Shown: piece by piece, positions 1 to 64,000 of the stretch
Position numbering within the stretch: the stretch's first letter is position 1
Layout: each line of letters starts with the position of its first letter
From: Acidobacteriota bacterium
Lineage (GTDB): Bacteria; Acidobacteriota; Blastocatellia; RBC074
DNA: 64,000 nucleotides
Reading direction: 5' to 3'
NCBI GenBank assembly: GCA_016196035.1
Contig: JACPYM010000088.1
Span: 1 to 64,000, forward strand
The notes under the pieces: model-generated
What the model was told of the DNA's origin: nothing
The model's input: only the letters and a program-made list of their open reading frames with translations
Databases searched by the model: none
Translations under genes and position numbers: made by a program

Positions 1-92
1 CCGTAGCCGTACTTGACGCGCCGCTTGCTCACGCGCGCGGTACTGTCCCGGCGCGGCGCGCCTACCGTACACGCAAATGAAAACCGAGCTAG
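1..92. repeat. Family A palindromic element, right half (copy A1)
   Basis: The right half of the dispersed palindromic element found complete at 26751-26932, 28535-28718, 36766-36943 and 39327-39507. It shows the CCGCTTGCTCACGCGCGCGG core arm, then GTACTGTCCCGG, and ends in AAAACCGAGCTAG, which matches the terminal inverted repeat. The left half would lie outside the window. Confidence 0.8.
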
Positions 93-145
93 TCTGTTCG
101 TCCTGGTTAATGCGATAGGACAGACTAAAGTCCGTCCTACTTGTT

Positions 146-484
146 TCAATCACCTAACCGCTTCGTCTCCGAACGTTCAATGATCAGCGCCAGTGGCATC
201 TCGCCTTCTGCCTGCGCTTTCGGGCAATGCCGCAAGCCTTTGGGGATCACCAATCCTTCGCCAGCCTTCAACAAAAAATCGCCAACCTCGGTTTGGAAGA
301 GAATCTCGCCTTGTAAGACGATGAACGATTCGTCTTCGTGTTCGTGCGCATGCCAGCGCTCAAACTCGCCTTGGAATTTAACCAGCCGGATTGCGCATTC
401 GTCCACTTGCGCCAGATTGACAGGGGTGTAAGCCTGTGTGATCTGCGCGGCAGTTTGCTGAATGGAAAATAATTGCACGTCCAT
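146..484 (-). CDS. Small cupin-domain protein
   Basis: A 112-residue single-domain cupin. The first cupin motif is visible as HAHEHEDESFIVLQGE (about residues 45-60) and the second as GEGLVIPKGLRHCP (about 75-88). The His/Glu set H-x-H-x-E-D-E and the later His suggest a bound metal. Such stand-alone cupins can be small-molecule isomerases, dioxygenases or sensors, and the substrate cannot be told from sequence. The start codon lies 4 nt beyond the stop of the upstream amidohydrolase gene, so it is almost certainly the last gene of the PPIase-amidohydrolase-cupin operon. No signal peptide is seen, unlike its two operon partners, so it is probably cytoplasmic. Confidence 0.88.
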   Translation of the reverse strand: MDVQLFSIQQTAAQITQAYTPVNLAQVDECAIRLVKFQGEFERWHAHEHEDESFIVLQGEILFQTEVGDFLLKAGEGLVIPKGLRHCPKAQAEGEMPLALIIERSETKRLGD

Positions 485-488
485 AAGA

Positions 489-1784
489 TTATTGTTTGAA
501 AACCACGCCGCCTTTCATCACCCATTTGACGCGCTCCAATTCGGTCACGTCTTTCAACGGGTCGCCTTCGACAGCGATCAGGTCGGCGTATTTGCCTGCT
601 TCGATGGCGCCGATGCGATCTTCCCAACCCAGCAGCTTCGACGCTTGCACCGTCGCCGTCTGAATCGCCTGCAACGGCGTCATGCCCAGGCGCACGTAAA
701 CACCAAACTCGTGTCCATTCAAACCGTGCGGATAAACCGCCGCATCGGTGCCAAAGGCCACCAACACACCCTGTTGAAAGGCGCGTCCGAGGTTTTGCTT
801 CATGATCGGCATCACGGTTTTCGCTTTCTCCACCATTGCGGGCGGCAAACCAAGCTTGGCGTAATTTTCCAAAAACCAATCGCTCAGATAAAGCGTCGGC
901 ACCAAATACGTCCCGTGCTCTTTCATCAGCTTGATGCCTTCGTCGTCAATGTACGAACCGTGTTCGATGGAGTCCACGCCCGCCAGCACCGCGAGTTTAA
1001 TGCCGTCACCGCCGTGCGCGTGGGCGGCGACTTTGCGCCCGGCGCGATGGGCTTCGGTGACAATCGCCTGCATCTCTTCCAGCGAATACTGCGAGGCTTT
1101 GGGGTCATCGCCCAGCGAGAGCACACCGCCGGTCGAACAGATTTTGATCACGCCCGCACCGTATTTGATGTTCTCGCGCGTCTTGCGCATCACTTCGGAC
1201 ACGCCGTCGGCCACGCCTTCAGCAACGTAGTGATATTCGGGCGCGAGAAAGTTGTCATCGCAATGCCCGCCCGTAATTCCCAGCGAAGGCCCTGATGCAA
1301 TGACGCGCGGCCCCGGCACATCGCCGGCCTCAATCGCATCGTGCAGCGCGACGTCGGAATACCCTTTCGCGCCGACGTTGCGCACCGTGGTGAAACCTGC
1401 TTCTAAGGTCACACGCGCATTCTTGGCACCTTTCAACGCCTCGCGCGGCACCGAGATGCCCACCGACGAATAGCCCATCCCGCCCGGCTCGAAGGTCAGA
1501 TGCGTGTGGCAATCCGCCAAGCCCGGCAACACGGTCTTGCCACCCAAATCAATCACGGTTGCATTCGCGGGCACGCTGACCTGCGCGCCCACCGCCGTGA
1601 TGCGGTCGTTCTCGATCAGGATGACCGCGTTGTTGATGAACGCGCCCGTGCGCACATCCAAGGCGCGTCCGGTCTTTACGGCAACCATATTCCCAGCGGG
1701 ACGAGCAGTTTGTTGTGCGCCGACGGTCAGGACAATCAAGAGTACGCAAAGTGCGAGGGCCACGGGTGCAAGCAGTTTTCTCAT
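489..1784 (-). CDS. Exported amidohydrolase (imidazolonepropionase/Xaa-Pro dipeptidase-like subgroup)
   Basis: A 431-residue metal-dependent hydrolase with an N-terminal signal peptide (hydrophobic about residues 5-23, Ala-Gln cleavage region). Amidohydrolase landmarks are present in order: HTHL metal-binding pair in [17 protein letters not shown] carrying the probable bridging Lys, [15 protein letters not shown], and [10 protein letters not shown] near the C-terminus with the catalytic Asp. The final [16 protein letters not shown] is the usual beta-sandwich return of secreted amidohydrolases. AAGGA lies about 8 nt upstream of ATG. It follows the PPIase gene by 22 nt and precedes the cupin by 4 nt. 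The family hydrolyses peptide-like or cyclic amide bonds, but the substrate is unknown. Confidence 0.93.
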
Positions 1785-1806
1785 GCGGGTGTTCCTTATG
1801 TTGATT

Positions 1807-2415
1807 TCAGTTTAGGCGTTTGATCGAAATAATTTTGATGGGCGGCGTCAGCGCCTGTTTGTCAGCCGGGGCCTGCTGAATCTTTTTCACCACATCCAGC
1901 CCCTTGGTCACTTGCCCAAAGGCCGCGAAGCCCTGGCCATCGGGGTTGCGCTGCCCGCCAAAATCCAGTTCGGGTTGCGCGCCAATGCAAATAAAAAAGT
2001 CCGAAGTCGCCGTATCCGCCCCCGCCCGCGCCATCGAGATGGTGCCATCCCGATGCTTCAAACCCGTCACGTTCGTGCGTTCAAGTTGAATCGGCGGAAA
2101 CTCTTGTTTGGTGTCGTCAGGATGCACGCCTGCTTGAATGACTTCGATCTTGATGGCGTTGTTCGGCTGATTGTCCGGCGCGCGCTTGACCGTGCGATGA
2201 AAGCGCCCGTTGGTGTAATGGCCGCCATTCACATACTTCAAAAAATTGGCGACCGTGACAGGCGCGCGCTGGGCTTCGAGTTCGACTTCGATGCCGCCCA
2301 GTTCTGTCTGGATGAGTATGCGCACCTTGGGCGACTGGCCTTGCGCATAGACCATCAGTAACAGCCATAGCAGCACGAGCACGCTGGCCAGCCAGCAACG
2401 GCGTTGAAAATGCAT
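1807..2415 (-). CDS. Cyclophilin-type peptidyl-prolyl cis-trans isomerase, exported
   Basis: About 202 residues. A signal peptide or signal anchor (about residues 8-27) is followed by a cyclophilin domain that begins [18 protein letters not shown] and continues through [17 protein letters not shown], with the Arg expected at the active site, and [15 protein letters not shown] chose the ATG of MHFQRRCW because GGAGGAG lies 3-4 nt upstream of it; an in-frame ATG 18 nt earlier lacks a site. It is the first gene of the minus-strand operon with the amidohydrolase and cupin. A fold-catalysing role outside the cytoplasm is likely. Confidence 0.93.
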
Positions 2416-2496
2416 CCACTCCTCCAGGTTCAATTGTCTTGTGATTTGAAAACCGCGCCGATGATAAGCCGCGCCAGCCGAACCGTCTAGCGCTAC

Positions 2497-2618
2497 AATG
2501 AGGTTGAATGAGCGCCTCTCCTTGTAATAGCGAATTTATTCGCGGCGCGACAGCGCGAATAAATTCGCTACTACAAGGAGAGGCCGCGCTCAGCATAATT
2601 CCCTGATTCAACCTCATT
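2497..2618. repeat. Family B long palindrome (copy B1)
   Basis: A near-perfect inverted repeat of about 122 bp. The outer arms are AATGAGGTTGAAT (2497-2509) and ATTCAACCTCATT (2606-2618). The inner arms hold TAGCGAATTTATTCGCG and CGCGAATAAATTCGCTA, extended by CTCTCCTTG and CAAGGAGAG. The inner part recurs at 12637-12701. It lies between the divergent PPIase and zinc-ribbon genes. Confidence 0.9.
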
Positions 2619-2683
2619 GATCTGCGGCATGGCACCGGCGTTCTGCTATACTGCCGCCGCCTTGTGCCTGAGGAGAGCAGCCG

Positions 2684-3106
2684 ATGCGCCAGATGTTTTA
2701 TCAAGCCAACTTTTGCGCCGAATGCGGCAATGCGCTGCCCGCGCAACGTGTGCGCTGGCGCTGGGGGCCGCGCTATTTCTGCCCCGTCTGTGCACAACGG
2801 CAACGCTCGCCGCTCTATCGCTGGCTATTGCCGCTCGCCGCTATCCTGGCGACGTTAGGTTGGGCCTTCGTCTTGCCTGAAAGCGCCCCGCCGCCGTCAC
2901 CGCCCGCCCCAGCCGTTACCGCGTTGAACGCCACCGCGCAACCCTTACCAGACAACCCGCCGCCAGCCGTGCAGGTATCGGCCAACGCCTTCTGCGGCGC
3001 ACGCACACGGCGCGGCACACCCTGTCGCCGCCTGGTTCAACCGGGGCAACGGTGCGCGCAACATCGCGGCCAACCTTCCCTGTTGGAAGAGAAAAAAGCG
3101 CAGTAA
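2684..3106 (+). CDS. Membrane protein with two Cys-rich zinc-binding modules
   Basis: A 140-residue protein. The N-terminal zinc ribbon has CAEC at about residues 11-14 and CPVC at about 34-37. One transmembrane segment follows (about 46-64), then a Pro/Ala-rich linker. A C-terminal module has the spacing C-x11-C-x10-C-x2-H (CGARTRRGTPCRR, then RCAQH), which resembles small DUF5763-like cysteine modules. A GAGGAG site precedes the ATG. It is transcribed away from the PPIase operon. The role is unknown; the two modules would sit on opposite sides of the membrane if the single segment spans it. Confidence 0.85.
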   Translation: MRQMFYQANFCAECGNALPAQRVRWRWGPRYFCPVCAQRQRSPLYRWLLPLAAILATLGWAFVLPESAPPPSPPAPAVTALNATAQPLPDNPPPAVQVSANAFCGARTRRGTPCRRLVQPGQRCAQHRGQPSLLEEKKAQ

Positions 3107-3118
3107 AGATGAATTACA

Positions 3119-3154
3119 GATTTGAGATTTGAGATTTGAGATTTGAGATTTGAG
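3119..3154. repeat. GATTTGA tandem microsatellite
   Basis: Five exact head-to-tail copies of the 7-mer GATTTGA between the zinc-ribbon gene and the terminator hairpin. Confidence 0.95.
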
Positions 3155-3183
3155 CTTGTGGATTGAAGCCCGTTATTTTTGCA

Positions 3184-3227
3184 AAGCAAAGGCCGGAGTG
3201 TTCGAGCGAACACTCCGGCCTTTGCTT
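3184..3227. terminator. Bidirectional hairpin terminator
   Basis: A perfect 21-bp inverted repeat, AAGCAAAGGCCGGAGTGTTCG (3184-3204) against its complement (3207-3227), flanked by short T runs. It separates the convergent zinc-ribbon and kinase genes and could stop transcription from both. Confidence 0.85.
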
Positions 3228-3266
3228 TTGAAACCGCAGCTTGTCAATCCGCAATCCGCCTTCGCT

Positions 3267-5390
3267 TCATTGCACATCGCGCGCGCAGCGGAAGCCGACG
3301 GCTTTGAAATTCGCAGCGCCTTGCCGTTTGGCGGGCAGGCTTTGCCGCAACGCCGCCGTCGCCTCTTTGCTTTCATAAGAGCCGCCCCGCACCACTTTGT
3401 TGGCCGCATCGGAAGCGGCGCTGGCGGCTTCGTCTTTGGCGCAAGCGTTGTAATTGCTGGCCGTCCATTCCGCCGCGTTGCCGATCAGATCGAACGCGCC
3501 AAAGGCGCCGCGGCCTTGCGCAAAACTGCCGGCGGGTTGCAATTGCTTGCCATTGACGTTGGCCAATTCGGCGCGCCATTCGTTGCCCCAGGGATAGAGC
3601 CAGTCTTTGCCGCCGCGCGCGGCATATTCCCATTCGGCTTCGGTCGGTAACCGCTTGCCCGCCCAGGCGGCGTAAGTGGTCGCGTCTTCCCAACTGACAT
3701 CGGTGATGGGCAATTTCTCGGCGCCCGCCGCAAACAATCCGCCTGTCCACGAAGGCGGCGGCGGATAATTATTGGCCGCCAAAAACAAGGCGTACTGTTC
3801 GTTGGTGACTTCGGTTTTGTCCAGATAAAACGGCTTGATCGTGACTGCCGCAATCGGACATTTGCCGTTGCTGTTGGCATTCAACAACACCGAGCCGGCG
3901 GGCACATACACCATGTCTTCAAATGTCGCGGGCGTCGCAGTGGGAGTCGCCACCGGCGTAGCGCTGCTGGGCGGCGTGGGCGTCACCGGCACCGGCGTTT
4001 CGGCGCGGGGTTCGGATGAAGGGCTGGTCAACCACCAGGCGACAGCTCCTAACAAAACGATGACCGCCAACGCGCCCAACAACAATGGTTGTGCTCTTAA
4101 CCGGGTCAGGATGGCGGCGGGTGAATTGTCGGGCGGGGCTTCGTCTTTGCGGGCCGCCAAACGTTGCGTGTCGAGACCGGCGCTGGCGGGCAAAGCGGCG
4201 CTGGCGGCAGCATTGGCGAGGCTGCCTGATACGCCTGAGTCGGACGCTGCGGCGGCCAATGGCGCGCTGCCGGTGGGAATCTCGGCTTGAACGTCTTTTG
4301 GTTTGACCGCCGCGCCCACCGAAGTGTCATAACTTTGCGCCTGCGCGCCAGTGCCGTGTTGTTGCGGATTGGTGTCGCGCGCCGGTTTGAGCATCTGTGT
4401 CGAAGCCGGGTCCAGCAAAGTCGGCTCGCTCGACGCTCCGGGCAGCGCCCCACCTTCGGCGTGGGGTGTCGCCAAGGCGGCACTCGGCACAGTCAATTTC
4501 ACCGCCGCAGCGAATTCCTGCGCCAGGACGCGCGCTGTGGGCTGCCGGTCGGGCGGCCTCTTTTCCAACGCGCGCAACACGACTTGTTCAATCTCCGCGC
4601 TTAAATCGGGGCGCTGCTCGCGCAACGGCTTGGGTGTTTCCATCACGTGCTTGATCGCCACGCCCGTCGGCGTCTTGGCCGTGAAGGGCAATTGGCCGGT
4701 CAGCAATTCGTAAAGCACGACGCCCAGGCTGTAAATATCCGAACGCTCATCCACCGGTTCGCCCTGACACTGTTCGGGCGACATATAGCTGGGCGTGCCG
4801 ATGAAAGTGCCGACCTTGGTCAACGCCGGTTCCAACATGCCTGAGTCCTGCTCTTTGTCGAGCAACTTGGCGATACCAAAATCCAGCAACTTGACCTGTT
4901 CGGCCATACCGTGCCGTTCAGAAGCGATCACGTTTTCCGGCTTCAAATCGCGGTGAATGATGCCCAACTTGTGCCCCTCGGCCAGCACAGCACAAATCTG
5001 CGTCAAAAGCTGATACACCCGCACGGGATCAAGCACGCCTTCATCATCCAACACCTGCCGCAAATTGCGCCCGTCCAGCAATTCCATCACGATGAACGTC
5101 ACGCCATCGGCCTCTTCGCCAAAATCGTGAATGACGACGGCATTGGGATGGCGCAAGCGCGCCGCCGCCCGCGCCTCGCGTTGAAAGCGTTCGCGCGTGA
5201 CGGCGTTGTCCACCAGTTCGGAGCGCAAGACTTTGACCGCCACTTCATCGCCGATATGCAAGCGCGTGGCACGATAGACTTCGCCCATGCCGCCGCTGGC
5301 GATAAGCGCATCCAAACGGTAACGCCCGCCAAGGACGCGGCCAGCGCTGACGCCTGTGCTAGAGGAATCGAAATTTGCCTGGGTACTCAT
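3267..5390 (-). CDS. Membrane Ser/Thr protein kinase fused to SUMF1/FGE-type domain
   Basis: A 707-residue protein. Residues about 24-290 form a PknB-type kinase: glycine loop SGGMGEVY, Lys53 in [14 protein letters not shown] with Asp148, DFG at 170-172 and the [10 protein letters not shown] activation segment. A Ser/Ala/Pro-rich linker follows, with one transmembrane helix at about 433-453 and a Pro/Thr stalk. From about residue 493 a formylglycine-generating-enzyme-like domain begins ([53 protein letters not shown]), placed outside the cytoplasm. Family members with a catalytic SUMF1 use two Cys; here Cys are sparse, so binding or sensing is as likely as catalysis. It converges on the hairpin at 3184-3227. 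Confidence 0.95.
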
Positions 5391-5578
5391 CTTGATTTTT
5401 GATCCGCCGGAAAAGCTGCTGCGGGCGCGAAGTCTAAATCAAACGCGGCCAGATTGATACTGGCGCGCGGTTCAAGCCAGGCGAATTTCGCGGCCCGTCT
5501 GGCGCATGCCGCTGCCGCGCTGCTAAAGTGACGCGCCGCAATCGTCAAACTACCAACCTCTCTTCCGGAGTCGAACCT

Positions 5579-7045
5579 GTGAACCAAATGTTCCGGCCTG
5601 TCTGTTCTTTCATCATCGTCAGCGCGCTGCTGCTCGCGCCTGCCAATGCCCTTGGGCAAACGCTGCCTAAACTCAAACTCACGGCGAACCGCCGCTACTT
5701 GCAACACGAGAACGGCAAGCCTTTCTTTTATCTCGGCGACACGGCCTGGGAGTTATTCCATCGCCTCAATCGCGAAGAGGCGACGCAATACCTGAACAAC
5801 CGCGCGCAAAAAGGCTTCACCGTGATCCAGGCCGTCGTGCTGGCGCAACTGGGCGGTTTGACCGTGTCCAATCCTTACGGCGATCTGCCGTTGCTCGAAA
5901 GCGATCCGGCGCGGCCCAACGAAGCCTATTTCCGCCACGTGGATTTCATCGTCAACAAAGCCGAAGAATTGGGCCTGTATGTCGGGATGCTGCCGACCTG
6001 GGGCAGCCATTGGGCGCTGGGCAAGGCCGCGTTCAATCCCGTGAACGCACGCCAATTCGGACGCTTTCTCGGCGCGCGTTACAAAGACAAACCGATTATC
6101 TGGGTGCTGGGCGGCGACCGTTCGATCACCAATGACGCTGAACGCGCCATCATTGACGCCCTGGCGGCGGGCTTGGGCGAAGGCGATGGCGGCGCGCACC
6201 TGAAAACTTTTCATCCGATTGGCCCCGGCATGTCTTCGCTCAAACTGCACGACGCGCCCTGGCTCGATTTCAATATGTTCCAGTCCTCGCACGCCGCGCG
6301 CGATCACGACAACGGACTGTATGTCGAACACGATTACGCGCTGACGCCCGTCAAACCAACGCTGGATGGCGAGCCGCGTTACGAGGGTATTCCCGTGGGC
6401 TTTTACAACCGCAACGTGGACGGCATCACGCGCTTCGACGATTTCGACGTGCGCCAGGCCGCGTGGTGGTCGGTGCTGGCCGGGGCGTGCGGCTTCACCT
6501 ATGGCAACAACAACATCTGGCAAATGTACAAACCGCCGACTAGACAAGCCGGCAGTCAAGCCCCGCGCACGGTCGGTGATCCCAATCGCATTCGCGACCT
6601 GTTCGGCGGCCCCGGCAGCATCATCGGCGCGAACATCCCTTGGCACGAAGCCCTAGACCATCCCGGCGCGTTCCAAATGCGCCACCTGCGCCGCTTGCTC
6701 GAAGCCCTGCCCTTCACCAACCTTATCCCCGATCAACGCCTGATCCTGAACGGCCCCACAACCGGCGGCGCACGTATGCGCGCGGCGCGTGCCAGTGACG
6801 GCTCGTTCGCGCTGTTTTACACCCCGCACGGCGACAGCTTCACACTGGACAAAAGCGTCATCAAAGCCGAACAGCAAAAACAGTATTGGTACGACCCACG
6901 TTATGGCATTGCCTATTCGCTGAAGGATCAAGACAGCTCGGGCATACAGACGTTTACGCCGCCGAGTAGCGGGCGGGGGAATGATTGGGTGTTGGTGTTG
7001 GTGGATGCGGGGGCGGGGTTCACATTGCCGGGGGCCGCGCAATAA
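5579..7045 (+). CDS. Secreted DUF4038 glycoside hydrolase (GH140/apiosidase-like)
   Basis: About 488 residues. I place the start at the GTG because CCGGAG lies 8 nt upstream; an ATG 9 nt further in is the alternative. A signal peptide ends near ANALGQ. The DUF4038 core begins LTANRRYLQHENGKPFFYLGDTAWELFHRL. LGGD (VLGGDRS) and DGEPRYEG carry the Asp and Glu expected as the catalytic pair in GH140. The C-terminal part (FALFYTPHGDSFTLD through WVLVLVDAG) matches the beta-sandwich known as the collagen-binding or collagenase-associated domain of these enzymes. It probably removes branched-sugar side chains from plant polysaccharide. No other polysaccharide enzyme lies beside it. Confidence 0.9.
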   Translation: MNQMFRPVCSFIIVSALLLAPANALGQTLPKLKLTANRRYLQHENGKPFFYLGDTAWELFHRLNREEATQYLNNRAQKGFTVIQAVVLAQLGGLTVSNPYGDLPLLESDPARPNEAYFRHVDFIVNKAEELGLYVGMLPTWGSHWALGKAAFNPVNARQFGRFLGARYKDKPIIWVLGGDRSITNDAERAIIDALAAGLGEGDGGAHLKTFHPIGPGMSSLKLHDAPWLDFNMFQSSHAARDHDNGLYVEHDYALTPVKPTLDGEPRYEGIPVGFYNRNVDGITRFDDFDVRQAAWWSVLAGACGFTYGNNNIWQMYKPPTRQAGSQAPRTVGDPNRIRDLFGGPGSIIGANIPWHEALDHPGAFQMRHLRRLLEALPFTNLIPDQRLILNGPTTGGARMRAARASDGSFALFYTPHGDSFTLDKSVIKAEQQKQYWYDPRYGIAYSLKDQDSSGIQTFTPPSSGRGNDWVLVLVDAGAGFTLPGAAQ

Positions 7046-7091
7046 ACTTACTCCTCGCAACAGTGATAATCGGCAACACCAAAAGTCGTTG

Positions 7092-7749
7092 GTGCCCTTT
7101 CTTGTGCCAGAGGCACGGCAGAATATAGCCGGTGGTGAAACCACCGGAATCACAACAACCATCACCGCGCCCCGGCAGGGGCGCTGGACAACTCTTGGAG
7201 ATAAGCCATGCCATCAACTCATCTCAGTCTGCATTTCCACCTCATCTTCAGCACCAAAGACCGCATCGCCTACATGCACCCCGACTGGCGCGGACGTTTG
7301 CACGCCTACCTCGGCGGCATCATCAATGACCTGGACGGCGTCCCCGAAGCCATCGGCGGCGTAGCAGACCACATTCACCTGCTAGTCGGATTGCGCGCAA
7401 CGCATCGCCTCGCAGACGTGCTGAAAGAACTCAAAGGCTCCTCTTCAAAATGGGTGCATCAGGAATTGCATAAGCCTTTGTTTGCCTGGCAGGAAGGCTA
7501 TGGCGCGTTCACCGTCAGCCCCTCGCAACTCGCCATCGTCAAACGCTACATCGCCAATCAAGAAGAACATCATCGCCAGCAAACGTTTCAGACGGAGTAC
7601 CTGGAGTTTCTGCAACAAAGCGGGGTGGAGTATGACGAAAAGTATCTCTGGTGAAGCCTCGTCCTGCGCCCCTGCCGGGGCGCGGGCCTTTTCGCGCGCG
7701 GTCCCAGTGGTTTCACCACCGGCTACATTCCGCTGTCCCTTCGGGACAA
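7092..7749. mobile_element. RAYT transposase unit bounded by inverted REP sequences
   Basis: The transposase gene lies between two inverted copies of a REP-like sequence. The outer arms share TAGCCGGTGGTGAAACCAC (7126-7144 and, reverse-complemented, around 7706-7724), each preceded by a small GTGCCnnnGGCAC or GTCCCnnnGGGAC hairpin. The inner arms share GCCCCGGCAGGGGCGC (about 7169-7184 and, reversed, 7666-7681). This is the layout expected of REP/BIME mobilised by IS200-like enzymes. Confidence 0.82.
7208..7654 (+). CDS. REP-associated / IS200-like tyrosine transposase (Y1)
   Basis: 148 residues, the usual length for the TnpA-Y1 family. The HUH motif is visible as DHIHLLV at about residues 57-63, and the catalytic Tyr lies in VKRYIANQEEHH at about 114-125. 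The N-terminus LHFHLIFSTKDR is the classic first strand of the family. A GGAG site lies 8 nt before the ATG. REP-like inverted repeats flank the gene on both sides, and no second IS605-type TnpB is present. It probably nicks and joins single-stranded REP hairpins. All key residues look intact. Confidence 0.93.
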   Translation: MPSTHLSLHFHLIFSTKDRIAYMHPDWRGRLHAYLGGIINDLDGVPEAIGGVADHIHLLVGLRATHRLADVLKELKGSSSKWVHQELHKPLFAWQEGYGAFTVSPSQLAIVKRYIANQEEHHRQQTFQTEYLEFLQQSGVEYDEKYLW

Positions 7750-7958
7750 ATTCCACCGCCCTGCAAGCATCGCAAGAAACGAGATTGGCAAATATGGTGC
7801 TCAGGGGTAAGCTGTGGGCCGTCAGCACGCTTGGCAAATGAGCGAAGTTGATCCGAAGCAAACGAACCACTGCCAGAGCAAGATTTCGACTACCGCAGAG
7901 CCCGCCCTAATCACTTTGCCGGTCGCAACAATAGGCACAAATAACGAAGGTGAATGTA
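7655..7958. other. Intergenic region between transposase and helicase
   Basis: It holds the right-hand REP (to 7749). After that there is about 200 bp of unassigned sequence with no convincing gene. GAAGG just before the helicase ATG is a plausible ribosome-binding site. Composition shifts towards AT from about 7770, marking the left edge of the AT-richer helicase segment. Confidence 0.6.
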
Positions 7959-9869
7959 ATGAACGAACGAATCAATCAGATCATTGAGTACGTACTCGAC
8001 AATGGCGAGATAACAAAAGATGAAATACTGAACTCCTTCGATATCGCTGATGAGGAATACGCCGAGATCAAGCGAGCCATTCTAAAACATCAGCTAATTG
8101 AAGCGGGAGCCAAAGGTATTGGGGGATTTGTTGTCAAAAAGCGTGCAGGCAAAACGCCAGACGATACTGAAACCAGCCCAACATTTTCGACCGAGTGGGA
8201 AAATGAAGCGGTCCAAAGATTATGCGAGCTTCTTCAGCATCGCGAGTTAGAAGAGCTGTTAGGGCCAGTTGCCCAAACCGTGCGCCAGGCGCGTAAATAT
8301 GCGACAGGTGAAGACCGCCGCGGAAGCAAACCCGAACTCGCCGCTGCATTAATAATTCAGCATGGGTTTGATCTTTTTCGGGAAGGAAAAGCCCGTGAAA
8401 TGATTGGCAGACACGCAAGAGTTGAGGTGCCCCGACGCTGGCATCCTGGGAAAGGGCAAGCGATTAGTTTTGTTGATGCAACAGGTTTTCCACCAGAATT
8501 TGCAGGCATACCCACAGAAGACTCCCTTCCTCATTACGAATACCTTGAGGGACGCTTCGAGCTACAAGAACTGGCAGATTTTCAAGAGGAGGTGAAGCGA
8601 CAACTTTCCGAATCGCTGCGATCTCCTGGTCGGCGAGCGATTGTCACGCTACCAACAGGTGCTGGCAAAACTCGTGTAGCAGTAGAAACCATTCGTGATT
8701 GGTTTAAACAACACTATGACCCTTCAGGCACTGCAAACTCACGCTCCGTTTTATGGCTAGCTCATACTGAGGAACTCTGCGAACAGGCATATACCTGCTT
8801 TCGCCAGGTTTGGGAGGGAGCAACTTTTGTCTCGCCTCTTATGCTTTTCCGATTTTGGGGCAAATACACACAGCTTGATGATGAGCATTACGAGTCGCTC
8901 AATCGTATTGCTTATCAACCCAGTGTCTTGGTATCCACGCCAAATCGCATAGTTAATCTCATTGAAGCCTCTGATGAAGATCGCCAACAAATTCTCAACC
9001 TATTGCGCGCTTCCATAAACATTCTCGTTATTGATGAAGCGCACCGAGCCGCAGCACCTTCATATCGCCGTATCGTGGATGAACTTGTCGGCCAAGACGA
9101 ACGCATGTCACTCGTCGGATTGACTGCCACACCATTCAGGCTTGAATACTTGGGAAATGACCCTGAAGCAGGTACAAAGGAGTTGCGCGAGATATTTGCC
9201 AATCTGATTGAGGCTGAAAAAACACTTGGCGACGACCCACGGGCAGAGCTACAACGGCGAGGTATTCTTGCTACCCCCATAGTTGAGATAATTAAGACTC
9301 CCACCCGCCTATCATTTCCAGATGTCGCAAATCCAGAAGAAATCACCCCAGAAGAGATAGAGAAAATTGACAACGCACTGAAAATTAAGGCTGACAATTC
9401 GCGTCGCCGAATGGCGGTCTTCAAGCAAATTCTGTCTATTTGTGAAGACCCCTTGAATCTAATTCTTTACTTCGGCCCAAGTGTACGCGACTCCGAGTGC
9501 ATGGCATATCTGCTGCGCGAGAAGCACGTTCCTGCGGCAGTCGTAAGTGCTAAAACTCGTGATGTCACACGCCGCCGCATAGTAAACGAGTTTAAGGCAG
9601 GTCGCATTCGTGTTCTGTGCAACTGTGAAGTTCTCACAACAGGGTTTGATGCACCTCGGATAACCCATGTCGTTGTGGCACGTCCAACAGTCAGCCAAGT
9701 CCTTTACGAACAAATCATCGGTCGTGGCCTCAGAGGACCTAAGTTTGGTGGAACAGACATCTGTACAATTCTTGATTGTGAAGATAGCTTGCCAGAAGAT
9801 GGGCACCGACCACTACTGGGCTATCAGCTATTTCGTCATGTCTGGAAGCCGCGTGTTATTCAATCGTAA
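7959..9869 (+). CDS. SF2 DEAD/DEAH-box helicase, horizontally acquired-looking
   Basis: A 636-residue protein. The N-terminal about 60 residues look like a winged helix (ERINQIIEYVLDNGEITKDEIL). A region without recognised homology follows, then helicase motifs: LPTGAGKT (231-238), VIDEAHRA, GLTATPFR, CNCEVLTTGFDAP and QIIGRGLRGP (about 585). The protein ends shortly after motif VI, with no nuclease domain seen. I chose the ATG 9 nt inside an upstream GTG because GAAGG is 8 nt before it. Codon use is clearly AT-richer than the flanking genes, and a transposase lies upstream. Related stand-alone helicases occur in restriction or defence loci and in repair; which applies here is not shown by the sequence. 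Confidence 0.9.
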   Translation: MNERINQIIEYVLDNGEITKDEILNSFDIADEEYAEIKRAILKHQLIEAGAKGIGGFVVKKRAGKTPDDTETSPTFSTEWENEAVQRLCELLQHRELEELLGPVAQTVRQARKYATGEDRRGSKPELAAALIIQHGFDLFREGKAREMIGRHARVEVPRRWHPGKGQAISFVDATGFPPEFAGIPTEDSLPHYEYLEGRFELQELADFQEEVKRQLSESLRSPGRRAIVTLPTGAGKTRVAVETIRDWFKQHYDPSGTANSRSVLWLAHTEELCEQAYTCFRQVWEGATFVSPLMLFRFWGKYTQLDDEHYESLNRIAYQPSVLVSTPNRIVNLIEASDEDRQQILNLLRASINILVIDEAHRAAAPSYRRIVDELVGQDERMSLVGLTATPFRLEYLGNDPEAGTKELREIFANLIEAEKTLGDDPRAELQRRGILATPIVEIIKTPTRLSFPDVANPEEITPEEIEKIDNALKIKADNSRRRMAVFKQILSICEDPLNLILYFGPSVRDSECMAYLLREKHVPAAVVSAKTRDVTRRRIVNEFKAGRIRVLCNCEVLTTGFDAPRITHVVVARPTVSQVLYEQIIGRGLRGPKFGGTDICTILDCEDSLPEDGHRPLLGYQLFRHVWKPRVIQS

Positions 9870-9885
9870 TAAAGGAGCTAAGCGT

Positions 9886-10275
9886 ATGCCGAGCATCCAA
9901 ATCCAACCCGACCAACTGCTTAACGCCGCACTGCAAATGCCAGAGAAAGAGTTCCAGCAATTCATCACCCGCCTGTTTACCGCAAAAGCCAGCCAACGTG
10001 TGCCAACGCTTTCTGAACGCGAGTCTGAACTACTACTCAAAATCAATCAGGGACTGCCTGCCGCGCGGCAAGAACGGCTGAACGAATTGATCAAAAAGCG
10101 CCGGGCGGAAACCATCAGCCCACAAGAGGTGCGCGAGTTGAAAAAGCTCACTGCCGAAGTCGAAAGGTTCGATGTCGAACGGCTCGGATTGCTGACCGAA
10201 TTGGCGGCCATTCGTAACGTTCCGTTGCGCAAACTGATCAAACAACTCGGACTCAAACCCGTGCGGCATGACTAA
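9886..10275 (+). CDS. Small helical protein paired with HNH endonuclease
   Basis: 129 residues, almost entirely charged and predicted helical (SERESELLLKINQGLP, ELIKKRRAETISPQEVRELKKL, AEVERFDVERLGLLTELAAIRN). AAAGGAG stands 8 nt before the ATG, and the helicase stops 16 nt upstream. Its last 8 nt overlap the start of the HNH gene, so the two are translationally coupled. I recall similar small proteins next to HNH genes in cyanobacteria and other phyla, which suggests a functional pair such as nuclease partner or antitoxin; this is inference. Composition returns to the higher GC of the chromosome here, unlike the helicase. Confidence 0.85.
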   Translation: MPSIQIQPDQLLNAALQMPEKEFQQFITRLFTAKASQRVPTLSERESELLLKINQGLPAARQERLNELIKKRRAETISPQEVRELKKLTAEVERFDVERLGLLTELAAIRNVPLRKLIKQLGLKPVRHD

Positions 10276-10711
10276 AAAGCGCGTTCCAGCCAAATTGCGG
10301 CGCTTGGTCAGGCAACGGGCTTTGGGTTATTGCGAATACTGTCTCTGCCCGGATTTCTGCGCCACGCAGTTGCATTCCAACGAGCACATCATGCCCGAAA
10401 GCTTGGGCGGCTCCACCAGCGCCGACAATCTCGCGCTGGCTTGCCAGGGTTGTAATTGCGCCAAAGGCAACAAGACCCAGGCCCTTGATCCTGCGACTGG
10501 ACGCTGGGTTTCACTCTTCCATCCACGCCGCGACAATTGGGCCGAGCATTTTGTTTGGGGCCGCGACCATCTTTTTCTGATCGGGCTGACACCGGTTGGC
10601 CGGGCCACAGTTCAAGCACTCGAGTTGAATCGCCCAGGCGTTATTCATCTGCGCCAACTGCTGGTGCTCAACCGTGAGCATCCGCCGTCGCATCGTCCCG
10701 CTGCGAATTGA
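10268..10711 (+). CDS. HNH endonuclease family protein
   Basis: 147 residues with a classic zinc-stabilised HNH fold: YCEYC at about residues 21-25, EHIMPESLGG with the catalytic His at about 39-48, NLALACQGCNCAKGN at about 54-68. It extends some 75 residues beyond the fold with no recognised domain. It overlaps the preceding small gene by 8 nt. The family nicks or cleaves DNA. The context with helicase and transposase makes a defence or mobile-element role plausible but unproven. Confidence 0.92.
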   Translation: MTKKRVPAKLRRLVRQRALGYCEYCLCPDFCATQLHSNEHIMPESLGGSTSADNLALACQGCNCAKGNKTQALDPATGRWVSLFHPRRDNWAEHFVWGRDHLFLIGLTPVGRATVQALELNRPGVIHLRQLLVLNREHPPSHRPAAN

Positions 10712-10749
10712 CCTGTGGCGGCCCAGCTTCACCAAGAGGAACACAACCC

Positions 10750-11529
10750 ATGAACCAACCCATGCCCGCTCTCTTTTTCGGCCACGGCAACCCGCTGAAC
10801 GCCCTGCAACAGAACGCTTACACGCGCGGCTGGGCCAACATTGGCGCAAGTCTGCCGCGTCCGCGTGCGATTGTGGCGGTGTCGGCGCATTGGTATGGAG
10901 CGGGCACGGCGGTGACGACGCTGGCGCAACCGCGCACGATTCACGATTTCGGCGGCTTCCCGGCGGAGCTTTATCAGGTGCAATATCCCGCGCCGGGTGA
11001 GCCTGCCTTGGCGGCGCGAGTGCAGGCGCTGCTTGCGCCGGTGCCGGTTGCGCTCGACCAGCAGTGGGGTTTGGATCACGGGACGTGGTCGGTGTTGTGT
11101 CACGTCTTTCCGCAAGCCGATGTGCCGGTCATTCAACTCAGTCTGGATGCGACGAAACCGGCGGCATGGCATTACGAAGTGGCCCAGCGGCTGGCTACGT
11201 TGCGCGACGAGGGCGTGTTGGTCATGGGCAGCGGAAACCTCGTTCACAATTTGCGGTTGTATCAATGGGAGAACCCAGCGGCGGTGGCATTTGACTGGGC
11301 GGCGCGGTTTGAAACGCAGGTGCGCACGCTGTTGCAAGCGGGCGAAGTGCAGCCGCTGCTGGCGCTAGAAAACATGGGCGAAGAGGCGCGGCTGGCGGTG
11401 CCTACGCCAGAACATTATTTGCCGCTGTTGTATGTGCTGGCCTTGCGCCGCGTGGCTGAGCCAATTCGCTTCCCGGTCGAAGGGTTTGAAGGCGGCGCGA
11501 TTTCGATGCTGACAGTCCAAGTCGGCTGA
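10750..11529 (+). CDS. ygiD: Class III extradiol dioxygenase (4,5-DOPA dioxygenase family)
   Basis: 259 residues, the normal length. Family landmarks: FFGHGNPLNAL with the first metal His, VSAHWYG with the second, HDFGGFPAELYQVQYPAPG, GLDHGTWSVL, MGSGNLVHNL. The metal site is a non-haem Fe or Zn bound by two or three His and a Glu. Members open catecholic rings, and E. coli YgiD acts on L-DOPA; the true substrate here is unknown. The ATG follows AGAGGA by about 9 nt; upstream in-frame starts lack a site. It is a single-gene unit between the HNH gene and the decayed ligase. Confidence 0.9.
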   Translation: MNQPMPALFFGHGNPLNALQQNAYTRGWANIGASLPRPRAIVAVSAHWYGAGTAVTTLAQPRTIHDFGGFPAELYQVQYPAPGEPALAARVQALLAPVPVALDQQWGLDHGTWSVLCHVFPQADVPVIQLSLDATKPAAWHYEVAQRLATLRDEGVLVMGSGNLVHNLRLYQWENPAAVAFDWAARFETQVRTLLQAGEVQPLLALENMGEEARLAVPTPEHYLPLLYVLALRRVAEPIRFPVEGFEGGAISMLTVQVG

Positions 11530-11570
11530 GCGTACAGGCCAACGACCTTATTCGCAGACACTGTCAAGTT

Positions 11571-12572
11571 TTACGACTCAGCCGTTGCCCTGCTTACGTT
11601 GCCCAACTTCCCAACCTGTTTGACTCGACAATGCAAGCGCGCGGCGCAGCGTTGGGCGCCCATTTCAGCCAGCGCGGCGTCCGTGACGTAGAGCGTTTGC
11701 AAGGTGGACAGATCGTATTTTTCGACCAAGGCGTCGGTCGCCAGCAATTCCACCCAGGGCGACAACAGCGCGGCGTGGGTCACACGGTACTTTTGCAGCG
11801 TGTGCAAAAACGCCCGCAATTCAAAGCGCGGCATTGTCACGACCGTCGCGCCTTGATAAAGCGCGTAATTCAACAACAACAAGCTGGCCGGTTGATGAAA
11901 GGGCGCGACGCCCAGAAAGACAGCGCGCGGGTTGGGCGAATGTGCGGCCTCGCTATTGGCAAATTGCAACAGGCTGTGCGCCAGGCTGTGGTGTGTTTGC
12001 GTTTCGTTTTGCGGCCCGTCTGCCGCGCCCGGCCAGACGGCCAAATCGTGGCGCGGTTCGATCAGCGCGTCGGTGGGCACTTCGTTTTCCTGCAAAATGC
12101 TCTCGCACAATTCGGCGAAATGTTTGGCGTGCGGCGCGCTGTCAAAGGTGAAGATTTCGCGCAGTGCGGTTTGCTCAACGACTTGCAGTGCGTGATTCAA
12201 ACACGCGCCCACCGTCAATAGACATTTGGCCTGCGTTTCATTGAGTTGTCCGGACAATTCATGCGGCGTGCAGCGCGGATTGACCGGCATCACGACGCCG
12301 CCCAGCGTCGTGAGCGCGTGAAAGGCGACCGCGTATTCGGGCAGATTCGGGCTGTACAACGCAAAGACATCGCCCTTGCGATAGCCGCGCTGCACCAGGC
12401 TTTTGGCGACGTGGCGCAGTTGCGTCCAAAGTTGCGCGTAACTCAGCGTGCGTCCGCTGGCGCCATCAATCAAGGCGGCTTTGGCGCCGAGTTGCAAGGC
12501 GTGCTGCAACACAAATTGGGCAAGCGGGATTTCAGGGACGGTGATGGGAGGCAGTTGATTGTCAATGCTCAT
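11571..12572 (-). pseudogene. Truncated AMP-dependent acyl-CoA synthetase (4-coumarate:CoA ligase-like)
   Basis: 333 codons against a usual 500-560. The N-terminal half is well preserved (LSYAQLWTQLRHVAKSLVQRGYRKGDVFALYSPNLPEY is the typical start, here quoted as LSYAQLWTQLRHVA then GDVFALYSPN). The adenylate-forming signature T-S-G-T-T-G-x-P-K-G expected near residue 185 is absent: the matching place reads AVWPGAADGPQNETQTHHSL. The C-terminal motifs (GYGMTE, YRTGD, catalytic Lys domain) are missing, and the last about 20 residues are unrelated. It cannot be a working ligase. It may be a remnant, or less likely a repurposed acyl/AMP-binding protein, since the frame remains open. Confidence 0.75.
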
Positions 12573-12636
12573 GGCGCTGGTTCTTTTGGGCAGGGCTTTG
12601 GCGCATCACTCTAAGATTGATAAATACTGCGCCCCC

Positions 12637-12701
12637 CCTGGAGTAGCGAATTTATTCGCGCGGTGACGCGGCGTGACGAATAAATTCATTACTACAAAGG
12701 G
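12637..12701. repeat. Family B palindrome (copy B2)
   Basis: The left arm CCTGGAGTAGCGAATTTATT continues to 12658, and the right arm CGAATAAATTCATTACTACA runs from 12677. It matches the inner part of the 2497-2618 palindrome, with a few mismatches and shorter arms. Confidence 0.85.
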
Positions 12702-12835
12702 CATCATAGCGTTTCGTTTGTGGCGCTGCCTGCGGGACTTCTCCTGTTTGATTCCTGTTTGCACACCTCAACCAGCCTGCGCGGGGCTGCGCCTGCCGTG
12801 TTGGATTTGCTGTTTGCTTTCGCGCTTCCCCTGGC

Positions 12836-12870
12836 GCGTGGGCGGTGCGGACGCTTGTCCGTACCCACGC
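12836..12870. repeat. GC-rich hairpin
   Basis: GCGTGGGCGGTGCGGACG pairs imperfectly with TCCGTACCCACGC around a CTTG loop. It has no T tract, so it is better described as a palindromic repeat than as a terminator. Confidence 0.6.
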
Positions 12871-13210
12871 CCAAGGGTTGCGGCGCATCGTCTGTGATGC
12901 CCTGATGACGCAAGCAAGATAGCCGGAAGCAGGCCCTAAAGTCTTGAATGCGTTTTGAAATTTCTATGAATAATCCGGGTGCTGACGCGCTGCTCTTTGA
13001 AGCGCGTATCAGGCTGTCCCTTCATCATTTACGTCAATTGTGCAGCGTCCGTCCTTACGTTAGAATGCCCGCGTTTTACAAACTGCCTGGCCTGCTGCGG
13101 CTTTGGTTTACCCCGCATTGAGGCAGCCCGCCGGGCGCCCCGCTTCCCCCACGATCAGCACAAAAATTGGTAAAACCATTGTCAGTACTGGTGATTTTTC
13201 AAAAGTGGTA

Positions 13211-15283
13211 ATGGCAAAACCTGCAAGTCCCTTGTATGAATTCGGCCCGTTCCGGTTAGACCCGGCGGAGCGCCTGCTCACGCGCACGGGTCAGCCCGTG
13301 GCGCTCACACCCAAAGCTTTCGATACCTTGCTTTTGTTTGTCGAGAACCAGCAACGGCTGCTCACCAAAGACGAACTCATCGCGCAAATCTGGCCGGACA
13401 GCTTTGTCGAAGAGAGCAATCTGGCGCAAAACGTTTCAGCCGTGCGCCGCGCCTTGGGCGAAAAGGCGGGCGGTGGCCATTACATCGAGACGGTGCCCAA
13501 ACGCGGCTACCGGTTTGTCGGCGAGGCGAAACAGGTTTGGGCACAGGCGCAACGCCCCGCCGCGCGCCCGGCGTATGCGCCGGCACAGGGTGAGGTTGGC
13601 AAGGCAGAGGCGTTGCTGGATTTGAATGCGCAGGCTGCGGTAGAAACGGATGAGATAAGCAGCAACATTGCAGATGCGTTTGCCGAAGACGCGCCAGCGC
13701 TGACGTCGTTGTCTTCTAGTTCGCCTGGCAGTTCGCTGGCCAGTCCGCCAACTTTGACGGCGCAACCTAGCCGGACGTCTGACCGGTTGAAATGGTTTGG
13801 CTTGGGGATGGCAGCGCTGGCGTTGCTGCTGGCGGGCTGGGTTTTTACGCGGCCAAATAAATCAGCCCCCAAAGCCGAACGCCCGCGTTTGGCCGTCTTG
13901 CCGTTGCGCAATTTGAAACCCGCACCTGAGACCGACTTCCTGGGCTTTTCGCTGGCCGACGCGATCATCACCAAACTAAACTATGTCAGCGCGCTGACCG
14001 TGCGGCCTTCCGCCATAGTGGCTGCCAGCGTCGCTGCCGCCGTCAAAACTGGCCAGGCCGAACCCGATCCGCAAACGATTTCCCGCGAACTTAATGTAGA
14101 CAAGTTGCTGACCGGCACCTTTCTCAAAGAAGGCGATGACCTGCGCATCCATCTGCAATTGATTGACGTGCCCAACAAACAGGTGCTCTGGGCGCAGCCG
14201 TTGGATTTGAAATACGACCGCTTGCTGACCGTGCAGGATCGCGTCACGCAACAAGTGCTCGCCGGGTTGCGCGTCAACCTGACGCCCATCGAATCGGAAC
14301 AACTCACGCGCAATGCGCCGCGCAATCCGCTCGCGTATGAAGCCTACTTGCGCGGGTTGGACGCCTATCAAGCCGCTGATTACGCGCGCGCCATCAGCGA
14401 TCTGGAACAATCCACCACGCTCGATCCCGAATACGCCGGCGCTTGGGCGCATCTGGGCCGCGCCTACACCGCGCAAGCTTCGTTCGCGTTCGGTGGCCGC
14501 ACGGTTTATCAGCAAGCGCAACAGGCTTACGAAAAAGCCCTCGCGCTCAATCCGCAAGAGATCGAAGCGCGCATCTTTCTCGCTAACCTCTTCACCGACA
14601 CAGGCCGCGTCGAAGAGGCCGTACCGCAATTGCGCACCGTGCTCAAAACCAATCCCGCACACGCCGAGGCGCATTGGGAATTGGGTTATGCCTACCGGTT
14701 CGGCGGGCTGCTGCCCGAATCCATCAAGGAGGGCGAACTGGCGCGCCAACTCGATCCGCACGTCAAACTGAACAGCTCGGCGTTCAACAGCTATCTGTAT
14801 GCAGGCCAGTACGACAAATTTTTGCAGAGCCTGCCGCCGCGCAATGACCAAGCCTTCATCGTCTTCTATCGCGGCTTTGCGCATTACTATTTGAATCAGC
14901 GGACGCAGGCGGCTGAACATTTCGACCGCGCCTATGCGCTCGACCCGTCGCTTTACACCCAGATCGGCAAAGCCCTGAGCGCGGGCCTCTCCAACCAAAC
15001 GGCGCAAGGCATCAGCTTGCTGCGCGATACCGAACGCAAGCTCGAAGCGGGCGGCGTGATCGAGGCCGAGGGCACTTACAAAGTGGCGCAAGGTTACGCC
15101 GTGTTGGGCGAAAAGCCCGCTGCCCTGCGCCTCTTACGCCGCAGCATCGAAGGCGGCTTTTTCTGCTATCCATATTTCATCAGCGACCCGTTGCTGGAAA
15201 ACCTGCGTGCGGAAGCCTCCTATGCGCAATTGATGGACGCCGCCAAGAAACGGCACGAAGCGTTCAAGCAGAAGTTTTTCTGA
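13211..15283 (+). CDS. Membrane winged-helix (OmpR/CadC-type) regulator with TPR domain
   Basis: 690 residues. Residues about 7-102 form the winged-helix DNA-binding domain (YEFGPFRLDPAERLL, LTPKAFDTLLLFVENQ, QNVSAVRRALGEK, IETVPKRGYRFVG). A Ser/Ala-rich linker and one transmembrane helix at about 196-216 follow. Next comes an adenylate-cyclase-type/FlgO-like segment (RLAVLPLRNLKPAPETDFLGFSLADAI), then about eight TPR-like helical repeats to the end (YARAISDLEQSTTLDPEYAGAW, ALALNPQEIEARIFLANLF). It is a one-component sensor with a cytoplasmic DNA-binding head and an external or soluble TPR body. I prefer the ATG of MAKPASPLYEF, although no strong ribosome-binding site is seen. Confidence 0.92.
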   Translation: MAKPASPLYEFGPFRLDPAERLLTRTGQPVALTPKAFDTLLLFVENQQRLLTKDELIAQIWPDSFVEESNLAQNVSAVRRALGEKAGGGHYIETVPKRGYRFVGEAKQVWAQAQRPAARPAYAPAQGEVGKAEALLDLNAQAAVETDEISSNIADAFAEDAPALTSLSSSSPGSSLASPPTLTAQPSRTSDRLKWFGLGMAALALLLAGWVFTRPNKSAPKAERPRLAVLPLRNLKPAPETDFLGFSLADAIITKLNYVSALTVRPSAIVAASVAAAVKTGQAEPDPQTISRELNVDKLLTGTFLKEGDDLRIHLQLIDVPNKQVLWAQPLDLKYDRLLTVQDRVTQQVLAGLRVNLTPIESEQLTRNAPRNPLAYEAYLRGLDAYQAADYARAISDLEQSTTLDPEYAGAWAHLGRAYTAQASFAFGGRTVYQQAQQAYEKALALNPQEIEARIFLANLFTDTGRVEEAVPQLRTVLKTNPAHAEAHWELGYAYRFGGLLPESIKEGELARQLDPHVKLNSSAFNSYLYAGQYDKFLQSLPPRNDQAFIVFYRGFAHYYLNQRTQAAEHFDRAYALDPSLYTQIGKALSAGLSNQTAQGISLLRDTERKLEAGGVIEAEGTYKVAQGYAVLGEKPAALRLLRRSIEGGFFCYPYFISDPLLENLRAEASYAQLMDAAKKRHEAFKQKFF

Positions 15284-15328
15284 CTAGCCAGAGCGGAGAG
15301 GGGGAGCGCGAACGTCTCGTCCACTATC

Positions 15329-15374
15329 TGTAAAAGCCGCGCAGCGCGCGGTACAGTCCCGGCACAACGCGCTC
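15329..15374. repeat. Family A element, internally deleted (copy A2)
   Basis: It retains GTAAAAGCCGCGCAG from the left arm and GCGCGGTACAGTCCCGGCAC then AACGCGCTC from the right arm. The core and both termini are missing. Confidence 0.7.
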
Positions 15375-15417
15375 TCACCGCCATTATCCTCTGGCGGTTA
15401 CCACCGCGCGCAATAAA

Positions 15418-15465
15418 GCGTGAGAGCCGAGCCTGCCTGCGCGATGGCGGCTCGCACTCTCACGC
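15418..15465. terminator. Hairpin between convergent genes
   Basis: GCGTGAGAGCCGAGCC pairs with GGCGGCTCGCACTCTCACGC with small bulges. It stands between the ends of the winged-helix regulator and the YVTN protein and could terminate both. No long T tract is present. Confidence 0.6.
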
Positions 15466-15501
15466 CTTCAGCAGTCAGCGCCAAAGCGCCGGACTGCCAA
15501 C

Positions 15502-17772
15502 TTAATTTTGCGGCGCTTCGAAGCCCTGGAAACCGACATTGAACGGCGTCGTCGCCGCATCAATGGATTTCAGGAATTTCAGCAACGCCGCCCGATTGGC
15601 CGCGTCGTTGAGCGGATCGGCTTGGAACGGATTCAAGCCCGCCCGGCGATGCGTCGTGTTGGTCAGGATGTCGTCAATCGTGACCGCCGAACCGTTATGC
15701 AACAGTGGCCCCAATGCCCACGCGCCCAACAGCGATGGCGGCGCATAACCATCAGCCCCCAGCGGCGCGGCCCCGTTCTGCCGAATCTCGTTCACGTTCG
15801 CAGCATTGAACGTGCCGACTTGGCGTAGGAAGCGAATGACCTGGCCGTTGACGACCTCAACTGTCGCGGGTGGCGGCGTGTAATCGCGGCGCGCCGTTGA
15901 CCAGCCCGCCCCGCCGTGACAATCCACACAACCGGCCTGCTCGAACAGCTTGCGGCCTTTGACGACATCGCGGTTGTCGCGGCTGAACAGCGGGAAGCGC
16001 CGCGCGGGTGAAATCGGCGCGCGCAACCCACGCGCGATGAATTCGCTCAGGGCATCGAGCGCCGCGCTGCGTTTGGTGTTCGGCAAAGCAAAGGCGTTCA
16101 GTGTCGGGTCGGGCGTGCCCGTGGTTGTGTTGTCGAGCGTGATCAACCCCAAGCCGCCCGAGGTACCGCGAATGTTGTTCTCGAAATCCTGCACCTCATC
16201 GAAGATCGCCGAGTAATTCAAAATCTTCTGGTCGCTCGGATTTTTCGGATTGAAGGTCGCGTGCAATGGCACGCTGCGGCGCGGCCCCGCGCCAAAAATC
16301 CACACCACCTGATCGGTGAAACCGTTGGCGTGACAAGACACGCAACCGCTCCAGCCTTCGCTCGACAGCCGGCCTTCGGGAATCACGGGGCCGAGCGTCG
16401 GCAGGTCAACACGCGCCGAACTGAAAAAGATCGCCTTGCCGTATTGCACGGTCGCTTCGATGGTGCCGGGCGCGGGCAGCGCCGCCGTGCTGACGGTAGC
16501 AATCTTGGTTTGCGTATCCAGGTTGATCACCGACACATCGCGCGAGACTTCGTTGGCGACATAAGCGCGCGTGTCGTCGCGGCTGATCGCTACGCCAATC
16601 GGTTTCTGCCCGGTCGGGATGCGCACGACGTTGCCGGGATCGCCCGCCGCCTTGGGCGCATTGATGGTGGGCGCGCCGTTTTCATCCAACACGACTTTGA
16701 CCAGGATGTTGGCCGCCGAAGCCACGACCCAGCCTTCGTTGCTGTTGTTTTCAAACGCCATGTGCCAGGGCATACCCAGGAAGAGTTTTTGCGGGCTGGC
16801 GGGTTCAAAGTTGATCCCGCGATTCATGTTGATCGTCTGCCCCTCTTTATCGGTCGCCGTGTCAATCACGTTCAAGAAGGCTTGCACGTTGACGTTGAAG
16901 CGCACCGGCCCATCGGGCGAAGCGGCATTGTTCGGCAAATAAGCGCGGCCATTCTTGATGGCGATGGCGTTCAGCGAATTCGGGAACGCGCCGGTCGTCA
17001 CGGTGAAGGTCGCCGGATTGGTCGCGGCAATACGTTGTAGCGCCGAGCCGTTGGCTCTGAATCCAGTGTCCGCCACCGGCGGCAAAATGACCTGGCCGAC
17101 GACATTGTCGGTGTTGGTCGAAATCACGGTGACGTGGCCTTCTTTGTAATCGTCCGCGCCGATCAGTTTGCCGGGGATGTCCACGGCATTGAATTCACTG
17201 ACATAAACTTTCTCATCCGTATCGCTGGCGTCGCCGTCGCTGGTGATGGCAATCCCGCGCGGTTCATTGCCGACGCCTGTGATCGTGCGCGTCACGGTGT
17301 TGGTCGCGGTGCTAATCACGGTCACATCGTTGGAGCGCGCGTTGGCGACGTAAAGCTTGGTGCCATTCGGCGTCAGCGCGAGGCCATACGGTTCGGTGCC
17401 GGCCAGAATGGTGCCGGTGATTTCGAGCGTCGCGGGGTTGATGATCGAAACGGTGCCGCTGATCGTGTTGGCGACATAGACGGTGCCGTTGGGCGCGATG
17501 GCGAGGTTGTTGGGTTCATCGCCGACTTTGATTTCGGCGAGTTTCTGGTTGGCGTCGTTTTCAACATTGATGACCGACACGCTGTCGGTATCGGGGTTGC
17601 AAACCCAGACGGCCTTGCCGTTGGGCGCGAGGGCGAGGGGGCTGGATTGCGTCGGCCCATTTGCGGCAGCCTGTGCCGTCGCGCGGGTCAGCGGCGCGCC
17701 GTGATAACACAACGCGCTCAGCCCGGCTGCAAAGGCCAGGCAAAAGACCAACTTCAAAAAGCGTGGTTTCAT
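15502..17772 (-). CDS. Secreted YVTN beta-propeller protein with c-type cytochrome domain
   Basis: About 756 residues. I chose MKPRFLKL because GGAGG lies 5 nt upstream of that ATG. A signal peptide is followed by at least four YVTN-type blades (TDSVSVINVEN, GTVYVANTISGTVSIINP, GTKLYVANARSNDVTVIST, TRAYVANEVSRDVSVINLDT). The second half resembles di-haem cytochrome c peroxidase-like proteins, with two haem motifs, CVSCHANGF and CVDCHGG, and the conserved PSLLGAWALGPLLHNGSA. It probably acts in the periplasm or on the cell surface as an electron-transfer or substrate-binding protein. The partner is unknown; no other redox gene is adjacent. Confidence 0.93.
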   Translation of the reverse strand: MKPRFLKLVFCLAFAAGLSALCYHGAPLTRATAQAAANGPTQSSPLALAPNGKAVWVCNPDTDSVSVINVENDANQKLAEIKVGDEPNNLAIAPNGTVYVANTISGTVSIINPATLEITGTILAGTEPYGLALTPNGTKLYVANARSNDVTVISTATNTVTRTITGVGNEPRGIAITSDGDASDTDEKVYVSEFNAVDIPGKLIGADDYKEGHVTVISTNTDNVVGQVILPPVADTGFRANGSALQRIAATNPATFTVTTGAFPNSLNAIAIKNGRAYLPNNAASPDGPVRFNVNVQAFLNVIDTATDKEGQTINMNRGINFEPASPQKLFLGMPWHMAFENNSNEGWVVASAANILVKVVLDENGAPTINAPKAAGDPGNVVRIPTGQKPIGVAISRDDTRAYVANEVSRDVSVINLDTQTKIATVSTAALPAPGTIEATVQYGKAIFFSSARVDLPTLGPVIPEGRLSSEGWSGCVSCHANGFTDQVVWIFGAGPRRSVPLHATFNPKNPSDQKILNYSAIFDEVQDFENNIRGTSGGLGLITLDNTTTGTPDPTLNAFALPNTKRSAALDALSEFIARGLRAPISPARRFPLFSRDNRDVVKGRKLFEQAGCVDCHGGAGWSTARRDYTPPPATVEVVNGQVIRFLRQVGTFNAANVNEIRQNGAAPLGADGYAPPSLLGAWALGPLLHNGSAVTIDDILTNTTHRRAGLNPFQADPLNDAANRAALLKFLKSIDAATTPFNVGFQGFEAPQN

Positions 17773-18320
17773 ATTCTCCTCCATTTTTTGGACATAAAAT
17801 TTGGCGTTCGGTTAAGCAGCAGTTTGCCGGTGAAGCGGCAAACCTGGGACGTGCGGTGGCACGCCCAACGCGGCGTACAAAACGCGGCCTCGTTATCGAG
17901 TCAGCTTCCCGGCGCGGCTCCTGTAGCTTGATTCCAGTGACAGTCAATTGGTTTGTGCATTCACGGGCCGCAGCTTAGGCGGCGGGGCGAGTCGAAGTCT
18001 TGAGGTAGGGATAAAAGTTTCTTGAAAGAATTTTGAAAGGGGTGATCTGCTGATGAGGCAACGACTTTAGCCGGGTCTTCAACTTGAATGAAAGATGGCG
18101 CGCAACGCTGGGAGGGTACCGCGCGCGTCAGCAAGCGGAGGTCGCGCGGTTGTGCCAATACGTCATACTTGACGCGCCGCTTGCCGACGCGCGCGGTACC
18201 CCTCCCGGCGCTTGGCATTTGTCAGGCACCGAAGCTTTGCGATTGCTTCCGCCGTCACACGCCAGTATGCTGCGCCCGCAAATCTGCCCGCATTCACTAC
18301 AACCGTGAAAGGATGACGAA
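17773..18320. other. Intergenic region between divergent YVTN and CocE genes
   Basis: It holds the family A palindrome copy A3 (18096-18216). Otherwise I see no gene. A purine-rich GTGAAAGGATGACGAA precedes the CocE start and serves as its ribosome-binding site. Confidence 0.6.
18096..18216. repeat. Family A palindromic element, core only (copy A3)
   Basis: The core arms GGGTACCGCGCGCGTCAGCA and CCGCTTGCCGACGCGCGCGG are clear and extended by GGGAGG and CCTCCC. The outer TTAGATCGG-type ends are not recognisable. The loop carries CTTGACGCG as in other copies. Confidence 0.8.
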
Positions 18321-20015
18321 ATGAAGACTGCTCTGTTCCACCGCCGCACGGCCCTGACGTTCAGCAGCGCGCTGCTCTTGCTGAGTTGCGCACTCTGGCT
18401 GCCGCACACTCGCACGGCGTATTCGCAAGGCCCTGCCGCCCAACCGGCGGTGACGCCAACCGTCAACAAACTGGAATTGATGACGCCCATGCGCGATGGC
18501 GTAAAGTTGGCGACGGATGTTTACCTGCCCTCCGGTGACAACGCTGGCAAAGGCCCCTGGCCGGTCGTGCTGACGCGCACGCCATATGGCAAAGGGAATG
18601 GCAACCGTATGTGGACAGACAACGGCTTCGTGTATGTCGGGCAGGATTGCCGGGGCCGCTTCAAGAGCGAAGGCAAATATATGCCGTTTATGGACGATCA
18701 TCTCGACGGCTACGACACGGTCGAATGGATCGCCCAGCAAGAATGGTGCAACGGCAAGATTGGCATGATCGGCGGTTCGGCGATGGGCATCACGGCGAAT
18801 CAGGCTTCGATTATGGCCCCGCCGCATCTGACTGCAATGTATGTGCAAGTCGCCCCGGCCAGCGCCTATCAGCACGCCATTTTCACCGGTGGCGTCTTTC
18901 GCAAAGAGATGAACGAGCAGTGGCTGAAATCGCAAAAGGCCGAAGACGTGCTCGATCTGACTTTTCAGCATTACAAAGACGATGGCTATCTGAACATCCG
19001 CGAAGGCCGCCTGCATTGGGAGAAAGTCCAAGTACCTGTGTACAACTGGGGCGGCTGGTACGACATTTTCGAGCAAGGCAACATTGATAATTTCGTCGGC
19101 TTGCAAGCCAAAGGCGGCGGCCTCGCGGCGGGCAATCAAAAACTGAAGATGGGCCCTTGGGCGCACGGCCAGGTCGAAGAAGTTAAATACCCCAACGCCC
19201 AGCCCGATCAAAAAGAAGCTCAACGCTGGTTCGATTACTGGCTGAAAGGCATCAACAACGGCATCATGGACGAGCCGCCGGTCAGCTATTACGTGATGGG
19301 CGACACCACCGATCCGAAAGCGCCCGGCAATGAATGGCACACGTCGGCAGTCTGGCCACCGCCCGCAAAGGTTACGTCTTACTTTTTGCAACCCGACGGT
19401 AAGCTCAGTGAAACACTCGCAAGCGCACCCAAGAGCAGCAGCACTTATCAATTCGACCCGAAAAACCCCGTGCCGACGGTGGGCGGCGCGCTGCTGTTTG
19501 GCAAGAAAGGGCCGCTGGATCAGCGTGTAATCGGTACGCGCAAGGATGTGCTGAAATTCCAAACTGAACCTTTGGCTGCGCCCCTGGAAGTCACCGGCCA
19601 AGTCATCGTCGAACTCTTCGCCGAATCGGATTGCCCCGACACCGACTGGATGGCGAAGCTGGTGGATGTGTATCCCGATGGCACTGAACGGCTGGTGCTG
19701 GACAACGCCCTGCGCGCGCGGTTCCGCGAAGGCTTCGACAAGGAAGTGTTTATGAAGAAGGGCGAGGTCTACAAATTCAAAGTGGACTTGTGGTCAACCA
19801 GTCTGGTCTTCAACAAGGGTCACCGGCTGGCGCTGCATCTTTCCAGTTCGAACGATCCGCGCTTCGATCCGAACCCGAACACCGGCAAACCGCTGCGCGC
19901 CGATGCCGAAACGCGCGTGGCAACGAATACGATTCATCACAGCCGGGTGTATGCCTCGCGCCTGCTCTTGCCGGTGGTGAAAAGCTATGACGGGAAGAAG
20001 ATGGCGAACAAGTAG
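18321..20015 (+). CDS. Exported CocE/NonD family hydrolase (X-Pro dipeptidyl-peptidase-like)
   Basis: 564 residues with a signal peptide (hydrophobic about residues 10-30). The alpha/beta-hydrolase core starts TPMRDGVKLATDVYLP. The nucleophile elbow is GGSAMG at about residues 153-158, in place of the more usual G-x-S-Y-x-G. Later parts (WLKGINNGIMDEPPVSYYVMG, then ITGQVIVELFAESDCPDTDWMAKLVDVYPDG, quoted here as LFAESDCPDTDWMAKLVDVY) form the C-terminal jelly-roll domain, ending GHRLALHLSSSNDPRFDPN. It hydrolyses esters or peptides outside the cytoplasm; the substrate is unknown. It is followed by the family E palindrome, then the reductase gene. Confidence 0.94.
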   Translation: MKTALFHRRTALTFSSALLLLSCALWLPHTRTAYSQGPAAQPAVTPTVNKLELMTPMRDGVKLATDVYLPSGDNAGKGPWPVVLTRTPYGKGNGNRMWTDNGFVYVGQDCRGRFKSEGKYMPFMDDHLDGYDTVEWIAQQEWCNGKIGMIGGSAMGITANQASIMAPPHLTAMYVQVAPASAYQHAIFTGGVFRKEMNEQWLKSQKAEDVLDLTFQHYKDDGYLNIREGRLHWEKVQVPVYNWGGWYDIFEQGNIDNFVGLQAKGGGLAAGNQKLKMGPWAHGQVEEVKYPNAQPDQKEAQRWFDYWLKGINNGIMDEPPVSYYVMGDTTDPKAPGNEWHTSAVWPPPAKVTSYFLQPDGKLSETLASAPKSSSTYQFDPKNPVPTVGGALLFGKKGPLDQRVIGTRKDVLKFQTEPLAAPLEVTGQVIVELFAESDCPDTDWMAKLVDVYPDGTERLVLDNALRARFREGFDKEVFMKKGEVYKFKVDLWSTSLVFNKGHRLALHLSSSNDPRFDPNPNTGKPLRADAETRVATNTIHHSRVYASRLLLPVVKSYDGKKMANK

Positions 20016-20024
20016 GGTGGATAG

Positions 20025-20100
20025 TCAGCCGCAGATAATCGCCGAAGGACGTCGGTAGAGCTATGCCTGATCGGCGTCCCCGGCGTTTATCGGCGGCTGA
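20025..20100. repeat. Family E palindrome
   Basis: TCAGCCGCAGATAATCGCCG (20025-20044) pairs with CGGCGTTTATCGGCGGCTGA (20081-20100), with inner GACGTCGG against TCGGCGTC. A similar single arm lies at about 35295-35340. Confidence 0.75.
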
Positions 20101-20170
20101 AATGCGGGTGCTGGGGGAATCTGGCGATCCCAAGACCAACCAAAACCGTTTCAACGCAAAGGAGCAAAGT

Positions 20171-20803
20171 ATGCGAATCGCGATCATCGGCGCAGGCAAT
20201 GTCGGCGCGGCACTCGGCGCCGGCTGGGCGCGCGCCGGACACGCAGTGACCTTCGGCGTGCGCGACACCGCCAGCGTCAAAGCCAATCAATTCGCCCAGG
20301 GGATTGGCGCCCGCGTCGCCAACGTGACTGAGGCCGCCACGGCGAGTGAAGTCATCGTGCTGTCCACGCCGTGGGAAGCGACGCCCGCCGCGCTGGCCGC
20401 CTGCGGCAATGTCACCGGCAAGCTCATCGTGGATTGCACCAACCCACTCAAGATGGGCGCAAACGGCTTGGAATTGACTATCGGCCATGACACTTCAGGC
20501 GCGGAAAAACTGGCGGCACTGGTGCCCGGCGCGCACCTGGTCAAGGCGTTCAATCAAACCGGCTTCGCCAACATGGCCGCGCCCGTGTATGACGGCCAGG
20601 CGTCGGTGATGTTCGTGTGCGGCGAAGATGCGGCCAGTCGTAGCACGGTTTGCGACTTAGCCAAGGCGCTGGGCTTCGACGCGATTGACGCAGGCCCCTT
20701 GCGGGCGGCGCGGCTGTTGGAGCCGCTCGCGATGCTCTGGATTCATCTGGCGTTTACCACGGAGTTGAACCGTGACTTTGCGTTTGCCGTACTACGCCGC
20801 TAA
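20171..20803 (+). CDS. NADPH-dependent F420 reductase-like / NAD(P)-binding oxidoreductase
   Basis: 210 residues. The N-terminal Rossmann fold is complete (MRIAIIGAGNVGAALGAGWA, then VTFGVRD). VIVLSTPWEATPAAL and LIVDCTNPLKMGANGLEL are typical of the F420H2:NADP oxidoreductase-like family (COG2085), as is KAFNQTGFANMAAPVYDG. AAAGGAG lies 7 nt before the chosen ATG. Members move hydride between NADP and a deazaflavin or reduce small carbonyls. No F420 synthesis gene is in the window, so the cofactor partner is open. Confidence 0.92.
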   Translation: MRIAIIGAGNVGAALGAGWARAGHAVTFGVRDTASVKANQFAQGIGARVANVTEAATASEVIVLSTPWEATPAALAACGNVTGKLIVDCTNPLKMGANGLELTIGHDTSGAEKLAALVPGAHLVKAFNQTGFANMAAPVYDGQASVMFVCGEDAASRSTVCDLAKALGFDAIDAGPLRAARLLEPLAMLWIHLAFTTELNRDFAFAVLRR

Positions 20804-20810
20804 CGGAAAA

Positions 20811-20844
20811 ACCGGCTTGGGAGAGCGCCTTCTCCCAAGCCGGT
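20811..20844. terminator. Bidirectional terminator hairpin
   Basis: ACCGGCTTGGGAGA and TCTCCCAAGCCGGT form a perfect 14-bp stem with a six-base loop. It is preceded by GGAAAAA, which reads as a T tract on the minus strand, between the convergent reductase and DUF3500 genes. Confidence 0.85.
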
Positions 20845-20871
20845 ACTACTCGAAACGCCGCCAATCAACAC

Positions 20872-21978
20872 CTATCTTGCGCCGTTGTGTGGCACGTTTT
20901 TGTAGTGTTCGCCCAGCCAATCGCGCCCAAAATCACCGTTGAAATCACGCCACACCGAATGAATGTGATTCGGATTTAATTGTGTCGTGTCGTTAGCAGG
21001 GTTTTGTGAATGGTCGTATTCGATCAAAAACGTTTTGCCCTGTACACGATAGTAATGCGCTTCGCCTGGCTTGACGCTACCCGCCCAGCCGAAATAAATC
21101 GTATTCAAGCCCGCTTTGGTTAAGGCATCGCGGCGCTGCTTGGCAATTTCGTCGGGCATGCGATCCAGGTATTCTTCGACAATCGCCATTACTTTTTCGC
21201 GTTGCTCGGCGTTCAGTTGGCTGAGGCCAATGCCTGCAGGTTTGAGCGGATCAATGATGCGCTTTGACATGGTGAACAGGTCGCCGGGCGTTCGGGATTT
21301 GTTGAAGATCGCGATATTGCGTTGCTTGTCGTCCAAGGCGGTGATTGCTTCGCGGGCACGGTCCTCTTCGTTGGCGAGTGGACGAAAGCCAGCGCGTGGC
21401 CCTTCACGAACTTCAGCCGGATTGCTGCCGAAACCGAGTGGGGTATTGGAAACCAGTTCGCCGCTCACCAATGTAAAATGCAGCGAAATATGATGCCCCT
21501 CAATGCGCCAGCCCCATGGTTCATTGGCGCCTGGAGTACCAAAAATGGCAAAGAAATATAGCTCTTCATCGCGCCGGAAGGGACGGCGTTCAGTATTGCC
21601 GCGCGCGTCTTCGAGCGCGCCGAGAATCGGCTCCATCTGCATAATTGCCGAGGCTTTCAAATAACCGTAATTGCTCAGCCCTGTTCGCAAAAAGGCATGC
21701 GCCAGGCGGCGCTGCTCCAGCGTCATTTCCTTAAGCGGCAATCCTTTTCGCTGGCGCGGGAAAAACTCCCAATCGTCCCGCGCGTCGTCTTTGAAAGCTA
21801 AGACGGCTTTGGCTTTTTGTTCTGCTGAAAGCGAGGCGATGAATTTGCTGGCGGCCTCAGCCATCAAAGCTGAGGTGCGCATTTTGGCGTAAGCCTGATA
21901 ACCAAAATAGGAGACAAAACAAAACGCGGCAAAGTAGCCAATGCTCAAGAGGCTAGCCTTCATCAATTTGTGATTCAT
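20872..21978 (-). CDS. DUF3500 domain protein, membrane-anchored or secreted
   Basis: 368 residues. A signal anchor (about residues 10-30) is followed by a full DUF3500 domain: AKAVLAFKDDARDDWEFFP, RRLAHAFLRTGLSNYGYLKA, LYFFAIFGTPGANEPWGWRI, EGHHISLHFTLV, and near the end GEAHYYRVQGKTFLIEYDHS. The biochemical function of the family is unknown; the conserved His-rich EGHH and the C-terminal YDHSQN look like a metal site. It is the last gene of a minus-strand operon after the FAH-like and Cys-rich genes (gap 30 nt). Confidence 0.93.
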   Translation of the reverse strand: MNHKLMKASLLSIGYFAAFCFVSYFGYQAYAKMRTSALMAEAASKFIASLSAEQKAKAVLAFKDDARDDWEFFPRQRKGLPLKEMTLEQRRLAHAFLRTGLSNYGYLKASAIMQMEPILGALEDARGNTERRPFRRDEELYFFAIFGTPGANEPWGWRIEGHHISLHFTLVSGELVSNTPLGFGSNPAEVREGPRAGFRPLANEEDRAREAITALDDKQRNIAIFNKSRTPGDLFTMSKRIIDPLKPAGIGLSQLNAEQREKVMAIVEEYLDRMPDEIAKQRRDALTKAGLNTIYFGWAGSVKPGEAHYYRVQGKTFLIEYDHSQNPANDTTQLNPNHIHSVWRDFNGDFGRDWLGEHYKNVPHNGAR

Positions 21979-22008
21979 ATTTTCCTCAATTGCTGTAGTG
22001 GCGGCTCG

Positions 22009-22575
22009 CTATTTCGCGGCAGCAAAACAGCCCGCGCCGTGAACCGTAGTCGCGCCGCCTCTTTTCAAAACCGCAACGGCTTGCCCGCAACAATCCTTGC
22101 CAAAGCATTTGCCGACACTGCCGCCAGCTTTACTATCAACCTCGCAACCAGCTTCCGCGCCGGTTCCGCTTTGCGGACAACAGCACAGCGAAATAATCAC
22201 GGCGTCGTAAGGATCAAGTGTTTCGAGTGGAGCCAGCACCACTTCGCTGGGTGGCGGCGCTCCTGCGTCCGGGTCGTAATCCAGCACAACCAGCACGCTG
22301 CCTTCGGCATTCCAGAACGAAAAGCCCTTTTTTGGCGTAGCAGTGATACCAACAACTTCAAATGCTTTGCCTGCCGCTGGGTGGCGGCGCATCGCATCCG
22401 CCAATGAAGCGCCGAAATGTTCCCGCTCAAGGCGCCGCAGCAATTTCAAATGCAGGCCTTTTTCAGTTGCCGCTGTGGTTTTGGCTTTTTGTTGGGCCTG
22501 GGCGGAGTGTTGGTAAATGGCTGATGCGCTCAGCAATAAACACAGCAAGCCGCCGAGCGGTAATTTTCGCAACAT
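22009..22575 (-). CDS. Secreted Cys-rich protein of unknown function
   Basis: 188 residues with a signal peptide (LPLGGLLCLLLSASAIYQ). The middle is ordinary mixed sequence. The last about 60 residues carry nine Cys, in clusters CCCPQ, GCEV, KCFGKDCCG and GCF, which suggests disulphides or a metal site outside the cytoplasm. I do not recognise the family. It lies 22 nt after the FAH-like gene and 30 nt before DUF3500, so the three are co-transcribed. Confidence 0.85.
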   Translation of the reverse strand: MLRKLPLGGLLCLLLSASAIYQHSAQAQQKAKTTAATEKGLHLKLLRRLEREHFGASLADAMRRHPAAGKAFEVVGITATPKKGFSFWNAEGSVLVVLDYDPDAGAPPPSEVVLAPLETLDPYDAVIISLCCCPQSGTGAEAGCEVDSKAGGSVGKCFGKDCCGQAVAVLKRGGATTVHGAGCFAAAK

Positions 22576-22597
22576 AATCTTCCTTTTTGTTGGTGGT

Positions 22598-23692
22598 TTA
22601 TTTTTGCGCGGCGCGCAGCGGGGTTTTCAATATCCCGATGCCCTTGATTTCGATCGCGACCTCATCGCCGGGCTTGAGAAATTCGGGCGGCTTGCGTGCA
22701 GCGCCAACGCCTTCGGGCGTGCCGGTAACGATGACATCGCCGGGATAGAGCGTCAGCACGGACGATAGGTAACGCACGATATGCGCTTCGTCGAAGATCA
22801 GATTTTTCGTATTGCCATCCTGTTTCACCACACCGTTGACTTTGGTGACGATGCGCAAGTTGGCGTGATTCGGCATGAATTCTTTCGGCACGATGAACGG
22901 GCCAAACGGCGCAGCGCCTTCGCGGCTTTTCATATTGAACCAATTCGGGCCGGGAATCGTCGCGTTCAACTTGCGCCCAGCGCCGCCGCGATCACTGACG
23001 TCAAACACAATGCTGTAACCGAAGACGTAATCGTGCGCTTGTTCGAGCGTCAAGTTGAACGCAGGTTTGCCCATCACGATGGCGAGTTCGCCTTCCCAAT
23101 CAATGTTGCGGCCTGGCGGCAGTAGAAACGGCGCACCAGGATCAATGATGCAATTGCGGGGTGATTTAGCAAAAAAGATCGGGTCTTCAGCTTCGACGTT
23201 GACAGTGTGTGTGCCGCCCATTTCTGCGGCGTGCGATTTGTAATTGACCGCCGCAGCCAACAGATTCCACGGATATTTGATCGGCGCTTTGAGCGCGATT
23301 TTGTCGAGTGAGTGGGCGAAGGCGAGGCCATCCAACTTTGCGTTTTGGTAGAAGTTGGCAAGTTGATAAAGGCGTGGCGCAAGGCGGGCGTATTGCTCAA
23401 TCAACTCGCGCATCTCCGCGGGGATTGCAACGTTCGGCAGTTTCGCCTGCTTCGCTAATTGCGCATTGGCGGCAGCAATGTCGAGCGCGTATTCGCCCAG
23501 CACCAATCCGAGGTGTGTTTTGCCCGCGACTTCAAAGGCAGCCAGTTTGAAAGGCGTCTCGGGTTGGTCAGAAACGGGGTGGCGTTGCGCCAGCAGCGTC
23601 TGGCTAATAACGGTGCAAAGTATGCTTATCGCTACGAGTCGCAGACTCAAGCGCAACCAGAAAACACACGCGAGTTTTTGCGGTTTTGCCAT
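22598..23692 (-). CDS. Fumarylacetoacetate hydrolase-fold protein with export signal
   Basis: 364 residues. The catalytic FAH domain (about residues 135-355) is intact: LLAAAVNYKSHAAEMGG, DPIFFAKSPRNCIIDPG, the metal-binding DWEGELAIVMG, GYSIVFDVSDRG, GDVIVTGTPEGVG. Unusually for this normally cytoplasmic family, the N-terminus is a hydrophobic signal-like stretch (FWLRLSLRLVAISILCTVIS, Leu-Ala-Gln cleavage region). The family hydrolyses or decarboxylates acylpyruvates and 2-keto acids. It heads the minus operon with the Cys-rich and DUF3500 genes, 109 nt downstream of the AraC regulator, which may control it. Confidence 0.93.
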   Translation of the reverse strand: MAKPQKLACVFWLRLSLRLVAISILCTVISQTLLAQRHPVSDQPETPFKLAAFEVAGKTHLGLVLGEYALDIAAANAQLAKQAKLPNVAIPAEMRELIEQYARLAPRLYQLANFYQNAKLDGLAFAHSLDKIALKAPIKYPWNLLAAAVNYKSHAAEMGGTHTVNVEAEDPIFFAKSPRNCIIDPGAPFLLPPGRNIDWEGELAIVMGKPAFNLTLEQAHDYVFGYSIVFDVSDRGGAGRKLNATIPGPNWFNMKSREGAAPFGPFIVPKEFMPNHANLRIVTKVNGVVKQDGNTKNLIFDEAHIVRYLSSVLTLYPGDVIVTGTPEGVGAARKPPEFLKPGDEVAIEIKGIGILKTPLRAAQK

Positions 23693-23801
23693 ATTTGTTT
23701 GTCGTGCAATTCAGTGGGGGGCAAAAGGATGGCAGGGAAAACAAAATTTGGCGCGCCGAAAACGCTCAATTCCAATGCTGATTCAGTCAATCTAAGGCAA
23801 C

Positions 23802-24593
23802 TTAGCGAGGATTCGTGCGGAAGGCTGTCGGCGGTTGTCCGAAACGCTCGCGAAAGCGTCCGGCAAAGCGCGAAGGCGATTCATATCCGACTTCATTGGC
23901 AATTTGAGTGATGGATTTGTCGGTTGCCTGCAACAGCACCAGCGCATGCGAAAGCCGCAGGTCGAGCAGGATTTTGGTGAGCGAAAGTTTTTCTGCCTGC
24001 AAACGGCGACGCAAAGTAGCTTCACTCATGGCCAGGTGTTTGGCGATTTCAGGAGCCGTCCAAGTTTGGTGTGGCGTGGATGACAAGAGCGCACGCACTT
24101 GTGCACCCACTGAAGACGGGCGCGGGAGTTCAAAACATCCGCCGTACATTTGCAACCACACCAGTACCTCTTTCAGTTGATGGATCGCAATTTCGCGCGG
24201 GCACCTTTCTGGCTGAAGAATGGCTTCGCGGGCGCGGTCATAGGCCTCGCGGAAACCTGTCTCCATTGGGCGAATCAGCATGGCTTGCTGAATTGGATGT
24301 TCGCACCGATGGGCCAAAAGAATATTCGGGTCCCAAACCAACCAAAAGGCTTCGTAATCTCCATTCGCAGCCGGGCGATTCGTAACATCGAATGAGTGTC
24401 CACCCGCGATGGCAATTGCCGCACCTGCTTCGATCACATATTCCTGCGTGGCACTGCGCAAACGTTTCGTCCCGCGCCTGACGGAAATGATGGTGGGCCG
24501 CTCGATCAACACACGGCAAATCGCCAACTCTGCTTGTTGTCTTACGCAGGCGGTGACTCCCACGCCTGGGCGAACACTAACAGCACGTTCCAT
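23802..24593 (-). CDS. AraC family transcriptional regulator
   Basis: About 263 residues. An N-terminal cupin-like sensing part (SATQEYVIEAGAAIAIAGGHS) is followed by a C-terminal two-helix-turn-helix AraC domain: TAPEIAKHLAMSEATLRRRL, then the second HTH with ITQIANEVGYESPSRFAGRF and the conserved FRERFGQPPTAFR. The start is uncertain: ATG at 24593 (MERAVSV) or an in-frame ATG 39 nt upstream; neither has a strong site. The gene is upstream of, and co-directional with, the FAH-like operon and divergent from the lectin-like propeller gene, so either could be its target. Confidence 0.9.
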   Translation of the reverse strand: MERAVSVRPGVGVTACVRQQAELAICRVLIERPTIISVRRGTKRLRSATQEYVIEAGAAIAIAGGHSFDVTNRPAANGDYEAFWLVWDPNILLAHRCEHPIQQAMLIRPMETGFREAYDRAREAILQPERCPREIAIHQLKEVLVWLQMYGGCFELPRPSSVGAQVRALLSSTPHQTWTAPEIAKHLAMSEATLRRRLQAEKLSLTKILLDLRLSHALVLLQATDKSITQIANEVGYESPSRFAGRFRERFGQPPTAFRTNPR

Positions 24594-24762
24594 AATGAAT
24601 CCAAATTGTGGACATGCCGCTTTAGATTGCAAGCGACGACCGGTGGCGGGTTACGCACCAATCGGCTTGGCAGCTTCAAGGTTTGCCTCTTCCCCGCTGA
24701 CGTTCTATCTTTCCGCTGCTTTCCCCACATCATCACAACCAAGGGCAATCAGAGAATCCGTT

Positions 24763-26703
24763 ATGCCGACTTTCACACCGCAACTCGACGCCACGCCGTT
24801 GGCCATCAAACTCGCGCCGTCGCCGTTTCCCTACCAGTTCACCGAACTCGTCAACTTTCGCGGCGATTTCGATCAAAGCGTGCGACCCGGCGAAGTCGTC
24901 AATCCCAAGGGCCTAGCCTATCACCCGCAACTGGATCGTTTGCTGGTTTCGCTTTCGCCTTACAACACGGCAGGCGAACCGCGCATTCAGCAATTGAATC
25001 AGGTCGAACGCAACAGCACCCGGCGGCGCTTTGCGCCCACCTACACCATGTTTCGCGCGGTCGAAGCCAAAATCGCCATTGTTCCGCTGAGCGGCCCGCC
25101 TGTGGCGGCGGGCTTCACGCCCGGCGAAATCTTTGTCGGGCGTGGGCCGAATACAGAGGTCTCGCGGCTGTCGGCCCAGGGCGACGTGCTGGCCGATGTC
25201 TTTGCCAATTTCGGCGCGGGCGGCGGCATGTGGGGCGCGCTCACCTTTGATACCGAGGGCAGTTTTGGCGGGCGGATGATTGCCGCCAGCGCCGAAGGCA
25301 AAATCTTTTTGGTTTCGGCGACGGGCGCGTTTACCGAACTCATTGACCTGCAACTGCGGTTGGAAGGCGCCACCGTCGCGCCGCCCACGTTTGGCCCGCT
25401 GGCGCAACAGCTCATCGTCGGCGTCGAAGGATATGGCGACCAGGACATGCACGGCGGCGAAATTTACGCCATCAATGCCGCCGGGAAAGTCACCATGCTG
25501 GCCAACATCGGGTACGCCGTCGAACACCTAGAATTCATTCCGCCGCAAAGCGGCACGTACTATCAAAACGAAATCTGCTTTGACCGCGAACGCGAGAACC
25601 GCCTCTTGAGCGTGAGCGCCAGCCAGTTTCTCAACCGCCTGGGCCGCCTGATCGCCGTCAATGAATTGACGGGCGAGTTGACCGAGATTGCCTGGGAGGG
25701 CGCGCGTTACACGCAACAATCCGTCGGCACAGTGCCGGGCCGCTGGTCTTCGGCGGGCTTTTTTATCCAGGGCACCGAACTCGAGGCTGGCTGTTTTGCA
25801 GTGCGCGCGCCGGTCGTGCCCAAGTGGACGGATTGGGCGCTGCTGCCCGGCACGCTGGTGACAGATCGCGCCCCCAGCGTGGCGGCGAGCGTGTACGGCG
25901 ATTTGTATGCCTTCACGGTCAGCCAAACCAACCGCCACGTTTTTTCGAATCACATGCGCCGCCAGGACGCGGTGTGGGAGGGATGGCAGGAAGAATCCGC
26001 GCTGCCCGCGCAACCGCTGGTCACGCCGCACGCGCTGAGCAGCACCCAGCACAACGCCGTCGTCTATGCCTTTGGCGTGCTGAGCGACGGACGCATTCAA
26101 CAACGCGTCGTCATCAGCGACAACGAGGCCTTTGGCCCGCAAGCTTGGCACGATGTGCCCGGTGGGATGCTGACCACTACAGCGGTTGCTTCCGGCGTAG
26201 CCAACGGACGGCTGGTGCTGTGCGCGTTGGGACAGAACCAGGGAATTTTCCTCAACGAATTGCAGCCCGGCGGACGCGCCTGGAGCGGCTGGTCTGAAAT
26301 CCCCGGCGGGGGCCGCACGGATGTCACGCCGACTGTCGCGACGTTTCAGGATGAACTCTACGTTTTTATCAAGGGCCTGACGTCGCGCCGCATCCTGGTC
26401 AAAACGCGTTCGGCGGACGGCGTCTGGACGCCTTGGGCCGAAGTGCCTGGTGCGGGCCGCGCCGATGCGCCAATCAGCGCGGTCAGCACACAGGAACAGC
26501 TTTACCTGTTCATCAAACAACCCGAAACACGCGCGCCCCTGGTCAATATCGCCAGCCCCACCGGCACCTGGAGCGGCTGGTTGCCTATTCCGAATGGCGG
26601 CTCGACCGACGCGGCGCTGGCGGCCACGGCAGTTGAAAATCGGGTTTACCTGTTTGCAAAAGGAATTGATGACCGGCGGATTTGGGTGCGGATGACGCTG
26701 TAG
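24763..26703 (+). CDS. Beta-propeller protein with C-terminal PLL/lectin-like repeats
   Basis: 646 residues. The first about 350 residues look like a propeller of NHL or gluconolactonase type (NPKGLAYHPQLDRLLVSLSP, GEIYAINAAGKVTMLANIGY). The second half has at least five repeats built on W-x-x-W, P-G-G-G-x-x-T/D and LYxFxKG (AWSGWSEIPGGGRTDVTP, LYVFIKGLTSRRILVKT, WTPWAEVPGAGRADAPI, WSGWLPIPNGGSTDAAL), as in PLL-type bacterial lectins. No signal peptide follows the chosen ATG; the open frame extends upstream but without a convincing start. A carbohydrate-binding role is inferred from the repeats. Confidence 0.85.
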   Translation: MPTFTPQLDATPLAIKLAPSPFPYQFTELVNFRGDFDQSVRPGEVVNPKGLAYHPQLDRLLVSLSPYNTAGEPRIQQLNQVERNSTRRRFAPTYTMFRAVEAKIAIVPLSGPPVAAGFTPGEIFVGRGPNTEVSRLSAQGDVLADVFANFGAGGGMWGALTFDTEGSFGGRMIAASAEGKIFLVSATGAFTELIDLQLRLEGATVAPPTFGPLAQQLIVGVEGYGDQDMHGGEIYAINAAGKVTMLANIGYAVEHLEFIPPQSGTYYQNEICFDRERENRLLSVSASQFLNRLGRLIAVNELTGELTEIAWEGARYTQQSVGTVPGRWSSAGFFIQGTELEAGCFAVRAPVVPKWTDWALLPGTLVTDRAPSVAASVYGDLYAFTVSQTNRHVFSNHMRRQDAVWEGWQEESALPAQPLVTPHALSSTQHNAVVYAFGVLSDGRIQQRVVISDNEAFGPQAWHDVPGGMLTTTAVASGVANGRLVLCALGQNQGIFLNELQPGGRAWSGWSEIPGGGRTDVTPTVATFQDELYVFIKGLTSRRILVKTRSADGVWTPWAEVPGAGRADAPISAVSTQEQLYLFIKQPETRAPLVNIASPTGTWSGWLPIPNGGSTDAALAATAVENRVYLFAKGIDDRRIWVRMTL

Positions 26704-26750
26704 GCAAGCGCGTAAAACGTCTTTCAGACAAATCAGGCGCACCTGTCAAT

Positions 26751-26932
26751 TTAGATCAGGTTTCATTTCCGTGTACGGGAAAAGTCGCGCGGCGCGCACG
26801 GTACCGCGCGCGTGAGCAAGCGGAGCCTGGGCGGTTCAGCCAACGGCGCAAGCTTGACGCGCCGCTTGCTCACGCGCGCGGTACCGTCCCAGCACAACGC
26901 GCTCCCGTAAACGCAATGGCAAACCGCTTTAG
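26751..26932. repeat. Family A palindromic element, complete (copy A4)
   Basis: It begins TTAGATCAGGTTTCA and ends AAACCGCTTTAG. The core arms are ACCGCGCGCGTGAGCAAGCG (26812-26831 region) and its reverse complement near 26862-26883. It separates convergent genes. The last bases supply the TAA stop of the HPrK-like gene (26929-26931). Confidence 0.92.
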
Positions 26933-27969
26933 CCCAAACCGGCCACACGCTCAGCCGCCATCTCAACACACAACACGGCGGCGGCGACCTGCGGCTCTTG
27001 CCACAAATCGCGCCCGCTGTGAAACCGAAATGCGCGCGCGTTCTGCATTAATTGCGCCAGCCCCGCGAATTGGCGCGCCGTGTGCGCCCGCCAAAGCTGC
27101 AAATAGACGCTTTGTTCGGCCAGCTTGAGCAAAGCCGCGCTCGCGGGCACAGATTCTAAGCGGCTATGCGCCAGCTCAGTGATTTGCGGCAGAACAATGG
27201 CGGCCACCTTGGCGAAAGGCTGTTGCGCCAATTCCTCGGTGCCAAAAAATTCCAACGCTCCAACGCAGGCGCGACCCAGATAGCGGTGCCGCACAGATGC
27301 GGCGGCCAATTGCGGCCAACGCGCCAGCAGTTGCTCATCCACATGAAATTCCTTGCGCAACGGCCAGCAACGGAGCGCCCCGCCTTGCGTATCCAGCAAC
27401 AAAGAATCGTCGGCCAGCGGTTGCCAACCGGCCAGGCCCAAGGCCGTCGTCAACGTCGTCTTGCCTGCACGGGGCGAGCCTGGGAACAAACAGAGTTGGC
27501 CCGCTGGTGATAGCACAGCAGCAGCGTGCAGGTGATAAACGCCGCGCGCCCGCAACAACAAGAGCAACGGAAACAGCGTGTAAGTATTCGCCAAAATGCG
27601 CGGGATTTCCAGCGCCGCAGGGGTGATGTAACCCGTGCCGCAACCTGCCGCTGTATCCAAATGAAAGGCCGCGACGCCCGCGTCAAAATAGAACTGGCTG
27701 GCTTCGCCGCCCTCGGTCACGGCGGTGTGCCAAAGACGCAGCGCACCGGTGTGAGAAAAGAGCCGGGCCTTGTCAGGCAGCAGACTTTCGCGCCCGGGCA
27801 AGGTCTCGCAAAACTCCAAGGTCAACTGAAGGGCTGGCGTAGCGGCTGACGTGGTTTTGCTTTCGGGTTGGTAGTAGCGAAAGTAATCAGCCAGCAGATC
27901 AAGCAAGACTGTTGAACTGGAAGCAAGCTGGATTGGAATTTCAGCAAGTGAAAAATGCAGGGCGGGCAT
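26929..27969 (-). CDS. HPr kinase/phosphorylase-like ATPase next to PqqD-like gene
   Basis: About 346 residues from the ATG of MPALHFSL; a TTG 120 nt upstream, inside the preceding gene, is possible but unattractive. The HPrK-type C-terminal half shows LHAAAV, Walker A GSPRAGKTT (164-172) and the Asp pair LADDSLLLD (187-193). There is no HPr gene or PTS component near. HPrK homologues of this kind occur in RiPP clusters, the best known phosphorylating the C-terminal Ser of the lasso peptide paeninodin. It follows the PqqD-like gene by 88 nt. Its stop codon is contributed by the end of the A4 repeat. Kinase activity and target are inferred. Confidence 0.85.
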   Translation of the reverse strand: MPALHFSLAEIPIQLASSSTVLLDLLADYFRYYQPESKTTSAATPALQLTLEFCETLPGRESLLPDKARLFSHTGALRLWHTAVTEGGEASQFYFDAGVAAFHLDTAAGCGTGYITPAALEIPRILANTYTLFPLLLLLRARGVYHLHAAAVLSPAGQLCLFPGSPRAGKTTLTTALGLAGWQPLADDSLLLDTQGGALRCWPLRKEFHVDEQLLARWPQLAAASVRHRYLGRACVGALEFFGTEELAQQPFAKVAAIVLPQITELAHSRLESVPASAALLKLAEQSVYLQLWRAHTARQFAGLAQLMQNARAFRFHSGRDLWQEPQVAAAVLCVEMAAERVAGLG

Positions 27970-28057
27970 GCCAGGAAGGATAACACGCGGGCTGAGCCGT
28001 TGCTGATCTTCAGCCCGCCTTGCTGCAAACGGTGCTGCCAGCGGCGTTACAAGCGGC

Positions 28058-28483
28058 TTAACCACCGGTGATGGCCGACGGGCCGACAATCGCGGAGCCG
28101 GACAAAACCACCGAGGTCAGCGCATTGGAAAGTTTGAGTTGCGGCGCTTCGTAAGGCGGCAAATCGCTGCTGGGGGTAAAGGCGCGGGCCACGGCGGCCT
28201 GGGCGTTGGTGTATTCGATCAAGCCGTTGCGCGCCATTTCGGCCAACCAGTCGCGCGTGTTGCGTTCGGCTTGCGCGAGGTCGAGTTTGAAAGCCGATGC
28301 CAGCGCGGCGCTCAGAGCCTCGGCGGTTTGCGCGGCACCTGACCGCAGATTCTTCCAAAGCAGGATGGCTGCGGCGTTGAGCGTGTAATAGTGCAGATTT
28401 TCCAGGTCGAGGATGATGGCCTCGCGATCATCCTGCAATTCGGTGAATGAAGCCTGTGCTTTGGGAGTAATCGTCTGTTGCAT
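28058..28483 (-). CDS. PqqD-like (RRE) protein with C-terminal precursor-like tail
   Basis: 141 residues. Residues about 15-92 match the PqqD/RiPP-recognition-element fold (AIILDLENLHYYTLNAAAIL, AERNTRDWLAEMARNGLIEY). A linker is followed by YEAPQL (111-116), which fits the Y-x-x-P-x-L leader motif that RREs bind in lasso-type precursors. The final stretch, SVVLSGSAIVGPSAITGG, is small, Ser/Gly/Thr-rich and has no acidic residue, so an ordinary lasso ring (needs Asp or Glu) is not possible. It may be a self-presenting RiPP precursor or simply an extended PqqD. It is the first gene of a pair with the HPrK-like ATPase. Confidence 0.85.
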   Translation of the reverse strand: MQQTITPKAQASFTELQDDREAIILDLENLHYYTLNAAAILLWKNLRSGAAQTAEALSAALASAFKLDLAQAERNTRDWLAEMARNGLIEYTNAQAAVARAFTPSSDLPPYEAPQLKLSNALTSVVLSGSAIVGPSAITGG

Positions 28484-28534
28484 TTGAGTTTCTCTCTGCT
28501 GCTAAAGCTGGGGGAATTGTCTCAAGTCGGGAAC

Positions 28535-28718
28535 TTAGATCGGTTTTCACTTCGGTGTAGGGTAAAAGCCGCGCAATGGGACAGTACCGCGCGCGTGAGC
28601 AAGCGGCGCGTCAAGTCTGGCGGACTGGTACAGTAGCGCAGTCTCCGCTTGCTCACGCGCGCGGTACTGTCCCGGCATTACGCGCCCTTGCCGTACACGC
28701 AATTGAAATCCGACCTAG
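28535..28718. repeat. Family A palindromic element, complete (copy A5)
   Basis: It runs from TTAGATCGGTTTTCA to GAAATCCGACCTAG. The core arms are GGGACAGTACCGCGCGCGTG with AGCAAGCGG, and the complement after the loop. It lies between two minus-strand genes, and its last bases supply the TAG stop of the TolB-like gene (28715-28717). Confidence 0.92.
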
Positions 28719-29656
28719 GGCCGGCGTTGTGGCAGCGCCGGTTCCACCAGAAATATCGCCCCGTCATCCAGCCCTGCGCTATGCGTCAACCGTTCGAGCG
28801 CCCCGGTGTTGAGCGAGAGCAGGTATAACTCGGCATCGCCGTCACGTTGCGAAGTAAAAAGCAGGCGATCACCGCGCGGCGATAATGCCGGGCTGCTGTC
28901 ACCGCCATCGGTCAAGAGCCGGAAACTGCCGCTGCGCACATCCGCCAAGGCAATGCCGGTGAGTGTAGTTTTGGTGTTGGCTGATGTAAAGACGAGTTGC
29001 CGGCCATCGGCGCTCCAATTCAGCCCGCCGACTGGTTGCGCGGCGGCGGTCAGTTGGCGCAAAGCACCGGTGGCGAGGTTGATCAGCCAAATCTCTTCGA
29101 CACCGCTGCGGTCGGAAACAAACGCGACTTGGGTGCCGTCGGGTGAAAGGGCGGGACAATAATCGCGATGCGTGCCGTCATTCGCCAACACCGTCTGCCG
29201 CCCGCCGCCATTGACCGTCATCAATTCCAACCCCGCACCTGAAGCAAAAGCGACCAGCGCGCCGCTGGCGGAGATCGTCGGCGAGACTTCGTCCACGCCA
29301 TTCATCGTCAGCCGTTGCAGCCCGACCAGCGTGGGGCGGCGCGAACGCCAGGCGCTGGCGACCTGAGCGGTGAACAATTCAAAGTTACTGCCCTCTTGCG
29401 CGGCAAACACCAACTCGCGCGAACCGGACGAAGCCGACGGAATCAGATGGCCGCGCCCCGTACTGGTCAACTGGCTGACCTGATGCGTCTGTAAGTTGAT
29501 GGCAAAGAGCTCCGCCGCGCCTTCGCGTTGCGAGACAAAGACGGCGTAGTTGCTTTCACTCACGGCCTCAGCCTGAGCGCGGGCGGCAGACACAGCGCCC
29601 AACACAATCAACCCAGCCAACAATCCACGCATCATTACCATCGGGATGTTTTTCAT
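28715..29656 (-). CDS. Secreted TolB-like WD40/PD40 beta-propeller protein
   Basis: 313 residues. A signal peptide ends near VSAARAQA. Six or so PD40 blades follow (YAVFVSQREGAAELFAINLQ, RDYCPALSPDGTQVAFVSDR, GGLNWSADGRQLVFTSAN, SPALSPRGDRLLFTSQRDGD), as in the C-terminal domain of TolB. The N-terminal TolB domain is absent. It probably binds a partner in the periplasm. It stands 71 nt downstream of the giant NHL protein on the same strand. Its stop codon is part of the A5 repeat end. Confidence 0.92.
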   Translation of the reverse strand: MKNIPMVMMRGLLAGLIVLGAVSAARAQAEAVSESNYAVFVSQREGAAELFAINLQTHQVSQLTSTGRGHLIPSASSGSRELVFAAQEGSNFELFTAQVASAWRSRRPTLVGLQRLTMNGVDEVSPTISASGALVAFASGAGLELMTVNGGGRQTVLANDGTHRDYCPALSPDGTQVAFVSDRSGVEEIWLINLATGALRQLTAAAQPVGGLNWSADGRQLVFTSANTKTTLTGIALADVRSGSFRLLTDGGDSSPALSPRGDRLLFTSQRDGDAELYLLSLNTGALERLTHSAGLDDGAIFLVEPALPQRRP

Positions 29657-29727
29657 AATGCTTCCTCAGTACCAAACCGCTACCAGACTCAGGCGCGGCA
29701 CTCACTTTGTCAAAAACGCAAACCCGT

Positions 29728-32700
29728 CTAGCGCAAGCGGCGCACGGCGTCATTCTTAGGATCGCAGAAATAAATTTCGCCATTCAGGCCCAGGGCAATT
29801 CCGACAAACTGTTCCACCGGGGCCTTGGTGCCAAAGGTCGAAACCAGAATCTGCGAGGCGTCCAGATTCATTTGCGCCAGATTGGCCGGGCCAAAGTCGC
29901 CTGCATAACCGGGGCCGCCCGTTCCGGCGATGGCTGCTGGCGAAGCCGTATTGCCGCTGATCGTCAGCCGCAGGATTTTGCTATCGCCCGTATTGGTCAG
30001 ATAAACCACGCCGTTGGCATCCACCACCAGATCACGCGGTCGGTTGAGCAGATTGCCCGACAGCAAGGTCACAAAGTTATTCGTGGTGCTGGCCGTGTCC
30101 GAATTGGCATCCGGATTTTGGCGGCGCAAGAGGCGATGGGTCAAGGTATCCACGACCAACAAGCGGCCCGTCGCATCAAAGGCCAAGCCGGTATACATAT
30201 TGCTCGGCGGTTGCGTCAGCGCCAGAATCGTCGCCCCCGGTAATTCCGACAACGTCGAAACGGCACCACTCGCGCGCCGGATGCGGCGCACCCGGCTGTT
30301 GCCACAATCCGCGATATAAAAATCGCCCGTGATCGGCGAAATCGCAATGTCGGACGCGCCCACAAATTTGGCGTTGCGCACATCCGGGCCATCATTCACG
30401 TCTTTGTTGGTGTCTACGCCGCCGCCAAAGACGACTTTGATATAGCCCGCCGGAACCGAGATTTCGTTGGAAGTCCCCGCAAAGAAAACGACAGGTTGAT
30501 TGGTCGTATTGATGAAGCGGATGACACTGGTGCGGCGGTTAATCGGTGCCGCCAAGGTACCGGGCAAGGAAGGTCCGCGTTTGGTGTCCACGACGAAGAC
30601 GCCCTGCGCAGTGACAAGCAAGCCTGAAGGCGTATCGAACCCCGCTTGGATCGCCGGGACATCATCCGTGCCACCACCTTCGATTTTGCCGACATCGCGA
30701 TTCACCGTGACGATGGTGCCAGGCGGAACCGTCAATTGCTCCGTTTGCGATAGGCTGCCAAAGAGCGTGATCGGTGCATTGGTGCGATTTACATAACGGA
30801 GCTTGCTGTTGAGTGTGTCGGCAATCCACAAACTCCCATTGGTTGGATCAACAGCAATACCGCCCGGCGATTTGAGCTCCGCGCTCGTCGCCAGCCCGCC
30901 GTCATAGGGCGTGGACCCACCAGTGCCAGCCACGGTGTTGATCACATTGGCGGGCACGATCAAACCGGCGATTTCGGCCTGACTGCCGCTCAAATTGACA
31001 AAGCGCAACCGGCCCCGGGCGACCAACACCTGATCGCAAATATAAATACCCTTGGCATCCGCCGTGATGGAAGCGAGAGGAATATCCGCCGACGAACTGA
31101 CCAGATTAAGCAAGCCATTTGCCGCAGGCCCGCCATCGCCACAACTGTTCGACGAGTAATCACAGAAAACTTCGATATTGCCGACGACTTTGGGGGCGCT
31201 CTGCCCTTCCACCACGACAAGCTGGTGCGCACTGCCGAGGGCGATGTAAACCTTGTTATTCAAGACGGCCAAGCCTGAAGGGAAAGGCGGGCGCGCATAA
31301 GCGCCGATGGGTGAATTGCGATCAGCCGTGAATTGCGCCACCAGCGAAGCCAGCCCCGCGCCATCCACCTTGATCACGCGCCCGTGTCCGGTGTCCGCAA
31401 TAAACGTATTGCCCGCCGGATCGGTCGCCACGGCACGTGGGGTCAACAACGGAATTCCGGTTGCTGGGCCGGCCACAAATGGCTCAATGGCTTTGGTGTT
31501 GACGCCTGTGCTGGCGAAGACAGAGGCGTTCCCACCCGTGGCGGGAATACGGTAAACCCGATGTTGCCCGGTGGTCGCATCCGCTACCAGCACATCGCCA
31601 TTCGGTTTCACCGCCAGCCCATTCAAGGTCGGGCCAAACTGCGAGTCAATCGAGAAAGTACCCACGCGCCCAGCACCGGTAGTTTGACCGTTGATCACGA
31701 TGCTGCTCGTCGAAACATTGACGAAACGGATCTGGGAACCGCCCTGATCAATAAAATAAACGACATCCCCTGTGCCGGGACTAACCGCCAACCCCGTAAC
31801 CTTGCCTAAATCAGCGGTCAACGCCAGGGTGTTGTCCAACAAATCAACGCCGCCACCAGCCACCGCGCGCACCGTCCCGCCCGCGATCTTGATGCCGGCC
31901 AGGGTGACGGCATTCCGCGTCGTGTTCAAAAAACGCAACAGCGGAGTGCGGTTGGTCACCTGATCAACAAAATAGATGCCCCGGCCCTGCGGGTCAGCGG
32001 CGGCCAGGACGGGGGAAACGAGCGTCGTTTTGACCCCGACATTGCCATCGCCATACAGTCCGCCCGCTACCGTATCAATCAGCAAATTGGCATTGCCACT
32101 GCCGGTCGTGCCGCCGGTGTTGAGCAACGAACCCGATAATTCGACGACGCCGCCCGTCGAGCTATTGTTGATTTGCGAATTACGCACCGACAAATTGGAG
32201 CCGTCCGAAATCACCGCGCCTTTGCCCTGATCGCTACTGCCGCCATTGAGTACGCGCACAAAAAACAGCAGCGAACTGCTGGTGGCGTTACGCGCAAAAA
32301 AGAGCGCACCGAAATTGCCGCCCCCTGTGAGCTTGTCAAAGGTGATATATCGCGCCGCACCTTGCCCTGCGCCAGGCACCTGATTGACACCGGCAAAGCC
32401 GTTAGCCGCCAAACCACCCACACGATTCAAGCCGTAATCACCGGCCTGCAAATCCATGCCCGCATCAAGTTGGATGACGGCACCTGGGCCAATCGTCAAT
32501 TCAGCGGGCGGCGCGGGCGGCACAGCGCCGACAATCGAGGGATTGGTGTTGCTGCCGCGAATTTGAATGGGCGTGTCGCCTTGCCCAACCAGCACCCCGG
32601 AGCGCGTAAAATCGTTGGTTGCTGCCGGGATTTGAATTACTGCGGCCACGCTGTCAGTGCCGGTAAACACGTTCGCCGCGCCATAAAAATAACTGGCGTC

Positions 32701-34347
32701 GGTGACAAACGTCCCCAGCGGCGCGGCATCCTGGCCGGTGGTCGCCGGGATTTCAAACAAACCCAGCGCCGCGTTGGCGCTGACAATCAAGGCCGCCGTG
32801 CCTGCCGCGACGCCGTTGTATTCGACGCGATTGCGGGTGAAGCCGGTCAATACATCGCCGCTGCCGCCCGCCGCCAATCCCGCGCCCGCGCTGTGCCGAG
32901 TGATACTGTCGGTAAACCGCAACGTGCGGCCCGAACCCGTGATGTCCAGATTCGGCTTGGCATTTGCGCCGCCGAATTCGACCACCACATTGCGCAGGGT
33001 GAGCGTGCTGCTTGATGCCGCCGTCGCATCAATGCCACCCCAGGCGCCTTGCACAGGTAAAGCCGCGCCCGGCGAACGCTGGGCTGTAAAAACGATGGGC
33101 GTGGCCGTCGCCACACTGGGAATCGCCACGCCTGGAATGCCGCCATTCGCCGTCAGATTGCCCGCCGCGCTGAGCAGCACGCGCGTATTGTTGGCCGCGT
33201 AAAAAACCGTGCCCGGTTGCACCGTGACATTGCTGGTGAAGGTCACATCGCTGCTGAGCAAAAACGGCCCCGTGTCCGGCAATGAAGTAACATTCCCGCT
33301 GAGCGTGTGGCCGCCATCGGGCACGCCCGTGACAATCAAACGCCGCGACAACGAACTGGAACCTGTGCCGCCTGGGGTGCCGCCCGCCAGCGTGACCCGC
33401 ACGCCGTAAACACCCGGTGCAGTCCCCGGCGGCACGGTGGCCGTGATTTGCGTCGCGTTGACCACCACCACATTGCTTAGCGTGGCCACAGAAGCCCCCG
33501 CGTTATTCAACAGGTTCACGGTCGGCGCACCGGTAAAATTCTGCCCGCGAATCACAATGCCCGCGCCGTTATTCGCATTGACTTGCACCGCCGCCGGATA
33601 AACGCTCTCTGCCGCGACACCCACATCGGCTAAGACGACAAAGGAAAAGAAAAACCGCGCGGGCGTGGTCGAAACGTCAAAAGACCACACCGCATTACTG
33701 GTGGCGCCGGATGCGATATTGCCGTAGGCGCGCGAAATGTTGAGGCTGCCTTGGTAGGGAATAAAACCGTCGTTGAAGTAAGAAAAGCCTGTTTGGCCCG
33801 GCGTGGCATTGGCATTTGGCAACGTGACTGTGCCATTGCACGGCGCATTTGTATCGGTGGGACAGACTTTGAATCTGGTGAAGAGCAGCCGCGTGTTGTA
33901 AAGGGTCACGGCGGCCTTGTTCATCAACTGAATCTCGCCAGAGATTTTCCCCGCCAAATCGCCGCTCTGGATGAATGTGCTGTTGACCACGGTGAACGTA
34001 AAGCCGGTATTGCGCGGGACTTCGCTGTTGGGATCAACGCGCACATTGCGTGTCCGTCCGTCGGCTGTGCGTTCCGTGCGCGCCGTTTGCAACACCATCT
34101 GCTTGGTGCGCGGATCGAAGGTGCCTTCATAATCCGCCACCACCGCCCCGGCTTCGGCGCCTGACGCTTGGTCTTGCAGCGGCCAGGCATTCAACTCAAG
34201 GGTCGTGACCGCCGCCGCGCGCGCCGCGCCAAAGTAACTCAAGCCCAAGGCGCCCACACCCGCCAACACCACGGCCAACAGCGCCGCTTGCAGCCTGGGG
34301 CGGGTTATCCGCCGCCGCCGCTTAATGACGATTTTGTGCTCAACCAT
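29728..34347 (-). CDS. Giant secreted protein with IPT/TIG, beta-helix-like and NHL repeats
   Basis: About 1,539 residues. I chose MVEHKIVIKRRRR, with AAAGGAG 11 nt upstream. A basic N-terminus and long signal segment (LQAALLAVVLAGVGALGLSY) lead into an N-terminal beta domain. An IPT/TIG domain follows (VIRGQNFTGAPTVNLLNNAG, ITATVPPGTAPGVYGVRV). Next is a long stretch with Asn/Ser/Gly-rich rungs like a right-handed beta-helix, then about ten NHL-type units (GIAVDPTNGSLWIADTLNSK, DIAISPITGDFYIADCGNSR, DLVVDANGVVYLTNTGDSK). It is a likely surface or extracellular protein for adhesion or ligand binding. The TolB-like gene follows 71 nt on. Confidence 0.92.
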   Translation of the reverse strand: MVEHKIVIKRRRRITRPRLQAALLAVVLAGVGALGLSYFGAARAAAVTTLELNAWPLQDQASGAEAGAVVADYEGTFDPRTKQMVLQTARTERTADGRTRNVRVDPNSEVPRNTGFTFTVVNSTFIQSGDLAGKISGEIQLMNKAAVTLYNTRLLFTRFKVCPTDTNAPCNGTVTLPNANATPGQTGFSYFNDGFIPYQGSLNISRAYGNIASGATSNAVWSFDVSTTPARFFFSFVVLADVGVAAESVYPAAVQVNANNGAGIVIRGQNFTGAPTVNLLNNAGASVATLSNVVVVNATQITATVPPGTAPGVYGVRVTLAGGTPGGTGSSSLSRRLIVTGVPDGGHTLSGNVTSLPDTGPFLLSSDVTFTSNVTVQPGTVFYAANNTRVLLSAAGNLTANGGIPGVAIPSVATATPIVFTAQRSPGAALPVQGAWGGIDATAASSSTLTLRNVVVEFGGANAKPNLDITGSGRTLRFTDSITRHSAGAGLAAGGSGDVLTGFTRNRVEYNGVAAGTAALIVSANAALGLFEIPATTGQDAAPLGTFVTDASYFYGAANVFTGTDSVAAVIQIPAATNDFTRSGVLVGQGDTPIQIRGSNTNPSIVGAVPPAPPAELTIGPGAVIQLDAGMDLQAGDYGLNRVGGLAANGFAGVNQVPGAGQGAARYITFDKLTGGGNFGALFFARNATSSSLLFFVRVLNGGSSDQGKGAVISDGSNLSVRNSQINNSSTGGVVELSGSLLNTGGTTGSGNANLLIDTVAGGLYGDGNVGVKTTLVSPVLAAADPQGRGIYFVDQVTNRTPLLRFLNTTRNAVTLAGIKIAGGTVRAVAGGGVDLLDNTLALTADLGKVTGLAVSPGTGDVVYFIDQGGSQIRFVNVSTSSIVINGQTTGAGRVGTFSIDSQFGPTLNGLAVKPNGDVLVADATTGQHRVYRIPATGGNASVFASTGVNTKAIEPFVAGPATGIPLLTPRAVATDPAGNTFIADTGHGRVIKVDGAGLASLVAQFTADRNSPIGAYARPPFPSGLAVLNNKVYIALGSAHQLVVVEGQSAPKVVGNIEVFCDYSSNSCGDGGPAANGLLNLVSSSADIPLASITADAKGIYICDQVLVARGRLRFVNLSGSQAEIAGLIVPANVINTVAGTGGSTPYDGGLATSAELKSPGGIAVDPTNGSLWIADTLNSKLRYVNRTNAPITLFGSLSQTEQLTVPPGTIVTVNRDVGKIEGGGTDDVPAIQAGFDTPSGLLVTAQGVFVVDTKRGPSLPGTLAAPINRRTSVIRFINTTNQPVVFFAGTSNEISVPAGYIKVVFGGGVDTNKDVNDGPDVRNAKFVGASDIAISPITGDFYIADCGNSRVRRIRRASGAVSTLSELPGATILALTQPPSNMYTGLAFDATGRLLVVDTLTHRLLRRQNPDANSDTASTTNNFVTLLSGNLLNRPRDLVVDANGVVYLTNTGDSKILRLTISGNTASPAAIAGTGGPGYAGDFGPANLAQMNLDASQILVSTFGTKAPVEQFVGIALGLNGEIYFCDPKNDAVRRLR

Positions 34348-34850
34348 TATCTTTCCAACTCCTTTTCCAAACGGCATAAGGGATCGGCTCTGCATTTTCT
34401 GGTTTCCGTAACTTCGGGGGAATTCGCAAGTGTTCAGTAGCAAGGGCGAACCCTAGTGGATTTGGATTGGGGCATTCATACTGAAGAACGGCTTATTTGA
34501 CTGCGACAACCAGAACCTTTGCCAGTGAGGAGGTTCAATTGCTGCACTAAAAATCACTTACCGCGTCGCCTCGTATAGAGCGGGCATCTTAAAGGAGCAC
34601 CTGGGGTCAGTCAAGTCATTCTTGCCAGCCGAATGGCCCACTAGAGCCAGGAATAGTCGGCCTCACAACGCCGCGTCAACACGCCTTGGCGAAGCGCGCG
34701 CAAGCAGTATTGATCGGCGTCTCAGCGCTTTTGCGCCAGGCTCGTCAGCGGTCGCCGCGAATGCACGGACAAATTCTGTTTGCCACGCGCGCGCGATCAC
34801 GCTAAAAATACGCGCCACCGATCCACCACTTACAAGGAGTCACGCACCGC
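34348..34850. other. Intergenic region between divergent NHL-protein and cupin genes
   Basis: About 500 bp without a convincing gene; only short spurious frames are present. ACAAGGAGTC just before 34851 is the ribosome-binding site of the cupin gene. I see no family A-E repeat here. Confidence 0.6.
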
Positions 34851-35231
34851 ATGTCACAAAGCAATGCCGTCGCAATAAACAATTCACCACTTTACGACGA
34901 ACGCCCCTGGGGCAGTTTCACCGTGCTCGATGAAGGCGCGGATTACAAGGTCAAACGCATCGTCGTCTTCCCCGGCAAACGGCTGAGCTATCAGAAACAC
35001 GCGCAACGCTGCGAACACTGGATGATCGTGGGCGGGCAGGCCAACGTCACGCTCGACGGCCAGGACAGCTTGCTCAGCCCGGGCCAATACATTGACATCC
35101 CCATCGGTGCCGCCCATCGCATCGAAAACCCCGGCGCCGAAAACATGACCTTCATCGAAGTGCAACGCGGCGCTTATCTGGGCGAAGACGACATCGTCCG
35201 CTTGCAAGATGATTACGGCCGCACCGCCTAA
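34851..35231 (+). CDS. Mannose-6-phosphate isomerase-type cupin (ManC C-terminal domain alone)
   Basis: 126 residues matching the type II phosphomannose isomerase cupin: DERPWGSFTVLDEGADYKVK, PGKRLSYQKHAQRCEHW, PGQYIDIPIGAAHRIENPG, IEVQRGAYLGEDDIVRLQDD. In ManC/AlgA this domain follows a guanylyltransferase, but here it stands alone, which is common in other phyla. It would interconvert fructose-6-phosphate and mannose-6-phosphate for GDP-mannose or glycan synthesis. AAGGAG lies about 12 nt before the ATG. Confidence 0.93.
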   Translation: MSQSNAVAINNSPLYDERPWGSFTVLDEGADYKVKRIVVFPGKRLSYQKHAQRCEHWMIVGGQANVTLDGQDSLLSPGQYIDIPIGAAHRIENPGAENMTFIEVQRGAYLGEDDIVRLQDDYGRTA

Positions 35232-35374
35232 GAATGTCGCAAAGAAGTCATTGATGTCTGTACCGGCGACATCCTGAATCAATGAGAAACCTAGCCGCTG
35301 ATTTCCGCCGAGTGACGCTGATCTGCGCCGTTCTGCGTTGATCCGTGGCCAGTCTTTTCCGAGGAGCCTCTCAC

Positions 35375-36769
35375 TTGAACCGCAAGCACCTGTTTACTGC
35401 CGCGCTGGGCCTCGCGCTGATTTGCTGGCCGCCTTTTCATGCTTTGCCGCAAAACACCAAGCCTGCCTTAGGGCCGGGCCGCCGCTACACCACCGTGCAA
35501 CGCTTGCAACCGGAACGGCTGCGCGCCGTCCACGAAGCGCGTTTGCAATTCGAGCGGCAACGCCGTCCGGTCAAATACAAAACCGGCCTCAACGATTACC
35601 GCGCCATCCTGCACGCACACGCCGAAGACGCCACCCACACCGGCGGCACGCGCCCGGAGATGCTGGCCGCCGCCCAACGCGACGGCATCAAAATCATCCT
35701 GCTCACCGATCACGTGCGCCCGCCGCGCGATTTCATCAACGACAGTTGGCGCGGTTTGCGTGAAGGCGTGCTCTTCATCCCAGGGGCTGAAGCCGAAGGC
35801 TTTCTCGTTTACCCGCAGGCTTCAATCATGCAGACGCCTTGGAAAACACGCGACGAATACATTGGCCTGGTCACGCAAAACGGCGGCAACATGTTTCTCT
35901 CGCACGTCGAAGAGCGCCCCGACTGGCCGACCGACAAGCTGGACGGCCTGGAAATTTACAACCACCACACCGACATCAAAGACGAAGGCGAATTCATGTC
36001 CTGGCTGCTGAAAGCGTTGGCCGATCCGCCGCGCCTGCGCATGTTGCAGGACGCCCTGCGCGACTATCCGCAAGAAGTCATGGCCGCGCAGCAGGATTAT
36101 CTAGCCGCCATCATCGCCAAATGGGATCGCGACCTGCTCACCCATCGCGCCACGGGCATCGCCGCCAATGATTGCCACCACAACCAGGTTTTCACCGTCA
36201 AAGCCATCAGCAACACAGAGCTTGAGATCACGCTCTTCCCCGATGAAAAGCGCCGCGTCAACGTCAACCAAGCGCCGCAGATCGCTGAACTGCTCGCGGG
36301 CAACCAGCCGGGCGAACAGATTGCCAAGCTCGATTTCGACCCTTACGAACGCAGTATGCGCTATGTCAGCACCCACATCCTGACGCGCGCACTGAACGAA
36401 GCCAGCGTGCGCCAGGCGTTGCATCAGGGCCACGCCTACGTCGCGCATGATTGGTTGTGCGACGCCACGGGCTTTGTTTTCGCCGCCGAACAACTGGGCA
36501 AGCGCAAGCCGCTGGCCCTGCAAGGCGACGATGTGGCGTGGCGTAAAAATTTGCAGTTGCGCGTTGAAACGCCGTTGCCAGCGTTGCTGAAGCTTTATCG
36601 CAATGGTCAGGTGGTGCAGGAAACGCGCGGCGCGGCGCTGACTTATGCGGTGCGTGAACCGGGCGTGTATCGCGTGGAAGCTTGGCTGGAAGTGGATGGT
36701 GAACAGCGCCCGTGGATTTATGCGAATCCGATTCGCATTGGGCTAGGCGGGTCTGCGTCTCGGCCTTAG
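35375..36769 (+). CDS. Exported PHP-domain protein
   Basis: About 464 residues. I place the start at TTG (35375), preceded by GAGGAG at 8 nt; it gives a clean signal peptide (NRKHLFTAALGLALICWPPF) lost in other choices. The PHP metal-binding set is visible as LHAHAEDATHTGG, LLTDHVRP, IPGAEAEG, FLSHVEERP and GIAANDCHH. PHP enzymes hydrolyse phosphoesters with two or three metals. The C-terminal part (about residues 330-460) is a beta-domain typical of secreted PHP proteins. The TAG stop at 36767-36769 overlaps the left end of family A copy A6. Confidence 0.92.
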   Translation: MNRKHLFTAALGLALICWPPFHALPQNTKPALGPGRRYTTVQRLQPERLRAVHEARLQFERQRRPVKYKTGLNDYRAILHAHAEDATHTGGTRPEMLAAAQRDGIKIILLTDHVRPPRDFINDSWRGLREGVLFIPGAEAEGFLVYPQASIMQTPWKTRDEYIGLVTQNGGNMFLSHVEERPDWPTDKLDGLEIYNHHTDIKDEGEFMSWLLKALADPPRLRMLQDALRDYPQEVMAAQQDYLAAIIAKWDRDLLTHRATGIAANDCHHNQVFTVKAISNTELEITLFPDEKRRVNVNQAPQIAELLAGNQPGEQIAKLDFDPYERSMRYVSTHILTRALNEASVRQALHQGHAYVAHDWLCDATGFVFAAEQLGKRKPLALQGDDVAWRKNLQLRVETPLPALLKLYRNGQVVQETRGAALTYAVREPGVYRVEAWLEVDGEQRPWIYANPIRIGLGGSASRP

Positions 36770-36943
36770 ACCAGTTTGCAATTGAATGTACGGGCAGTGC
36801 GGCTAAGACAGTCCCGCGCGCGTGAGCGAGCGGGACGTCAACGCTGGCGCAATACGGTCTACCCTGAGTCTCCGCTTGCTCACGCGCGCGGTACTGCCCC
36901 GGAGCGCGCTTTTTCCCGTACACTGATCTGCAATCCGATCTAA
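36766..36943. repeat. Family A palindromic element, complete (copy A6)
   Basis: It begins TTAGACCAGTTTGCAATTG and ends CAATCCGATCTAA. The core arms are CCCGCGCGCGTGAGCGAGCG and CCGCTTGCTCACGCGCGCGG. It lies between convergent genes, and its first bases give the stop codon of the PHP gene. Confidence 0.92.
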
Positions 36944-36956
36944 TGACAGCACTGCC

Positions 36957-37541
36957 TCACTTGAATTCGATGCCGCGATAAACCTCGCTTAACGGCAACT
37001 CGCATTCAAGCGAAGACAATTCCACCACGGCAGTCAGACTGCCGTATTCAAACCGCTGCCACCGCCTGCCTTTGCGCACGAAGCGCGTGACGTGCGGGAT
37101 GTTTTGCGCGATCAGCAGATATTCCTGCACCGAGGGTATCGCTTGATAAGCCAGCCGCTTTGGCTCGCGGTCTAAATGCTCTGTGCCAGTCGAAAGCACT
37201 TCAATGAGAACGAGCGGGTTGACCAGCACATGGAACTTGTCCACTTTCCCAAACACCGGCTTGCCACAGACGACGCTCAGATCGGGATAACGAAAGGGCG
37301 GCAGGCTCGGCGTTTTGATTGCCATATCCGAACCGAAAACCTCGCAGCCACCGCCCGCCAACCGTTTGTTGAGTGCGTAGGAAACACGATTACAAATCAT
37401 CGCATGCGCTGGCGAACCGCCCGACATGCAGACAAATTCGCCATTCCAAAACTCCCAGCGCCGGTCTGACGCTTCGAGCATGGCGTAATACTCTTCCAGC
37501 GAATGCTTCATACGCGGCACGGGCAAATACTCAGCAACCAT
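36957..37541 (-). CDS. Uma2 family (DUF820) PD-(D/E)XK nuclease-fold protein
   Basis: 194 residues from the ATG of MVAEYLPVP, with AAAGGAG 8 nt upstream. Uma2 landmarks: WEFWNGEFVCMSGGSPAHA, RYPDLSVVCGKP with the catalytic Asp, LIEVLSTGTEHLDREPKRL with the Glu, and YQAIPSVQEYLLIAQ. The fold is that of PD-(D/E)XK nucleases. The family is multicopy in cyanobacteria and Acidobacteriota, and its physiological role is unsettled. It is a single gene, convergent with the PHP gene across the A6 repeat. Confidence 0.93.
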   Translation of the reverse strand: MVAEYLPVPRMKHSLEEYYAMLEASDRRWEFWNGEFVCMSGGSPAHAMICNRVSYALNKRLAGGGCEVFGSDMAIKTPSLPPFRYPDLSVVCGKPVFGKVDKFHVLVNPLVLIEVLSTGTEHLDREPKRLAYQAIPSVQEYLLIAQNIPHVTRFVRKGRRWQRFEYGSLTAVVELSSLECELPLSEVYRGIEFK

Positions 37542-37949
37542 TGCAACGGCTCCTTTCAACTGTCTGAATGCGCCGATTCTAGCACAACCCGCTGGCAGCG
37601 ACGGAAACGCGAAACACCGCGCACAACGGCATTGAAATTTCCGCGCTGTTCATTTTGCGTTCATCAACAGTTTCTATAATCGCCTCGTTCACTCTCCCAT
37701 GCAGAAGCCCCGACATCCGCTCAAACACTGAAACCACACGCATCCCATTCGCCAAGCTGACCGCTTTCTCGACGTTTGCTCCGCTCTCAAACGTTCCGGC
37801 GGCAACAGCGGCCCCGCTGCAATTCATCTGCGCCTAAAGCCGTGATCTCGCATCATCGGTCTTGGGTGAGTTTTACCCATCGGCAGAGTTGAGCCTAAGT
37901 TTCATGCCCGAAGCTTTCGCATCACGCAGGCTCAAAAAAGGAGAGCTAT
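37542..37949. other. Intergenic region before the multihaem cytochrome gene
   Basis: It carries short open frames on both strands (for example 82 codons on the minus strand at 37579-37827) without homology or a ribosome-binding site. The ribosome-binding site of the cytochrome gene is AAAAAAGGAGAGC just before 37950. Nothing else is recognised. Confidence 0.5.
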
Positions 37950-39311
37950 ATGACAGGCATTCCGCAGGAAACGATTCGACAGCTAAAGAGATATGTCGCG
38001 CTGTTGTCTTTGGTCGCAACGGCGGCGTTTCTCACGGTTCCCGATTTCTCAGGTCAGGCGGCGAGTGAGCATGGCAAAGCCTCGGCGACGCCCAAACCCG
38101 TGGCCACCGCGACGGTCAGACCCGTCGTGACGCCTACGCCAAAACCCAGTCCCACGGCGACGCCCAGACCGAGTCCCACCGCCACACCTCGTCCCAGTCC
38201 CACCGCTACGCCGACGCCGACGCCCGTGCCGGTGGGCAATTCGCTGGTCGTGTTGGGCTACAACGATCTGGGCATGCATTGCATGAATCAGGACTTTTCC
38301 GAATTGGTGATTTTGCCGCCTTACAACACGCTGCACGCGCAAGTGATTGATCGTTCCGGTGAGGAACCGCGCGTCGTTTCGAGCGGCGTGACGGTGCAAT
38401 ACAGCATTCCCGGCAACACACGCTCTTCGACCAAGACTAACTTCTGGCTCTTTGCGTCGTACCTGTTCGGCGTCAATTTGCCCAATGACATCGGGCTGAC
38501 CGGCAATGGCCTCTCCGGCACGATGCAACCGACTGGCAATCGCGACTGGGCTGTGACCGGCATCCCCATTACGCCCATGACCGACAGCGGCGTCGAGAAT
38601 CCGTATCAACTTGCCAATATCAAAGTGCTGCGTTCCGGCCAGCAACTGGCGCAGACCCAAGCCGTCGTGCCCGTCTCGTGGGAGATCAGTTGCAACATCT
38701 GCCACAATACGCCCGGCGTAGGGCCGGCGATAGACATCCTGCGCAAACACGACTTGCGGCATAACACGCAATTGGAAATGCATCGGCCCGTCTTGTGCGC
38801 CAGTTGTCACGCCGATAATGCGTTGGGCGCGCCCGGCCAAACGGGCGTATCCAACCTTTCGCAGGCGATGCACAGTTCGCACGCTAACCGCATGAGCCAG
38901 GCGAACCTGGGCAACTCCTGTTACGCCTGCCATCCGGGCCAGCGCACGCAATGTTTGCGCGACGTGCATTTCACCAAAGGCATGGATTGCAACAGTTGCC
39001 ACACTTCGATGGCCGCCGTCGGCAATCCGAATCGCCGCCCCTGGGTGGACGAGCCGCGCTGCGCCGATTGCCACAACAAAGCCGGGCATGAATACGAACA
39101 GCCGAATACGCTGTACCGCAACTCAAGCGGCCACGGCAATGTGCAATGCGCCGCTTGCCACGGCAGCCCGCATGCGATCACGCCGACCGTTCAACCTGCT
39201 GACAACGTCCAGGCTATTCAGTGGCAAGGCTATCCGGGCACGATCAACAAATGCACGGTCTGTCATAAACAACAACCGGGCGAAAGTTTTCCGCACCGGC
39301 GGGACACATAA
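37950..39311 (+). CDS. Secreted seven-haem c-type cytochrome with Pro/Thr linker
   Basis: 453 residues. The signal segment (VALLSLVATAAFLTVPDF) is followed by a low-complexity linker of repeated TPRPSPTA units (about residues 60-92). A middle domain begins LVVLGYNDLGMHCMNQDFSE, a start I recall from other exported multihaem proteins. Seven CxxCH haem sites follow: CNICH, CASCH, CYACH, CNSCH, CADCH, CAACH, CTVCH, with further His available as sixth ligands. It would shuttle electrons at or beyond the periplasm. A strong AAAAGGAG precedes the ATG. No partner reductase is encoded beside it. Confidence 0.94.
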   Translation: MTGIPQETIRQLKRYVALLSLVATAAFLTVPDFSGQAASEHGKASATPKPVATATVRPVVTPTPKPSPTATPRPSPTATPRPSPTATPTPTPVPVGNSLVVLGYNDLGMHCMNQDFSELVILPPYNTLHAQVIDRSGEEPRVVSSGVTVQYSIPGNTRSSTKTNFWLFASYLFGVNLPNDIGLTGNGLSGTMQPTGNRDWAVTGIPITPMTDSGVENPYQLANIKVLRSGQQLAQTQAVVPVSWEISCNICHNTPGVGPAIDILRKHDLRHNTQLEMHRPVLCASCHADNALGAPGQTGVSNLSQAMHSSHANRMSQANLGNSCYACHPGQRTQCLRDVHFTKGMDCNSCHTSMAAVGNPNRRPWVDEPRCADCHNKAGHEYEQPNTLYRNSSGHGNVQCAACHGSPHAITPTVQPADNVQAIQWQGYPGTINKCTVCHKQQPGESFPHRRDT

Positions 39312-39326
39312 AGCTGCCTGGACAAC

Positions 39327-39507
39327 TTAGATCGGTTTTCACATCGGTGTATGGGAAAAGTCGCGCAGCGGGACAGTACCGCGCGCGTCAGCAAGCGGCG
39401 CGTCAAGCTTACGCCATTGGCTGAGTCGCCCAGGCACCGCTTGCTGACGCGCGCGGTACTGTCCCGGCACAACGCGCTCCCGTAAACGCAATTGCAAACC
39501 GCTCTAA
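39327..39507. repeat. Family A palindromic element, complete (copy A7)
   Basis: It runs from TTAGATCGGTTTTCA to GCAAACCGCTCTAA, 181 bp. The core arms are GACAGTACCGCGCGCGTCAG and CTGACGCGCGCGGTACTGTC. It is the best-preserved copy and lies between convergent cytochrome and dehydrogenase genes. Confidence 0.95.
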
Positions 39508-39607
39508 ATCACAAGCTTGCGAGAGAAGGCTGCGCGCGGCAACGCACTCAGCCTTCTCTTTAACTCTGTTTCTCAGGCAACTGTATCAGCGAATTGTTTG
39601 CTTGGTT

Positions 39608-40966
39608 TTAGATCAAATCCCACGGCTTGCGCGCCGCGCGGCTGAGCAGCTTTGACGCTTCGGCGTCATTCACAAAATCTTCTTTTACAGCGTCCCACAC
39701 CAGCTTCCTGCCGGTCTTGTAAGCGATGTTGCCCAGATGCGGCACGGTGGTCGAACGATGGCCGATTTCGACTTCGGCATTGGGCGCTTTGCGCGAACGC
39801 ACGCATTCGATGAAGTTGGCCGTATGCAACGCCGTCGCGTCTTCGGCTTGCACGCGCTTGGCCGACATGCGGTAAGCGTCAACCGGCTTGCTGCGTTCTT
39901 TGCGCGTCTGCGCGGCTTTGACCGGCTCAGGATAAATCTCAAAGCCGATGCGGTCGCAAAAGAGCGCGCCGTTCGTACCGTAATACGCTTCGCCATGCGG
40001 GCGGTCGTCCTGCCCGCGCTGATTGTAAACCTCAAAGCCCGGCGTGCGTCCGCCCAAGCCGTGCGCGTTGAGATTGACCGCTTCGTAACTCAGCACGAAG
40101 CCGTCGTATTCATACGTTGCCTGCAACACATCGGGCATCTCGCCGTTGTCTTTGAGCGTGAAGCGCGCGCCGGTGGCCGAGACGGTTTTCGGCGCGCTCA
40201 CGTGCATGATCTGTTGCACGGTATCGAAGCGGTGCGTGCCGTAATCCGTGATCGTCCCGCCCGCGTAATCCCAAAACCAGCGGAAGGTGCTCAGGAAACG
40301 GCTGCGATTGAACGGACGCTGGGGCGCGGGGCCAAGATACATGTCCCAATCCAAACCTTCGGGCACGGGTGCATCGGGCACATTGCCGATGCCGTTGGGC
40401 GTCAGGTTGCTGTAATTCCACACGCGCACGAAGCGCACTTCGCCCAGTTCGCCGGCTTGAATGATGCGCTCGACTTCGCGGTAATGCGGCGCGGAGCGTT
40501 GCTGCATGCCGGTTTGCACGACGCGCTTGTATTGGCGCGCGGCCTCGACCATTTGCCGACCTTGCCGAATGGTAAGCGCCAACGGCTTTTCAACATAAAC
40601 ATCCTTACCCGCGCGGCAGGCCAGCACCGTAATCGCCGCGTGCCAATGATCGGGCGTGGCGACGTGCACCGCATCAATGTCTTTGCTTTCGAGCACACGC
40701 CGGAAGTCGCCGAACCCTGTCGCCGCCGGATTCAGCAGCGTTTTGGCCTGGGCAACGTTGGGCGCGTAGACATCGCAAACCGCGACGTATTCCGCGCCCG
40801 GCACTTTGCGCATGTGCGAGGCGACTTCTGAGCCACGCCCGCCGCAACCGATCAAAGCAAGGCGAACGCGGTCGTTGGCACCGAGGATGCGTTGGTAAGA
40901 AGCGGCGGTCAGCGCGACCGTCGTAGCACTCTGCATTGACTGCCTGATGAATTCTCGTCGTTTCAT
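39608..40966 (-). CDS. Gfo/Idh/MocA family oxidoreductase, Tat-exported
   Basis: About 452 residues from MKRREFIRQS (GGAAGG just before this ATG). A twin-arginine-like signal precedes the Rossmann domain (VRLALIGCGGRGSEVASHM). DAVHVATPDHWHAAITVLAC and DVYVEKPLALTIRQGRQM contain the family's E-K-P motif with the catalytic Lys. The C-terminal half (WFWDYAGGTITDYGTHRFD) is the usual substrate-binding domain. Members oxidise sugars or cyclitols with NAD(P) or act on glycosides. It is the last gene of the sugar-acid locus, separated from the dehydratase by the family C repeat. Confidence 0.94.
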   Translation of the reverse strand: MKRREFIRQSMQSATTVALTAASYQRILGANDRVRLALIGCGGRGSEVASHMRKVPGAEYVAVCDVYAPNVAQAKTLLNPAATGFGDFRRVLESKDIDAVHVATPDHWHAAITVLACRAGKDVYVEKPLALTIRQGRQMVEAARQYKRVVQTGMQQRSAPHYREVERIIQAGELGEVRFVRVWNYSNLTPNGIGNVPDAPVPEGLDWDMYLGPAPQRPFNRSRFLSTFRWFWDYAGGTITDYGTHRFDTVQQIMHVSAPKTVSATGARFTLKDNGEMPDVLQATYEYDGFVLSYEAVNLNAHGLGGRTPGFEVYNQRGQDDRPHGEAYYGTNGALFCDRIGFEIYPEPVKAAQTRKERSKPVDAYRMSAKRVQAEDATALHTANFIECVRSRKAPNAEVEIGHRSTTVPHLGNIAYKTGRKLVWDAVKEDFVNDAEASKLLSRAARKPWDLI

Positions 40967-40983
40967 AAGCCTTCCCAATCAAT

Positions 40984-41148
40984 GTACAGCAGGCTGCCAG
41001 CCTGCTGCGTCTTCGTCAGTAAGGCAATCAATTTGCCTCACTGACGAAGATGCCAACAGCAAGCTGCTAGCCTGCTACAGACATAAGACAGCAAGTCAGC
41101 TTCATGGTGTCATTGGCAAAGACACCGCAGGCTGGCAGCCTGCTGTAC
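40984..41148. repeat. Family C palindromic element
   Basis: Perfect 22-bp terminal inverted repeats, GTACAGCAGGCTGCCAGCCT plus GC (40984-41005) and their complement (41127-41148). Inside, CTTCGTCAGTAAGGCAA pairs with TTGCCTCACTGACGAAG (41011-41049), followed by smaller hairpins. It fills the gap between two co-directional genes and may affect read-through between them. Confidence 0.92.
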
Positions 41149-41157
41149 CACTTTGTC

Positions 41158-42540
41158 TTAGGGCCGAATCACCGTGCCGTCTTTGCGGCGCGTCGTGCCC
41201 CACGAATAATCGAAATTCGGCGGGCTATCCACCACCTGGAATTTCGCCGCCAGCGCCTCATCAAAATCAATGCCCAAGCCCGGCTTCTCCTGCGCCAGCA
41301 TGTAACCGTTCTTGACTTCGGGACAGCCTTTGAAAACTTCCTGCGTTTCTTTCGGGAAGCCGCTGCCTTCGTGCACACCGAAGTTGTAGCTCGACAATTC
41401 AAGCGCCAGTTGCGCCGCGTGTGCCAGCGGCGAAGCATCGCCGGGGCCGTGCCAGGCGCTGCGCACGCCGAAGTATTCGCTTAAGGCCGCGACCTTGCGG
41501 GCCGGACTCAAGCCGCCGATTTGCGAGATGTGGATGCGAATGAAATCAATCAGCCGGTCTTTGATCAGCGGCAGGTATTCGTGCTGCGTGTTGAACAACT
41601 CGCCCATCGCAATCGGCGTGTTGCACTGGTTGCGCAACAGTTTGAAATGATCGTTGTCTTCGGGCGGGAACGGGTCTTCGATGAAAAAGGGTTTGTATTG
41701 CTCGACCTCTTTGCAAATCTGAATGCCCTGTTGCAGCGTCACGCGCTCGTGTACGTCGTGCAGGAATTCGATGTCTTCGCCGAACTGCTTGCGCATGGCC
41801 TCGAACATACGCGGCACCATGCGCGCGTATTTCGCCGACTCCCAAATCGCTTGCGGGTTGGTTGGGCCAATGGCCTCAGGGCTGGCGGCACCTGCTGCGC
41901 CCGTGCCGCGATTCGGGCCGCCCGCGCCATATGTCGCCATGCCCTCGACGCCGGATTGGATGCGCACGTGGCGGAAGCCCTGCTCGATTGCGCCTTTGAC
42001 GCGCTCGCCCAATTCGGCGAAATCCTTGCCCGCCGCGTGGAAATAGCAATCGGCGCCGTGCCGCACTTTGCCGCCGAGCAGTTGATAAACCGGCATCCCG
42101 GCACGTTTGCCTTTGATGTCCCAGAGCGCAATGTCCACGCCGCTCATCGCATTGAAGAGCACCGGGCCGTTGCGCCAATACGAAGACACATACGACGACT
42201 GCCAGATGTCTTCGATTTCGTCCACGTTGCGGCCAATCAGGAAGGGGCGCAGGTATTTCTCAAGCGCCGTTTGCACGACCAACGCACGTTGCGTAAATGT
42301 CGCACAACCCCAGCCGACCAGGCCCGGCTCAGTGGTTTCGATTTTGACGACGACCAGGCGGATGCGATTGGGCGCGGTCAGAATCGTTTTGATGTCACGG
42401 ATTTTGACTGGCCCGGTGCCTTTGACGGCTTGGGTGTAAGCCGGATTCGGCGCGAGCGTTTCGGCCAGTGATTCTTTGGCGGCGAGCAACGAGGCTCCGC
42501 CCGCCAGCGAGAGCGAACGTAAGGCGTCACGACGTTTCAT
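41158..42540 (-). CDS. Enolase-superfamily mandelate racemase/muconate lactonizing-type dehydratase, Tat-exported
   Basis: About 460 residues from MKRRDALRSL, a Tat-like signal. The MR/MLE N-terminal capping domain contains FTQRALVVQTALEKYLRPFL. The barrel shows GVDIALWDIKGKRAGMPVYQ, the metal-ligand region EFLHDVHERVT, FFIEDPFPPED, GELFNTQHEY and the C-terminal RSAWHGPGDASPLAHAAQL. It resembles mannonate or galactonate dehydratase-like members. A sugar-acid substrate is likely from the neighbouring dehydrogenase, but specificity cannot be read. Confidence 0.93.
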   Translation of the reverse strand: MKRRDALRSLSLAGGASLLAAKESLAETLAPNPAYTQAVKGTGPVKIRDIKTILTAPNRIRLVVVKIETTEPGLVGWGCATFTQRALVVQTALEKYLRPFLIGRNVDEIEDIWQSSYVSSYWRNGPVLFNAMSGVDIALWDIKGKRAGMPVYQLLGGKVRHGADCYFHAAGKDFAELGERVKGAIEQGFRHVRIQSGVEGMATYGAGGPNRGTGAAGAASPEAIGPTNPQAIWESAKYARMVPRMFEAMRKQFGEDIEFLHDVHERVTLQQGIQICKEVEQYKPFFIEDPFPPEDNDHFKLLRNQCNTPIAMGELFNTQHEYLPLIKDRLIDFIRIHISQIGGLSPARKVAALSEYFGVRSAWHGPGDASPLAHAAQLALELSSYNFGVHEGSGFPKETQEVFKGCPEVKNGYMLAQEKPGLGIDFDEALAAKFQVVDSPPNFDYSWGTTRRKDGTVIRP

Positions 42541-42571
42541 AAGGTTTTGTCCTGAAAAAAGGGATGCGTTT

Positions 42572-42652
42572 GGCCGCAGAGGTACGAAGGCGCAGAGAAC
42601 AGTTCCATCTTGAAAAACTCTCTTACTCTCTGTGCCTCCGTGCCTCGGTGGC
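42572..42652. repeat. Family D inverted repeat
   Basis: GGCCGCAGAGGTACGAAGGC (42572-42591) with GCAGAGA pairs with TCTCTGTGCCTCCGTGCCTC (42627-42646) with GGTGGC. This GCCnnnGAGGnACGnAGGCnCAGAGA type is, as I recall, widespread in many phyla. Confidence 0.8.
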
Positions 42653-42673
42653 AATCTTCGTGTCTGGTTGAAA

Positions 42674-43171
42674 CTACTTCACAGTGTTGAAAGTGCGGCG
42701 TTCCATCTCGTCGGTGAGAGTAGGGTTGAATTTATATTTGCGCAAGAACTCTTCGGTCACCTGCGCGCCCAGGCCCGGCGTGTTGGTTGGATAAACGCCT
42801 TGCACATCGCGCTTGACGCCGCCCGGAACGAGGTCGTTGAAGACCGGTTCGTCTTTCTCAAAGAATTCGAGAATCAGAAAGTTCGGAATCGAGGAACAGA
42901 CGTGCATCGAAGCCAGCGTGCACAGCGGCCCGTTCGGAGTGTGCGGCGCGACCGGGATGTTATACGTATCAGCCAGCGCGTCGGTCTTTTTGGTTTCAGT
43001 GATGCCGCCCGTGCGCGCCAGGTCGGGCTGGATGATGCGCACGGCTTGGCGTTCGAGCAATTCGCGGCAGCCCTGACGCCCAAAGATGCGCTTGCCCGTG
43101 GCCAGCGGTGTTTGGGCGTTGCGTTGTACTTCGGCCATCGCGGCGGCGTTTTCGAGCGGCACGGCTTCAAA
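42674..43171 (-). pseudogene. 3' remnant of an enolase-superfamily dehydratase gene
   Basis: The last about 165 codons of a gene very similar to the intact dehydratase at 50295-51581 (shared: MAEVQRN, QTPLAT, KRIFGRQG, RELLERQAVRIIQPDLARTG, PNFLILEFFEKDEP, FLRKYKFNPTLTDEMERRTF). Homology begins at EAVPLEN (about 43171). The first about 260 codons, with the capping domain and the first metal ligands, are gone. It is joined within about 20 bp to the 5' remnant of an esterase in another frame. Not expected to be functional. Confidence 0.88.
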
Positions 43172-43188
43172 AGAACAGCCGCGACAAC

Positions 43189-43530
43189 TCACATGAAAAA
43201 GGGGTTGTCTATGGTTTGCGGGACGTGAATTTCCTTGCTCCATTGTTCCGCGCCGATGGAATACCCGTGCAGGGCATAGACGACCGGATAACGCCGGGAC
43301 TTTTGCTTGTCGTAACTCGGCGGCAAAAACACCAGTACATCGCGATCAACCGCGTCACCTTCTAGGTTCCCTTCGAGCGCGGTTCCGTGAATCTTGCTGC
43401 GTTCTACCTTTACAGGCTTTGCGCCTGGTACCACCGGAGGTACTTCGGTTTGTACCTGCGCGGCAATCGGTATCGCGAACGTAACTGTTAGGATCAGCGT
43501 CATTACACAAACGAATCTTATCTTTCTCAT
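43189..43530 (-). pseudogene. 5' remnant of a secreted esterase gene
   Basis: A good start (AAGGA 6 nt before ATG) and signal peptide ([20 protein letters not shown]) are followed by the beginning of an enterochelin-esterase-like alpha/beta hydrolase ([35 protein letters not shown]). The frame ends at codon 113, before the nucleophile Ser. It then runs into the dehydratase remnant. Only the first third of the enzyme remains. Confidence 0.85.
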
Positions 43531-43595
43531 AGTTATCCTTATCACTGAGCGATGCTGTGTTACTTCTGGAGCGCGGTTCGGCCACCAGAAGCGGC

Positions 43596-48361
<4,766 letters not shown>

Positions 48362-48671
48362 ATTTACTCCTGTTAAGATGCGCCGCAGCTTGTTAGGCTG
48401 CGGGGGACTTAGGACTGATGTGGCCTTAGTAATCCGGGGCCACCGGAACATCCATCCAGTTGATCGAGAGAATCGCGCCGATGTAATCGGGCAAAGCCTC
48501 TTAACAGCAAAGCCAGTAGTTCTGTTTGTTTGTTAGTCAAAATGGTAGGAAAACGGCATCGTTGTACTTCCGCCAGAAATACCTGACAAGTCTTTGAACG
48601 TTACACAACGTTCGGTAACGTCCCCCAGCACTGTTTCCACTACGGCAAAAACCGCCAGGCTAAAAGCACTT
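48362..48671. promoter_or_regulatory. Divergent control region of TonB receptor and regulator
   Basis: It contains a hairpin GCCGCAGC...GGCTGCGG (about 48381-48404) in the TonB leader and the conserved regulatory-looking motif at 48597-48619 upstream of the regulator. Confidence 0.65.
48597..48619 (+). promoter_or_regulatory. Conserved AACGTT-N4-AACGTT-N3-TAAC motif upstream of regulator 1
   Basis: AACGTTACACAACGTTCGGTAAC, given in parts as AACGTTACAC and AACGTTCGGTAAC. The same arrangement with identical spacing occurs at 56416-56438 before the paralogous gene. In both it is preceded by CTGRCAAGT and lies 74-75 nt before the ATG. A regulator-binding site or promoter element is inferred. Confidence 0.7.
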
Positions 48672-50072
48672 ATGAGCGAAACGTCTCTCCAAACCAGCCA
48701 GTCTCTGACGAGCGAGCAAAAGGGTGCGGCGCTCGAAGCCGTGCTGCACAGCCAAACCTTTGCCCGTGCTGACCAGTTGAAAAGTTTCCTGAAATACGTT
48801 TGTGAAATGGAGTTGGCCGGGCGCGGTCACGAATTGACCGAGTATCTAGTCGGCATTGAAGCGCTGGGGCGACCAGCCAGTTATTCGCCGGGCGATGACT
48901 CGGCGGTGCGCACCCGGGCTTTTGCGCTCAGGAAAAAGCTACAGGAGTTTTACGAGCAGGAACAGCCCAACGCCGCCCTGCGCATCGAGTTGCTGAAAGG
49001 CTCCTACCGTCCGCACTTTGTTGAGAGCCAACCGCATCAAAAAGCGAATGGCAACGGAATGTCGGCTGAGCAACTCGCGTCGCAGCTTGTCCATTCACCT
49101 AGGGCGCACGAAGAATTAGTTCCAGCCGAAGCAACGGGCTGGCGTGAGTGGAAAGGAGGTTGGCTGCTCCCTTTCAGCGCCGGAGTCATGTTAACGACGC
49201 TGCTCGCCGCTGGGCTTTACTGGTGGCTGAGAGCCAAACCACTCTCTAACGCAGTTTCGCACAACCCGGCGCCGATTCTGGCTGAAGCCTGGGGGCCGCT
49301 GCTGGCGCCGAATGCCGATGTGTTGCTATGTGTCGCTAATCCACCCAGTTTTTCGGTACACCCAGGCTCTTACTCCCCCGCGACAACCAATATTCCATTC
49401 AACTATCCGGCGGCGCTGCCAATGCCTCAGCAGCTTCAAGAGCTATACAGCAAGCGCTATCCCGCCGCTCCAGCCAACCTGTCTTTAACCATCTCCAGTA
49501 ACGCCACTTACTGGGGAGATGTGTTAGGCGCGCTGACGGCGTTCAAAATTCTGAACGCCGCAGGTGTTTCGCCGCAGATATTTCCTGAAATAGTCGTCAC
49601 GATGCCGATGCTGCGACACCGCAACGTAATTTTCTTTGGCGCGCCGGATTACAGTTCAGCGGTGGCCCGCTTGCAGGAAAATTGCCCGCTGCGTGTCAAT
49701 TACCTGGACGCCATCGCCGGCCCCGCCACGCCCGCAACGCCAGCGGCGCGTTATGCGATTAAACTGGGGCAACAGCAACGGCTGACGCAGGTCTTCGGCT
49801 TGATCACGGTGCTGCCCGGTGAAAGCTCGGCTAACATGCAAGATCGCACGCTGATCTTTTCGGGAGTGAATTCGGCTGGCACGCTCGCGGCAGCGGAGTT
49901 TTTCAGTTCGCCAGACCACTTACTCGCATTGAAGCAGGAGTTGAAAAAAGCCGGGCACGATACTTTCCCGCCAGCCTATCAGGTAGTGGTCAGAGCCGAA
50001 ACGGATGACAGCATCCTGCTCAAATTCCATTATGAGACCTACCGCATCATCCAAACATCGGCAAGTCAGTGA
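48672..50072 (+). CDS. Membrane one-component regulator, Acidobacteriota-type DNA-binding head (paralogue 1)
   Basis: 466 residues. The start is MSETSLQTS, in the context CACTTATG shared with the paralogue. Residues about 15-120 form a domain common in Acidobacteriota (LKSFLKYVCEMELAGRGHEL, YLVGIEALGRPASYSPGDDS, VRTRAFALRKKLQEFYEQEQ, LLKGSYRPHF), which I take as DNA-binding. One transmembrane helix lies at about 160-182. The outer part begins EAWGPLLAPNADVLLCVANP and is unrecognised; its strand-helix pattern and LIFSGVNSAGTLAAAEFF suggest a ligand-sensing fold. It is divergent from TonB receptor 1. Confidence 0.88.
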   Translation: MSETSLQTSQSLTSEQKGAALEAVLHSQTFARADQLKSFLKYVCEMELAGRGHELTEYLVGIEALGRPASYSPGDDSAVRTRAFALRKKLQEFYEQEQPNAALRIELLKGSYRPHFVESQPHQKANGNGMSAEQLASQLVHSPRAHEELVPAEATGWREWKGGWLLPFSAGVMLTTLLAAGLYWWLRAKPLSNAVSHNPAPILAEAWGPLLAPNADVLLCVANPPSFSVHPGSYSPATTNIPFNYPAALPMPQQLQELYSKRYPAAPANLSLTISSNATYWGDVLGALTAFKILNAAGVSPQIFPEIVVTMPMLRHRNVIFFGAPDYSSAVARLQENCPLRVNYLDAIAGPATPATPAARYAIKLGQQQRLTQVFGLITVLPGESSANMQDRTLIFSGVNSAGTLAAAEFFSSPDHLLALKQELKKAGHDTFPPAYQVVVRAETDDSILLKFHYETYRIIQTSASQ

Positions 50073-50294
50073 AGACATTCATTCAGGGGCGACTCAGCTA
50101 AATTTTGATTGCGGCGGTCGAGACATTGCCGCTGCAAAATACCGAATTCGATCCCTGCCAGATTGAATTAGCTCTCGTGCTTTGGCGTGTAGTGAAAGTC
50201 GAGCGCCAGTTCAAAGAGCATCCATCGCTGGTTGAAAACCAGTGGCGTCAGAATCGCGTTCCGCCGCCACTCACTCTTTCGAACTCAGGACATT

Positions 50295-51581
50295 CTACTT
50301 CAACGTATTGAACGTGCGCCGCTCCATCTCGTCCGTAAGCGTAGGATTGAACTTGTATTTGCGCAAGAAATCTTCGGTCACGTTTGCGCCCAAGCCCGGC
50401 GCCGTCGTCGGATAAACGCCTTGAATGTCGCGCTTCACGCCGCCCGGCACGAGCTCCTGAATGACCGGTTCATCTTTCTCGAAAAATTCCAAAATCAAAA
50501 AGTTGGGAATCGAAAAACAGACGTGCATCGAGGCCAGCGTGCAGAGCGGCCCATTCGGATTGTGCGGCGCGACCGGAATGTAATAGGTGTTGGCCATCGC
50601 GGCGATTTTCTTGGTTTCGGTGATGCCGCCTGTGCGCGCGAGGTCGGGTTGGATGATGCGCACGGCCTGGCGTTCGAGCAATTCGCGGAAGCCCTGGCGG
50701 CCAAAGATGCGTTCGCCTGTCGCGAGCGGCGTTTGCGTATTGCGTTGCACCTCGGCCATCGCCGCGACGTTTTCGGGTGGCACGGCCTCTTCGTAAAAGA
50801 ACAAGCGCTGCGGTTCGAGCACGCGGATGATTTCGAGTGTGGATTTGGTGTTCCAGCGCCCGTGCACGTCAATGGCGATGTCGTAATCGGGGCCGCCCGC
50901 TTCGCGGATGGCTTTGACGATGGCGGCAGCGAGGCGCAAATCCGGTTGCATGACTTCGCGGTTCATCGGCGTATTGAAAAACGGATCAAGCTTGCAGCCG
51001 GTATAACCGCGCCCGACCAGCTCTTTCGTCTTCGCGGCGTAGGCTTCCGGCGTATGCGCCAAATCTTCCGTCCAGCCGTTGGCGTATGTGCGCAGCTTCT
51101 CTTGCGCGAGTCCGCCCAGCAGTTTGTAAACCGGCACGCCCAGTTTTTTGCCGACGATGTCATAGAGCGCCATGTCAATGCCGCTGAGCGCGGCCAGCAC
51201 GATGCCGCCCATGCCGTTGTAATACATAAAGCGATACATGCGCTGCCATATCGCTTCGATATTCCAGGCGCTTTGACCGATCACGACACCGCTCAGCGTG
51301 CTGACCGCCGTCGCAATCGGACGCACACCGGGATAGTTCGTGCCTTCGCCCCAGCCGACATAGCCGTCTTCGGTTTCGACGCGCACGAAAACCCAGGGCG
51401 CGCTGCCCCGCACACCGGTCAGCAGGATCGGCTCGACCTTGGCGATCTTGAGCGAATTGTCAGCCTGTTGTGCCCAGGTGTTGGTGTGGCCCGCCGCCAG
51501 CAGGCTGCCGGTCAAGCCCAAGGCGGATTGTTTAAGAAAAGAGCGGCGAGTGGAACTGTTACGTAATTTGGTGCAAACCAT
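50295..51581 (-). CDS. Enolase-superfamily dehydratase (galactonate dehydratase-like), Tat-exported
   Basis: About 428 residues from MVCTKLRNSS (AAGGGG 6 nt upstream). Tat signal STRRSFLKQSALGLTGSLLA. The MR/MLE barrel is complete: LSGIDMALYDIVGKKLGVPV, YDIAIDVHGRWN, LFFYEEAVPPENV, TPLATGERIFGR, IIQPDLARTGGITETKKIA, PHNPNGPLCTLAS. It most resembles D-galactonate or L-rhamnonate type dehydratases. It is the intact relative of the remnant at 42674-43171. It follows TonB receptor 2 on the same strand, 105 nt on. Confidence 0.94.
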   Translation of the reverse strand: MVCTKLRNSSTRRSFLKQSALGLTGSLLAAGHTNTWAQQADNSLKIAKVEPILLTGVRGSAPWVFVRVETEDGYVGWGEGTNYPGVRPIATAVSTLSGVVIGQSAWNIEAIWQRMYRFMYYNGMGGIVLAALSGIDMALYDIVGKKLGVPVYKLLGGLAQEKLRTYANGWTEDLAHTPEAYAAKTKELVGRGYTGCKLDPFFNTPMNREVMQPDLRLAAAIVKAIREAGGPDYDIAIDVHGRWNTKSTLEIIRVLEPQRLFFYEEAVPPENVAAMAEVQRNTQTPLATGERIFGRQGFRELLERQAVRIIQPDLARTGGITETKKIAAMANTYYIPVAPHNPNGPLCTLASMHVCFSIPNFLILEFFEKDEPVIQELVPGGVKRDIQGVYPTTAPGLGANVTEDFLRKYKFNPTLTDEMERRTFNTLK

Positions 51582-51612
51582 AAGTCCCCTTTGTGCAAGG
51601 CGTAAATAAAAA

Positions 51613-51652
51613 GCAGCAAGCAAACTTGTTAGTCAAATTTGCCTGCTGCTGC
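51613..51652. terminator. Imperfect hairpin downstream of TonB receptor 2
   Basis: GCAGCAAGCAAACTTG pairs with CAAATTTGCCTGCTGCTGC with small mismatches. It stands between the receptor stop and the dehydratase start and may attenuate read-through. Confidence 0.6.
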
Positions 51653-51686
51653 GTGTTTACTTGAGCTGCCTGCTCATCAGCTTTGC

Positions 51687-54600
51687 TTAGAACTCGATCT
51701 TCAACGCGCCCTGCAAACTACGATTGTCAGACAACGTCGAGCGAATCTGCCCCGCCGTCGGCCCGCCGATGTTCGCGTTCGGGAAGCCGAAATACGGCGT
51801 GTTGAACAGATTGAAGGCCTCGAAACGGAACTTGAAGACAACCTTCTCGGTCAAGTTGAAGTTCTTCGAGAGCGAACCGTCCACATTGAAATTGCCCGGC
51901 GCATAGAGCGTGCCGCGCGATGAGTTGCCAAACGTATTCGGCGCGGGCGCGGCGAAGGCGTCAATATCGAACCATTTGTCAGTCGTCGGATTGTCGAGTT
52001 TGCCGCTGCCGATGCGGTTGGGCCAACTCGGCGCACCATTGTTCACGCCGTTTTGTAGAAACACCGTGAACGGGCGGCCCGTCGTCGCCGTCACGATGCC
52101 CGTCGTTTGCCAGCCGCCCAACACATACGCCAGCGGGCCGCTCGTCAGCCATTTCTTGCCTTTGCCAAAGGGCGCTTCGTAAACGCTACTAAACACCAGG
52201 CGATGCTTCACGTCGTACCCTGACGGGCCGCGCCCGGCTTTGATGTTGGTGTAGGTTTGCGGATTGCCGACCGAACCGCCGCCGCTCGCCGGCGACGAAC
52301 CGTAATCCAGCGATTTGCCGAAAGTGTAGCTCAGCAGGAAATTCGAGCCGCCGCTGAAGCGTTTGTTCGCCTTGACCAGCAGCCCGTTGTAACTCGACGA
52401 ATTGCGGTATTGCGCAATGTTGATCGCCGAGATGTTCGCCAGCGGTTGAATCAAACGCCGCGAAGCGTTTGAGCCGGCGCCGGGCTGCACTTCGTTGACG
52501 TTGTAAAACACCGGGATGTGGATGCCGCGGCTGCCCGCGTAACCGGCTTCGAGCACGACGCTCTTGCTCAGCGCGCGTTCGATATTCAAGCCATACGACT
52601 GCGCGTAAGGCGTCAGGTTCGAGAACTCATGCCCGATGATCGTCGGCACTGGCACGACGGCATTCAGCGCCGCCGTCGTCGTCGGCTTGAATTGCACCGG
52701 CGTCGGGAACGGGCGATTGATCGTCGTCACGGTGGCGAAATTTGCCGGCGTCGTGTCGTTGGCATAGCTTTGCGACACTGACAATGGAATGTTCTGACCC
52801 AACAGATTGCCCGCCGCATACGGTTCGGGGAAATAGCTGATGCCATAGCCGCCACGCACGACGGTCTTGGCGTTGCCGAACACGTCGTAAGCGAAGCCCA
52901 GGCGTGGGCCGAAGTTTTTGTAATGCGTCTCTTTGCCCGCCGAACGCGAATAGCCCTCTTCGCCCGCGTAAATCAGCCGCAGCTTGTTGGGGTCGAAGTT
53001 GACGATCAGGTCGCGGTTCTCGACGTCCGGCGTATAGACCTCATAACGCAAACCCGCGTTGACGGTCAGGCGGCTGGTGACTTTGATGTCGTCCTGAATG
53101 AAGCCCGCGAATTCCTTATTCGTCAGGTAGTAGTTCTCGTTCAGGAAGCCACGCGAACCGTTGATGGTATAGCCGAGCAAGAGCGTCGCCAGCCCCGTGC
53201 CCGTGCCGCCCACCGCCGCGCCCGCTGAAAACGGCAGCCGTGTGTATTCGTTGCCCAGCGTGAACGCGCCGCGCGTGTTCGATTGCGTAAACGGTGACGG
53301 TTTACGGTCAACGAAGTGGAAGCCGAATTTCAGCGTCTGTTTGTTGAGCGTGTAAAACAGGTTGCTGGTGAATTGATAGTGCGTCTGTTTGGGATTGACC
53401 GGCAGGAAGTTCGGCCCGCCGCTCAAACCGGTCAGGTCGGTGATGGTGATGTTGGGTAGCCCCGACGTGAATTGCGAAATGTTGATGCCCTGAATGCCCA
53501 GCGAAGTCGAGGCATTGTGGCCGTAATCGGATTGCACCGTGCGCGGGTTGGTGCGCGCAAACCCGACGCGCAATTCCAGCAAGAGCGCGGGAGAGAAGGT
53601 GTGCGTGTGATTCAGCGCCAGCCCCTGCGTGCGCAAGGTCGTGTTCTGAATGCCCGCGACAAAGGGGCCGAGGTCGAACTTGCTCTTGGCAAAATCCGGC
53701 GTCGGCAGACAGCAAGCGGCCTGTCCCTGCGGCGCGTCCAGGCGAAAGTCGCCAAAGCTGTAGCGCGCGAAAAACTTGTCGCGGTCGCTGAACTCGTGAT
53801 CGAAGCGGAAAGTGTAGGAGTTGTCGCCCACGTCGCGGCCAACCACCGAGGTATAGTTGTTGGTCAAACTGCTGTTTTGCGGCAGCGGATAAATGCTCGC
53901 CACGTTGAAGCCCACCGGATTGATGCGCGCCGTGGGAATGAGGTTGTTGGCAAAGGCCGAACGCAGGATTTGCGGATTGGCCGCGCTCACCGCCGCCGCC
54001 GCATTGAAGTTCGGATTGTTTCGCGTCGTCAGCGGATCGAACATCATGCCGGCGCGCGCCTGCACCGTCAGATTATTCGTGTCGCTCACCATCAACGGCG
54101 TGGTGAACGCGCCGCCGCACGAACCCGCCGCGCCGGCTGTATTGGTGCACAGATTCGCGCCCAGGTATTCGCTGAAATCGCCCGTGCGCGCCTTGGCCGT
54201 CGGCACGCTGTTGACGAAGGTCGTGCCGCGAATCTCGCGCAGGCCCGCGTAATCGAAAAAGAAAAAGCTCTTGTTCTTGCCGTTGTAAACCTTGGGCACC
54301 CAAACCGGCCCGCTCACATACCCGCCGAATTGATTACGGCGAAAGGGCGGCTTTTTGGTGGGACGCGGGTTGACGAACTGATGCTGAAAGGCGTCGAGCT
54401 TGTCGTTGCGCAGAAATTCAAACACGCCGCCGTGCCAATTGTTCGAGCCGGATTTGGTCGAAACCGAGACCACGCCAGCGCCGCGTCCGTATTCCGCCGA
54501 AAAGGTACCCGTCAACGCCTTGAACTCACGCACTGATTCCACCGTCGGTTGCACAATGACGGTGTTAAAGGTGTATTCGTTGTTGTCAATGCCGTCAATC

Positions 54601-55214
54601 AGCCAGCCGTTCGAGTTGGCGTGATGGCCCAGCGAATTGAAATTCGACGAGGCACGCGGATTGAACGTCGAAGCGCCCGACAGATTCTCGCCCTGTTGTC
54701 CTGGCGTGACGCCCGGTACCAAATAAACCAGTTGCGCGAAGTTGCGCCCGTTGAGTGGCAACTCCTTGACCGAACGCTCTTCGATCACCTGGCCGAGTTC
54801 CGACGATTCGGTGTTGACCAGGGTCGTCGCGGCGGTGACTTCGGCGATTTCGGCGAGTTGGCCGACTTCGAGGTTGAAATCAATGCGTGCCTTTTGGTCA
54901 ATCTGGACGACGACGTTGTTGGTGACGCCTTTTTTGAAGCCTTGCGCTTCGACCGCCACGCTATAGGTGCCGGGTATCAGAAACGGCGCTTGGTAATTCC
55001 CTTCTTCATCGGTCGTGTAATTGGTCGCCATGCTCTTGCCGACTTCGGTCACGATGACTTTGGCGCCTTTGACCGCCGCGCCGGAATTGTCTTTCACCGT
55101 GCCCAGAATACTGCCCGTGGTGACCTGCGCTTGCGCGCTCAGCGCTAGAGCGCATAAAAAGCCGAAGCCGCTAACCAAGGCAAACAATCGCTTGCCGACT
55201 TGCTGGAAATACAT
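51687..55214 (-). CDS. Oar-type TonB-dependent receptor 2
   Basis: 1,175 residues. Signal peptide ending ALSAQAQ, carboxypeptidase-regulatory-like domain (GSILGTVKDNSGAAVKGAKV, YQAPFLIPGTYSVAVEAQGF), plug (VKELPLNGRNFAQLVYLVPG) and a long barrel ending LQGALKIEF with the terminal Phe. Its organisation matches receptor 1, but the barrel sequence is clearly different, so ligands probably differ. The intact enolase-superfamily dehydratase lies directly downstream. CTCTCC just upstream of the start reads as GGAGAG on the coding strand, the ribosome-binding site. Confidence 0.95.
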   Translation of the reverse strand: MYFQQVGKRLFALVSGFGFLCALALSAQAQVTTGSILGTVKDNSGAAVKGAKVIVTEVGKSMATNYTTDEEGNYQAPFLIPGTYSVAVEAQGFKKGVTNNVVVQIDQKARIDFNLEVGQLAEIAEVTAATTLVNTESSELGQVIEERSVKELPLNGRNFAQLVYLVPGVTPGQQGENLSGASTFNPRASSNFNSLGHHANSNGWLIDGIDNNEYTFNTVIVQPTVESVREFKALTGTFSAEYGRGAGVVSVSTKSGSNNWHGGVFEFLRNDKLDAFQHQFVNPRPTKKPPFRRNQFGGYVSGPVWVPKVYNGKNKSFFFFDYAGLREIRGTTFVNSVPTAKARTGDFSEYLGANLCTNTAGAAGSCGGAFTTPLMVSDTNNLTVQARAGMMFDPLTTRNNPNFNAAAAVSAANPQILRSAFANNLIPTARINPVGFNVASIYPLPQNSSLTNNYTSVVGRDVGDNSYTFRFDHEFSDRDKFFARYSFGDFRLDAPQGQAACCLPTPDFAKSKFDLGPFVAGIQNTTLRTQGLALNHTHTFSPALLLELRVGFARTNPRTVQSDYGHNASTSLGIQGINISQFTSGLPNITITDLTGLSGGPNFLPVNPKQTHYQFTSNLFYTLNKQTLKFGFHFVDRKPSPFTQSNTRGAFTLGNEYTRLPFSAGAAVGGTGTGLATLLLGYTINGSRGFLNENYYLTNKEFAGFIQDDIKVTSRLTVNAGLRYEVYTPDVENRDLIVNFDPNKLRLIYAGEEGYSRSAGKETHYKNFGPRLGFAYDVFGNAKTVVRGGYGISYFPEPYAAGNLLGQNIPLSVSQSYANDTTPANFATVTTINRPFPTPVQFKPTTTAALNAVVPVPTIIGHEFSNLTPYAQSYGLNIERALSKSVVLEAGYAGSRGIHIPVFYNVNEVQPGAGSNASRRLIQPLANISAINIAQYRNSSSYNGLLVKANKRFSGGSNFLLSYTFGKSLDYGSSPASGGGSVGNPQTYTNIKAGRGPSGYDVKHRLVFSSVYEAPFGKGKKWLTSGPLAYVLGGWQTTGIVTATTGRPFTVFLQNGVNNGAPSWPNRIGSGKLDNPTTDKWFDIDAFAAPAPNTFGNSSRGTLYAPGNFNVDGSLSKNFNLTEKVVFKFRFEAFNLFNTPYFGFPNANIGGPTAGQIRSTLSDNRSLQGALKIEF

Positions 55215-55320
55215 TGCATCTCTCCTGTGTTAAATGAGAATCAAGCAGTACCGCAACAACGGCATGAGCGCTCTTTGCCTCATGTCTTGTTTGAGTTTTG
55301 CTTGCTGCTGGCACGTTTTC

Positions 55321-55833
55321 TTACTCTGTTGCGTGCCCTTTTGCTCGTTCGTCGTGACAAGCCGCGTCAATGACCACGGTGCTCGCCAAAATCAGTACAT
55401 CGTCTTCGCCCGGCGCAATCTCGACGCCGTAACTATCTGTCCATGAAAACCAGCGTTTTGTGACGGTGGCGACAACTCGTTCACTGCGTTTGAATTCATA
55501 TTCGTGCTCGAACAGGCTGCCCTCGGCCCGCAAATCATCCTCTGCATTTGGCCCCGGCACATCCACCGTGTAGCCGCAAATAAAGAAGTTGAAGAAGTCT
55601 TTTTTGACCACGGCATAGAGTTCGCCGTCGCGCTGAATCTCGTAACTCGGCGTCAACGCCAGCAGCTTCTGCTTGATGCTGGCCAATTCTTTGCCAGTGC
55701 AATCCTGCAAAGAGAACCGGTCGCCGAGGCTAACCGCCTTGCCATCCACATAAAAGGCGTTGTTGCCCTTTTCATCTTTGATATAGAAGTCAGCGCCAAA
55801 CGAGAACAGCTTTTGTTTCATTAGGTAGCGCAT
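55321..55833 (-). CDS. LURP-one-related (tubby-like fold) protein
   Basis: 170 residues. MRYLMKQKLFSFGADFYIKD is the standard start of the family, and I keep this ATG although one four codons later is possible. The repeating beta pattern (NAFYVDGKAVSLGDRFSLQD, YEIQRDGELYAVVKKDFF, WFSWTDSYGVEIAPGEDDVL) predicts the 12-stranded tubby-like barrel around a helix. Plant members are defence-related and others may bind phospholipid; the bacterial role is unknown. It is inserted between TonB receptor 2 and regulator 2, breaking the direct divergent layout seen in cassette 1. Confidence 0.9.
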   Translation of the reverse strand: MRYLMKQKLFSFGADFYIKDEKGNNAFYVDGKAVSLGDRFSLQDCTGKELASIKQKLLALTPSYEIQRDGELYAVVKKDFFNFFICGYTVDVPGPNAEDDLRAEGSLFEHEYEFKRSERVVATVTKRWFSWTDSYGVEIAPGEDDVLILASTVVIDAACHDERAKGHATE

Positions 55834-55882
55834 ACAAATGCTCTGTTTGACTCGATCATCTCTCAGTTGCGTGTATGGTTCG

Positions 55883-55943
55883 TAGTCCCGGCGTCAGCCG
55901 GAAGGCTTGGGCAAGCGAATCATTCCGCCTACAGGCAGGACTA
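55883..55943. repeat. Double-hairpin inverted repeat (TAGTCC type)
   Basis: TAGTCCCGGCGTCAGCCGGA (55883-55902) faces TCCGCCTACAGGCAGGACTA (55924-55943). The outer ends are complementary. Each half also folds into its own hairpin (CCGGCGTCAGCCGG and CCGCCTACAGGCAGG region). Confidence 0.75.
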
Positions 55944-56177
55944 TAAACTTCCAGACACCCAACTGAAAACCGATTTAGGTGGCCCGATGGCCGTGGCGGC
56001 CTCCTCACGAAAGCGATGGGAGCAAAACAGCGCAACCGATTCTCAGCGTAGTTGACCTTAGCTTGATCTTCCGAAGCCCAGAGAAAGAATTGCCAAAAAC
56101 CGGGGCCGTAGCGCAACCACCACGGGCACAGCCCGAAGGTCGTCGCGTTACGGCTCCGATATCAAAGCATACCCTTT

Positions 56178-56199
56178 CCCGGTCTCGAATAAGACCGGG
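56178..56199. repeat. Short hairpin
   Basis: CCCGGTCT and AGACCGGG around a six-base CGAATA loop. It has no T tract. Position upstream of regulator 2 suggests a repeat or leader structure. Confidence 0.6.
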
Positions 56200-56415
56200 C
56201 TAAACTCAACTAGCAAAGATTGGCTGAGCCGCTAGACAATAGCTTCCGCCCAACGAGTCCTTTTGCACGGTCGGTTTGTAATGCCAGCAAAGCCTTTGCA
56301 GATGGCAAGGCCATTGGTTTTGAATTAGTTTGAACCCAGCAAAGCACTGAATAGTTCGGTGACAAGAATTTGCGAAACTCTTGTACTGCCCAAAGAAAGT
56401 TCTGGCAAGTATTGG

Positions 56416-56438
56416 AACGTTACAAAACGTTTGCTAAC
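56416..56438 (+). promoter_or_regulatory. Conserved AACGTT-N4-AACGTT-N3-TAAC motif upstream of regulator 2
   Basis: AACGTTACAA, AACGTTTGCTAAC: same hexamers and spacing as 48597-48619, preceded by CTGGCAAGT and 74 nt before the ATG. The sequences around it differ between the two loci, which argues for selection on the motif rather than a recent copy. Confidence 0.7.
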
Positions 56439-56489
56439 ATCTGGCCGCAGGTTTGGCTAACACTAAACACCGCTGATTCCCAAACACTT

Positions 56490-57881
56490 ATGCACGCAAC
56501 CGCCCTGGAACCTGACCACTCAATTTCCGCCGAGCAAAAGCAGGCCGCCCTCGAAGCCGTGCTGCACAGCCAGACGTTTGCGCGCGCGGACCAGTTAAAA
56601 AGCTTTCTGAAATACATCTGTGAAATGGAACTGGCGGGGCGGGGTCACGAGTTGACCGAATACTCGATCGGAGTCGAGGCACTGGGGCGGCCTGTCAATT
56701 ACTCGCCAGGCGATGATTCGGCGGTGCGTAACCGCGCGTTCGCGCTACGCAAAAAGTTACAGGAGTATTACGAACTCGAACAGCCCGTTGCGCCTGTCCG
56801 CATTGAACTGAATAAAGGCTCTTACTGTCCGCATTTTTTAAGCGGCCCACTGGCTGCCCAGTCGAAAGGTTTGGCGTTGGCCGCTTCCTCACCTGTCGTC
56901 GAACCGCTCGTGCCGCGGCCTGTAAGCCAGGAAGAAGCGCTGGCGGTTGCGCCTCAAACGCCCCCTGCCAAAAGGAATTGGTTGAGGGGATTCGTAGCCG
57001 GAGCCGCATTGATGGCGTTGACGGCTGGCGCACTTTATTGGTTCACCAGCCTGCGCCCAAATACGGCGGCGCAAACAGCGGCGCTCGCGCCTATCATCGC
57101 TGAAGCCTGGGGACCGTTGCTCACGCCCAATGCCGAAGTCTTGGTGTGTGTCGCCAATCCACCGAGCCTTTCGGTGCACCCTGACGTTATTTCAGGTTCG
57201 CCCTTTGCCACCTTCAATGATCCCAACGCCCGGCCCTTGCCCCTGGAATTGCTGGATTGGATCAAAGAACGCTACCCGACCACCAGCGGCCAACAACATT
57301 TGACGCTGACCACGAATAGTACTTATTGGGGTGATGCGCTCGGCGCGCTCACGGCCTATAAAACACTCGCGGCGGCAGGCACGGCGCCACGGTTGTTTCC
57401 TGAAATGGTGCTTTCCATGCCGGCCTTGCGGCAACGCAATGTCGTGTTGCTGGGCGCGGCGGAATACAGTCCGGCCATCGCGCATTTTCTGGCAAAGTGT
57501 CCGCTCACCGCCAACTTCTTGAATGGTATCGCCGCCACCGGGCAGCCGCAGCAACCGCTTTACCAGATAAAACGCGATCAGAGTAAGCGGATGACCCAGG
57601 TCTTTGGGTTAATTACAGTGCTGCCCAGCGATAGCTCGGTTAATCAGCAACATCGCACCGTCATCTTTTCCGGCATCAACTCCGCAGGCACACAGGCCGC
57701 TGCCGAGTTCTTCACTTCGCCGGAAAACCTACAGGTCCTGAAACAGCAACTCGCCAAGGACGGGCACACGACCTTTCCGCCCGCTTATCAGGTCGTCGTC
57801 CGGGTTGAAACCGATGACAACATTCTGCTGAATTATCATTACGAAACTTACCGGCTGATTCCACTTCCAGCAGGTCATTGA
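56490..57881 (+). CDS. Membrane one-component regulator (paralogue 2)
   Basis: 463 residues from MHATALEPD. Strongly similar to the protein at 48672-50072 across its whole length: head domain (LEAVLHSQTFARADQLKSFL, GVEALGRPVNYSPGDDSAVR), transmembrane helix at about 165-185, outer domain (EAWGPLLTPNAEVLVCVANP, VFGLITVLPSDSSVNQQHRT, FPPAYQVVVRVETDDNILLN). Differences lie mostly in the linker and in loops of the outer domain. It is presumably the regulator of TonB receptor 2. It ends 6 nt before the convergent alr stop, leaving no room for a terminator. Confidence 0.88.
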   Translation: MHATALEPDHSISAEQKQAALEAVLHSQTFARADQLKSFLKYICEMELAGRGHELTEYSIGVEALGRPVNYSPGDDSAVRNRAFALRKKLQEYYELEQPVAPVRIELNKGSYCPHFLSGPLAAQSKGLALAASSPVVEPLVPRPVSQEEALAVAPQTPPAKRNWLRGFVAGAALMALTAGALYWFTSLRPNTAAQTAALAPIIAEAWGPLLTPNAEVLVCVANPPSLSVHPDVISGSPFATFNDPNARPLPLELLDWIKERYPTTSGQQHLTLTTNSTYWGDALGALTAYKTLAAAGTAPRLFPEMVLSMPALRQRNVVLLGAAEYSPAIAHFLAKCPLTANFLNGIAATGQPQQPLYQIKRDQSKRMTQVFGLITVLPSDSSVNQQHRTVIFSGINSAGTQAAAEFFTSPENLQVLKQQLAKDGHTTFPPAYQVVVRVETDDNILLNYHYETYRLIPLPAGH

Positions 57882-57887
57882 TCGGCC

Positions 57888-59021
57888 TCAACGATAAACG
57901 TGCGGCACGCGCGCCGAAATTCCAGTCACGACTTCATACGACACGGTCCCTAGTAATGCGGCGACCTCTTCGGCGGTGATGCGCCGCGCGCCTTGCGCGC
58001 CAAGCAACACGACTTCATCATCGAGCGCGACCTCAAGCACTTCGGACACGTCAATCATCGTCAAATCCATGCTCACGCGCCCCACAATCGGCGCGCTACA
58101 CCCGCGCACCAGCACGTGTCCCTGATTCGACAAAGCGCGCCGCAAACCATCTGCATAACCAATCGGGATCGTCGCAATCCGGCTCTCACGTTGCGTGACA
58201 AAGGTTGCGCCATAACCGATTGCCGTACCCGCAGGTACCGTCTTCAACCAGGCGATGCGCGAATGCAGGGAGAGCACGGGACGCACAGCGGGCGGTGTCG
58301 CGCCCGGTTTCAGAATGTCGCCCGTCAGCCCATAGAGCAAGGCTCCCACCCGCACCAGCGTGCCGCGGGCCTGTGCATAGCCATGCATTCCCGCACTATT
58401 CGCTAGATGCCGCCACGTCGGCTCGAAGCCCTGCGACTTCAGAATCACCAGCGCTTCGTCGTAGCGTGCCAGTTGTGCCAAGGTATAAGAACTATTTTCA
58501 TCGTCGGCGCTGGCGAAATGCGTCATCAACCCGTCCAGTTCCAGATGTGTGAATTGTTTGAAGGCTTCGGCAAAGGCCGCGAGCTCAGCCAGCGGCAAGC
58601 CAAAGCGGCCCATCCCCGTGTCTACTTTGACGTGCACCTTGACGCGGCAGCCCTGGGCGCGCGCGGCTTCATTCAGCGTCGCCGCCGCATCCAGACGAAA
58701 GAGCGCGGGCGTCAGGTTGTGTGTGATGATTTCGCCAGCCTGGGCGGGCCAGAATCCACCCAGGCAGAAGATCGGTTTGGCAATACCCGCCGCGCGCAAT
58801 TCGAGCGCCTCTTCGATCAGCGCGACGCCAAACCAGTCCGCACCCGCCTCTTCTAAAACCTGAGCGCAACGCAGCGCGCCGTGCCCGTAGGCGTCCGCCT
58901 TGACGATGGACATAAGCTGGGTTGGCGGGTTCAACTGCTGTTTGAGCGTCCGGCAATTGTGCGCGAGGTTGGCGAGCGAGATTTCCACCCAGGTCGGGCG
59001 GGATGACGACGGCTGTATCAT
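57888..59021 (-). CDS. alr: Alanine racemase
   Basis: 377 residues from MIQPSSSRPTWVEISLANLA. The PLP-binding Lys41 lies in SIVKADAYGHGALRC, and the second catalytic residue, Tyr, lies in AIGYGATFVTQ. Other landmarks: KVDTGMGRFGLP, GLMTHFASADDE, HLANSAG, PIGYADGLRR, GRVSMDLTMIDVS. It makes D-alanine for peptidoglycan from L-alanine. It starts 7 nt after the dnaB stop and is thus in an operon with dnaB, a pairing also seen in other bacteria. Confidence 0.97.
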   Translation of the reverse strand: MIQPSSSRPTWVEISLANLAHNCRTLKQQLNPPTQLMSIVKADAYGHGALRCAQVLEEAGADWFGVALIEEALELRAAGIAKPIFCLGGFWPAQAGEIITHNLTPALFRLDAAATLNEAARAQGCRVKVHVKVDTGMGRFGLPLAELAAFAEAFKQFTHLELDGLMTHFASADDENSSYTLAQLARYDEALVILKSQGFEPTWRHLANSAGMHGYAQARGTLVRVGALLYGLTGDILKPGATPPAVRPVLSLHSRIAWLKTVPAGTAIGYGATFVTQRESRIATIPIGYADGLRRALSNQGHVLVRGCSAPIVGRVSMDLTMIDVSEVLEVALDDEVVLLGAQGARRITAEEVAALLGTVSYEVVTGISARVPHVYR

Positions 59022-59028
59022 GCGGGCA

Positions 59029-60393
59029 TCAACCTTCGCGGAATTTGTCTTCAAACTTGGTGAGTTGTTTGAGGAAGACCAACTCGACCGCCCCGGTCGG
59101 GCCGTTGCGCTGTTTGCCAATAATAATTTCAGCGATGTTCTGCTTCTCGGTTTCGGGTTTGTAGTAGTCCTCGCGGTAAATGAACATCACGACGTCGGCG
59201 TCCTGCTCGATGCTGCCCGATTCACGCAAATCTGAAAGCTGCGGACGGCTGCCCGTGCGTTGTTCCGGCGCGCGCGAAAGCTGCGAAAGCGCGATCAGCG
59301 GGACATTCAATTCCTTGGCCAGCATCTTCAGTTCGCGCGAAATTTGGGAAACTTCCTGTTGGCGCGATTCGATGCGCCCGCGCCCGCTCATCAACTGCAA
59401 GTAATCAATCACGATCAAGTCGAGCGATTTCTGCTCATTTTTCAAGCGGCGGGCTTTGGCGCGCATTTCCAGCACGGACATGCCCGGCGTGTCATCCAGA
59501 AAAACCTTAGCCTCTGAAAGCTCGCCCACGGCCAGTGCGAGTTTGCGCCAGTCATCTTTGCTGAGCATCCCACTGCGCAAGCGGTGCGCGTCAATGCGCG
59601 CTTGCGAACAGAGCATGCGGTTGACCAACTGCTCCTTGCTCATTTCCAGCGAGAAGACGCCGACGACGGCCTTTTGGCCGTGATGTTGCACGCGCAGTGC
59701 GGCGTTTTGCGCGACGTTCAAACAAAACGCCGTTTTGCCCATCGAAGGCCGCGCCGCAACGATAATCAAATCGCCGCGCTGCAAGCCTGAAGTCATGTAA
59801 TCGAGATCGGTAAAGCCCGTCGCGATGCCGGTGATCAATTGGCCGCGCCCGGCAATCTCTTCGATGTGTTTGAGCTGGCTTTCGGCGACTTCGCTGAGCG
59901 GCGTGAAGCCTTGTTTGATGCGGTCTTCGGCGATGCCGAGGATCAGGCGTTCGGCTTGATCGAGGATGAGTTCCGGCTCCTCCTCTTCGTCAAAGGCCAT
60001 CGTCATCACCTGACTGGCGGCGTGAATCAGCCGCCGCAGCGTGGACTTGCCTTTGGTGATGCGCGTGTAATTGTCCAGGTTCGAGAAACGCGGCACACCA
60101 TCGAACAGCGAGGCGATATACGCCGCGCCGCCAACCTGCTCCAATTCGCCCGCGCGCCGCAATTCCTCCTGCAAGGTGATCGGATCAATCGCCCGGCCCT
60201 GCTCATACAGGTAAATCATCTTTTCGTAGATGCGTTTGTGCGAAGGCAGGAAGAAATCATCCGGCTTGAGTCGTTCGGCAGCCTGGTTGATGGTGGAATT
60301 GTCGAGCAGAATCACGCCGAGGATCAGCCGTTCGGCCTCGACGTTATTGGGCATCTGTTTGTCTAAGGCAGCATCGCCTCTGCGGTCAGCCAT
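59029..60393 (-). CDS. dnaB: Replicative DNA helicase DnaB
   Basis: 454 residues, the usual length. N-terminal domain starts [20 protein letters not shown]. The RecA-like domain has Walker [31 protein letters not shown], Walker [17 protein letters not shown] and the C-terminal [40 protein letters not shown]. It unwinds DNA at the replication fork as a hexamer. No intein is present. alr follows directly. Confidence 0.98.
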
Positions 60394-60499
60394 AATGTTT
60401 TGTCTTGAATGAAGGTGATCTGAAAGCGATGTGCATCTTATGCGGAACCGGAGACTGGCTCAAGCTACGCGGAAGAATCGAGTGCGGCAGGCGAATTCA

Positions 60500-61738
60500 T
60501 CAAGCCAACTCCGCTGCACCATCTTTTTGCCGTGAGCGATAGATGAAATTGGCCCGGCCAAAGCGCACCTCGCAACCGTCTTCCAGCCGCATCTCTTTAA
60601 TGCGTTTGCCGTTGACGAAGGTGCCATTGCTGCTTTCCTGATCAAACAGATAGTAATGGTCGTCTTCCACCAACAGGCGAGCGTGGCGTTTGGAAACCGA
60701 AGGATGTTCGATCACAAAGGCATTGTTGAGCGTGCGGCCCACAAAGACTTCGTCGCGGTTGAGGATGAAGGCGATGCGTTCGTCGCCATCTTGCGTGACC
60801 GAAACGAAATGCGGGCGGTTGTCCAGATTCTCGCGCGCGGGGATGCGAATGTTGGCGCCGCAGCGTGTGCAGAATTTCGCGCCGGGTCGTTGCGGCTCGC
60901 TGCACACCGGGCAAAGCTCCAGCTCTTCAGGGTCAGGAATCAGCACGCCGCAGCGCGGGCACGGCATCCCGGCTTTGCCTTTCGCGCCGCATTGCTGGCA
61001 ATAGCGGCGCGTCGGCATCAGCAAGGTGCCTTCGCGGTGCGGCGAGGTGTCGGCGTGATACTTGATGCGCGTGCGCACCCAGAAAAACAGCGCCATCATC
61101 GTGCCGACCAGCAGGGCAAAAAAGATCAAGTGGATTTTGGTCGCGCCTTCCAGCAGCGTGTCGAACAGCGCGTGCAGCAACGCGGCGATCAACCAGCCCC
61201 TGACCAAAATGGGCGCGCGTTCGCTGACGAGATTGGGTTTGGTTTTGGCCTGGCAAAGCGCCAGCCCCCAGATGGCCGAAAACAACGCGTGGCCGGGATT
61301 GGAAAGCGAGCCGCGCAACCAGACGAGCATGGGATTGTTCTGCGCGATGTAAACGATGTTTTCGACGGCGGCAAAACCTAAGGCGGCAGAGGCGCTGTAA
61401 ATCACGCCGTCCAACGGCTCATCGAATTCGGGCTGCCGGTAGGCGTAAACCCAGACCATCAACATCTTGATCGCTTCCTCGACCGGGCCGACGACGCAGA
61501 AGAAAACCAGAATGTGCGAGATTTGCGTCTCACCCGCGAACAGATAAAACGCTTTCTGGCCGATGACATTCAGAAAGAGGGCGGGAATGGTGGCGAGCGA
61601 TCCCAGCAGAAAGGTGACCGCAATCAGCTTGAACGGCGGACGCTTGTAGCGGCTGTGCGTATAGAAATACACCAGCCACACCACGCATGGCAGCAAGGAA
61701 ATCAGAGGGATGAAGATGAGTTGCTGAAGGTCAGACAT
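60500..61738 (-). CDS. PrsW-type membrane protease fused to zinc ribbons and FHA domain
   Basis: About 412 residues from MSDLQQLIFI. The N-terminal 230 residues are a PrsW glutamic/metalloprotease with seven or eight membrane helices. The active-site EEAIK is in CVVGPVEEAIKMLMVW, followed by GFAAVENIVYI and SNPGHALFSAIWGLAL. A double zinc ribbon follows (YCQQCGAKGKAGMPCPRCGV, LCPVCSEPQRPGAKFCTRCG). The last about 85 residues are an FHA domain (FVGRTLNNAFVIEHPSVSKR, SSNGTFVNGKRIKEM) that would bind phosphothreonine. PrsW in Bacillus cuts an anti-sigma factor. It is downstream of the FHA-GAF-phosphatase. Confidence 0.93.
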   Translation of the reverse strand: MSDLQQLIFIPLISLLPCVVWLVYFYTHSRYKRPPFKLIAVTFLLGSLATIPALFLNVIGQKAFYLFAGETQISHILVFFCVVGPVEEAIKMLMVWVYAYRQPEFDEPLDGVIYSASAALGFAAVENIVYIAQNNPMLVWLRGSLSNPGHALFSAIWGLALCQAKTKPNLVSERAPILVRGWLIAALLHALFDTLLEGATKIHLIFFALLVGTMMALFFWVRTRIKYHADTSPHREGTLLMPTRRYCQQCGAKGKAGMPCPRCGVLIPDPEELELCPVCSEPQRPGAKFCTRCGANIRIPARENLDNRPHFVSVTQDGDERIAFILNRDEVFVGRTLNNAFVIEHPSVSKRHARLLVEDDHYYLFDQESSNGTFVNGKRIKEMRLEDGCEVRFGRANFIYRSRQKDGAAELA

Positions 61739-61740
61739 TC

Positions 61741-61844
61741 GATTGCGGATTGCAGATTGCAGATGGCAGATGGCAGACACAGCAAAACACAACCACAGTG
61801 GCGGCCTCGCTCAATCCGCAATCCGCAATCTGCAATCCGCAATC
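61741..61844. repeat. Inverted repeat of GATTGCGGATTGCAGATTGC type (family F)
   Basis: GATTGCGGATTGCAGATTGC (61741-61760) and its exact complement (61825-61844) bound the gap between two genes. Both arms extend into degenerate copies of the same 7-mer. The right arm overlaps the stop codon of the phosphatase gene. Confidence 0.9.
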
Positions 61845-63612
61845 ATTCAAGGCTCTTCCGCTTCAAAATCACGAGCGTCAGATCGTCTACGCTCTTGGCT
61901 TTGCCCACGAATTTTTGCAGCGCATCGTCAATGCGGTCGCGCAAGCCAGCGGCGGTGCGACCACGATTGCGTTGCACGATCTCGATCAAACGCGCCTCGC
62001 CGAATTCTTCGCCCGCTTCGTCCTGGCTTTCGGTCACGCCATCGGAATAGATCACCAGCACATCACCGGGTTCGAGGTGCGCCATGCCTTCGTGATAATC
62101 ACCAAAGGGCGTGATGCCGACCGGGAAGCCGCCGATGTCGAGCGTGGTGATTTCGCCGCTTGTGCGTACCAATAACGGCGAATTATGACCGCCGTTGATG
62201 TAAGTCAGTTGATGCGTGCGCGGATCGAGTTCGCTGTAAAACAGCGTGACATAACGATTCGAGGGCGTGTTGTCGTAAATGTATTGGTTGATCTCGGTGA
62301 CGATTTCGCTCGGCGCCAGCCGCGTCGTGCATTGCGCGCGCACCGCCGCGTGGATTGAAGACATCAAGAGCGCCGCGCCCGTGCCTTTGCCCGAAACATC
62401 GCCCAGTGCAATCACGATGCGCCCGTCGCGTTTCTGGATAAAGTCGTAATAATCGCCGCCGACTTCGTAACAAGGGAAACTGACGCCCATCAAATCATAG
62501 CCGTTGATGGCGGGCGGCGCTGCCGGGTGCAGCCGCAACTGAATTTCACTGGCGACCGCCAGTTCATTGGCCAAACGCTTCTGTTCGGCTTGCACATCCA
62601 GCAGGCGCACGTTCTCGATGCGGATGGCCGCGACCCCGGCAATCAGCGTCAGCAATTCCAAATCGCGTTTGGTAAAACGATTGCTGTGCAGCGGGCTGTC
62701 CACGTAAACCATCCCCAAGACGCGCTCTTCGATGGCGAGCGGGACAGCCATGATCGAACGGATGCCGCCGAGCATGATGGATTGATTGGCGGCAAAGCGC
62801 GGATCGTGTTGCGCGTCGGAGGTCAGCAGCGCTTTGCGTTGTTGCAAAACCTGCTCGGTAATCGAGCGGCTCAACGAAACCTCGGTGCTGTTATCGCCGC
62901 CGCTTGTTTTTTGCGCTTTGCAGACCAACTCTGCCGCGCCAATTTTGGCCGGCTCATTCTTTTTGCCTTCTGGCGTTTCCAGCAACATCACGTAGCCCCG
63001 GTCGGCCCGAATCGCCTGAAAGACGCAATCCAGCACTTGCGACAAGGTATCGTCCAGCGAGAGCGGCGTGAGCAAGGTCACACTGACGCGGCTGATGAGC
63101 GCGAGGGTGTCGTCCTGCTGCGTGATGATCTGGGCGCTAGGTTGGCTAATCGGTTGCTGAATGGCTTGCGCAATCAGCGTCTGATGGCTGCTGTCAATCG
63201 TGGTCAGCAGATTGGCTTGCGAATTGCTGACCGTGCCCGCGATGGTGACTTCGGTTTCCGATGGAGTGTAACTGTCGGCCAACAGAATTTGCGTGCGCCC
63301 CTTGGTGCGCGTGGTGTCGGCGCGATCATTGAATTCGATGGCGGTCTCGCCGATGCGAATCACGTCACCGTCTTTCAACATCACCGGCACCGTCATGCGT
63401 ACATCATTGAGCAAGGTGCCGTTGGCGCTACCCAGATCGCTGAGCCAGAAGCTGTCGCCCCGGCTGCGCACTTCGGCGTGCAGGCGCGAGGCGAAAGGGT
63501 CTTCGACACAGAGATCGTTGCGCGCAGAACGGCCAATCGTGATGCGCGAGCGATTCAATTCGGCGACTGAATCCCCGCCCGAAGGGGAAACTCTGACGAT
63601 CAGACGCGGCAT
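61843..63612 (-). CDS. FHA-GAF-PP2C/SpoIIE-type phosphatase (RsbU-like)
   Basis: 589 residues. FHA domain at about 20-95 (ITIGRSARNDLCVEDPFASR, LGSANGTLLNDVRM). GAF domain at about 185-335 (TLSQVLDCVFQAIRADRGYV, ILGMVYVDSPLHSNRFTKRD). PPM phosphatase at about 370-585 (PCYEVGGDYYDFIQKRDGRI, IVIALGDVSGKGTGAALLMS, YINGGHNSPLLV, LVIYSDGVTESQDEAGEEFG), with the metal-binding Asp in GGDYYD, GDVSGKG and SDGVTE. It dephosphorylates anti-anti-sigma or related proteins in partner switching. It is followed by PrsW-FHA, so both may respond to the same threonine kinase. Confidence 0.95.
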   Translation of the reverse strand: MPRLIVRVSPSGGDSVAELNRSRITIGRSARNDLCVEDPFASRLHAEVRSRGDSFWLSDLGSANGTLLNDVRMTVPVMLKDGDVIRIGETAIEFNDRADTTRTKGRTQILLADSYTPSETEVTIAGTVSNSQANLLTTIDSSHQTLIAQAIQQPISQPSAQIITQQDDTLALISRVSVTLLTPLSLDDTLSQVLDCVFQAIRADRGYVMLLETPEGKKNEPAKIGAAELVCKAQKTSGGDNSTEVSLSRSITEQVLQQRKALLTSDAQHDPRFAANQSIMLGGIRSIMAVPLAIEERVLGMVYVDSPLHSNRFTKRDLELLTLIAGVAAIRIENVRLLDVQAEQKRLANELAVASEIQLRLHPAAPPAINGYDLMGVSFPCYEVGGDYYDFIQKRDGRIVIALGDVSGKGTGAALLMSSIHAAVRAQCTTRLAPSEIVTEINQYIYDNTPSNRYVTLFYSELDPRTHQLTYINGGHNSPLLVRTSGEITTLDIGGFPVGITPFGDYHEGMAHLEPGDVLVIYSDGVTESQDEAGEEFGEARLIEIVQRNRGRTAAGLRDRIDDALQKFVGKAKSVDDLTLVILKRKSLE

Positions 63613-63621
63613 AGTGGGAGT

Positions 63622-63751
63622 AAATCAAAAGGCAAAAATCAAAAAGCAAAAATCAAAAGGGCGGCTTACAAGACTCCGATCATTCAATCACACTAAACTT
63701 TGCCTTTTGATTTTTGCCTTTTTGCTTGCTTGGATTTTGCCTTTTGCCTTT
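63622..63751. repeat. A/T-rich inverted simple repeat (AAATCAAAAGGC type, family G)
   Basis: AAATCAAAAGGCAAAAATCA and degenerate copies (63622-63661) face CTTTGCCTTTTGATTTTTGC and further copies (63698-63751). It fills the gap between the partial gene and the phosphatase gene. Confidence 0.75.
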
Positions 63752-63755
63752 CTAA

Positions 63756-64000
63756 CTACGGTTCCTGAAAACTGTTTTGATAGCCTTTGCCCGCAGCATT
63801 CTCTTTGCGCGCTTCGGGCTGTTTCGTTTTATCCGCCTGCACGGAGTTGAGCAATTCCTTCTGCTGCCGCTCGTTTTCCTTGCGCGCGGCCTTTTCCGTA
63901 TCTCTGGCCCCGCTCTGGGAAGTGCCGGCATAGATGCCGCTATCGCACTTCTTGTAATACTCATACGCCTTACCGGGCTGCCCAAGCCCGCGATACGAAC
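63756..64000 (-). CDS. C-terminal part of an unidentified protein, cut by the window edge
   Basis: An open frame with no start in the window, ending in TAG at 63756-63758. It reads SYRGLGQPGKAYEYYKKCDS and continues into a charged, Lys/Glu/Gln-rich tail ending NAAGKGYQNSFQEP. The first part resembles the end of a TPR unit. Reading in the other frames gives basic, Arg-rich sequence or early stops, so this frame is preferred. It would be upstream in the phosphatase-PrsW operon. Confidence 0.75.
   Translation of the reverse strand, partial: SYRGLGQPGKAYEYYKKCDSGIYAGTSQSGARDTEKAARKENERQQKELLNSVQADKTKQPEARKENAAGKGYQNSFQEP

Follow-up and report, generated by a model that had tools for sequence, protein, structure and literature searches.

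A PqqD-type protein of 141 residues from an Acidobacteriota bacterium, encoded in the DNA analysed here (64,000 nucleotides of contig JACPYM010000088.1, hereafter the window), ends in a conserved tail that is, judging by sequence, most likely a peptide precursor fused to its own RRE reader. We slightly favor the view that this RRE-tail protein brings its own precursor joined to the leader reader, that the tail is held in the RRE groove and that a Ser in it is phosphorylated by the HprK-like kinase of the adjoining gene. An earlier note on this DNA had pointed to the same two ORFs, a PqqD/RRE protein with a YEAPQL tail and an HPrK-like gene with GSPRAGKTT and LADD, and both are present. Its idea that reader, leader and substrate share one chain gained support from a comparison of related loci, in which a separate precursor is absent exactly where the tail exists. 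The features of the locus are listed in Table 1.

Table 1. Features of the RRE-tail locus and its operon, in coordinates of the window
Feature	Position	Strand	Basis or remark
RRE-tail protein (PqqD/RRE domain + C-terminal tail LPPYEAPQLKLSNALTSVVLSGSAIVGPSAITGG)	28058-28483	-	141 aa ORF
RRE (PqqD) domain, residues 4-92	28208..28474	-	Pfam PF05402 + AlphaFold model
Variable linker, residues 93-107	28163..28207	-	mean identity 0.33, dN/dS 0.29
Leader-like segment LPPYEAPQLKLSNALTSVVL, residues 108-127; [YW]xxPx[LV] motif at 111-116	28103..28162	-	
Core-like C-terminal end SGSAIVGPSAITGG, residues 128-141 + stop	28058..28102	-	
Ser130, predicted phosphorylation site	28094-28096	-	lasso-precursor register; inference
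HprK-like kinase, 346 aa: H148, Walker A G164-T171, D187-D188	26929..27969	-	TIGR04352
Exported PD40/TolB-like beta-propeller protein, 313 aa	28715..29656	-	PF07676 E 2.8e-22
Giant exported NHL-repeat protein, 1571 aa as longest ORF	29728..34443	-	PF01436 E 1.2e-21

The RRE-tail protein, its kinase and their operon

Pfam PqqD (PF05402, cut-off 23.4 bits) matched residues 21-89 of the protein (E 9.5e-12, 45.5 bits). AlphaFold run with 8 orthologues alone reached a pLDDT of 55, and an alignment of 66 RREs gave a folded domain with pLDDT of about 80 up to residue 90, comprising strands at 11-17, 21-26 and 31-35 and helices at 37-48, 54-65 and 69-85. The top structural matches of this model were lasso RREs solved with leader peptides, the best being the TbiB1-leader complex (VIA Z 12.5, rmsd 2.2 over 88 residues); the TfuB1-leader complex scored VIA Z 11.4. 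By orthologue profile, the closest solved relative was LppB, the RRE of the phosphorylated LPP system (E 1.8e-6), in which L32, N33, D70, F74 and L83 are the groove residues contacting the YxxP motif (PMC13381572). In the alignment these correspond to L35, N36, N75, W79 and L88 of the window protein. L35, N36 and L88 are invariant in the 8 orthologues, position 75 is Asp in most of them (D, E or N overall) and position 79 is F or W. The residues predicted to hold YxxP thus appear to be kept in the RRE-tail protein.

The earlier note had described an RRE fold at residues 15-92 that continues into YEAPQL. The fold is borne out by the Pfam match and the model, but the direct continuation is not, since the fast-evolving linker, the least conserved part of the protein, lies in between. 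The leader-like segment is the most conserved stretch (mean identity 0.77, dN/dS 0.03 within genus g6), and the RRE domain is less constrained (mean identity 0.65, dN/dS 0.12). The tail, on whose conservation the earlier note had staked its reading, is present in 8/8 orthologues with the consensus LPAYEPPQLKLSNSLTQVTLSGSSTIATNAI, and YE[PA]Px[LV] occurs in every one of them, with T, V or N at +15, the place of Thr (or Ile/Val) in the leader pattern of lasso precursors. L108, P109, Y111, E112, P114, S119, N120 and L127 are invariant. S-G-S follows the leader in seven of the eight, one orthologue (L038/L009) lacking it, and Gly129 is invariant. The window copy has Val at the leader's penultimate-Thr position, which is Thr in most orthologues. 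Kept in 8 genomes under strong purifying selection, the tail is more than a chance extension. Most of it had pLDDT of about 50 or less, and AlphaFold shows no tail in the groove (one bridge residue is seen at 117). The 25 residues that follow YEAPQL (residues 111-116) hold no Asp or Glu, so that the acidic residue which a lasso core has at position 7-9 to close its ring is missing, and there is no cyclase or B2 peptidase; as the note had observed, this is not an ordinary lasso peptide. A role of C-terminal Gly-Gly as a conjugation signal was ruled out, as the ends vary among orthologues.

The kinase gene lies 88 bp downstream of the RRE-tail gene, and homologues support a start at the ATG at 27969, not at the TTG at 28089. 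The protein carries the GSPRAGKTT and LADD motifs, and its ATP-binding residues proved to be conserved as the note's reading demanded: H148, G164, G169, K170, T171, D187 and D188 are invariant in the 8 orthologues. The motif residues are common to 32/32 kinases compared, except R167 and the S/T at 171. From the BsfK motif (H148-G163-G166-G168-K169-S170-D186-D187) the kinase departs only twice, with R as the third residue of Walker-type glycines and T instead of S; throughout the window-type clade this glycine is replaced by Arg. By this set of H, Walker A and DD motifs it would be a kinase of the BsfK, LppK and PadeK kind. Its match to TIGR04352 (HprK_rel_A) is weak (E 2.2e-13), and the scores for TIGR04352 and TIGR04353 (HPr-rel-A system), 50 and 25.3 bits, lie under the NCBI curated cut-offs of 200 and 35, which places it, on sequence, as a relative of the HPr-rel-A families and not a member by NCBI's rule. 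In the kinase tree, the window-type kinases are sister to those of FVEP clusters (described below; support 98/97), and the kinases beside DPIH-type tails form a separate clade (100/99).

The RRE-tail and kinase pair was found in 8 of 11 genomes of the family to which the window's genome belongs, adjacent in all eight. The pair, which the earlier note took as a minimal two-gene system, does hold together, but its extent is larger: it belongs to a conserved operon of four genes, and similar fusions occur elsewhere. Wherever the available sequence is long enough, genes for the giant NHL protein, the PD40 protein, the RRE-tail protein and the kinase follow one another in this order with short gaps. 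The PD40 gene is upstream of the RRE gene in 8/8 loci (mean identity of the protein 0.57), and the NHL gene heads the run in all seven loci long enough to show the start, 34-112 bp before the PD40 gene. No conserved RRE-binding motif was found in the NHL, PD40 or kinase proteins, and the operon has genes for neither a receiver nor a DNA-binding partner. As stated in the note, no cyclase or protease adjoins the pair; we also saw no transporter among these neighbors, no lasso cyclase or B2 peptidase gene among the neighbors of the window pair or of orthologous loci, and neither a separate precursor ORF near the kinase nor a peptidase in the conserved operon in the 8 loci. Taken strictly, the note's term RiPP goes further than the locus shows, the kinase being the only maturation enzyme present.

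Two other features of the surroundings were observed. A convergent gene beside the kinase (window 24409-26703, + strand) encodes a repeat protein with GW..IPxGG..TDxx repeats, perhaps a lectin-like beta-propeller; it matches no Pfam family above cut-off, and such a gene adjoins the kinase also in L033, L034, L035 and L037. A REP- or MITE-like palindrome, with arms of 29 nt around GGTACCGCGCGCGTGAGCAAGCGG and a loop of about 35 nt, occurs at 26798-26887 and 28578-28673, with further copies in the window at 18115-18200, 36810-36895 and 39375-39460. That the first two copies lie on either side of the RRE-kinase pair is coincidence: the 23-mer of the repeat has 328 exact matches in the genome, and a mobile cassette delimited by the two was therefore rejected.

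Tails and separate precursors

Among the 66 RREs compared, 15 have a C-terminal extension of at least 25 residues. All 15 extensions contain [YFW]xxPx[LIVMF] (observed form [YF]xxPx[LMVF]), which shuffling would place in 4.7% of them each. The extended RREs fall into at least three tail types: the window type, the DPIH type and a type ending in LMLSGE (L128). Near related kinases that accompany a tail-less RRE, an independent small ORF with [YFW]xxPx[LIVM]-9-Thr usually lies within 2.5 kb of the kinase (17/21 loci), and none does in the 15 tail loci; the background away from kinases is 5 such ORFs in 521 kb. L062 was left out of this count as a false kinase match. The exclusion between tail and separate peptide is strong by Fisher's test (7e-7), although the loci are related, so that the test overstates their independence. 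The separate peptides of the tail-less loci are either lasso precursors (YQxPELxLYGNISEITQAVDMMGMADGG) or members of a FVEPxVSxPVDVLEATTFFQ family. Since a separate peptide is usual beside tail-less RREs and never occurs in tail loci, the tail is most likely the precursor fused to its reader.

Searches beyond the locus were negative. In the window's genome we found no second copy of the tail and no stand-alone lasso or FVEP-type precursor; elsewhere in the family the tail gave weak matches in long proteins only, and a plasmid search with the window protein gave no match. By position shuffling, the tail resembles same-family lasso leaders (P 0.003) and DPIH tails (P 0.006). Profile comparison was weak for same-family lasso precursors (hhalign probability 3%, E 0.016), gave E 9e-5 for DPIH tails, and found no match between the tails and FVEP peptides. 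As profile comparison gave little for lasso precursors and nothing for FVEP peptides, the link between tail and precursor rests on motif, register and genomic exclusion.

A single origin of all tails was rejected on the kinase tree (p 0.019 without L128, 0.001 with L128); the short RRE tree does not reject it (p 0.235). The kinase tree, which is unrooted, suggests that fusion of RRE and precursor arose more than once, with losses as a possible alternative.

Several related families came to light. DPIH-type tails (YxxPxLxxYxDMQELLLLDPIHxVDxxGWP, or a DPP variant) lie beside HprK-like kinases at L125, L126, L127, L129, L130 and L131, with glycosyltransferases and NTP_transf_5 among the neighbors; RREs of this type occur in several acidobacterial families and on plasmid pCRI9333.04 of Crinalium epipsammum (L139:5896-6360). 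In L128, a frame between RRE and kinase resembles signal peptidase, with no Pfam match.

FVEP peptides, of 50-90 aa and ending FVEPxVSxPVDVLEATTFFQ..., are encoded just upstream of an HprK-like kinase (L052:3895-4080 on the + strand, L053, L057-L060, L067, L068, L133 and L135) and also occur at L054 and L055, in the window's own genus. Genes for a discrete RRE, NTP_transf_5 and a radical SAM/SPASM enzyme accompany them, and a giant exported protein is often near. They look like an undescribed RiPP class of Blastocatellia; no description of such clusters was found in the literature. One ancestral cluster for these and the window operon is not claimed, their giant exported proteins having no sequence similarity. 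In each of two same-family lasso clusters (L063:4741-5277, + strand; L064:6270-6682, - strand), an HprK-like kinase accompanies a tandem pair of precursors. Thr is the last residue of most of the cores, which have few Ser or none.

A proposed mechanism and its alternatives

The tail is built like a lasso or LPP precursor, with a putative groove-fitting YxxPxL leader and then a short Ser/Thr/Gly-rich end. We propose that the RRE groove would accept the tail of its own chain or of a neighboring copy and thereby present it to the HprK-like kinase; the 18 residues from the domain to Tyr111 would suffice for binding in cis. The kinase would then transfer phosphate from ATP to a Ser that closely follows the leader. 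The earlier note had taken paeninodin, in which a C-terminal Ser is modified, as the model for this step. BsfK and LppK, which phosphorylate core Ser3 (PMC10368454, PMC13381572), serve better, and the orthologues end in GG, GPA, NG or TG and not in Ser. In the Bsf system the RRE speeds the kinase's phosphorylation of Ser3 (PMC10368454), and in LPP the leader binds the RRE through YxxP and the kinase adds several phosphates to Ser3 (PMC13381572). In the lasso register, which puts Tyr at -17, positions -2 and -1 of the tail are Val (most orthologues have Thr) and Leu, and S-G-S follows. This register, taken from same-family lasso precursors, puts Ser3 at Ser130, which is thus the likeliest acceptor. 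The LPP register is one residue shorter and puts position 3 at Gly129, between two serines, so that Ser128 is an alternative. By analogy with these systems, the groove should take up the tail, in cis or in trans, and Ser130 (or Ser128) should receive the phosphate.

With neither a peptidase nor an exporter in the locus, the product would probably remain attached to the RRE. Instead of a free peptide, we would then expect a linear phospho-protein that is linked to exported partners and may act with, or regulate, the exported NHL and PD40 proteins of the operon.

It is also possible, with about one chance in four in our estimate, that the tail acts as a pseudo-leader, filling its own RRE's groove in an autoinhibitory or gating role, the true substrate of RRE and kinase being encoded elsewhere or being an unrecognised molecule. 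The DPIH-type tails speak for this, and against phosphorylation of the tail, as they have no obvious acceptor, lacking a Ser right after the leader although an HprK-like kinase adjoins; in that group the tail need not be an acceptor. Stand-alone lasso precursors that share the tail's motif are also encoded in three genomes (G150, G152 and G153). However, the window's genome has no recognisable stand-alone precursor and none lies near the kinase in any tail locus, the operon partners offer no conserved RRE-binding motif, and the Ser/Gly end that follows the leader is itself conserved.

We consider improbable a switch like HPr/HprK, in which reversible phosphorylation of the RRE-tail protein would be a signal, for example to control whether the NHL and PD40 proteins are made or exported, and there would be no peptide product. 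The strict linkage to two exported beta-propeller proteins fits it, and so does the lack of a protease or transporter near the locus; a fusion that lacks a release step is more easily understood as a switch than as a natural product. The operon has no receiver or DNA-binding partner for such a signal, however, and in profile searches the kinase matches HprK-related kinases known from peptide systems but not the model for HPr kinase proper. Finally, an ordinary PqqD-type chaperone with an incidental disordered tail that resembles the motif by chance, a reading to which the weak profile match to same-family lasso precursors alone would lend itself, is very hard to reconcile with purifying selection stronger on the tail than on the domain, with the motif in every extended RRE and with the absence of separate precursors where the tail exists.

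Relation to known systems and significance

The nearest known relatives of the proposed fusion of RRE and precursor are the LPP systems of Bacillota (LppA/LppB/LppK/LppS; PMC13381572), which share a discrete RRE, a YxxPx[VL] leader, an HprK-like kinase and the lack of a macrolactam cyclase. Their product is linear and Ser-phosphorylated, as we propose by analogy for the RRE-tail protein. They differ in having a separate precursor of 35-200 aa, where the RRE-tail protein bears both leader and core-like end as a tail of its own, and in having a SipW-like peptidase, an NTP transferase and an exporter, all absent from the RRE-tail locus. Phosphorylated lasso peptides (bsf, with BsfK/BsfB1, PMC10368454; paeninodin types) share the kinase motif, the YxxPxL leader and Val, Ile or Thr near the leader end, and lasso clusters that include an HprK-like kinase occur in acidobacteria of the same family (L063, L064). 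Help of the RRE in phosphorylation would be a further common feature. The RRE-tail locus differs in that it has no B2 peptidase or cyclase, its core-like end has no Asp or Glu and its putative precursor is fused to the reader. By analogy the kinase step would be that of LPP and phosphorylated lasso systems, but the separate precursor, peptidase and cyclase of those systems are missing.

FVEP clusters share a sister-clade HprK-like kinase, a discrete RRE and often giant and small exported proteins close by; they differ in their separate peptide of 50-80 aa, radical SAM/SPASM enzyme and NTP_transf_5. DPIH-type RREs (L125, L126, L129-L131 and the Crinalium plasmid, L139) have their own [YF]xxPx[LMF] tail, a kinase in the next genes and no separate precursor found, but their tail continues into the DMQELLLLDPIHxVDxxGWP or DPP stretch with no S-G-S, the kinase is of another clade, and glycosyltransferase and NTP_transf_5 are neighbors. 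In borosins, the core is fused to its methyltransferase. There too the substrate is on the C-terminus of a pathway protein, but that protein is the modifying enzyme; in the RRE-tail system it is the reader, and the enzyme has a gene of its own.

In the literature searched, no description of RRE-leader fusions paired with HprK-like kinases was found, and for PqqD with HprK only lasso and LPP papers were found. Many RiPP clusters are recognised by their RREs, and genome miners search for a separate precursor peptide. Of PF05402 proteins, 21% are longer than a discrete RRE with no other annotation (PMC12710340); some of these over-long proteins may carry their own substrate. We tentatively suggest, at well under even odds, that there are self-presenting systems in which reader, leader and substrate are one polypeptide, phosphorylated by a dedicated kinase with no cleavage, which have arisen more than once from ancestors with a separate precursor and, in the window's case, act as a conserved part of an exported-protein operon instead of yielding a free natural product. 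If over-long RRE proteins do carry their own substrate, clusters dismissed for want of a precursor would be complete, a one-chain system would ease the study of leader recognition and kinase presentation, and RRE/kinase chemistry would be linked to exported-protein operons, where a free natural product is not expected.
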